DNA of 34,131 bases from Desulfobacteraceae bacterium (lineage in GTDB: Bacteria > Desulfobacterota > Desulfobacteria > Desulfobacterales > Desulfosalsimonadaceae). The stretch spans positions 1 to 34,131 of the forward strand of contig QZKW01000017.1 of assembly GCA_003599885.1 (NCBI GenBank). Reading direction: 5' to 3'. A program made the position numbers and the translations under genes. This document shows, one piece after another, positions 1 through 34,131 of the stretch. How positions within the stretch are numbered: the first letter of the stretch is position 1; every line of letters begins with the position of its first letter. Under the pieces are notes generated by a model. That model saw only the letters and a program-made list of their open reading frames with translations, did not search any database and was not told the origin of the DNA.

Positions 1-43
1 GGTACTGCATGGGTAGCTGTGTGGGAGAGTAGGACGCCGCCGA
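1..43 (+). rRNA. rrf: 5S ribosomal RNA, 3' end (partial)
   Basis: The first 43 bases match the 3' part of bacterial 5S rRNA: a GGTACTGCATGGG segment, then a GTGGGAGAGTAGG segment and the final GCCGCCG. The 5' part lies outside the window. A strong intrinsic terminator follows directly, as expected at the end of an rRNA operon. The exact mature 3' end is estimated. Confidence 0.88.
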
Positions 44-56
44 AAAAATCTCCATA

Positions 57-100
57 AAAAAGCCCCTGGCTCCGTATTAACGGACCAGGGGCTTTTTTTT
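57..100 (+). terminator. rRNA operon terminator
   Basis: AGCCCCTGG and CCAGGGGCT form a perfect 9-bp stem with a short loop, followed by eight T. A-residues precede the stem, so it could also work on the minus strand and stop the convergent larB transcript. Confidence 0.92.
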
Positions 101-226
101 ATCGCAGGTTATAAACGAAACGCGACATTCAGGAAGGTTTTTAAATGCCTGTTTGAAAATTCGGGGTCAGTTCGGGAAGCAAGAAGGTGGAAGCGTGGAA
201 TCGAAGTTTTTTTCAGTTTAAAGCTA

Positions 227-976
227 TCAGACGCGATTAATCATCGAAGCCATGTACCCGGCGCCAAAGCCATTGTCGATGTTGACCACCGCAATGTTTG
301 AACTGCAACTGTTCAACATGGAAAACAGCGCGGTCAGGCCGCCGAAACTGCTGCCATAGCCGACGCTGGTCGGTACGGCAATCACCGGACGATCCACCAA
401 TCCCGCCACAACACTAGGCAATGCGCCTTCCATTCCGGCAGCCACAATGAGAACAGAAGCGGATTCGATCTTTTCTTTATGCATAAACAATCGGTGGATT
501 CCTGCCACACCGACATCAAAAACAGTTTCAACAGCATTCCCCATGGCTTTAGCGGTTAAAAATGCTTCTTGCGCCACCGGGATATCGGAAGTTCCGGCTG
601 ATATGATAAGAATGGTTCCCTTTCCAATAACTGGTAGGGCTTCCTTTGCGAAATATATCATTCGGGCGTCCTCGTGGTATTCCGCCCCTTTAAATTGAGA
701 GATGATCACTGCTGCTTTATCCGGTTCGATACGGGTGACCAGAATGATTTTTTCCCATTGGCTCATCCGTTCCATGATTCCGATAATCTGGTCAACGCTT
801 TTATTCTGACCGAAAATCACTTCCGGGAACCCCTTGCGCAGAGAACGGTGATGGTCGATATGGGCATAGCCGATATCTTCCACAGACATATGCTTTAATG
901 TGTGAAGTGCGTCATCAATTGATGTTTCACCTTTGGCGACAGAATCGAGAATGGATTTTAATGTGTTTGCATTCAT
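227..976 (-). CDS. larB: LarB, nickel-pincer nucleotide cofactor biosynthesis carboxylase
   Basis: The 249-aa protein has the LarB architecture: a helical N-terminal part and a C-terminal PurE/AIR-carboxylase-like domain from about residue 118. The segment SAGTSDIPVAQEA (127-139) resembles the PurE core. AAGMEGALPSVVAGL (179-193) and SMLNSC ending at C224 match conserved LarB motifs. In characterised LarB, a Glu and a Cys at these places bind and hydrolyse the adenylylated pyridinium dinucleotide. LarB carboxylates nicotinic acid adenine dinucleotide in the first step toward the Ni-pincer cofactor of lactate racemase and related LarA enzymes. It is the last gene of a minus-strand set, 20 bp after the coiled-coil gene. 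larA, larC and larE are not in the window, so the enzyme that uses the cofactor is unknown. The start ATG follows the upstream gene closely, consistent with an operon. Confidence 0.9.
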   Translation of the reverse strand: MNANTLKSILDSVAKGETSIDDALHTLKHMSVEDIGYAHIDHHRSLRKGFPEVIFGQNKSVDQIIGIMERMSQWEKIILVTRIEPDKAAVIISQFKGAEYHEDARMIYFAKEALPVIGKGTILIISAGTSDIPVAQEAFLTAKAMGNAVETVFDVGVAGIHRLFMHKEKIESASVLIVAAGMEGALPSVVAGLVDRPVIAVPTSVGYGSSFGGLTALFSMLNSCSSNIAVVNIDNGFGAGYMASMINRV

Positions 977-996
977 TTGGTCCGGGCTCTGGTCGT

Positions 997-1839
997 CTAT
1001 TTGAGGTCTTGTTCGATAATTTCCCCAGGCTTCGGTCGGTTGATGCTTTCATAGGGTTTTTGCGTTGTTGGCGATATCGTTCTATCGGGTATGGACGATT
1101 TTTTAGACAATTGGCTCTCCATCGTCACCAGTCTTTGTTTCATATTGGCTATTTTTGTTTCAAGGGAAGCAATTTCTTTAAGCAATGATTCAGAGGAAAG
1201 TGTCAGTTTTTGCTGATTAAATTCTCTTTCTTTTTTGATTTGCTGATCAACATACGTCTTGTCAAGGCGATTCTCATTAAACTTGCTGATTTCCGCCTTA
1301 TTGTTTTTAACACTATTTTCGATTTGTTTCAGATTGGCCGCAACACTTTCAGTTTTTTGGTTGATCGTGTTAAGTTGCTTCTCCAGTTGCGTCAGTGATC
1401 CCTGAATCGGAGTGATGGTTTTTTTTATCCCGTTGACAGCGGTATCCATCTCTTTTTTGTCAGATTTATTGGATTGCAAGGATGAAACCGCTGATTTTAA
1501 TTTGGCGACCTTATTTTCAACGTCTGTCAGCAGTGCTTGAGTGGCGTTTTTTTGATCCAGCAGTTCTTGCGACATTTCAGACATTTTATTCGTAAATTCA
1601 CTGGAAAGGCTGGCGATTCCGGAAGACCCTTCCATGTTGACGGATTCCATTTGTGTGCTGAAATGATAATACATCCACACCAGAGTTATCCCAAGCACCA
1701 TAAATGCAAGCAAAACCGACAGTGATGGAGTATAACGAACAGATTGTTTATCAGATTTTTTCACAGGCCGGGTGACATTAAAATCATCTTCAATGTCAGC
1801 CGCCTCTAAATTGATTTTAAATTCTCTTTTGTCAGTCAT
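997..1839 (-). CDS. Bitopic inner-membrane protein with long coiled coil
   Basis: The 280-aa protein is not assigned to a named family. About 38 charged N-terminal residues containing KKSDKQ precede one hydrophobic helix (about 39-59, SVLLAFMVLGITLVWMYYHF). A long Lys/Glu/Gln/Asn/Ser-rich stretch (about 75-250) follows, with heptad-like hydrophobic spacing and few Pro or Gly, typical of a coiled coil. The tail is rich in Pro, Ser and Thr. The positive N-terminus predicts the coiled coil lies in the periplasm. The gene sits between guaA (13 bp upstream) and larB (20 bp downstream), so it is probably co-transcribed with them. It may be structural or a scaffold, but the sequence gives no enzymatic motif. 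Confidence 0.75.
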   Translation of the reverse strand: MTDKREFKINLEAADIEDDFNVTRPVKKSDKQSVRYTPSLSVLLAFMVLGITLVWMYYHFSTQMESVNMEGSSGIASLSSEFTNKMSEMSQELLDQKNATQALLTDVENKVAKLKSAVSSLQSNKSDKKEMDTAVNGIKKTITPIQGSLTQLEKQLNTINQKTESVAANLKQIENSVKNNKAEISKFNENRLDKTYVDQQIKKEREFNQQKLTLSSESLLKEIASLETKIANMKQRLVTMESQLSKKSSIPDRTISPTTQKPYESINRPKPGEIIEQDLK

Positions 1840-1852
1840 GATCTTATAACGT

Positions 1853-3382
1853 TTATTCCCATTCTATGGTGCTTGGTGGTTTGGAGCTGATGTCGTAGGC
1901 CACGCGGTTGACGCCATTGACTTCGTTGATGATCCGGTTGGAAATTTTAGCAAGCAGCTCATGAGGTAATCTGGCCCAGTCCGCTGTCATGGCATCTTTG
2001 CTGGTGACAGCCCTGATAGCGATGATGTTTTCATAAGTGCGTTTGTCTCCCATGACACCGACGCTTTTAATGGGAAGAAGCACGGCAAAAGACTGCCATA
2101 CTTTTTTATAATACCCGGCGGCTTTTATTTCTTCAATCAGAATGTCGTCAACCTTTCTTAACACAGATAAACGTTTTCTGGTTATTTCGCCAATAATACG
2201 AATCCCAAGACCGGGCCCTGGAAAGGGTTGGCGCCATATCAGCTCTTCCGGCATTCCCAATGTTTTACCCAATTCCCGGACTTCATCTTTAAAAAGGTAT
2301 TTTAATGGTTCAATCAGCTTTAATTTCATTTTTTTTGGCAACCCGCCGACATTATGATGGGATTTAATGACAGATGTGGGGCCGCCAAAAGCGGATTGAG
2401 ATTCTATGATGTCCGGGTACAGCGTGCCCTGGGCCAGATAATCAGCGCCCTGGATTTTTTTGGCTTCGGCATCGAAAACATCCATAAAGATTTTGCCGAT
2501 AATTTTTCTCTTTTTTTCCGGGTCAACGACGCCGGAAAGGGCTTCCAAGAACAAGCCGGAGGCATTCACAAATCGAATATTGATGTTTAAATGCTGTTTT
2601 AAAACGATTTTAAGTTTTGCCGCTTCATTCAGTCTCAACAAGCCGTTATCCACAAAAATGCAAGTCAACTGTTTACCGATGGCTTTGTGGATCAGCATTG
2701 CCGTGACAGAAGAATCCACCCCACCGCTTAAACCGAGAATGACTTTTTTATCGTCAACCTTATCCCGGATTTGCTCGATAGACTCTTTGGCGAAAGTTTT
2801 CATGGTCCAGTTGGGTTCGCACCCGCATACAGAAAACAGAAAATTACGCAGCATCTGCTTGCCTTTTGGCGTGTGTTCAACTTCCGGATGAAATTGAAGC
2901 CCGTAAAATTGTTTTTTCCGGTTTTCTATGGCTGCAATTTCCGTGTTGTCAGTGGAAGCGGTGATCGTAAATTCTTTTGGAAGTTTGCTGATGGAATCAC
3001 CGTGGCTCATCCAGCAGGTTGCCGATTTGTCAATGGTATCGAACAGGTTTTCAGGCTTATGGATGGTGAGTTCTGCAAATCCGTATTCGCGTTTGATGGA
3101 TTTTTTAACTGAACCCCCAAGGGCGTCAACCATGAACTGCATGCCATAACAGATGCCCAGGATGGGGATGCCCAAATCAAAGATAGCGGGATCCGTTTTC
3201 GGGCTGTTTTTTTCATAAATGCTGGAAGGACCGCCGGAAAGGATAATGCCATCAGGATTCAGGGCTTTGATGGCTTCGATGTCAACATCAGGCGGTTCAA
3301 TCTGACAGTATACCCGGCACTCTCTGACCCTGCGAGCGATGAGCTGATTGTACTGGGAGCCAAAATCAATAACGACAATCAT
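1853..3382 (-). CDS. guaA: GMP synthase (glutamine-hydrolysing)
   Basis: The 509-aa protein is a complete GuaA, which converts XMP to GMP using ATP and glutamine in the cytoplasm. The class I glutamine amidotransferase domain (1-190) has the nucleophile in GICYGMQ (C78) and the partners H165 and E167 in FHPEVEH. The ATP-pyrophosphatase P-loop is GLSGGVDSSV (217-226). The C-terminal dimerisation domain ends in the typical PPSTIEWE. The frame stays open upstream to 3493. I chose the ATG at 3382 because the protein then begins MIVVIDFGSQYNQ as in the family, with AGAGGA as ribosome binding site. The coiled-coil gene and larB follow closely on the same strand. No IMP dehydrogenase gene is present in the window. 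Confidence 0.97.
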   Translation of the reverse strand: MIVVIDFGSQYNQLIARRVRECRVYCQIEPPDVDIEAIKALNPDGIILSGGPSSIYEKNSPKTDPAIFDLGIPILGICYGMQFMVDALGGSVKKSIKREYGFAELTIHKPENLFDTIDKSATCWMSHGDSISKLPKEFTITASTDNTEIAAIENRKKQFYGLQFHPEVEHTPKGKQMLRNFLFSVCGCEPNWTMKTFAKESIEQIRDKVDDKKVILGLSGGVDSSVTAMLIHKAIGKQLTCIFVDNGLLRLNEAAKLKIVLKQHLNINIRFVNASGLFLEALSGVVDPEKKRKIIGKIFMDVFDAEAKKIQGADYLAQGTLYPDIIESQSAFGGPTSVIKSHHNVGGLPKKMKLKLIEPLKYLFKDEVRELGKTLGMPEELIWRQPFPGPGLGIRIIGEITRKRLSVLRKVDDILIEEIKAAGYYKKVWQSFAVLLPIKSVGVMGDKRTYENIIAIRAVTSKDAMTADWARLPHELLAKISNRIINEVNGVNRVAYDISSKPPSTIEWE

Positions 3383-3464
3383 ATGCGTCCTCTGTCTGCG
3401 ATGAATTGATTTGTTAACTATATTAGATGATTGGAATAAAATAAACCGTTTGATTAAATAAAAT

Positions 3465-3494
3465 GAATATGTTAATGCAAGCCGCAAAGTCAAC
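3465..3494 (-). promoter_or_regulatory. Possible guaA promoter
   Basis: On the minus strand TTGACT (3489-3494) is followed after about 18 bases by TATTCA. The -35 is good and the -10 weak. It lies about 80-110 bases upstream of the guaA ATG, in the divergent gap with the TrpF-like gene. Pattern match only. Confidence 0.35.
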
Positions 3495-3530
3495 TCAATT
3501 TTAAAAACAGCGAATCGTTTAGCAAAATAA

Positions 3531-4298
3531 ATGAAAAAAATTATTACGCAGATATATGAGATACAGACGCCGGCAGAAGCGGCGGCCGTGATTGCTGCCG
3601 GGGTGGATCATGTCGGAAGCGTTGTTGTTTCACCTGAAAACTGGAAAGTCCCGTCTATCCGTGAAACAATACGCGAGGTGGCTAAAACAGCTGCCAAAAG
3701 CAGTTTGATCCTTTTATATAACCAGCCGGATATCGTGTGGGCTTCACTAACCTATTATCAGCCGGATATTGTGCATTTCTGTGAAAACCTGGTGGATGGG
3801 TGCAGCCGCGAGACTCAGACATCTATTGAAGCCAGATGCCGACCACTGGTTTGCCTTCAACAACGCATTCGGGCGGATTTTCCGGAAGTAAAAATCATGC
3901 GAACGATTCCCATTCCGGATTCCCATGCATCTGCCGACTTTCCGTTTCTGGAACTGGCGAAAATCTTTGAGCCGGTCAGCGATTATTTTTTGACGGATAC
4001 GCTGATTAAAGGTACATCGGGAAGTAACGACCAGCCGGTTGAAGGGTTTATCGGTATTACCGGCAAAACCTGTGACTGGATAGCGGCGAGAAGACTGGTG
4101 GAATCGAGCCGGATTCCTGTTGTTCTGGCGGGGGGGCTGTCACCGGAAAATGTGTATGAAGGGATTTTGGCCACTCGACCTGCCGGCGTGGACAGTTGTA
4201 CATTGACCAATGCAAGAGATGAAAATGGCAGGCCCGTTCGTTTTAAAAAGGATATGGAAAAAGTTGCGCAATTTGTGGCAGAGGCAAGCCGCGCATAG
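3531..4298 (+). CDS. TrpF-like (phosphoribosylanthranilate isomerase family) TIM-barrel protein
   Basis: The 255-aa protein resembles TrpF in its second half. FIGITGKTCDW corresponds to the TrpF GGTGKTFDW phosphate-binding loop, and VVLAGGLSPENVYEGI followed by PAGVDSCTLTN corresponds to the TrpF GGL-PENV and GVDxSSGVE segments. The aspartate in the FLTDT segment matches the catalytic Asp region. The start, MKKIITQIYEI, lacks the KxCG motif that carries the catalytic Cys of true TrpF, and the SSGVE end is changed. No other trp gene is nearby. It is therefore more likely a paralogue with another substrate than the tryptophan enzyme. It lies just upstream of efp on the same strand and is divergent from guaA. 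No clear ribosome binding site precedes the ATG. Confidence 0.7.
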   Translation: MKKIITQIYEIQTPAEAAAVIAAGVDHVGSVVVSPENWKVPSIRETIREVAKTAAKSSLILLYNQPDIVWASLTYYQPDIVHFCENLVDGCSRETQTSIEARCRPLVCLQQRIRADFPEVKIMRTIPIPDSHASADFPFLELAKIFEPVSDYFLTDTLIKGTSGSNDQPVEGFIGITGKTCDWIAARRLVESSRIPVVLAGGLSPENVYEGILATRPAGVDSCTLTNARDENGRPVRFKKDMEKVAQFVAEASRA

Positions 4299-4417
4299 GT
4301 TGTTTTTATTGCAATGATCTTTTATTATTTGATTTTAAAGGTTTTTTGACTATATTTACCCAGCGTCTAACAACAAGATAAGATTAACCGAAAGTATAAC
4401 GGCAGGAGACTAAACTG

Positions 4418-4981
4418 ATGTATGAAAGTGGCGATCTCAAGAAAGGGCTTAAGATAGAAATTGACGGCGACCCCTATGTAATAGTCGGCTTTGAGTTTGT
4501 GAAGCCGGGAAAAGGTCAGGCTCTATATAAATGCAAACTTAAAAACATGATTTCCGGCAGTCAGTTCGACCGAACTTATCGATCAGGTGAAAAATTCACA
4601 CCGGCCAATCTTGAAGAGCAGGAGATGGAGTATCTTTATTCAGACGGGGAGCAATATTGCTTTATGAATTCTTCCTCTTATGAACAGGAATTTTTAACAA
4701 AAGAGCAAATCGGTGACGATATTAAATATCTAAAAGAAAACACCAAATGCAACGTCCTTTTATTTAACGGCAGGCCTATCGCTGTGTCCTTGCCCAATTT
4801 TATGGAATTGAAAATTGTCAAATCCGATCCATGGGCAAAAGGCGATACCGCCGCAGGAAGTTCCAAGCCCGCGACACTGGAAACCGGATATGAGGTTCAG
4901 GTTCCACCCTTTGTTGAAGAAGGGGAAATGATTCGCATTGACACAAGGACGGGAGCATATGTGGAACGGGTAAAAAAGTAA
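4418..4981 (+). CDS. efp: Elongation factor P
   Basis: The 187-aa protein has the standard EF-P length and three beta-barrel domains. It helps ribosomes stalled on polyproline to form peptide bonds. The tip loop of domain I reads FVKPGKGQA, with Lys32 at the position that other EF-Ps modify (lysylated in the EpmA/EpmB type). The C-terminal GYEVQVPPFVEEGEMIRIDTRTGAYVERV is the EF-P signature. A GGCAGGAG ribosome binding site precedes the ATG. No epmA or epmB is in the window, so the modification cannot be judged. The gene lies 119 bp after the TrpF-like gene and a weak TTGACT (4346-4351) is present in the gap, so it may have its own promoter. Confidence 0.96.
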   Translation: MYESGDLKKGLKIEIDGDPYVIVGFEFVKPGKGQALYKCKLKNMISGSQFDRTYRSGEKFTPANLEEQEMEYLYSDGEQYCFMNSSSYEQEFLTKEQIGDDIKYLKENTKCNVLLFNGRPIAVSLPNFMELKIVKSDPWAKGDTAAGSSKPATLETGYEVQVPPFVEEGEMIRIDTRTGAYVERVKK

Positions 4982-5024
4982 CGAGTACCCGCTTTAAAAA
5001 AATGTTTGATCTGGGATTTTTTGC

Positions 5025-5052
5025 TTGACAGAAAAATAAGGGATTTGATAAT
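5025..5052 (+). promoter_or_regulatory. Promoter of the TetR regulator gene
   Basis: TTGACA (5025-5030), a 16-base spacer and GATAAT (5047-5052) make a near-consensus sigma-70 promoter. The -10 touches the first inverted repeat at 5052, so a bound regulator would block it. The predicted transcript starts near 5059. Confidence 0.7.
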
Positions 5053-5088
5053 GAATGAATCTTCATTCAGTGAATGAGGATTCATTCA
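5052..5088. promoter_or_regulatory. Tandem operator for the TetR/FadR-type regulator
   Basis: There are two adjacent imperfect inverted repeats: TGAATGAATCTTCATTCA (5052-5069) and TGAATGAGGATTCATTCA (5071-5088), with centres 19 bp apart. They resemble the TGAATGA..TCATTCA operator known for the Bacillus FadR (YsiA) regulator. They cover the start site of the regulator gene. A third, near-identical site lies at 7753-7770. Confidence 0.75.
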
Positions 5089-5739
5089 TTTTTTTTACAC
5101 ACGACAGCGAGGTGTGTCATCAAAGATCAGGCAAAGCCCAGCAGATCAAATAATGACAAGTACCATCAGATCCTTAATGCCGCTATCAAGGTATTTGCGG
5201 AACAGGGATACCATAAAGCGACGATCTCTCAGGTTGCCAAGGCCGCCGGTGTGGCGGATGGCACTATCTATATTTATTTCAAAAACAAAGCCGATATCCT
5301 TTTTAATTTTTTCAGTTATAAAACCCGCCGGGTGTTTGATCGTTTCAAGGAAGAAGTGGAAACAGCAGAACATGCTGAAGACAAACTCAGAAACCTGATT
5401 CGTCGACATTTAGGGGAGTTTCAGCGGGATCCGAATATGGCCGTCGTTTTTCAGCGGGAAGCGTTGCAGGCCCGATATATCGATGAAGCCTATATTAAGG
5501 ATATCACTAAAATGTATCTTGATATTATTGAAGATATTCTCGTTCAGGGCCAGAAGGAAGGCAGTATCCGGAAAGATTTTCAGCCGGGTCTGGTCAAACG
5601 GTTTATTCTCGGCGCAGTCAATGAAGTCATCAACACATGGGTGGTGACCGGGATTAAATACGATCTGGTCGCTATGGCGGACCCGCTGGTAGACTTGTAT
5701 TTTAAAGGGATTGGCATCAAACCGGTTCAAGTTCGGTAA
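5074..5739 (+). CDS. TetR/AcrR-family regulator of fatty-acid oxidation
   Basis: The protein has an N-terminal TetR DNA-binding domain, KYHQILNAAIKVFAEQGYHKATISQVAKAAGVADGTIYIYFKNKADI at about residues 29-74. A helical ligand domain follows, with VINTWVVTG near the end as in FadR-like members. It is followed after 59 bp by an acyl-CoA dehydrogenase gene. I infer a repressor released by long-chain acyl-CoA, as for the Bacillus FadR. The start is uncertain. ATG 5074 is the first in-frame start after a stop codon, lies inside the operator about 15 bases from the predicted transcript start, and has no ribosome binding site. No other ATG, GTG or TTG in frame precedes the HTH. Confidence 0.85.
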   Translation: MRIHSFFLHTTARCVIKDQAKPSRSNNDKYHQILNAAIKVFAEQGYHKATISQVAKAAGVADGTIYIYFKNKADILFNFFSYKTRRVFDRFKEEVETAEHAEDKLRNLIRRHLGEFQRDPNMAVVFQREALQARYIDEAYIKDITKMYLDIIEDILVQGQKEGSIRKDFQPGLVKRFILGAVNEVINTWVVTGIKYDLVAMADPLVDLYFKGIGIKPVQVR

Positions 5740-5798
5740 TTGTTTTCATATTATTCAATTATTCAAAAATAAAAACACGCAAAGGAGTAAATGAAATT

Positions 5799-7610
5799 AT
5801 GGCACAGCAAATTTCAGATCGTCGGGATATTGATTTTGTTCTTCATGAGCAGTTGGATGTGGATCAATTCAGCAAGAGTGAACAATACGCTGAATTTAAC
5901 AAAAAAACAGTGGACCTGATTGTTTCGGAAGCCCGGAATCTTGCGGTTAAAGAGATTCTTCCCACACGCAAAGAAGGCGATGAACTGGGATGTAAGTTTG
6001 AAAACGGCAAGGTAACCGTTCCTGAACTTTTCAGAAAACCCTTTGAATTATTGCGTGAAGGTGAATGGACGGCAATGCCCGAAACCCCGGAATATGGCGG
6101 ACAGGGTATGCCGAGAAGCGTTTCCATGGCTGCTGCGGAATATTTCAACGGCGCCAACTATGCATTCATGATGTATTCCGGGTTGACCCACGGTGCAGGT
6201 AAACTGGTCGAAGCTTTCGGCACGGATGAACAACGAAGAATTTATCTGAAAAATATGTTCACCTGCAAATGGGGCGGAACCATGCTGTTGACCGAACCCA
6301 ATGCCGGTTCCGATGTCGGCGCGTTGGAAACCAAAGCCGTTCCCAATGGCGACGGTACCTATTCCATCACCGGGCAGAAAATATTCATCTCCAGCGGCGA
6401 CAATGATCTGGTGGAAAACATCATTCATCCGGTATTGGCCCGCATCGAAGGCGCACCGGCGGGTACAAAGGGTATTTCCCTGTTCCTGGTCCCCAAATAT
6501 CGCGTCAATGCAGACGGCAGCCTCGGCGAATTCAATGATATCAATTGTGTGGGTATTGAAGAAAAAATGGGCATCCATGGCAACGCCACCTGCACCATGT
6601 CCATGGGCGAAAAAGGCCAATGCATCGGAACCTTGCTCGGCGAGGAAAACAAAGGCATGCGCGCCATGTTCCTGATGATGAATGAAGCCCGCCTGCTGGT
6701 GGGGATGCAGGGTTTCTCCTGCGCCACCGCTTCATACATGAACGCGGTAAATTACGCCAAGGAAAGAATCCAGGGACGGCATCTGCTCAAAATGTTTGAA
6801 AACGATGCACCGGGTGTGGCCATTATCAATCATCCGGATGTCCGCCGGATGCTGTTGAGCATGAAAGCCTATGTCGAGGGTATGAGAAGCCTTCTGTATT
6901 ATGTGGCATGGTGTGAAGACAAGGCCAATACAACAGACAACGAAAAAGAAAAAGAAAAGTATCATGATCTGGTGGAGCTGCTGATTCCCATCGCCAAAGG
7001 GTATGTCACTGACCGTGCATTTGATGTTTGCAACGGTGGTATGCAGGTATACGGCGGATATGGATATATCAAGGAATATCCTCAGGAACAGCTGATGAGG
7101 GACTGCCGGATCACCATGATCTATGAAGGCACCAACGGCATTCAGTCCATGGACCTTCTCGGCAGAAAACTGGGTATGAAAAAAGGCAAGCTGGTCATGG
7201 ATCTCATGGGTGAAATCATGGCCATCACCGGCGCTGCAAAACAGATTGACAGCATAAAAGGATTTGCAGTCAAAGTGGAGGAAGCTCTTAATAAACTGGG
7301 TGAAGTGGCCATGCACATGGGGAAAACCGCCATGTCTGAAAAAGTTCTGACCGCTTTTTCTTTCTCCTATCCGTTCATGGAAGTCACTGGTGATGTGGTC
7401 ATGGCGTGGATGCTGCTTTGGAGAGCCAAAATTGCAGCCGAAAAACTGGAAACCGCCAAGAAAAAGGATGTGCCGTTCTACGATGGTCAGCTCAAGAGCG
7501 CACAATATTTCTGCAACACGGTTCTTCCGACAACTTTGGGAAAAATGAATGCCATCCTGGCGACAGACAGTGCTGCAATCGATATTGATGACGCCTCTTT
7601 TATCGGTTAG
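5799..7610 (+). CDS. Acyl-CoA dehydrogenase, long (about 600-aa) form
   Basis: The 603-aa FAD enzyme makes the 2,3-enoyl-CoA in beta-oxidation and passes electrons to ETF. The central domain has WGGTMLLTEPNAGSDVG (about 158-174) and ITGQKIFISSGDND (about 191-204). GGMQVYGGYGYIKEYPQEQLMRDCRITMIYEGTNGIQ carries the family catalytic Glu, E443 here. About 130 extra C-terminal residues form the added helical domain of the long bacterial subfamily, common in fatty-acid-oxidising Desulfobacterota. AGGAG precedes the ATG. It is likely co-transcribed with the TetR gene, since no operator or promoter is evident in the 59-bp gap, and a strong terminator follows. Chain-length specificity cannot be read from the sequence. 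Confidence 0.95.
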   Translation: MAQQISDRRDIDFVLHEQLDVDQFSKSEQYAEFNKKTVDLIVSEARNLAVKEILPTRKEGDELGCKFENGKVTVPELFRKPFELLREGEWTAMPETPEYGGQGMPRSVSMAAAEYFNGANYAFMMYSGLTHGAGKLVEAFGTDEQRRIYLKNMFTCKWGGTMLLTEPNAGSDVGALETKAVPNGDGTYSITGQKIFISSGDNDLVENIIHPVLARIEGAPAGTKGISLFLVPKYRVNADGSLGEFNDINCVGIEEKMGIHGNATCTMSMGEKGQCIGTLLGEENKGMRAMFLMMNEARLLVGMQGFSCATASYMNAVNYAKERIQGRHLLKMFENDAPGVAIINHPDVRRMLLSMKAYVEGMRSLLYYVAWCEDKANTTDNEKEKEKYHDLVELLIPIAKGYVTDRAFDVCNGGMQVYGGYGYIKEYPQEQLMRDCRITMIYEGTNGIQSMDLLGRKLGMKKGKLVMDLMGEIMAITGAAKQIDSIKGFAVKVEEALNKLGEVAMHMGKTAMSEKVLTAFSFSYPFMEVTGDVVMAWMLLWRAKIAAEKLETAKKKDVPFYDGQLKSAQYFCNTVLPTTLGKMNAILATDSAAIDIDDASFIG

Positions 7611-7636
7611 TTATTGCTGGTGTTTATGAGTATATG

Positions 7637-7673
7637 TTCAGGGGGCCCTGCTTCAGCCCCCTGAACTATTTTT
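7637..7673 (+). terminator. Terminator after the acyl-CoA dehydrogenase gene
   Basis: TTCAGGGGGC (7637-7646) and GCCCCCTGAA (7656-7665) form a perfect 10-bp stem, followed by CTATTTTT. Confidence 0.88.
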
Positions 7674-7727
7674 AGCATGGCTTTAATATTCTTCACTTTT
7701 CTTTCAGTGAAAGAGAACAATTTTTTC

Positions 7728-7770
7728 TTGACTGAATTTTTTTTTTCAATTACGAATGAACGTTCATTCA
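7728..7770 (+). promoter_or_regulatory. Promoter with third FadR-type operator, upstream of the Fe-S oxidoreductase
   Basis: TTGACT (7728-7733) can serve as -35. The sequence CGAATGAACGTTCATTCA (7753-7770) contains a perfect 16-bp palindrome (7754-7769) of the same type as the repeats at 5052-5088. The spacing from -35 to palindrome is about 25 bp here and 27 bp at the regulator promoter. The -10 (TACGAA or nearby) is poor. The rest of the 7611-7877 gap holds only the terminator above. Confidence 0.65.
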
Positions 7771-7877
7771 TAGCTATTCCGCTCACCAGAAGATGTGTCC
7801 CGATGAAGGGCATCGAATTAATATGTAAATATCAGTTATTAATAAAGGTATTATAAATAAGGAGAAAGGGAGTAAGC

Positions 7878-9950
7878 ATGGAACCTGTATTGATTTCTCC
7901 GGCGTCGTTTAAGCTTTTCGGTTTTATACCAACGGTATTATTTTCAGTGCTGATACCGATTGTTGGCGTGGGTCTGTTTACTTATATCATGGCCAAACGC
8001 ATAGCACCGCTGGTAAAAGCCAATCCGGATTTTCGGTTTGATCGACCCAAAGAAAGAGTACTTAATGTTTTAAAGATCTGGCTAGCTCAGTATCGTCATC
8101 CGCGGTATATGATGGCGGGTGTACTGCATATTATCATTTTCTTCGGTTTTTTGATCCTCTCTGTTCGCTCTTCGGAGCTAGTCATCAAGGGGATCAGTGC
8201 CGATTTTATCATGCCGGGACTGGGCGGCACACTCGGTGATATTTATTACTTTTTCAAGGATTATGCCGCAACCGCAGTTTTTTTTGCCGTTATTATCGCC
8301 GCTATCCGTCGGGGAATTTTCCGTCCGGACAGATATATTTACCCGAAATCATATGGCCATGACCATACCAATGAGGCTGTGTTTGTTTGCCTGGTTATTG
8401 CCACTTTGATGGTTTCGGAAAGCCTTTTTGAAGCATGCCTGGTTGCGGCCGAAGTTCAGAAAGGCCTTCATGCAACATTTCTGGCGCCAGGAACCTTGGC
8501 CTGGCTTTTCAAAAATATCCTTTTAGACGCCACACCGGAAAAGCTCCAAAGCCTTCATATCCTTTCTTATTATGTTCATGATTTGACCTTTTTCTTTTTC
8601 CTGTGCTTTTTGCCCATGGGAAAACATTTTCATGTTATTACATCATTGTTTAATGTTTTCTTTATGCGTCTTGACCGTGGGAATGTCCGGCCGGTCAGAT
8701 ATGGTGTCTCTGATGAAGAACTGGATAACCTTGAATCCTTTGGTGTTAAGAAGTTTTCCGATTTTACATGGAAAGATGTTCTTGATTTTTATACCTGCGC
8801 CGACTGCGGCCGATGCTCGGATCAGTGCCCGGCAAACAGGGTGAAACGACCTCTCTCGCCGAGATTTATATCCATCAAAGGAAGAGATTATGCTTTTTCG
8901 CATTTCCCGTTAATGGGGGAATTTGTCGCTCAGGAACCGCTGATCGGGGAAGGGGGCATTTATTCCGAGGATGAAATCTGGTCCTGCACCACCTGCGGCG
9001 CATGTGAACAGGAATGCCCCATCGGGATTGAATACATCAACAAGATTGTGGATTTGAGACGGGGGATGGTGGATTCCGGCAATGTGCCCCAGAGCCTTCA
9101 GAAGCCCCTGTCTTCTCTGGAGAAACGCGGCAATCCCTATGGTAAAATGGAGAAAAAGCGTTCGGAATGGACCAAGGGCCTTGAGGACTGCGAAGTCAAG
9201 CTTTTTGAAAATGGCGATACTGCCGATACCCTTTATTTTGTGGATTCCGTGACTTCCTTTGATGAGCGGATGCAGAACGTTGCCAGGGCCACCGCAAAGA
9301 TTATGTGCGCGGCGGGTATTGATTTCGGAATCTTAGGCAAAGATGAAAAAGACAGTGGCAATGAAGTGAAACGCTTTGGCGAGGAAATGCTGTTTCAGAA
9401 TCTGAAGAGAGAAAATTCGGAGGCCATTCTGGAATCCGGGGTAAAAAATATCGTGACCGCAGATCCCCACGCATACAATGCTCTTAAAAATGAATATACG
9501 GGAATGCCACCGGTAAATCACATCAGCCAGATTATCACCAAAAGCGTGAGTGAAGGCAGACTGAAGCTCAAGCCAGTCAATGAAGAGGACGGGAAGATTT
9601 ACACCTATCATGATCCCTGCTATCTTGGCCGTCATAACGGGATATATGAAGAACCCAGGGCTGCCATTGACGCGATTCCCGGAATCCGGCGGGTGGAAAT
9701 GATGAAAAGCCGTGACCGGTCATTCTGCTGCAGCGGCGGCGGGCTCATGCTGTTTTATGAACCGGAAGAAGAAGAAAGAATGGGCGCTCTGAGGGTAAAA
9801 ATGGCCCAGAAGGCGGGTGCCAACGTGATTGTCACCGCTTGTCCGTTCTGTCTGGTGAATATGGAAGACGCCATCAAGGTGGCCGGTATGGAAGGAAAAA
9901 TGGAAGCCATTGATCTGGGCGAGCTGGTCGCTGCCCATATTGATAACTAA
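7878..9950 (+). CDS. Membrane-bound Fe-S oxidoreductase, ETF:(mena)quinone oxidoreductase (FadF/EmoA-like)
   Basis: The 690-aa protein has an N-terminal NarI-like membrane part with several hydrophobic helices between about residues 10 and 270. Two [4Fe-4S] motifs follow: CADCGRCSDQCP (C307, C310, C313, C317) and CTTCGACEQECP (C370, C373, C376, C380). Two CCG (heterodisulfide-reductase HdrD-like) segments come next: YHDPCYLGRHNG, then CCSGGG (617-618) with CPFCLVNMEDA. This is the layout of the proteins that take electrons from reduced ETF and pass them to menaquinone in anaerobic fatty-acid oxidisers and Bacillus (FadF). etfB and etfA follow, which supports the role. GGAG precedes the ATG. 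The cytoplasmic Fe-S part would meet ETF and the membrane haem or quinone part the pool. Confidence 0.9.
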   Translation: MEPVLISPASFKLFGFIPTVLFSVLIPIVGVGLFTYIMAKRIAPLVKANPDFRFDRPKERVLNVLKIWLAQYRHPRYMMAGVLHIIIFFGFLILSVRSSELVIKGISADFIMPGLGGTLGDIYYFFKDYAATAVFFAVIIAAIRRGIFRPDRYIYPKSYGHDHTNEAVFVCLVIATLMVSESLFEACLVAAEVQKGLHATFLAPGTLAWLFKNILLDATPEKLQSLHILSYYVHDLTFFFFLCFLPMGKHFHVITSLFNVFFMRLDRGNVRPVRYGVSDEELDNLESFGVKKFSDFTWKDVLDFYTCADCGRCSDQCPANRVKRPLSPRFISIKGRDYAFSHFPLMGEFVAQEPLIGEGGIYSEDEIWSCTTCGACEQECPIGIEYINKIVDLRRGMVDSGNVPQSLQKPLSSLEKRGNPYGKMEKKRSEWTKGLEDCEVKLFENGDTADTLYFVDSVTSFDERMQNVARATAKIMCAAGIDFGILGKDEKDSGNEVKRFGEEMLFQNLKRENSEAILESGVKNIVTADPHAYNALKNEYTGMPPVNHISQIITKSVSEGRLKLKPVNEEDGKIYTYHDPCYLGRHNGIYEEPRAAIDAIPGIRRVEMMKSRDRSFCCSGGGLMLFYEPEEEERMGALRVKMAQKAGANVIVTACPFCLVNMEDAIKVAGMEGKMEAIDLGELVAAHIDN

Positions 9951-10045
9951 ACCATTACATCGAAAGCATGTAGATTTCAGGCATTATTAATTGGGCGGAT
10001 AAACGTCTGTAAATTTTATAATAACAGATAGAGTTGGAGGGCGAT

Positions 10046-10834
10046 ATGGAGATTTTGGTATGTGTGAAGCGTGTGCCAGATACGTCGGAAAACGAGATCG
10101 TAATCAACAGCGGTGGCAATGACATCGAAAGAGACGATCTGGTTTACTCAGTCAATGAATGGGACAACTATGCCGTGGAAGAAGCGATCCAGATTGTTGA
10201 CAAAGTCGGCGGGTCTGTGACGGTGGTGACTGTCGGTGATGATGAATCGGAAGAAGTTTTGCGGCGGGAAATGGCTATGGGCGCGAATAATGGCATCCTG
10301 CTGACCGACGATGCGTTTGAAGGATCGGATGGGAAGGGTATTGCGACCATTTTAAAAGGCGCTGTGGAGAAAGGTAACTATGACCTGATTCTGACCGGCG
10401 CTCAGGCTGATGCAGGCGCGGCCCAGGTGGGCGGCATGCTGGCCGCCATGCTGGATTACCCCTATGCGTCATTGGTTAATTTGATTGAAGCCGGCGATGG
10501 AAAGTTAATGATCGGTCGTGAAATTGAAGGCGGCAATCAGGAAATGAATGAAATTGAACTTCCCTGTGTGCTGTCAATCCAGACCGGTATCAATGAACCC
10601 CGATATGTCGGCATTCGCGGTATCCGCAAGGTCGCTTCAGTTGAAATCCCCGAACTGGGCGCAGCCGATATCGGCGTGGACGCGTCAGCCGTCGGCGAAG
10701 CAGCCGCAAAAGTCAAACGGGTGGATTACTTTGTGCCCGACACCGGCGAAGGCGCTGAGATGCTGACAGGCAGCACTGAGGAAATCATTGATAAACTCAT
10801 TGAATACTTAAAAGCCAAGGGAGGGTTAAAATAA
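10046..10834 (+). CDS. etfB: Electron transfer flavoprotein beta subunit
   Basis: The 262-aa protein begins MEILVCVKRVPDTSE, the classic EtfB start. It contains the segment VNEWDNYAVEEAIQI, the ADAGAAQVGGMLA region and the ETF-beta signature region with LPCVLSIQTGINEPRYVGIRGIRKV. EtfB binds AMP or FAD and, with EtfA, carries electrons from acyl-CoA dehydrogenase. The frame opens at a TTG at 10034. I chose ATG 10046 because GGAGGG stands directly before it and it fits the family start. Its stop overlaps the etfA start by one base, indicating translational coupling. Confidence 0.96.
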   Translation: MEILVCVKRVPDTSENEIVINSGGNDIERDDLVYSVNEWDNYAVEEAIQIVDKVGGSVTVVTVGDDESEEVLRREMAMGANNGILLTDDAFEGSDGKGIATILKGAVEKGNYDLILTGAQADAGAAQVGGMLAAMLDYPYASLVNLIEAGDGKLMIGREIEGGNQEMNEIELPCVLSIQTGINEPRYVGIRGIRKVASVEIPELGAADIGVDASAVGEAAAKVKRVDYFVPDTGEGAEMLTGSTEEIIDKLIEYLKAKGGLK

Positions 10835-11799
10835 TGGGCGAAGTTTTTGCATATATCAAACATGCTCAAGGTGTTGCCGATGATTCTGCTTTGGAACTGA
10901 TCGTTGCGGCCAAGAAAATTGCGCCGGGCGCTCCTGTAACGGCTGTTGTCACCGGCACTGGCGCTGACCTGGATAAGGTTTGCACCGCAATGGCAGCCGT
11001 CTATAACGCGGTATGGAAAATTGATAACGCGGCGCTGGCTTATCCGAACGCCGAAGTCGTCCGCAAGGCATTGGTGAACGTTGTGCCTGCCGGCAGCATT
11101 GTCCTGCTGCCCCACGATACCTTCGGGATGGATCTGGGCCCTGGCTTGTCGATTAAAATGAACGTTCCGTTTGTCGCTGATATCGTTGGCGTTGACGGTG
11201 TTGACGGCGGTACGTTGAAAGCCGTTCGGCAGGAATTTTCCGGCCAGGTCAGCACCCATGTGAGCTGCGATATTTCGGGTGGTGCGGTTATGAATATCCG
11301 TGGCGGGGTTTTCCAGGCCGATGGCAGTGCCGCAGGCGGCGCTGTGGTTGATAAGTCCGGAGAAGCCGGTGATCTGAGCGCGAAACGTAAGTTCATCGAA
11401 GTGGTCGCTGCTGAAGCCGGTGATGTGGACATCACCAAGTCTGAAGTCCTTGTGTCTGTGGGCCGTGGGATTGAGGACCAGGAAAATCTGGAAATTGTTT
11501 TTGAACTGGCTAAAGCCATGGGCGCTGATGTTTCCTGCTCACGGCCAATTGTCGATGCCAAGTGGCTGGAAAAATCCCGCCAGGTGGGGACGTCTGGCCA
11601 GACCGTGAAACCCAAAGTCTATATGGCCATGGGGATCAGCGGATCATTCCAGCATATGGGCGGACTCAAAGGCAATCCCTTTATCGTTGCGGTCAATAAA
11701 AACACCAAGGCCCCTATTTTTCAGGTGGCGGACGTGGGTATTGAAGCCAACATTCTGGAATTTATCCCCGAACTTACGGAAAAAATCCAGGAACTGTAA
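10834..11799 (+). CDS. etfA: Electron transfer flavoprotein alpha subunit
   Basis: The 321-aa protein has the EtfA N-terminal domain and the C-terminal FAD domain: VSVGRGIEDQENLE, SRPIVDAKWLEKSRQVGTSGQTVKPKVYMAMGISGSFQHMGGLKG, and the final IFQVADVGIEANILEFIPELTEKI. The start overlaps the etfB stop (TAATG) and an AGGGAGGG site lies upstream. With EtfB and the oxidoreductase at 7878 it completes the route from acyl-CoA to the quinone pool. A strong terminator closes the operon. Confidence 0.97.
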   Translation: MGEVFAYIKHAQGVADDSALELIVAAKKIAPGAPVTAVVTGTGADLDKVCTAMAAVYNAVWKIDNAALAYPNAEVVRKALVNVVPAGSIVLLPHDTFGMDLGPGLSIKMNVPFVADIVGVDGVDGGTLKAVRQEFSGQVSTHVSCDISGGAVMNIRGGVFQADGSAAGGAVVDKSGEAGDLSAKRKFIEVVAAEAGDVDITKSEVLVSVGRGIEDQENLEIVFELAKAMGADVSCSRPIVDAKWLEKSRQVGTSGQTVKPKVYMAMGISGSFQHMGGLKGNPFIVAVNKNTKAPIFQVADVGIEANILEFIPELTEKIQEL

Positions 11800-11832
11800 T
11801 ATCCGATCAAGCATAGAAAACATCGAAAAGAT

Positions 11833-11865
11833 AACCCCCGGATGGGATCCCATCCGGGGGTTTTT
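11833..11865 (+). terminator. Terminator of the fadF-like/etfBA operon
   Basis: AACCCCCGGATGGGATCC and its exact complement form a near-loopless palindrome of high GC content, followed by TTTTT. The rest of the 11800-12040 gap shows only a weaker GAAGCG/CGCTTC hairpin (11981-11999). Confidence 0.92.
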
Positions 11866-12040
11866 ACTTAAGCCCCATTCTCCCGCAAGAAGACGAAGTT
11901 TCCGTTCCCGCTTTATCAAATCAAAAATAATGGGTAAAAAATGATCTTGTTTTTTTCGGCGAATGCATTACTTTTCGCATGAAGCGGCAATTGCGCTTCT
12001 TTGTATTAATATTATTTTTGATTTTTATGTTTGGAGATAA

Positions 12041-12934
12041 ATGGAAGCACCCCGTCGTGTTTTGTTTGAAAAACCGGATCTGTCAGAGTTAACCGCCAAT
12101 TACACGGTGGTTGATATGCATTTCCATTCCCGCTACTCCGATGGCTTGAACCGTGTCAGCAGTATTGCAAAGCGTGCCAGAAAGCTTGGGATCGGAATTG
12201 CCATTACGGATCATAATGCCATTGACGGCGCCATTCGTTTGGATACCTATTCGGATATTCTGACTATCCCAGGAATAGAGCTGACTTCACGGGAAGGCGC
12301 TCATCTTCTTGTGTATTTCTATAATATTGATACCCTCATCCAGTTTTATGAATCGGATGTGCGTCCGTTCATGGGAAAAGGGGTGATGGCCTCCCTGTCT
12401 CTGGATATGCATGGGATCATTCGGCGGGCACGGCAATATAACAGCCTGATTTTGTTTCCCCATCCTCATTGCGCCATTTATACCGGCATTTGTAATCCGA
12501 TGATTGCCATGGAGCACCAGGAAAAACTTCTCAACATGGTGGACGGAGTGGAAGTGATTAATGCCGGAAATCTGAAAAAATGGAATCTGCAATGCGCGGT
12601 GCTGGGTTTTAACTTAGGCAAATGCATGACCGGCGGCAGCGATGGGCACAATCTGTTTCAGATGGGTAAGGCAGTGACTTATGCGGATTGCCCGCCGAAC
12701 CGCAAGGCTTTTCTGGATTCTGTAAAAAACCATAGAAATCAGGTTATCGGCAGGGAAACAGCCTTTTTGCAGAAAGTCACCAGCAATGGTTTCAAGATTA
12801 AAAGCAGCATCACAAATTCTCCCCATGTCATGGGAAAGAATATGCGGTTCAGTTATTCGATTCTCAACTCCAGATCCAAGCAGGTCCGGGACACATTACA
12901 GCGAAAAATCAAGATATTCCGGCGCGTCGGCTGA
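12041..12934 (+). CDS. PHP-domain metal-dependent phosphoesterase
   Basis: The 297-aa protein has the PHP metal-binding motifs in order: VDMHFHSRYSDG (H27, H29), ITDHN (about 66), PGIELTSREGAHLLVYF (about 87-103), a PHPH segment (about 143), and GGSDGHN near 207. These bind a two- or three-metal centre in PHP phosphoesterases of the YciV/RnaAM-like group. The C-terminal tail past about residue 235 is basic, which might help nucleic-acid binding. The substrate is unknown. GGAG precedes the ATG. It is convergent with the cardiolipin synthase gene; only 23 bp separate them and no terminator is visible. Confidence 0.85.
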   Translation: MEAPRRVLFEKPDLSELTANYTVVDMHFHSRYSDGLNRVSSIAKRARKLGIGIAITDHNAIDGAIRLDTYSDILTIPGIELTSREGAHLLVYFYNIDTLIQFYESDVRPFMGKGVMASLSLDMHGIIRRARQYNSLILFPHPHCAIYTGICNPMIAMEHQEKLLNMVDGVEVINAGNLKKWNLQCAVLGFNLGKCMTGGSDGHNLFQMGKAVTYADCPPNRKAFLDSVKNHRNQVIGRETAFLQKVTSNGFKIKSSITNSPHVMGKNMRFSYSILNSRSKQVRDTLQRKIKIFRRVG

Positions 12935-12957
12935 TCGATATTCTCCCCTTCTCCAGT

Positions 12958-14394
12958 CTACAAATACGGCGAAAACAGCCAGATCAGCGCATCGCGAACC
13001 TTGATAATCAGGGGCCTACTTTCTATGGCCGCCAGGGTGATTTTTGTTGATTTGCTGATGGTGTCTTCTACGTGGATGGAAAGGGTTTTTGTCACTTCCC
13101 TGTCATATAACTCAACATTAAATTCAAAGTTCAGGCGCAGGCTTCTGGGGTCGAGGTTGGCGGAGCCGATCTGGGCATAGTGGTCATCAAGCAGGAACAG
13201 TTTGGAATGCACAAACGGCGGCGGCTGATAATAAATTTTAACTCCCCAGTATATCAATTCAGAGAGGGTGTTGTTTGACGCCCATTGCACAAACAGCAGG
13301 TTGTTTTTGAGCGGCAGCACAACCCGGACATCAATTCCCCTGAGCGCGGCTGTTTTCAGTGCGGAAATCATTTCAGCAGAGGGAAGAAAATACGGGGTCA
13401 TGATCAGTATGCGTTCGCGGGCTGAGGAAATGGCGCCGATCAGGATGGTGGAGAGTTTGTTGATATCTTCATTGGGTCCGTCCGTAATCGCCCGGCACAG
13501 CACATCGCCGCTTTGCACCGGAAGGGAAGGGGTCGGCTCAGTCTGCTCGCCGGTGCAAAACCGCCAGTCCTCTATGAAAGTCTGTTCCAGTTGCATCACA
13601 ATCGGGCCGGTCAGACGGAAATGGATATCCACAATCCGGGATTTTTTATTGGTTGCGGCCAGATGCCTGTCCCCGATATTCATCCCCCCCGTATATCCGG
13701 TATGGCCGTCAACAATCAATATTTTCCGGTGGTTGCGAAGATTGATATGCACGGAAGGCGGAATCAGCTTCGGCGGCAGAAACCGGGCCACTCTCACCCC
13801 CGCTTTTTTGAGTTTTGTGCCGGCCCGAGTCATGGAATAGAGCTCGCCGATGCCGTCAATGACCACCCGCACATCCACACCGCGTTGAACGGCTGCGGCC
13901 AGGGCTTTAATAAAGCGTTTTCCTGTGGGAGTCGTGTCAAAAATATATGTGGTCAGATAAATCGTTTTTTGGGCGGAGCCTATGGCGTTGATCATGTCCG
14001 GATAGGCGGCTTCGCCATTGTGAAGAATTTTTACCCGGTTTCCTGCGAGCAGGGGAAAGCCCGTAACCTTGTCCGAGATTTTCGCGATTTCAGAAAAACG
14101 TACGGGGAATCTGAGGGCTGAAGGCGTGACGGAAACGATATTGGCGGCTTTTTCATAGTCTTGAAGGTCGATCAGAGATGCCGGTCTCAGGTCTTCGAGC
14201 TTTTTGGCTCGGGTTTCAACCCGGTTAATCCCGAACAGAAAGTACAGGCAGGGACCCATAAATGGAAAAACCAGGCAGACCGCCACCCAGCCCAGGGCCG
14301 ACGATGGGGTGCGCTGATGAAGAAGGGCGTGTCCGGCCGTGGTAATGGAGAGCAGGATGCTAAAGGATATGGAAGCCCAATTTAGAATGTACAT
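12958..14394 (-). CDS. cls: Cardiolipin synthase (phospholipase D family)
   Basis: The 478-aa protein has two N-terminal membrane helices (about 5-25 and 33-55, ending PFMGPCLYFLFGINR as in bacterial Cls) and two HKD motifs. These are H222-K224-D229 (NHRKILIVDGHTGYTGGMNIGD) and H396-K398-D403 (HSKLFLLDDHYAQIGSANLDPRS). Length, order and motifs match bacterial cardiolipin synthases, which join two phosphatidylglycerols at the inner membrane. It starts 12 bp after the helicase stop, so it is the third gene of a cooC-helicase-cls transcript. The ribosome binding site is weak. Confidence 0.93.
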   Translation of the reverse strand: MYILNWASISFSILLSITTAGHALLHQRTPSSALGWVAVCLVFPFMGPCLYFLFGINRVETRAKKLEDLRPASLIDLQDYEKAANIVSVTPSALRFPVRFSEIAKISDKVTGFPLLAGNRVKILHNGEAAYPDMINAIGSAQKTIYLTTYIFDTTPTGKRFIKALAAAVQRGVDVRVVIDGIGELYSMTRAGTKLKKAGVRVARFLPPKLIPPSVHINLRNHRKILIVDGHTGYTGGMNIGDRHLAATNKKSRIVDIHFRLTGPIVMQLEQTFIEDWRFCTGEQTEPTPSLPVQSGDVLCRAITDGPNEDINKLSTILIGAISSARERILIMTPYFLPSAEMISALKTAALRGIDVRVVLPLKNNLLFVQWASNNTLSELIYWGVKIYYQPPPFVHSKLFLLDDHYAQIGSANLDPRSLRLNFEFNVELYDREVTKTLSIHVEDTISKSTKITLAAIESRPLIIKVRDALIWLFSPYL

Positions 14395-14406
14395 GTCTTT
14401 ATCATA

Positions 14407-16533
14407 TTATAACTCGAAAGTGGGTATGACCGGGTCTCTCAGAATCATATCAATGGCCCGGCCGGATGTCAGGGCTGCGTCCGGAAAAACACGGCCGATA
14501 TTTTTGATGTGCCGGAGATTGTCCGCAGTCCGCAGTATCAGCATGGCCAGATTGCCTTCCGCCATTTTGGAGATTTCCAGAACCTCTTCCCACGGCATCC
14601 CCCTTGCCCACAGATACAATGTCACGGCAGGCAGAAAAAAAAGATCGGGCGCTTCAAATCCGCTGTTCTGCATTTCTTCGGCAAATGGTTTCAGGCCTTT
14701 GTCGATTTTTTTAAAAATCTGAAACAGGGATTTGGGCACCAGTGAACTATCAATGGTCTCATCATCCGTCACCCGTTCATTGACGAAAGCGGCCATAACC
14801 GCTGCCAGCATGGCCGGGTTTGTTTTCGGAAACAGATTTTTCCGGAATCCTTCGGCAACCATCAGGGGATGATCAATCCGGAGCTGGGATGCCCACTCCC
14901 CATCGACCGAAAGTTTGTCGTCGATCGTAACATACTCTTTTTCTTTTAAAAAATCAAGGTGGTCGATGAAACTTTGCCAGAGATGGCGGGCATTGGCGCC
15001 GATAAACTGGCCGTCAATTTTTTTTCTGCCTTTCGTGGTCATCAGATAAGCGGCAAAGGATTTATCCAGGAGATTTTTGACCTGTTCCGGAGAGTGGGAC
15101 AACAACAGGTTCAGCACCATGGAAAAATTGATTTTGATCTGGCTGAAAACATCGGATGGCGGGTCGTTAAACAATTGTTCCACCAGCCGGATATCCATGA
15201 ATTTTCCGGGGATTACCACGGCAAAACCGATGTTGTCCATTCCCCGGCGCCCGGCGCGCCCGGTCATTTGATGAAATTCCGTGGATGTCAGGGACAGAAA
15301 GTCCCGGCCGTTAAACCGGTCGGAATTCAGCATCAGGATGGTCCGGGCCGGAAAGTTCACACCCGCCGCTACGGTTGAGGTGGCGAACACGGCATCTAAA
15401 AGTCCTTCGGTCATCAGGGTTTCGATAAGGAGTTTCCATGCCGGCAACTGTCCGCTGTGATGGGCGCCCACAGCGAAGTTTTTCAGGGGGTTCATTTGTT
15501 TATGCCCGGCCACATGAGGGCATCCAGCGGTCAATGCTTCAATCCGCTCAAGCCGCATTTCTCTGCGATGGGTGCCTTCTTCATGGGGATGGAGGGAGCA
15601 GAGAAGAAGGGCGTTATCACAATCAGCCCTGGATTTCAGGAAAAAAATAGCCGGCAGCAGCCGGTATTTGCTCAGTATGCTTAAAATTTCGCCCATGGGC
15701 GGCAGTTGGCGGGAGTGCGCCATGCGCGGGGAATGCCGAACCGCGATAAAGTTTGCGACTTTTTTGTAAAGTTTCCGCTTGTGTTCGTGGGCTTCCTTCT
15801 CCCTCAACAAAGGGAAAAGCGTGCCGGACGGGTGGAGAAACAGCGGAAACAGGGGGACGGGCCGGGCCTGTTCCTCGATGATGATGCAGGAGTTTTTCCG
15901 GATGGATTCCAGCCAGCCTTTGATCTGATGGGCGTTGCCGATGGTGGCCGACAGTAGCAGCAATGGAATTCGGACCGGAAGATAGATCATGATCTCTTCC
16001 CAAACCACTCCCCGCTCTTCATCGCCCAGGAAATGCGCTTCATCCAGTATGACAAAATCCGTATTCAGGTCTTCGCCCCGGTGCATGGCGTCATAAAGCT
16101 GATTGCGTAAAATTTCAGTGGTGCCGATGATGATGGGGGCGTCCATGTTTTCTTTGCGGTCACCGGTCAGAATGCCGACATTTTCCGGCCCGAAAATTTC
16201 TGAAAATTCCGCAAATTTTGAATTGGTCAGAGCCTTTAGGGGAGACGCATACCAGGCTTTGCCTTTATTGCTGAATATCCGGGCAATGGCCTGTTCCGCG
16301 ATCCATGTTTTTCCGGCGCCGGTGGGCACTGTCACCAGACAGTCCCCTTTTGAAATGGCGCTCAACGCTTCAAGCTGGAAAGGGTCCGGGATGAACGGTT
16401 TTTTTTCAGGAATGCCGATAGTGGCAAAGACCCGTTTCAATTTTGCGTCCGAGCCGGGCTGCAATTTTTTTAAAGGCGGTTTTTTCTTGTGCGTGCCGGG
16501 CCCCCGGCGGTGGTTTTTCTTATACTCTGTCAT
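14407..16533 (-). CDS. Ski2-like DEAD/DEAH-box helicase
   Basis: The 708-aa superfamily 2 helicase has a Lys/Arg-rich N-terminal tail (1-35), a Q-motif region (DPFQLEALSAI), Walker A PTGAGKT (70-76), ASPLKALTNSKF (Ia), DEAH (164-167) and SATIGN (III). In the second RecA domain, FATSTVAAGVNFPARTILML and HQMTGRAGRRGMDNIGFAVV (VI) follow. The GVNFPA and GRAGRRG motifs place it with the Ski2/Mtr4/Hel308 group. Whether it acts on RNA or DNA cannot be decided here. Its ATG overlaps the cooC-like stop by one base. A tight link to a CooC-type ATPase and a lipid enzyme is odd and may only reflect operon packing. Confidence 0.92.
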   Translation of the reverse strand: MTEYKKNHRRGPGTHKKKPPLKKLQPGSDAKLKRVFATIGIPEKKPFIPDPFQLEALSAISKGDCLVTVPTGAGKTWIAEQAIARIFSNKGKAWYASPLKALTNSKFAEFSEIFGPENVGILTGDRKENMDAPIIIGTTEILRNQLYDAMHRGEDLNTDFVILDEAHFLGDEERGVVWEEIMIYLPVRIPLLLLSATIGNAHQIKGWLESIRKNSCIIIEEQARPVPLFPLFLHPSGTLFPLLREKEAHEHKRKLYKKVANFIAVRHSPRMAHSRQLPPMGEILSILSKYRLLPAIFFLKSRADCDNALLLCSLHPHEEGTHRREMRLERIEALTAGCPHVAGHKQMNPLKNFAVGAHHSGQLPAWKLLIETLMTEGLLDAVFATSTVAAGVNFPARTILMLNSDRFNGRDFLSLTSTEFHQMTGRAGRRGMDNIGFAVVIPGKFMDIRLVEQLFNDPPSDVFSQIKINFSMVLNLLLSHSPEQVKNLLDKSFAAYLMTTKGRKKIDGQFIGANARHLWQSFIDHLDFLKEKEYVTIDDKLSVDGEWASQLRIDHPLMVAEGFRKNLFPKTNPAMLAAVMAAFVNERVTDDETIDSSLVPKSLFQIFKKIDKGLKPFAEEMQNSGFEAPDLFFLPAVTLYLWARGMPWEEVLEISKMAEGNLAMLILRTADNLRHIKNIGRVFPDAALTSGRAIDMILRDPVIPTFEL

Positions 16534-17288
16534 TAGATTTTGGCGATCATCTCCTTGATTAATGTTTTGGCCAGGGAGGGGACATCATAGGGGGAGACAC
16601 CATTCAAATCCGCTTCAATCAGCGCATCATCATAGGGCAGAAAGCCTAGAAAGGAAAAGCCCGGCAGATGATCTTTTAAAAATTCCTCGTCCTTTTTATT
16701 CCGGATTTTATTGCCTACCAGCCAGATGGATGTCAGTCCGATTTCAGCGGCCAGTTGATTAATGTGCCGCGCCGTTTCAATACTCCGGCTGCCGGGTTCC
16801 ACAACCACCAGCAGTTTGTCAACCGCCTGGGCCGTGCCTCTGCCCAGATGTTCAATGCCGGCTTCCATATCCATAACCACCACCTCGTCTCTGGCCAGAA
16901 CAATATGCGTGACCAGGGCTTTCAGGAGCGTACTTTCGGGGCAGATGCAGCCGGCCCCGCCTTTTTTAATGCCGCCCAACCGCATGAGTTTGATGTTTTC
17001 AAATTTGGCCGATAATGAATCCGGCAAATCGTCGACTTTCGGGTTGAGTTTGAAAAAACCGCCGATGGTGCCGGGCCGCGCTTCGGTCCGCTCATAGGCC
17101 AGGTCTTTCATTTCAGAAATCGGAATGATATTTTCCGCACCCGGAATGCCGACGGCCGCTGCCAGATTGGCATCCGGGTCTGCATCAATGGCCAGTACGT
17201 GTTTATTGTTTTCGTTAAATGCACGGATTAAAAAAGCGGAAAAGGTCGTTTTTCCGACGCCTCCTTTGCCGCTGACTGCAATTTTCAT
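16533..17288 (-). CDS. cooC: CooC-family nickel-insertion ATPase (CODH maturation)
   Basis: The 251-aa P-loop ATPase of the MinD/ParA/NifH group has the deviant Walker A SGKGGVGKTT (6-15), DADPDANLAAA (36-45), the CooC-type CxC pair in GAGCICPE (C114, C116) and MDMEAGIEHLGRGT. CooC dimers use the CxC pair to bind Ni or Zn and help load carbon monoxide dehydrogenase. No cooS, acs or cdh gene is in the window, so the client lies elsewhere. AGGA precedes the ATG. It is the first gene of the minus-strand cluster and is divergent from the U32 gene. Confidence 0.9.
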   Translation of the reverse strand: MKIAVSGKGGVGKTTFSAFLIRAFNENNKHVLAIDADPDANLAAAVGIPGAENIIPISEMKDLAYERTEARPGTIGGFFKLNPKVDDLPDSLSAKFENIKLMRLGGIKKGGAGCICPESTLLKALVTHIVLARDEVVVMDMEAGIEHLGRGTAQAVDKLLVVVEPGSRSIETARHINQLAAEIGLTSIWLVGNKIRNKKDEEFLKDHLPGFSFLGFLPYDDALIEADLNGVSPYDVPSLAKTLIKEMIAKI

Positions 17289-17382
17289 GATTATGTCCTT
17301 ATTATTTACTTGTTCATGCTAATGGCTCTTTGAATTTAGACTGTATATTAATCATCACTGATGGTAAAGTAAACACTTCATC

Positions 17383-19449
17383 ATGAATCAAATCCTTAAT
17401 CGCAATGGGTTTTACTATGGGATATCTATTGATATGAATGACGGCAATCATTTACAAACCGCCAAGACGCCGCCTGACCGGCCTGAAATCCTGGCCCCGG
17501 CAGGCGGTAAAAAGGCGTTTCTGGCGGCCCTGGCGGCTGGCGCGGATGCGGTCTACTGCGGTTTGAAAAATTTTTCAGCCCGCATGGCTGCGGAAAATTT
17601 CTCGATTGACGAACTGGCGCGGCTGACCCGCCTGGCCCACGATCGCGGCGTCAAAGTGTATGTGCCCCTGAATACGCTTGTTAAATCCGATGAACTGCTT
17701 CAGGCCGGGCGGCTGATGGATCAGCTCAATCGCTGGGTCAAGCCGGATGCCTTGATTGTCCAGGATTTGGCGCTGTTGTCTCTGGCCGGACAGACTGGTT
17801 TTTCCGGTGAAATTCATCTGTCGACCCTTGCCAATGTAACATTTCCGGATGCGTTGAAGCTGGTTGCCGGGTTCCCGCAAATCAGGCGGGTGGTTTTGCC
17901 CCGCGAACTGAATATCGATGAGATCAAGACCCTGTCGGAAAACTGTCCGCCCGGTCTGTCGCTGGAAGTCTTTGTTCACGGTGCCTTGTGCTATGCCGTA
18001 TCGGGCCGGTGCTACTGGAGCAGTTACATGGGTGGGAAAAGCGGTCTGCGGGGCCGGTGCGTCCAGCCCTGTCGCCGGATATATGAACAGGCAGGCCAAA
18101 AAAACCGGTATTTTTCCTGTCAGGATCTGTGGATTGATGTGCTGACCAAAATTGTTGCGCAGGTGCCGAATATTGCTTCGTTAAAAATCGAAGGCCGGAA
18201 AAAAGGGCCTCATTATGTGTACTATAGCGTGTCCGCCTATCGGTTGCTGCGGGACCATTCGGATGACCCCAAAGCCAAAAAAACCGCCCTCGGTTTTCTG
18301 GATTACGCATTGGGCCGGAAAGGTACCCATTATAATTTTTTGCCCCAGCGGCCCCAGAACCCCATAGACACGACCTTGCAGACCGGGTCGGGACTTCTGG
18401 TCGGCAGCGTGAAGGGGGACCGGAAAGCCCCTTTTCTCATCCCCCAGGAGGCGCTTCACGCCAATGACATGCTGAGAATCGGGTATGAAGACGATGCCTG
18501 GCATTCCACCTTCCGGGTGACGAAATATGTACCCAAACGCGGCCGGCTGGTCCTCAAGCTGGCTGGGCAGCGCAAACCGCAAAACAATGTACCGGTTTTT
18601 CTGGTGGACCGCCGGGAGAGCGGGCTCGAAAATGAGTTGGGTGAATTTGAAAAACAGCTTGAAATGATTACCCATTCGACCTCCGGGGAATCGGCGTTTA
18701 AGGTCAGGCTTCCTGCAAACGCCAAGAGAAAACCTTTTTTTCAGGAAATGACGGTGACGCGGGGAGATCAGGGATCGCAACATCCGGCGCATTCCAAAAA
18801 AGAAGAACAGGTGGGTGTGTGGCTTTCGCCGGACACCCCAAAAATGGCTGTTCCGGATCTCGGACGTTTCTGGTGCTGGCTGCCGCCGGTGGTCTGGCCT
18901 GTGGATCAGGATTCCCTGAAATCCCTGGTCAAAAAAATGGCAGACAAGGGGTGTGTTAATTTTGTGTTAAATTCCCCCTGGCAGCGGGCTTTTTTCCCCC
19001 AGGATAAGCGCTTAAATCTTTGGGCCGGTCCGTTCTGCAACATTGCCAATGAACTGGCGATTGCCCGATTGGCGGAGTTGCACTTTAAGGGCGTGATCGT
19101 CAGCCCGGAGCTGGGACGGCAGGATTATGCCGGACTGCCTGCCCGGAGCCCCCTGCCGCTCGGAATAATCGTGTCCGGCAGTTTTCCTTTGTGCGTTTCC
19201 CGCATTCTTTCGAAGGAATTAAAGCCTGCCATGCCTTTTAGCAGTCCCCGGGGGGAGCAGGCTTTCGCCCGGCAGTATGGTTCGGATTTCTGGGTGTTTC
19301 CCAACTGGCAGGTGGACCTGACCCAGAAGCGGGATGCTTTAAAAAAAGCCGGGTATCAGTTGTTTGTGCAATTGGTTGAGCCGTTGCCGAAAAACGTGCA
19401 GATGAAGGATCGGCCGGGGGCGTGGAACTGGGATGTGGGGCTGCAATAA
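17383..19449 (+). CDS. U32-family peptidase-like protein (RlhA/TrhP-like)
   Basis: The 688-aa protein starts its conserved part with PEILAPAGGKKAFLAALAAGADAVYCGLKNFSARMAAENFS and carries the U32 core LEVFVHGALCYAVSGRCYWSS, followed by GLRGRCVQPCRRIYE. The C-terminal half (about 330-688) is of the extended U32/DUF3656-like type. The conserved Cys residues of E. coli RlhA and TrhP relatives take part in RNA hydroxylation, so an RNA-modifying role is as likely as proteolysis. ATG 17383 lacks a clear ribosome binding site; another in-frame ATG is at 17434, before the conserved region. The antiporter gene follows after 18 bp. Confidence 0.9.
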   Translation: MNQILNRNGFYYGISIDMNDGNHLQTAKTPPDRPEILAPAGGKKAFLAALAAGADAVYCGLKNFSARMAAENFSIDELARLTRLAHDRGVKVYVPLNTLVKSDELLQAGRLMDQLNRWVKPDALIVQDLALLSLAGQTGFSGEIHLSTLANVTFPDALKLVAGFPQIRRVVLPRELNIDEIKTLSENCPPGLSLEVFVHGALCYAVSGRCYWSSYMGGKSGLRGRCVQPCRRIYEQAGQKNRYFSCQDLWIDVLTKIVAQVPNIASLKIEGRKKGPHYVYYSVSAYRLLRDHSDDPKAKKTALGFLDYALGRKGTHYNFLPQRPQNPIDTTLQTGSGLLVGSVKGDRKAPFLIPQEALHANDMLRIGYEDDAWHSTFRVTKYVPKRGRLVLKLAGQRKPQNNVPVFLVDRRESGLENELGEFEKQLEMITHSTSGESAFKVRLPANAKRKPFFQEMTVTRGDQGSQHPAHSKKEEQVGVWLSPDTPKMAVPDLGRFWCWLPPVVWPVDQDSLKSLVKKMADKGCVNFVLNSPWQRAFFPQDKRLNLWAGPFCNIANELAIARLAELHFKGVIVSPELGRQDYAGLPARSPLPLGIIVSGSFPLCVSRILSKELKPAMPFSSPRGEQAFARQYGSDFWVFPNWQVDLTQKRDALKKAGYQLFVQLVEPLPKNVQMKDRPGAWNWDVGLQ

Positions 19450-19467
19450 GAAAACAAGGAGTGCCGG

Positions 19468-21951
19468 ATGCCGATATCCGATCCCATTTTAATATTTACC
19501 ATACTGATTTCGGTGATACTGATCGCGCCGCTTTTGGCCGAGCGGCTGCGGGTGCCGGATCTGGTATTACTGCTTCTGGCGGGCTTAGTGCTGGGGCCGC
19601 ACGGGGCAGGGTTGCTTGCGCGGGGATCTGCAATATCCCTTTTCGGGGCAGTCGGTCTTCTGTATATTATGTTTATTGCAGGGCTGGAAATCGACCTGCA
19701 TCGTTTTACGCTCACCTGGAAGCGAAGCCTTTCTTTCGGTCTGATGACGTTCGCTATTCCCCAGGGGCTGGGAATATTGATCGGATATTATGTGCTGAAC
19801 ATCAGCGGACCGGCGTCGGTTCTGCTGGGCAGCATGTTCGCCTCCCATACGCTTTTGCCTTATCCCATTGCCAGCCGTCTGGGGATTGCCCGCAACGAGG
19901 CGGTAACCGTGACGGTAAGCGCGACCATAATTGCCGACACGTTGGCCCTTCTCGTGCTGGCGGTGATTGCTGATTCGGCGAAGGGCGCCGATATCGACCT
20001 TTGGTTCTGGCTGGGCATTATCCTTGGAATTGTGATGCTTTTCTCACTGGTATGGTGGGGCATCCCGTGGGTGAGCCGGTGGTTTTTCAACAAAGTACCG
20101 GAAAAAAGCGGTGCACAGTTTTTGTTTGTTCTTGCGACAGTCTGTTGTTGCGCCTATCTGTCCCATTTTGCCAAAATGGAGCCCATTATCGGTGCGTTTC
20201 TGGCCGGAGCGGCCTTTAATCGTCTTATTCCTGAACAATCCGCTTTGATGAACCGTGTTCAGTTTGTCGGCAATACCCTTTTTATTCCTTTTTTTCTGAT
20301 TTCCGTGGGAATGCTGGTCAACCTTCGCGCACTGTCCGGGAATCCCCGCAGCTGGTTTGTTCTGCTGACAATGGTGGTGGCTGCCATCGTTACCAAATGG
20401 CTGGCGGCGTGGCTGGCGGCGTGGCTTTTTGGCTATCGCGCGGAAGAACGCAATGTCATGTTCGGGCTCAGTGTGGTGAAGGCGGCGGCCACGCTGGCAG
20501 TGGTTCTGGTCGGTTATCATTTGAAGATTTTTGATGAAACGGTCCTGAACGGAACCATCGTGATGATTATTGTCACATGTTCGTTGGGGGCCGTGGTGGT
20601 GGAACGTTACGGCAGACGCCTGGCGGCCCTGGCAAGCGGGCGTGTCGTCCGTCCCAGCACTGAACAGCGGCTTGTGGTTCCGGTGGCCAACCCGGCGTCC
20701 GCGACACGGTTGCTGGATTTTTCGTTTCTTTTGCGTAATCCCGGACTTCCGGGTGCCATCCACGCCGTCACCATCGTACGGGACGAACAGAAAACCGCCA
20801 GCGCGGTGGCGCAGGGTGAAAAACTTCTGGCACATTGTCTGACGCATGCGGCGTCTGCAGACACGCCGCTTCTTCCCGGTGTTCGCGTCGGAATCAACGT
20901 GAGCGACGGAATTATCCATATGGCCAAGGAGGTGCGCGCCGAATCCGTGCTGATCGGCTGGAGCGACCAGTGGACGGCGGCAGGCCGTCTTTTTGGAACC
21001 GTGCGGGAAAATCTGCTGGACGAATGCCCGGCAAGGATTCTTCTCTGCCGTCTGGAACGTCCGCTCAACACAACCCGCCGGTTGCTGCTGGCGTTGCCTC
21101 CGTTATCCGAGCAACGCAGTGATATCCTGTCTCTTCTTCGCGATGCAAAATGGCTGGCCAAGCAGACCGGTTCTGAAATGCGCGTTTACATGAGCAATCC
21201 TTCCTCCGAACAGCGCTTGCAGGCCATGATTGAGGCAGCAGGTTCTTCCGTGCCGGTCCGGTTTCTGGGGCATGTGGACTGGAGCGAGGCACGTCTGCGC
21301 CTGTTCAACAGTATTCGCGCTGATGATATGGTGATTCTTCCAGTGGAGCGCCGCCAGAGTCCCCTCTGGTCGCCCAGCCTGGAGCGTCTGCCGGAAATCG
21401 CGATCTCCCGTTTTCCGGATATCAACATTCTGTCTGTTTATCCGGCATTGCATGGTGCGGATGGTCAGTCAGCTTCTTCTCAGGACACATCATCCGGCGC
21501 TGCTGTGGCCATTTTTCCATCAGGGGATCTGAGGGGGGAGGCAAACGTCGAGGACGTGCTCAGGCATATGACCGGCGGTGTAAGTGACTGGACCCGCGAT
21601 CAGCAGGACGCAGCCCGCTCTCTTCTGCTGGATTCAGCCCGGACCTTCCCTGTGGAAATACAGCCCGGAACGGTCCTCCTTCATGCCCACAGCGAGATAG
21701 TGACTGTCCCGACAATTCTTATCGGAACCGGTGACTGGAAATGGTCCATGCCGGGAATCGATTCCCCGCCGCGGATCATACTGGGCCTGATTAGTCCCAG
21801 GGATAAGGGACCGGAAATCCATCTTAAAATGCTGTCGACGCTGGCCCGGTGTCTTCGCAACCACCCGGTTCTTAAGAAGCCATACAGTGTCTGGATATCG
21901 AGTGAAATCGCGGCTGTTTTGAGGGAGTGTTTTGGGGGGGAGGGTGGATGA
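19468..21951 (+). CDS. CPA2-type cation:proton antiporter with large cytoplasmic C-terminal region
   Basis: In the 827-aa protein, residues 1-390 hold about 12 hydrophobic helices of a Na+/H+ exchanger fold: LLAERLRVPDLVLLLLAGLVLGPHG, LYIMFIAGLEIDL, SATIIADTLALLVLAV with the core Asp, and IIGAFLAGAAFNRLIPE. The remaining 430 residues are cytoplasmic and read like two universal-stress-protein-like halves, such as AKEVRAESVLIGWSD...ARILLCRL. This is similar to CPA2 exporters with regulatory USP domains. It would exchange Na+ or K+ for H+ across the inner membrane; ion and direction cannot be told. It is 18 bp after the U32 gene, with AAGGAG before the ATG. Confidence 0.9.
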   Translation: MPISDPILIFTILISVILIAPLLAERLRVPDLVLLLLAGLVLGPHGAGLLARGSAISLFGAVGLLYIMFIAGLEIDLHRFTLTWKRSLSFGLMTFAIPQGLGILIGYYVLNISGPASVLLGSMFASHTLLPYPIASRLGIARNEAVTVTVSATIIADTLALLVLAVIADSAKGADIDLWFWLGIILGIVMLFSLVWWGIPWVSRWFFNKVPEKSGAQFLFVLATVCCCAYLSHFAKMEPIIGAFLAGAAFNRLIPEQSALMNRVQFVGNTLFIPFFLISVGMLVNLRALSGNPRSWFVLLTMVVAAIVTKWLAAWLAAWLFGYRAEERNVMFGLSVVKAAATLAVVLVGYHLKIFDETVLNGTIVMIIVTCSLGAVVVERYGRRLAALASGRVVRPSTEQRLVVPVANPASATRLLDFSFLLRNPGLPGAIHAVTIVRDEQKTASAVAQGEKLLAHCLTHAASADTPLLPGVRVGINVSDGIIHMAKEVRAESVLIGWSDQWTAAGRLFGTVRENLLDECPARILLCRLERPLNTTRRLLLALPPLSEQRSDILSLLRDAKWLAKQTGSEMRVYMSNPSSEQRLQAMIEAAGSSVPVRFLGHVDWSEARLRLFNSIRADDMVILPVERRQSPLWSPSLERLPEIAISRFPDINILSVYPALHGADGQSASSQDTSSGAAVAIFPSGDLRGEANVEDVLRHMTGGVSDWTRDQQDAARSLLLDSARTFPVEIQPGTVLLHAHSEIVTVPTILIGTGDWKWSMPGIDSPPRIILGLISPRDKGPEIHLKMLSTLARCLRNHPVLKKPYSVWISSEIAAVLRECFGGEGG

Positions 21952-22090
21952 GTAGAATTGACGAACAGAAGTTTAAACTCAACATCAAATGGCATTTGCC
22001 GTCCAATATATTTAAAATGTGCCATAACCGTTTTAGAAATTGTGAAAAATCCCATAAACATCAACAATTAAAAGAACTCTGTGAAGGATT

Positions 22091-23056
22091 ATGTGTGGCT
22101 ACTGCTATGAAATGATCTACCTGAATGAACTCGATGACCATAAAAACGGAGAAGACTTTGATACCGGAGCATTATTGCTTCCTTTGATGCTCCAGGAATT
22201 CCAGGATATTTCCCCGATAATCCGGCGTTTTAAAATGGAATCAGATTTTGATGGCTTTTATGATATAATCCATTGCAGGAATATTTCTTATCGAATTTTT
22301 CCCGAATTGCCAAACCGCATTCAAGATAAATCAACCGGGATTGTTCGTCTGAAAGCCTTGAAGGGGATAGACTCCATCAGACCCGACTTCAAAAAGGTTT
22401 TAGAAAATCTTCAAATATTCAAAGAGACAGGCTGGACAAATCTTTATAAACCTGAAACTGCTCTCAATAAAAATCTTTGGAAAAAATTCATCAGCAATAA
22501 AGATCTGGTTCCTGCATCCACAGAAGCCCTTGAGTATTACATCCATTGGTGGTTGGAAGGAATTGATAAAAAGAGGATTGATCCCAATGAAAGTATGAAA
22601 GAAACTGGAGTCAGAGGCTCTTTAGACGATGTATGCGCTGATGAATGGGAAAAATTTTATGATTTATTTCCGGTATTTTATTTTTCTCTTACCTATATAG
22701 CTTCCCTTGGAATCAGGGATGATTTAATTGAAAGAGTTGCGATAAAGCTGCCTGATGGCGTTCCATATTATGAGGGATATGACTTATGGCTTCAAAGGAC
22801 AGCGTTGCATCTAATGGTCAAAAAGAATGGGCTTCATTTTCTTAATAAATTTTGGTCTATGATCCGTTTTGAGGCGATTTATAACGAGTTGTTTAAATGC
22901 TGTCAAATAGAGAAAAATGGAGTTGAACTTATTAATATTATAGAAAATTATTATTCATTTTTATCCGATAAGGATAAAGTGCTTGTTGACGAAGAAAATG
23001 AAGAAAGTCCGGGACAAATGTTATTAAGGCTTAAAGCTCAGATCGTTAATCCTTAG
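22091..23056 (+). CDS. Unrecognised soluble protein in AT-rich stretch
   Basis: The 321-aa protein is not recognised. It is soluble, has no signal peptide or membrane segment, and is rich in aromatic and charged residues (WTNLYKPE, EYYIHWWLEGI, YYEGYDLWLQRTALHLM). It begins MCGYCYEM. A GAAGGA lies only three bases before the ATG, closer than usual; another ATG is at 22112. The base use is much more AT-rich than in the antiporter gene before it, as is true of the nuclease-like gene that follows convergently, which suggests horizontal acquisition. It could be an immunity- or defence-related protein, but nothing in the sequence shows this. Confidence 0.65.
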   Translation: MCGYCYEMIYLNELDDHKNGEDFDTGALLLPLMLQEFQDISPIIRRFKMESDFDGFYDIIHCRNISYRIFPELPNRIQDKSTGIVRLKALKGIDSIRPDFKKVLENLQIFKETGWTNLYKPETALNKNLWKKFISNKDLVPASTEALEYYIHWWLEGIDKKRIDPNESMKETGVRGSLDDVCADEWEKFYDLFPVFYFSLTYIASLGIRDDLIERVAIKLPDGVPYYEGYDLWLQRTALHLMVKKNGLHFLNKFWSMIRFEAIYNELFKCCQIEKNGVELINIIENYYSFLSDKDKVLVDEENEESPGQMLLRLKAQIVNP

Positions 23057-23163
23057 ATACAGCGCATTTCGGATCCATAGGGATTATTTCGGTTAAGTCT
23101 ATGGTTTTTTATCTAACTCCAATGCCCGTATAGGCAGGACGAAGGATGAAAATGGACATATTC

Positions 23164-23197
23164 TATCAGTTTATCGGACCTCATCCTGCTACTGATA
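23164..23197 (+). other. Hairpin between the two accessory genes
   Basis: TATCAGT (23164-23170) and ACTGATA (23191-23197) can pair over a 20-base loop. There is no T-run, so it is not a clear terminator. The rest of the 23057-23276 gap shows no gene. Confidence 0.35.
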
Positions 23198-23276
23198 AAA
23201 TGACTGTTGAAACGCCCTTTAAAAAAGCATAATACTTTGTTGTGCCGTTTTTGGCTGTCCATAGGGATGTGATTTT

Positions 23277-24278
23277 TCAAAAGCCTATTTGCACTGCTCT
23301 TGCTGCCACTTTCTCGTCAAGCCTTACACTTTCATTCCCATCAATTTCAACAAGAAACCAACCATTTTTTTTCTTTTTGGGAGCAAACTCTCTAAAATCT
23401 GGTTCTGTAAGAGCGTTGCGAATAACACAGACTCTATAATTATCTTTATTTTGTTGCAGCTGTGTATATTCATTCGGCGTTAATTCAAATTGAACTACAT
23501 TTCCTTTATGCCCTTTAACTTCTATTAAAAGGGTTTGGTCGCAGTTACTCGCTTCCAAGTCCCATCCAACATTATCTGCTTCGACCGATGAAATATCATA
23601 GCCTTTTTTTTCATAGAAAGTCCAAGCTTCTTTAATTGCAGCACTTTCAATAGCAAGTATTTCTTTTTTATTTGGTTTCTTGCCGCGACTTCCTACCTTT
23701 TTTCCCCTTTTTCGGGTACTGTCTACGTTGTTTATATAATTTCGTAACTGTTTTTTGAATTGTGCAACATCTGAAGTTTCTTCATCTCCGTACCAGACAT
23801 TTGACTGACCTGGAAACCCTTTACCCCGCGGTATTTGGAATGTTCTATCAGTCTCTTGCAATAATATGACATTTTTATAATAAATTTCAGATAGATATTC
23901 TATTTTATCCCAGTCTCCTTGTTTTTTGATTCCTCTACGTTTCCTGTATTCTTTATGGAAAACGATCGCATTTTTATACCAACCAATAACCACCTGTCCC
24001 ATACTTTTTTCTGGGCTTTTAGAAATAAAAACGATATCAACATCAGTCAATTCAGATCCTTTATTCCATTCTTGATCAGGTAAGATTCTTGACAGATCAA
24101 TACCTGCGAAATTCGTCGTCATTACGTAGCCATAACATTTCCCGCCTTCGTCGCGAAAGTTCCACATTTCACCACCTTCACCATGTTCAGCCACATGTGA
24201 CCCCCCACCATGTATTTCGTCAATACCCTGATAGGTATCCATCCATCCAATTCTAAAAATGAGTAGAGGCTTTGGCAT
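23277..24278 (-). CDS. DUF3883 (PD-(D/E)XK nuclease-like) protein, restriction-type
   Basis: In the 333-aa protein the C-terminal part, about 205-330, fits the DUF3883/NOV_C nuclease-like fold: E212, GWDLEA (D240), LIEVKG (E253, K255) and then VVQFELTPNEYTQL, a complete D-ExK set. The N-terminal part (1-110) has LIFRIGWMDTYQGIDEIHGGGSHVAEHGEGGEMWNF and IGWYKNAIVFHKEYRKR. I recall this domain type from HNH and other restriction-associated proteins, where it may read DNA. A Lys/Arg-rich linker (188-206) joins them. AGGAAG stands before the ATG at good distance. I infer a modification-dependent or stand-alone restriction nuclease. No methylase or McrB-like partner is adjacent. Confidence 0.75.
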   Translation of the reverse strand: MPKPLLIFRIGWMDTYQGIDEIHGGGSHVAEHGEGGEMWNFRDEGGKCYGYVMTTNFAGIDLSRILPDQEWNKGSELTDVDIVFISKSPEKSMGQVVIGWYKNAIVFHKEYRKRRGIKKQGDWDKIEYLSEIYYKNVILLQETDRTFQIPRGKGFPGQSNVWYGDEETSDVAQFKKQLRNYINNVDSTRKRGKKVGSRGKKPNKKEILAIESAAIKEAWTFYEKKGYDISSVEADNVGWDLEASNCDQTLLIEVKGHKGNVVQFELTPNEYTQLQQNKDNYRVCVIRNALTEPDFREFAPKKKKNGWFLVEIDGNESVRLDEKVAARAVQIGF

Positions 24279-24551
24279 ATGATTTCTTCCTGACCTTTAA
24301 CCAATATAGTTTTATCCGTATATCGACAATAAGCCGAGTTGATTTGCTGCTAAGATGGTTTTGATGTTCAAAGTTCATCAGTGGAATGATGAATAAAACG
24401 AGCTTGAAAAAAACTGACAGTTTGTATTTGGGATAATTGGAAAAAACTGATTAAACTATATCTGCTTTGTAGATTGTTGGCAAGCTTTAAAAGGACTGTT
24501 TTATAAGCAGTCAGAATATTAATGAAAATAATCGGCAATTTTCTGCTATTT
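24279..24551. other. AT-rich gene-free spacer
   Basis: This stretch upstream of the nuclease-like gene holds no supported gene, RNA or terminator. It shares the AT-rich composition of the two accessory genes and presumably carries the promoter for the minus-strand gene. Confidence 0.5.
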
Positions 24552-24846
24552 CTACTTTTCTTTGGCGGGCAAAGCAAAGTAGCAAAAGAAACCCGCCCGT
24601 GCGCTGCGGAAAACCCCCTGACCCTTCCGGTTTCCGTGGCGTGGGCAAAAACTCGCTGCTATTTTTGAATGCCGGGCTTGGTTGTGTCGATACAGTTTAT
24701 CGCAACGGGCAGATTTTTTGGCATTTTCCCGCTCAAACAGTTTGCCCCCGTTTTCCACGGAACCCGGCGGATCAGGGCCGCATCGCAATGGGCAGCCCCT
24801 TCGACGGACGGGCCGTATACATGGCGTCTGAAAAAAGAAGTTCTTC
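24552..24846. repeat. GC-rich non-coding element with hairpins (probable interspersed repeat)
   Basis: The composition changes sharply at 24552. CTACTTTTCTTTG and CAAAGCAAAGTAG pair around the loop GCGGG (24552-24582, one mismatch). The GGCGGG at 24564-24569 is also complementary to CCCGCC at 24592-24597. The minus-strand words CTGTTTGAGCG (24730-24740) and GCAGCGAGT (24651-24659) occur, as I recall, in a widespread non-coding proteobacterial repeat. A nested hairpin (24668-24725) separates them. Open frames exist on both strands but none has a ribosome binding site or recognisable protein. The borders are approximate. Confidence 0.5.
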
Positions 24847-25926
24847 CTATTTCTCCAGCGCCGGGTAGTCGGTATAGCCCTTGGGGCCCGGGGTATAGAA
24901 CGTCGCCATATCCGGTGCGTTTTCCGGTGCGCCGGTTTGCCATCGGGCCACCAGGTCGGGATTGGCGAGGAACGGCCGTCCCACGGCGATGAGATCGCAT
25001 TTGCCTGCGGCCAGGTCGCTTTCGGCGCGTTTGGCATCGTAACCGCCGGAGAGGATCAATGTGCGTTTAAAAAGCTTGCGGAATGTCGCCTTGATGGTGT
25101 CCGGCACCGGCGGCGCGCCCATGGGTGAATGGTCCACGAGGTGGACATAAACCAGTTCCAGGGCGTTGAGCTGCTCTGCCAGAAAGGTATAATCCGATTC
25201 CATTGCATCGTAAATCGGCATGTCGTTGAACACGCCATAGGGTGAGAGCCGGATGCCGACTTTGTCCTTGCCGATGGCATCAATTGATGCCTGGGCCACT
25301 TCCAGCACAAACCGCGCGCGGTTAGCGATTGTGCCGCCATACGCATCGGTACGCTGATTTGTGTTCGGGCGGATAAACTGTTCAAGCAGATAGCCATTGG
25401 CGCTGTGGAGCTCGATGCCGTCAAATCCTGCGGTCATGGCATTCTTCGCAGCTATCGCAAACTCCTCAATAGCAGTCCGGATATCCGCATCCGTCATGGC
25501 CTGCGGCACGGGATGGGGTTTCATGCCTTCGGCATCCGTGTACATTTCACCGGCGGCAGCCACGGCCGAAGGCGCCAGCATTCGGGCACCTGCAGGCAGA
25601 TTCAGAGGATGGGCGATCCGCCCGCAGTGCATAAACTGGATGAACATCTTGGCGCCTTTGGTGTGCACTGCATCGGTAATTTGTTTCCATCCTTCGATCT
25701 GGGCTTTGGAAAATATGCCCGGTATGCGCGGGTAGCCCAGCCCGTTCAGAGAGGTGGATGTGCCTTCGGTAATAATGAGTCCGGCTGTGGCGCGCTGCGT
25801 GTAATATTCCTTCATGAGGGCGTTGGGGATATTGCCGGTGGCGCGGCTGCGCGTCAGTGGCGACATGACCAGATGATTCTGCAATTCCAGAGCGCCGAGA
25901 AGGGTTTTTGAAAAAAGAATGGACAT
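24847..25926 (-). CDS. Old Yellow Enzyme family NADH:flavin oxidoreductase (alkene reductase)
   Basis: The 359-aa FMN TIM-barrel enzyme starts MSILFSKTLLGALELQNHLVMSPLTRSRA and contains FDGIELHSANGYLLEQFIRPNTNQRTDAYGG. The H-x-x-N pair of this motif binds the substrate carbonyl in NemA/OYE enzymes. Near the end, ILSGGYDAKRAESDLAAGKCDLIAVGRPFLANPDL binds the FMN phosphate. It likely reduces activated C=C bonds or nitro compounds in the cytoplasm; the true substrate is unknown. The frame runs upstream through the tRNA gene, so I chose ATG 25926, which has GGGAGG before it and gives the usual length. It lies downstream of tRNA-Pro on the same strand. No terminator is seen after it. Confidence 0.94.
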   Translation of the reverse strand: MSILFSKTLLGALELQNHLVMSPLTRSRATGNIPNALMKEYYTQRATAGLIITEGTSTSLNGLGYPRIPGIFSKAQIEGWKQITDAVHTKGAKMFIQFMHCGRIAHPLNLPAGARMLAPSAVAAAGEMYTDAEGMKPHPVPQAMTDADIRTAIEEFAIAAKNAMTAGFDGIELHSANGYLLEQFIRPNTNQRTDAYGGTIANRARFVLEVAQASIDAIGKDKVGIRLSPYGVFNDMPIYDAMESDYTFLAEQLNALELVYVHLVDHSPMGAPPVPDTIKATFRKLFKRTLILSGGYDAKRAESDLAAGKCDLIAVGRPFLANPDLVARWQTGAPENAPDMATFYTPGPKGYTDYPALEK

Positions 25927-26145
25927 GGCCGGATCCTCCCATAAATTAGTTTGATTGCATTGGGTCTCAAGTAAACCTGAATTGTCATAACATTTTTTAT
26001 GGCATTTCATCCAATATTTAAATTTATAGGGAACAGGATAGGTAGGATAAACTGCAAGCGAATGGGAGGTAAGCGGTCGGCTGGTGCCAAGCCACGCGAG
26101 ACGGTAAACGAGGCGCCACTTTTTGTACCGACTATTTTTTGGCAT

Positions 26146-26179
26146 AAAAAAAGGGTTTAAGCCGAAACTTAAACCCTTA
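26146..26179 (-). terminator. Terminator of tRNA-Pro
   Basis: AAGGGTTTAAG and CTTAAACCCTT form an 11-bp stem with a 6-base loop. On the minus strand the stem is followed by a run of T. It lies 8 bases after the tRNA 3' end. Between it and the OYE gene (25927-26145) I see only the OYE ribosome binding site. Confidence 0.85.
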
Positions 26180-26181
26180 AT

Positions 26182-26264
<83 letters not shown>

Positions 26265-26501
26265 TGAAGCTGACTGGTAAAAAAAGTATATTGCATTTAA
26301 CATGGGGCTATCGCCATGTCAAGCCTCGAATCAAGGATGATGGAATTCTTTTGTTATCTGTTGATGGAGGGGCGGTCGCGCTTAATATATCCGGTAATTC
26401 TGCCGTTATTCAGGGGCGAAACCCCTGCTTGACTTTAAAAGAAAAGAAGTTACTTTTGGTAGACAAAAAGATACTCTTTTCCAAGAAAGGAGCGCGTGGC
26501 C

Positions 26502-26708
26502 ATGCCCATATATGAATTTGAATGCGAACAGTGTCATAACCGGTTTGAACGATTGGTTCTTCCATCGGAAGACAGAAAACCCCCATGCCCAAAATGTAAC
26601 GGCGAAAATATTCGTAAGCTCATGTCCGCATGCAGAAATGTGACCCTTAAAATTCCGGCGGGTTATGGCGGCGGGGCAAAGCCACCGGCCTGTACGCCGG
26701 GCGGGTGA
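26502..26708 (+). CDS. FmdB-family zinc ribbon protein
   Basis: The 68-aa protein begins MPIYEFECEQCHNRFERL and has two Cys pairs, C8-x2-C11 and C29-x2-C32 (CPKC), the single zinc ribbon of FmdB-type regulatory proteins. The Gly/Pro-rich tail ends in CTPGG. The frame opens at GTG 26496, but ATG 26502 is better placed after GAAAGGAG and gives the conserved MPIYEF start. The role of the family is poorly known. The CDF exporter gene follows after 38 bp, probably in the same transcript. A CAGGGG/CCCCTG hairpin (26411-26427) lies upstream. Confidence 0.88.
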   Translation: MPIYEFECEQCHNRFERLVLPSEDRKPPCPKCNGENIRKLMSACRNVTLKIPAGYGGGAKPPACTPGG

Positions 26709-26746
26709 GGGATTTAATTCCCTCCCGGTCGGGAGAAATTGAAAAT

Positions 26747-27706
26747 ATGCATATCCATACCTTAGACAAATGGCGGCACACCCATGATTTCGCCTTTATT
26801 TACGAAAAGGGCGAGACCCGCGTGAGGCAGGTGCTTGTCCTGACACTCTTGACAATGGTCGCCGAAATCATTGCGGGCATGGCTTTCGGATCGATGGGCC
26901 TGCTGGCGGATGGCTGGCACATGGGCACCCATGCCACCGCATTTGCCATCACCATATTCGCCTACCAGTATTCCAAAAAACATGCGGATGACAAACGATT
27001 TACCTTTGGCACCGGCAAGGTCAGCGCACTCGGCGGGTTCGCCAGCGCGGTCACCCTGGCGGGTGTTGCATTGTTCATGGCGATTGAATCCATCCTGCGC
27101 CTGATTCACCCTCAGAACATTTTTTTTGATGAAGCCATTGCGGTGGCGATGTTGGGGTTGATTGTCAACCTGATCTGCGCGGTGCTTTTGAAAGACCATC
27201 ACAGTCACACGCATGAGCATGAGCATGACCATCCGGGGGAGCATCATACCGATCATAATATTCGCGGCGCATATCTGCATGTGATTGCGGATGCCCTGAC
27301 CTCTGTGCTGGCCATAGCCGCGTTATTTTCAGGTAAATATTTCGGGTGGAACTGGCTTGATCCGATTATCGGCATTGTGGGCGCAATCGTGATTGCCCGA
27401 TGGGCGCTGGGGCTTGTCAATGATACCAGTGTCATTTTGCTGGATCACAATCTGGATTCAGAAACGACAATGGCGATCCGGGAATTGATAGAGTCGGATT
27501 CGGATAACCGGATTTCCGATATGCATGTCTGGAAGGTGGGGCCGGCGGATTATGCGGCAATGATATCGGTGGTTACGCATTTTCCGAGAAATCCGGAATA
27601 TTATAAAAAATTACTGAGCGGTTTTACGGAAATCTCTCATGTGACTGTCGAAGTGAATCATTGCAGGGAAGAAGCGTGCATGGTTCCCAACGCGAGAAAA
27701 GCCTGA
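26747..27706 (+). CDS. CDF-family divalent metal exporter (DmeF/CzcD-like)
   Basis: The 319-aa protein belongs to the cation diffusion facilitator family with six membrane helices. The metal site residues lie in LLADGWHMGTHA (D55, H58) of helix 2 and in YLHVIADALTS of helix 5. A His/Asp/Glu-rich loop (HHSHTHEHEHDHPGEHHTDHN) between helices 4 and 5 binds metal. The motifs and N-terminal HTHDF resemble DmeF, which exports Co2+, Ni2+ or Zn2+ in exchange for protons. The upstream GTG 26705 overlaps the previous stop; I prefer ATG 26747, with GGGAG before it. It is convergent with the two-CW regulator. Confidence 0.92.
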   Translation: MHIHTLDKWRHTHDFAFIYEKGETRVRQVLVLTLLTMVAEIIAGMAFGSMGLLADGWHMGTHATAFAITIFAYQYSKKHADDKRFTFGTGKVSALGGFASAVTLAGVALFMAIESILRLIHPQNIFFDEAIAVAMLGLIVNLICAVLLKDHHSHTHEHEHDHPGEHHTDHNIRGAYLHVIADALTSVLAIAALFSGKYFGWNWLDPIIGIVGAIVIARWALGLVNDTSVILLDHNLDSETTMAIRELIESDSDNRISDMHVWKVGPADYAAMISVVTHFPRNPEYYKKLLSGFTEISHVTVEVNHCREEACMVPNARKA

Positions 27707-27764
27707 CACCGGCTTGGGAAGGAAAGCGGGCCGGGTTGTGTGCGGGTCGAAAGGCGCGGGTGAT

Positions 27765-28217
27765 TTATTCAGTTTGCGTCTGGTGAAAGCAATCGTCATG
27801 CGGCGTAGTTTTTACCATTGCGTGACTGTTCTTTAAAACGTCTTTTAGCCCATCCGGAAATGCTTTGCATGTTTTACAGATTTCAATTTTTTCACGCCAG
27901 CTCTGATGATCTGTGCCGCTGCAAATCGTTCCATTAATAAACCAGCAAAGGGTGCCGGCCTGAAATTCCCATGCCGGACAATCTTCTTTTCGTTCTTTAC
28001 TGCATTTATTGACGGTCCAGCAGGGCCGTGTCGGCGCCAGGATTTCGTCTTTTTTTGCGGCAAGAAACAATATCTGCCGTTCCGCATGGGCGGGGATTGA
28101 CCGCCAGCCCTGCTCATAGCTTCGAATGGCTTTGACGGATATTCCGAGCAGGCGCGCCATTTCTTCCTGGGTTTTTTTCAGTTTTTTACGAAAACTTTGA
28201 AATTCGTGACTTTCCAT
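27765..28217 (-). CDS. XRE-type HTH protein with two-CW metal-binding domain
   Basis: The 150-aa protein has an N-terminal helix-turn-helix (residues 5-45, FRKKLKKTQEEMARLLGISVKAIRSYEQGWRSIP). A Cys-rich domain follows with two CW pairs, C66-W67 and C91-W92, and further C72, C80, C99, C114 and C117 (ICKTCKAF). This pattern is the two-CW domain of Desulfobacterota and relatives, likely holding Zn or an Fe-S cluster, so the protein may sense metal or redox state. The frame extends upstream to 28262; I chose ATG 28217, where the HTH begins properly. Its targets are unknown; the neighbouring metal exporter is one candidate. Confidence 0.85.
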   Translation of the reverse strand: MESHEFQSFRKKLKKTQEEMARLLGISVKAIRSYEQGWRSIPAHAERQILFLAAKKDEILAPTRPCWTVNKCSKERKEDCPAWEFQAGTLCWFINGTICSGTDHQSWREKIEICKTCKAFPDGLKDVLKNSHAMVKTTPHDDCFHQTQTE

Positions 28218-28309
28218 GTTTTTATCTTTCTTTTTAAAATAATTTATTAAGATTCCTATCACATTGTGTCATGGGTCTGTCAAGAAGAAAAATGGCCCCG
28301 CCCACACGA

Positions 28310-28350
28310 TTGAACCTGCTGGATTTTAAGCGGTTATCCGGCTGGTTCAA
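28310..28350. other. Long inverted repeat between the two-CW regulator and the MetE-like gene
   Basis: TTGAACC (28310-28316) pairs with GGTTCAA (28344-28350), and GCTGG (28318-28322) with CCGGC (28338-28342), with a single T/T mismatch between. No T-run follows on either strand, so it is not a terminator. It may be an operator or an RNA leader structure in the divergent gap. Confidence 0.45.
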
Positions 28351-28483
28351 AAAAGTTCACCCGGAACGGATTTGGGATGATAGACTGCACTAATTATTCT
28401 TTATCGCTTTATCTTTATTTTGTAAACAATCGGATCTAAAATAGTATCGGAAGTCAGGCAGATATCTGAAAAAAGGAGACGCG

Positions 28484-29506
28484 ATGCCCATACCCGGAAA
28501 TCTTTTAACAACCGCCATGGCGGTCATGCCCCATACGGATGTGGGACAGGCCCTGAAAGTGGCCCTGACCATGGATATTCCCTTCTGGCCCCAGCTTCCG
28601 CGGCTGAACTATTACGAGGACATGTATGTTCAGGCTGCCGAACATTTCCCGGGGATCGTGCTGGATCTGGAAAACCGGACACTGAAGTTTTCCCTGGATA
28701 AATTTATTCTGGAACTTGAGGATATCCTGGCGAAATTCGAATCCCCGGAAATATTCGACATCAGCCGCCAGTATTCGGCCGTCTACCACCGGTTTCTGGA
28801 ACTGGATTTGTCGGGCCGTCCCGCTATCCGGGGGCAACTGGAAGGCCCCATCAGTTTTGGATTCAACATTATTGACCAGGATGACCGGCCAATCATTTTT
28901 GACGACACGGTGCGGCCGTTTATGCTGGATTTTATGGCCCGACGGGTCAACGTGCAGCTTCAGCGGCTCAAGAAAATGAACCCCAACGCGTTTATGTTTG
29001 TGGATGAGCCGGGGCTCCAGTTCCTGTTTTCGGCCATGTCCGGGTACGGGGACGCGAAAGCAAAAAAAGACCTGGAAGTTTTTTTCGATATGATTGAACG
29101 GCCCAGAGGTATTCACCTGTGCGGCAACCCGGATTGGGATTTTCTGCTGAACCAGGATATGGAGATTCTGTCTCTGGATGTTTACACCAATAAGGAGGTG
29201 TTTCCCAATTATGTGACCTCCATCCGGCGGTTTCTGGACCAGGGGGGCGTTCTGGCATGGGGGATTGTGCCTACCAATTTTGAACCGTTTGAATCGGAGA
29301 ACCTGGCTTCCCTTTCGGCTCAACTGGAATCGGTCTGGCAGCGGCTGTTCGATAAAGGTATTGATCGGGACCAGTTGATCGCCCAGAGCCTGATCTCTCC
29401 GGCCACCTGTTGTCTGGTGAATGCGGATGGGGAAAAAACCGTTGAGGCCGGGTTCGCGCTGGTGAAAAAATTGTCGGAACAGTTGAGGGGCAAATGGGTA
29501 AAGTAA
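28484..29506 (+). CDS. Short MetE-like (core-MetE / URO-D superfamily) methyltransferase
   Basis: The 340-aa protein corresponds only to the C-terminal catalytic barrel of methionine synthase MetE. DEPGLQF (174-180) matches the DEP substrate motif. H211 and C213 (IHLCGNPDW), D232 (in LSLDVYT) and C309 or C310 (PATCC) occupy the zinc-ligand places H, C, E and C of MetE. Short forms of this type (core-MetE), known from anaerobes, transfer methyl groups from a corrinoid protein rather than from methyl-folate. I infer a corrinoid-dependent homocysteine or thiol methyltransferase. GGAG precedes the ATG. It overlaps the flavin reductase gene by 13 bp. Confidence 0.78.
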   Translation: MPIPGNLLTTAMAVMPHTDVGQALKVALTMDIPFWPQLPRLNYYEDMYVQAAEHFPGIVLDLENRTLKFSLDKFILELEDILAKFESPEIFDISRQYSAVYHRFLELDLSGRPAIRGQLEGPISFGFNIIDQDDRPIIFDDTVRPFMLDFMARRVNVQLQRLKKMNPNAFMFVDEPGLQFLFSAMSGYGDAKAKKDLEVFFDMIERPRGIHLCGNPDWDFLLNQDMEILSLDVYTNKEVFPNYVTSIRRFLDQGGVLAWGIVPTNFEPFESENLASLSAQLESVWQRLFDKGIDRDQLIAQSLISPATCCLVNADGEKTVEAGFALVKKLSEQLRGKWVK

Positions 29507-30117
29507 AATCAGGCATGACAAAGAACGATATCTTTGAAAAACAGTCGTGGAAGCCGGGAAACGTGCTTTCTCCCGTGCCGGTGGTGCTGGTGAGCTGCGG
29601 AGGCGTTTCGGACTGGAAGCCCAACATCATCACCATCGCCTGGACCGGCAGCGTGTGCAGCGATCCCCCCATGCTGTCGATTTCCGTTCGTCCGGAACGC
29701 TATTCTTATGACATCATAAAAAATAGCGAAGAATTTGTGGTGAACGTGCCGTCACGAAGCCAGGTGCGGGCTGTGGACTGGTGCGGCATGGTTTCAGGCC
29801 GGAATGTGGACAAATTCGAAGGCGCGGGGCTCACGCCTTCAGAATCATTGAAAGTCCAGTGCCCCGTCATCCGTGAATGCCCCATCAACATTGAATGCCG
29901 GGTGCGGGACTCCATGCATCTCGGCACACATACGATGTTTGTGGCCGAGGTGGTGGCCGTGCAGATTATTTCATCCCTGATTGACGCTAAAGGGCGGTTC
30001 CGGCTGGAAAAAGCGGGTTTGTTGGCCTATGGCCTGGGCCAGTATTTTTCTCTGGGTGCGGTGGTCGGCCGTTTTGGCTGCTCTGTACAAAAACGAAAGC
30101 GCAAGCCCCGTCGCTAA
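29494..30117 (+). CDS. Flavin reductase-like FMN-binding split-barrel protein (flavoredoxin-like)
   Basis: The 207-aa protein has the flavin reductase-like fold: VPVVLVSCGG, PNIITIAWTGSVCSDPPMLSISVRPERYSYDIIKNSEEFVVNVPS, and the later LGTHTMFVAEVVAVQI. These are typical of flavoredoxin and related proteins of sulfate reducers that bind FMN and pass electrons. The C-terminus is basic (KKRKRKPRR-like). The ATG at 29494 lies inside the end of the MetE-like gene and has GAGGGG before it; ATG 29515 is an alternative. The 13-bp overlap indicates translational coupling and perhaps a joint task, such as reductive activation of a corrinoid. That last point is inference. Confidence 0.88.
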   Translation: MGKVKSGMTKNDIFEKQSWKPGNVLSPVPVVLVSCGGVSDWKPNIITIAWTGSVCSDPPMLSISVRPERYSYDIIKNSEEFVVNVPSRSQVRAVDWCGMVSGRNVDKFEGAGLTPSESLKVQCPVIRECPINIECRVRDSMHLGTHTMFVAEVVAVQIISSLIDAKGRFRLEKAGLLAYGLGQYFSLGAVVGRFGCSVQKRKRKPRR

Positions 30118-30142
30118 TTTTAATCTGGAGAAAGGAAACAAA

Positions 30143-30667
30143 ATGAAGAAAAATTTTATGAAATCAATTTGTTGGCTGCTTGCTGGATGTCTTTTGTCAC
30201 TGACGACCGCCGGATGTTACGGTAAGTTTGGGCTGACCCGGGCGATTTATCGCATCAACGGGTCTATCGGCGACAAATGGGTGAATTCAATTGTCACATG
30301 GATTTTATTAATTATCCCGGTATACGAAATCTGCGGATTGGTGGATTTTTTAATCTTCAATGTCATTCAATTCTGGACAGGCAGTAACCCGGTGGCCATG
30401 GGACCGGAGGACAGAGATACCCAGCTGGTGTTTCATGACAATCACATGTACGAGATCACGGCGACAATGAACCGGTTTGATGTAAGGGAATTTGCGGGTT
30501 CCGGGCAAAATAAAACCGCCAGTCTGATCTATGACCCGGAAACGAAAACCTGGTATGGGGAAAGTCCCGATATCGGAAAAATCAAAATGGCGCAATCCGA
30601 TCCGATGGATGACAGTTTCATGGTTTTTTTTAAGCCCAATGGTGAAAAAATACAGGTTGAATTATAG
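30143..30667 (+). CDS. DUF3332-type lipoprotein
   Basis: The 174-aa protein starts MKKNFMKSICWLLAGCLLSLTTAGC. This is a signal peptide with lipobox T-A-G-C, so C25 should be lipidated. The next part, YGKFGLTRAIYRINGSIGDKWVNSIVTWILLIIPVYEICGLVDFLIFNVIQFWTGSNP, is the DUF3332 hallmark and includes a hydrophobic stretch (about 48-65). The C-terminal half is a small beta-rich region. The function of the family is unknown. AAAGGA precedes the ATG. The frame extends upstream into the flavin reductase gene, but that part is not coding. It is 25 bp after the previous gene. Confidence 0.87.
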   Translation: MKKNFMKSICWLLAGCLLSLTTAGCYGKFGLTRAIYRINGSIGDKWVNSIVTWILLIIPVYEICGLVDFLIFNVIQFWTGSNPVAMGPEDRDTQLVFHDNHMYEITATMNRFDVREFAGSGQNKTASLIYDPETKTWYGESPDIGKIKMAQSDPMDDSFMVFFKPNGEKIQVEL

Positions 30668-30704
30668 CTGGAGAGCCGCTGGAAAAATTTTTTTTTATTC
30701 GACC

Positions 30705-30733
30705 TTGAAACAGTGTTCCGTCGTGCTTATTAT
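30705..30733 (+). promoter_or_regulatory. Promoter of the GEMM riboswitch transcript
   Basis: TTGAAA (30705-30710), a 17-base spacer and TATTAT (30728-30733) make a five-of-six plus five-of-six sigma-70 promoter. The predicted start near 30740 coincides with the 5' edge of the aptamer. Confidence 0.7.
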
Positions 30734-30740
30734 TGACTAT

Positions 30741-30985
30741 GTAAAAGGCAAACCATTTCGAAAGGATGGGACGCAAAGCCACTGGCCTAAATTCTTTTTG
30801 GTGGATTATTTTTTTAACCGGATGAATTTTTTATAAAAAGAGATGCCTCAAGGAGCAATACCATCAGGTCATATGACCGCATCATAGATCAAAGGTATGT
30901 TTCCATGGCAGGTGTGAAGTCTCTTATGGAATATGCATCTGATAAAAAAACCCAAAGCAGGAACATGGTAGCAGGGTTGCCTTAC
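30741..30985 (+). ncRNA. GEMM-I (cyclic-dinucleotide) riboswitch aptamer with large insertion
   Basis: The 5' half matches the GEMM-I consensus closely. GGCAAACC (30747-30754), a stem capped by a GAAA tetraloop (30760-30763) and GGGACGCAAAGCC (30768-30780) form the first arm, then CTGGCCTAA (30782-30790). The 3' half CATGGTAGCAGGGTTGCC (30964-30981) matches the second arm and tetraloop-receptor end. GTAA (30741-30744) and TTAC (30982-30985) can close P1. The two halves are 173 nt apart, far more than usual, and the spacer can itself fold: TTTTTTAT/ATAAAAAA (30827-30834 with 30942-30949) and AGATGC/GCATCT (30841-30846 with 30935-30940). By alignment the ligand-contacting residues look like those of c-di-GMP binders, but cGAMP variants occur in this phylum. 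Confidence 0.72.
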
Positions 30986-30998
30986 CTGAAAGATAATG

Positions 30999-31039
30999 CC
31001 GGAGCCTCCTTTTTATTTTAAAAGGTCTCCGGTTTTTTT
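30999..31039 (+). terminator. Terminator / expression platform of the riboswitch
   Basis: CCGGAG (30999-31004) and CTCCGG (31027-31032), extended by CCTTTT/AAAAGG inside, form a long stem followed by seven T. It begins 13 bases after the aptamer and 112 bases before the next gene, the usual place for a transcription-control platform. Outside the promoter, aptamer and terminator, 30668-31151 holds no supported gene. Confidence 0.85.
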
Positions 31040-31151
31040 ATGACATCAATTTGACGCATCACGATTAACCCCACCCTGTTTTCCGGTTTTTAAAATGTAA
31101 ACCGGTATCCGATCCAAAAACGGTAACCATATTAACAAAAGGAGTCTGACC

Positions 31152-31526
31152 ATGGAAAAACAGATTTCGGTGGCAAAGCATGAAAACAGTATTTTGCCAG
31201 GGTTCAGAAATAAAATCAGCAAGGCGGAATCTGCTGAAGATGTGAAAAATTTTTTTGTTTATACGGTTCGCGAATTGCTGGTCAACGTGTTTCAGGATAA
31301 CAAATATCATGATTTTGACGCCATTCAGCTGTCAGTGTCTGGAGATCCGCTTTATACGCTGGACGATAGCAGAGTGACCGCCGAGGCTTTTGGGGATGAG
31401 TTTTTTAACATCTGGAATAATTCCGACCTGCCGCGGGTGGTTGCTGGACTTGCGGAGACGGCCACGCACCGGCGTCGGCATCTGGGGAAGAAACCGGAAA
31501 AAACCACCGCCAAAATAAGAAACTGA
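31152..31526 (+). CDS. Small unrecognised protein downstream of the riboswitch
   Basis: The 124-aa soluble protein is not recognised. It begins MEKQISVAKHENSILPGFRNKISKAESAEDVKNFFVYTVRELLVNVF, probably helical, then LSVSGDPLYTLDDSRVTAEAFGDEFFNIWNNSDLP, and has a basic tail (THRRRHLGKKPEKTTAKIRN). There are no Cys, no signal peptide and no membrane helix. AAAGGAG stands well placed before the ATG, which supports a real gene. It is the first gene after the riboswitch terminator, so it is the likely target of cyclic-dinucleotide control. Confidence 0.72.
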   Translation: MEKQISVAKHENSILPGFRNKISKAESAEDVKNFFVYTVRELLVNVFQDNKYHDFDAIQLSVSGDPLYTLDDSRVTAEAFGDEFFNIWNNSDLPRVVAGLAETATHRRRHLGKKPEKTTAKIRN

Positions 31527-31579
31527 TTCATCCTTTTTGCTAAGTCCGTCGATATTTTTTGTGGATAATGCTTCTTTTG

Positions 31580-31601
31580 TCATTTTTTTTAAAAAAAATG
31601 A
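31580..31601. other. AT-rich perfect palindrome
   Basis: TCATTTTTTTT is followed directly by its complement AAAAAAAATGA. It has no loop and low GC, so it is a poor intrinsic terminator. It lies just before the hcp operator. Confidence 0.45.
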
Positions 31602-31606
31602 CTGGG

Positions 31607-31646
31607 TTGACCTAAGTCAAGGAAACCGGAGGTCATTTTCTATAGA
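31607..31646 (+). promoter_or_regulatory. CRP/FNR-type (HcpR-like) operator and hcp promoter
   Basis: TTGACCTAAGTCAA (31607-31620) is a 14-bp palindrome of the CRP/FNR class, with GTCAA half-sites as reported for HcpR sites of sulfate reducers. A TATAGA -10 lies at 31641-31646, predicting a start near 31653. The palindrome centre then lies about 40 bp upstream, the usual place for an activator of this family. Confidence 0.65.
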
Positions 31647-31743
31647 GTCTTACTCAAACAGAAACAAAATGAACCCGATCAATATCGATCAATAAAACAG
31701 CATCAATAATTTAAAACCATAACCACAAAAAGGAGAAGAAAAC

Positions 31744-33372
31744 ATGTTTTGTTATCAATGTGAACAAACGGCAAAAGGCGAAGGCTGCACAGCGGGCGGG
31801 GTATGTGGAAAACAACCGGATGTGGCGGCGCTTCAGGATCTGCTGCTTTATGCGGTCAAGGGTTTGTCCCTGATTGCTTTGGAAGGCCGGAAAGTCGGAG
31901 TTAAAGACGCAGCCAGCAACCGCTTTGCCTGCGAAGCGACGTTTTCAACCCTCACGAACGTGGATTTTGATCCGGACCGGATTGTGGCTTTAATCAAGCA
32001 GGCGGTTGCGCTTCGGAAGGGATTGAAGCAAAAAGTCGACGCCGCAGGCGGATGGACCGACTACACTGACGGCGCAGCCACTTTCGCGCCCGCAGACACA
32101 ATGGACGGACTCGTGGCCCAGGGGGAAAAGGTCGGCGTCATGTCCGATCCAAATCTCAATCCGGATATCCGATCCCTTATGGAAATTTTAACCTATGGCA
32201 TCAAGGGCGCGGCCGCTTATGCGGATCATGCGGCGATTCTGGGCCAGACAGATGACAAGGTGTTTGATTTTATTTTTGAAGGATTGGCCGCCACCCTTGA
32301 CAAGAACAAATCCGCCGATGAGCTGCTGGGGCTGGTCTTAAAATGCGGTGAAATCAATCTCCGGGCCATGGAACTGCTGGATGCCGGAAATACGGGTACT
32401 TATGGCCATCCGGTGCCCACAGTCGTGCCTTTGGGCGTCAAAGCCGGAAAAGCGATCCTGGTTTCCGGCCATGACCTCAAGGATTTGGGCGAACTTCTCC
32501 AGCAAACAGCCGGGAAGGGCATTAACGTGTATACCCACGGTGAAATGCTGCCCTGCCACGGATATCCGGAATTAAAAAAATACCCGCATTTCCATGGGCA
32601 TTACGGCACCGCATGGCAGAACCAGAAAAAGGAATTCGGCGAATTTCCGGGTGCGATTCTCATGACCACCAATTGTATTCAAAAGCCCAAAGAAGACTAT
32701 AATGCCAATATTTTCACCACCGGGCTGGTAGGCTGGCCGGGAGTGACCCATATCGCGGACAAGAATTTCAAGCCGGTCATTGACCGTGCCCTGGCGCTGC
32801 CCGGATTTCCGGCAGATACCGACAACGGAACCGTCATGGTCGGGTTTGCGAGAAATGCGGTCATGGGGGTGGCCGGCACGGTGATTGAGGCGGTCAAAAG
32901 CAAAGCCATCCGTCATTTTTTCCTGGTGGCCGGATGTGACGGCGCCAAGCCGGGAAGAAATTATTACACGGAATTTGTGGAAAAAGTTCCGGCCGATTGC
33001 ATCGTGATGACCCTGGCCTGCGGCAAATTCCGGTTCTTTGACAAAAAACTGGGCGATATCGGCGGAATTCCAAGACTTCTGGACATCGGGCAATGCAATG
33101 ACGCATATTCCGCGATCCAGATTGCGGTGGCTTTAGCCAATGCCTTTGAATGCGGTGTTAACGATCTGCCGCTGTCCATGGTCCTTTCCTGGTATGAGCA
33201 GAAGGCTGTGGCCATTTTGCTGACCCTGCTTTATTTGGGAATCAAGGACATTCGTCTGGGGCCCAGCCTGCCGGCGTTTATTACGCCCAATGTGCTGAAT
33301 ATCCTCGTAGAAAAATTCAATATCGCGCCCATCAGCACGCCGGACGCGGATTTGAAAGCCATTCTGGGGTAA
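31744..33372 (+). CDS. hcp: Hydroxylamine reductase / hybrid cluster protein
   Basis: The 542-aa protein starts MFCYQCEQTAKGEGCTAGGVCGK. The Cys pattern is C3-x2-C6-x8-C15-x5-C21, the short spacing of Hcp from anaerobes such as Desulfovibrio, and holds the N-terminal Fe-S cluster. The hybrid-cluster ligands are seen in THGEMLPCHGYPEL, TTNCIQKP, VAGCDGAKPGRNYYTEF, LACGKFRFFDKKLGDIGGIPRLLDIGQCNDAYSAIQIA. Hcp reduces NO or hydroxylamine and protects against nitrosative stress in the cytoplasm. AAGGAGAAG precedes the ATG. The HcpR-like site upstream fits this role. A hairpin terminator follows, then a cupin gene. Confidence 0.97.
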   Translation: MFCYQCEQTAKGEGCTAGGVCGKQPDVAALQDLLLYAVKGLSLIALEGRKVGVKDAASNRFACEATFSTLTNVDFDPDRIVALIKQAVALRKGLKQKVDAAGGWTDYTDGAATFAPADTMDGLVAQGEKVGVMSDPNLNPDIRSLMEILTYGIKGAAAYADHAAILGQTDDKVFDFIFEGLAATLDKNKSADELLGLVLKCGEINLRAMELLDAGNTGTYGHPVPTVVPLGVKAGKAILVSGHDLKDLGELLQQTAGKGINVYTHGEMLPCHGYPELKKYPHFHGHYGTAWQNQKKEFGEFPGAILMTTNCIQKPKEDYNANIFTTGLVGWPGVTHIADKNFKPVIDRALALPGFPADTDNGTVMVGFARNAVMGVAGTVIEAVKSKAIRHFFLVAGCDGAKPGRNYYTEFVEKVPADCIVMTLACGKFRFFDKKLGDIGGIPRLLDIGQCNDAYSAIQIAVALANAFECGVNDLPLSMVLSWYEQKAVAILLTLLYLGIKDIRLGPSLPAFITPNVLNILVEKFNIAPISTPDADLKAILG

Positions 33373-33401
33373 AATAAAGCGGAGAATCTCATTTTCTTCC
33401 T

Positions 33402-33442
33402 GCCGGGGCTGGCGTCAGTTCAATCAGTCAGCCCCGGCTTTC
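33402..33442 (+). terminator. Hairpin terminator after hcp
   Basis: GCCGGGGCTG (33402-33411) and CAGCCCCGGC (33429-33438) form a perfect 10-bp stem, but only TTTCC follows. It may end transcription only partly, allowing some read-through into the cupin gene. Confidence 0.65.
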
Positions 33443-33540
33443 CCTCCGCATCATCCGCCCTCTTCTCCGCCGGTTGATAGAAATCACTTTCATCATTTCG
33501 CCTTCATCACTCATCATTAAAAAATATAAGGAGTCTTCCC

Positions 33541-33861
33541 ATGCTGAAAAAAATCGCCCTTTTTGAAGAAAACGCGTTTCATGACAGCCATTTCACGAAA
33601 CTGCTGGCCCATGAATCCCCGTATTTTAAAATCATTAATTTTAATTTCAAGGCCGGCCAGGCATTGCCGGTTCACGCCCATGACATTGACGGACAGCTCA
33701 GCATCGTTATTCTGGAAGGGACCGGTGAGTTTCTCGGCAAAGACAATGCCGTTATTCCCGCCAAACCCGGTGACCTGCTGATCTCCGATATCAGTGAACC
33801 CCACGGAGTCCGTGCGATAACGGACCTTCGGGTGCTGGTGACCATCGCGCCGCCGATTTGA
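33541..33861 (+). CDS. Small cupin-domain protein
   Basis: The 106-aa single-domain cupin has motif 1 GQALPVHAHDIDGQLSIVILEGTGEF (His at HAH, Glu in the LEGTGEF part) and motif 2 PGDLLISDISEPHGVRA. These usually bind a divalent metal. Substrate and role are unknown. GGAG precedes the ATG. The place right after hcp suggests a link with nitrosative or redox stress, which is inference from neighbourhood only. Confidence 0.88.
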   Translation: MLKKIALFEENAFHDSHFTKLLAHESPYFKIINFNFKAGQALPVHAHDIDGQLSIVILEGTGEFLGKDNAVIPAKPGDLLISDISEPHGVRAITDLRVLVTIAPPI

Positions 33862-33975
33862 GGATCAATTCGGATAAAAAAAATTTTAAAAGGTAAAGCA
33901 ACGTTTTCGCCAAAAAACGTCACAAGACACCTGTTGCTCTTGTCTCGTATAACGAATCATCGGGAGGAATTTATT

Positions 33976-34131
33976 ATGTCAACCAATCATTCATGCGGCA
34001 TATTCGGCACAGCGTCTATTGTTCTGTCGGAGGATGACGTTCTGGCGGCCATGAAATCCATGCAAGGCTATATCGACATCACTCCTGCGGATTTTAATGA
34101 AATATACAATGTCGCCTTTCGTCATGCCATT
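33976..34131 (+). CDS. Probable CBS-domain protein, N-terminal part (cut by window end)
   Basis: An open frame of 52 codons runs off the window: MSTNHSCGIFGTASIVLSED, then DVLAAMKSMQGYIDITPADFNEIYNVAFRHAI. GGGAGG stands before the ATG at good distance. The second part resembles the start of CBS-domain proteins of sulfate reducers (xAMKxIxGYLDITPxDFxExYxxAxxHA), from memory. The CBS domain itself would lie beyond the end. Two small hairpins in the preceding gap (33901-33920 and 33922-33943) have no clear role. Confidence 0.5.
   Translation, partial: MSTNHSCGIFGTASIVLSEDDVLAAMKSMQGYIDITPADFNEIYNVAFRHAI

Follow-up and report, generated by a model that had tools for sequence, protein, structure and literature searches.

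The window, i.e., the whole stretch of 34,131 nucleotides analyzed, corresponds to one contig of a Desulfobacteraceae genome of 4.5 Mb in 90 contigs. It contains an element resembling a split GEMM-I riboswitch, followed by a short gene. The features, all on the + strand, are as follows:

30705-30733, + strand: promoter-like site, TTGAAA (30705-30710), 17 nt, TATTAT (30728-30733)
30741-30790, + strand: 5' half of the GEMM-I aptamer, namely, P1 strand, G20, P2 with GAAA tetraloop, A47, P3 strand, and receptor strand CCTAA
30791-30963, + strand: P3 arm of 173 nt
30792-30801 with 30951-30962, + strand: basal helix of the arm
30809-30816 with 30943-30950, + strand: U-run/A-run helix of the arm
30819-30824 with 30936-30941, + strand: arm helix CGGATG/CATCTG
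30838-30843 with 30920-30925, + strand: arm helix AAGAGA/TCTCTT
Within 30791-30963, + strand: variable apical hairpins at the apex of the arm
30964-30985, + strand: 3' half of the aptamer, namely, receptor strand CATGG, P3 strand, C92 (30980), and P1 strand
30998-31039, + strand: intrinsic terminator, GCCGGAG...CTCCGG followed by seven T
31152-31526, + strand: open frame of 124 aa, the likely regulated gene

Direct reading of the letters of the window revealed both halves of the GEMM-I aptamer, flanking 173 nt at 30791-30963. The P1 strands are GTAA (30741-30744) and TTAC (30982-30985), the GAAA tetraloop of P2 is located at 30760-30763, and the receptor strands of P3 are CCTAA (30786-30790) and CATGG (30964-30968). 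An initial sequence-only reading had described all of these elements, together with the distance of 173 nt between the receptor strands, and this description was confirmed. The short P3 hairpin loop that is usual in c-di-GMP-I, without strictly defining it, is absent from the window, where the 173 nt stand instead. To number the ligand pocket, the Rfam consensus was fitted to the conserved positions and to the G20, A47, and C92 contacts reported in the available parts of PMC3764141 and PMC4744006, respectively; G20 thus corresponds to 30747, A47 to 30775, and C92 to 30980.

The Rfam model RF01051 scored 39.2 bits on the window, above its gathering score of 35, and was placed on 30737-30812, where the 3' half of the model wrongly covers the start of the spacer. 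In a permissive search, the clan member RF03167 (c-di-GMP-I-GGC) spanned 30738-30985 with a local end of 173 nt (45.1 bits, E = 1.3e-9 for 361 nt), without reaching its gathering score of 59. A model match joining the two halves, as anticipated by the sequence-only reading, was therefore obtained, and RF03167 also bridged both halves in 9 of 9 relatives tested, with all 10 sequences below the gathering score (30.7 to 52.4 versus 59). Because RF01051 misplaces the second half and RF03167 stays below its cut-off, members with a long arm are easily missed by the two models tried. The window reads ACGCAAA, not ACGCGAA, and lacks the G at the A47 position of RF03167, a trait that is our interpretation of the family name from the model consensus. 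The remaining matches of the permissive search (E values of 0.16 to 9.2) look like chance, and this search detected no credible Rfam family within the 173-nt insert.

A search of 291 genomes of the order at the DNA level retrieved long matches in three genomes of the same genus (G030, G029, and G027) and in G199, G245, and G206; the majority of the remaining listed matches extend over the 5' half of the aptamer only. An exact pattern for the split aptamer matched 14 loci in the GTDB collection, 12 of which have a real insert, and had no match in the viral collection. The other two loci, L058:6160-6427 and L063:3582-3839 (a Bacillota MAG and an Anaerolineae MAG, respectively), contain tandem complete GEMM aptamers and were set aside. 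A model of the arm only (R1), run with filters that lose weak matches, gave a single match in each of 10 out of 389 genomes of the order; every match lay inside a GEMM aptamer, and there was none outside GEMM aptamers in the 389 genomes. R1 missed G199, G200, G052, G116, and G082, in which other searches detected long arms. In total, 15 distinct members (the window and 14 relatives) were found in 15 of the 389 genomes, covering five families (f1, f11, f18, f35, and f48). The relatives with the element are named Desulfobacteraceae, Desulfococcaceae, Desulfococcus, Desulfosudis, Desulfoluna, and Desulforapulum, and two further ones only "Proteobacteria" and "Deltaproteobacteria".

The gap between the CTAA receptor strand and the 3' core was 148 to 191 nt in 14 long members, as compared to 18 to 34 nt in ordinary loci (15 of 27 loci readable by the expression). 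Between the receptor strands, the arms of all 15 members measured 115 to 185 nt, the shortest being that of L120. An exact pattern for gaps of 61 to 121 nt had no match in the 389 genomes; since L120, with one deviating letter in its core, escapes this pattern, lengths between the short and long classes may be undercounted.

Folding of 30737-31040, terminator included, resulted in a z-score of -2.26 (0 of 100 shuffles equal), whereas the spacer alone, at -1.96 (8 of 200 shuffles equal), was only moderately better than shuffles. The seven members folded with a shuffle control had z-scores of -2.26 to -4.37, the fold of the window including the terminator. The rod that had been proposed for the spacer is predicted by the folds and conserved in relatives, but its register (30827-30846 with 30935-30949) was partly wrong according to both, and the strands of the small inner hairpins proposed with it were located correctly. 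The apical part of the arm varies freely among members. Internal-loop strands are partly conserved across f1, f11, and f35: the 5' side reads GAC, or AAC in the window, and the 3' side reads [TC]G[GA]AA, except in L066; the divergent members L060, L067, L068, and L120 have the same architecture and, by eye, do not share the loop letters.

RNAalifold predicted 50 pairs from 11 sequences, 9 of them changed on both sides, with a covariation term of only -0.46. In the joined alignment of these 11 sequences, 91.5% of the cells pair, as compared to 45 to 61% with the strands slid. Owing to the close similarity of these relatives, per-pair covariation was weak in this alignment: only 2 of 26 pairs showed changes in both partners, and 21 of 500 shuffles did equally well. 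A joined rod model, run with filters off, recovered only fragments of the arm in most long-arm loci, a consequence of its search window of about 127 nt, and was not used for a covariation alignment; among 27 ordinary loci it matched once, weakly (E = 0.96).

With diverged lineages, the test of pairing between the arm strands is strong. Strands of 45 nt from the two ends of the arm in eight lineages were paired in all 40,320 assignments, and the true assignment ranked best, with a mean of -19.2 kcal/mol within sequences versus -13.9 kcal/mol between sequences. The eight lineages were hand-chosen and, as three of them (L067, L068, and L060) belong to one family, are not fully independent; the permutation ignores kinship. 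Ten control windows from the same loci ranked between 689 and 36,030 of 40,320, and the counts for shorter strands were 4 (12 nt), 15 (20 nt), and 185 (30 nt) of 40,320. At the level of single sequences, the window's own 3' strand was the third of eight partners for its 5' strand, that of L062 was the second of eight, and shuffled 3' strands equaled the true one in 9 of 500 cases for the window and 41 of 500 for L062. For the P1 halves, which are short in several relatives, the same comparison gave 886 of 40,320 assignments, a modest result that is better than most. The expectation that the spacer helices are kept in relatives is thus supported: the arm strands are conserved, and pairing within lineages beats pairing between lineages.

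Three other candidates in the arm were rejected. A leader peptide is not indicated, as the frames from spacer ATGs are by eye not common to the relatives, and a CsrA-like GGA site (motif taken from general knowledge) is by eye not kept in L062. Matches to 30827-30851 in four f24 genomes (three exact over 25 nt, one of 96% over 26 nt) were attributed to chance because the surrounding stretches, which give the impression of coding DNA, resemble each other and not the riboswitch.

The promoter-like site upstream of the aptamer is by itself no better than chance, given that 1.7 sites of this kind are obtained on shuffling the region. A similar box was seen by eye at about the same place in 13 relatives and in L120. 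Of the earlier proposal of a promoter at the 5' edge of the aptamer, the site and its counterparts in relatives stand, while the window scan alone stays at the level of chance; we infer a promoter at this position, from which the transcript would start at about the 5' edge of the aptamer.

The terminator that had been noted downstream was confirmed, with a fold of -17.3 kcal/mol, although a scan limited to loops of 3 to 8 found none at this position. As judged from sequences and folds, terminators are present in 13 of the 15 members, weakly so in L065 and L026; that of L061 was read from the sequence, the script having picked another hairpin. L069 and L120 are without a clear terminator, and L120 is also without a clear hairpin. 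The long-arm aptamer L069:701-980 is directly followed after P1 by a ribosome-binding site, and this, together with the lack of a terminator, suggests that it may control translation. No antiterminator was found. Pairing of the rod strand ACCGGA with TCCGGT of the terminator was considered for this role and rejected, as it is by eye absent from L065, L059, and L026.

The first long frame that follows the switch in its orientation was taken as the gene behind it. In the window this is the 124-aa frame, which has no match in Pfam or NCBIfam and whose homologues in G027 and G199 are likewise preceded by the switch. In G035, the homologue is the second gene behind the switch. The protein family occurs in three genera of the family and in G199. 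Among the 14 genomes with the gene (window included), the long-arm switch is upstream in 3, and no GEMM core was found in the readable 0 to 1,500 nt upstream in the other 11. The AlphaFold model is helical and uninformative, since its pLDDT is 79.7 and the best PDB match has only E = 1.3. A gene for hydroxylamine reductase (hybrid cluster protein) follows the 124-aa gene at 31744-33372.

Overall, the arm stands ahead of at least four kinds of gene. The genes in other relatives include those for a cyclic-nucleotide-binding protein (G029, G035, L061 in G032, and L069 in G031), PAS-containing histidine kinases (G030, G245, and G206), a LolA-like protein (L060 in G116), and arginyl-tRNA synthetase (L068 in G052). 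Behind L059 (G034), a frame that looks receiver-like by eye (L059:4519-4934) is broken by stops, and the genes behind L067 and L120 gave no clear assignment.

The window lacks A20, a GEMM-Ib trait, which is present in 8 of the 15 long-arm members (L057, L061, L060, L062, L066, L067, L068, and L120). One genus alternates at this position among very similar aptamers, with A20 in L057 and L061 and G20 in the window, L064, L056, L065, L059, and L069. According to the available part of PMC6456294, the change A20G in a GEMM-Ib riboswitch switches selectivity from cGAMP to c-di-GMP, and position 20 is described in that of PMC9262584 as contributing to selectivity without acting as a strict filter. 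The mix of G20 and A20 within one recognizable family offers a natural test of the specificity change between c-di-GMP and cGAMP.

In 194 genomes of the order, sites sharing this core numbered 50 with G20 and 7 with A20. The A20 sites were obtained with the wider of two patterns (7 of 194 genomes), used instead of a narrower one (5 of 194). Long arms were more common in A20 sites (5 of 7) than in the G20 sites examined (3 of 29), with a Fisher p of 0.0026 uncorrected for kinship and three of the five long-arm A20 sites in one family, f18. The 29 G20 sites derive from 30 of the 50, one per genome, after removal of one truncated at the edge of its contig; in three, the 3' part was not matched automatically, and visual inspection classified them as short.

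We consider it likely that the element is a GEMM-I (class-I c-di-GMP) riboswitch of the G20 type with a conserved P3 arm of about 170 nt, that it controls the terminator ahead of the 124-aa gene, and that the arm tunes folding. The aptamer halves, the conservation and pairing of the arm, and the terminator are borne out by sequence comparison. Judged from sequence, the switch very probably senses a bacterial signalling nucleotide, the ligand of the window RNA would be c-di-GMP, and control is probably exerted by transcription termination. The arm would extend P3 immediately past the receptor strands for the tetraloop, which would allow P2-P3 docking and formation of the ligand pocket once the 3' half of the aptamer is made. 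It would stiffen P3 and postpone the complete aptamer until 170 more nt are transcribed. Beyond the tuning of folding that we infer, candidate roles of the arm are to stabilize docking, to slow folding, or to bind a protein or second ligand. Of the two possibilities raised initially for the P3 extension, an added domain compatible with aptamer folding is the best reading.

There is some chance that the arm is itself a separate domain for docking or sensing, in which a protein or second ligand would bind the internal loops and P3 would relay this state, resulting in a two-input switch. Its retention in five families before at least four kinds of gene, the narrow length class, and the partial conservation of internal-loop strands among f1, f11, and f35 agree with this; it is made doubtful by the free variation of the apical part, the lack of shared loop letters in L060, L067, L068, and L120 (by eye), and the lack of a credible Rfam family in the insert. 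Slightly less probable is a further proposal, according to which the arm is a second independent input grafted on P3 and kept while base 20 switched specificity between c-di-GMP and 3',3'-cGAMP more than once; if true, the family would be a natural series of two-input cyclic-dinucleotide riboswitches.

Drift in length, i.e., an unconstrained P3 loop that became long by chance and pairs with itself, appears improbable. Small differences in P3 length are known (the A-to-C spacing of Vc1 is 20 nt longer than that of Vc2, according to the available part of PMC4744006), the apex is variable, and the fold of the isolated spacer exceeds its shuffles only moderately, but the own-pairing test, the conserved blocks between families, and arms of 115 to 185 nt against 18 to 34 nt in 15 ordinary aptamers, with no genome of 389 at 61 to 121 nt by a pattern that misses L120, argue against it. 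A mobile or repeat element that was inserted here and that the aptamer tolerates, the other initial possibility, is very improbable: the position is a permissive loop and the gene contexts differ, but it fits less well because the arm is at the same place in five families and occurs once per genome matched by R1, always in a GEMM aptamer. Two unrelated half-matches or halves of tandem aptamers, as in 2 of the 14 GTDB loci, are extremely improbable, given that the insert of the window has no second aptamer core, the arm strands pair, and the relatives are arranged alike.

The likely riboswitch with a P3 arm is the same in layout and pocket as c-di-GMP-I/GEMM-I (RF01051), with which it shares P1-P2-P3, the GAAA tetraloop and its receptor, G20/A47/C92, and a downstream terminator; the arm of about 170 nt at the end of P3 is what is new, the gap being 18 to 34 nt in 15 ordinary aptamers. 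In TPP riboswitches with a P3 extension, a peripheral helix is likewise extended and the pocket unchanged, in another aptamer with another ligand. The GEMM-Ib 3',3'-cGAMP riboswitches of Geobacter (PMC6456294) belong to the same class and resemble the 8 of 15 long-arm members with A20, whereas the window copy has G20 and the available part of that paper does not mention a long arm. In Vc1 of Vibrio cholerae, also GEMM-I, the A39-to-C104 spacing is 20 nt longer than A47-to-C92 in Vc2 (available part of PMC4744006), an extension that, compared by length only, is about a tenth of the window arm. Among the open-access papers listed by literature searches, no title or displayed abstract describes such a P3 arm, which is weak evidence of novelty. 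A conserved arm about twice the size of the aptamer indicates that natural GEMM-I RNAs from several families can accommodate a large domain on P3.

The genome of the window contains six more GEMM-I aptamers (L001 to L006), with the core CGGAAAG in 4 of the 5 examined as compared to CGCAAAG in the window, and 19 GGDEF matches.
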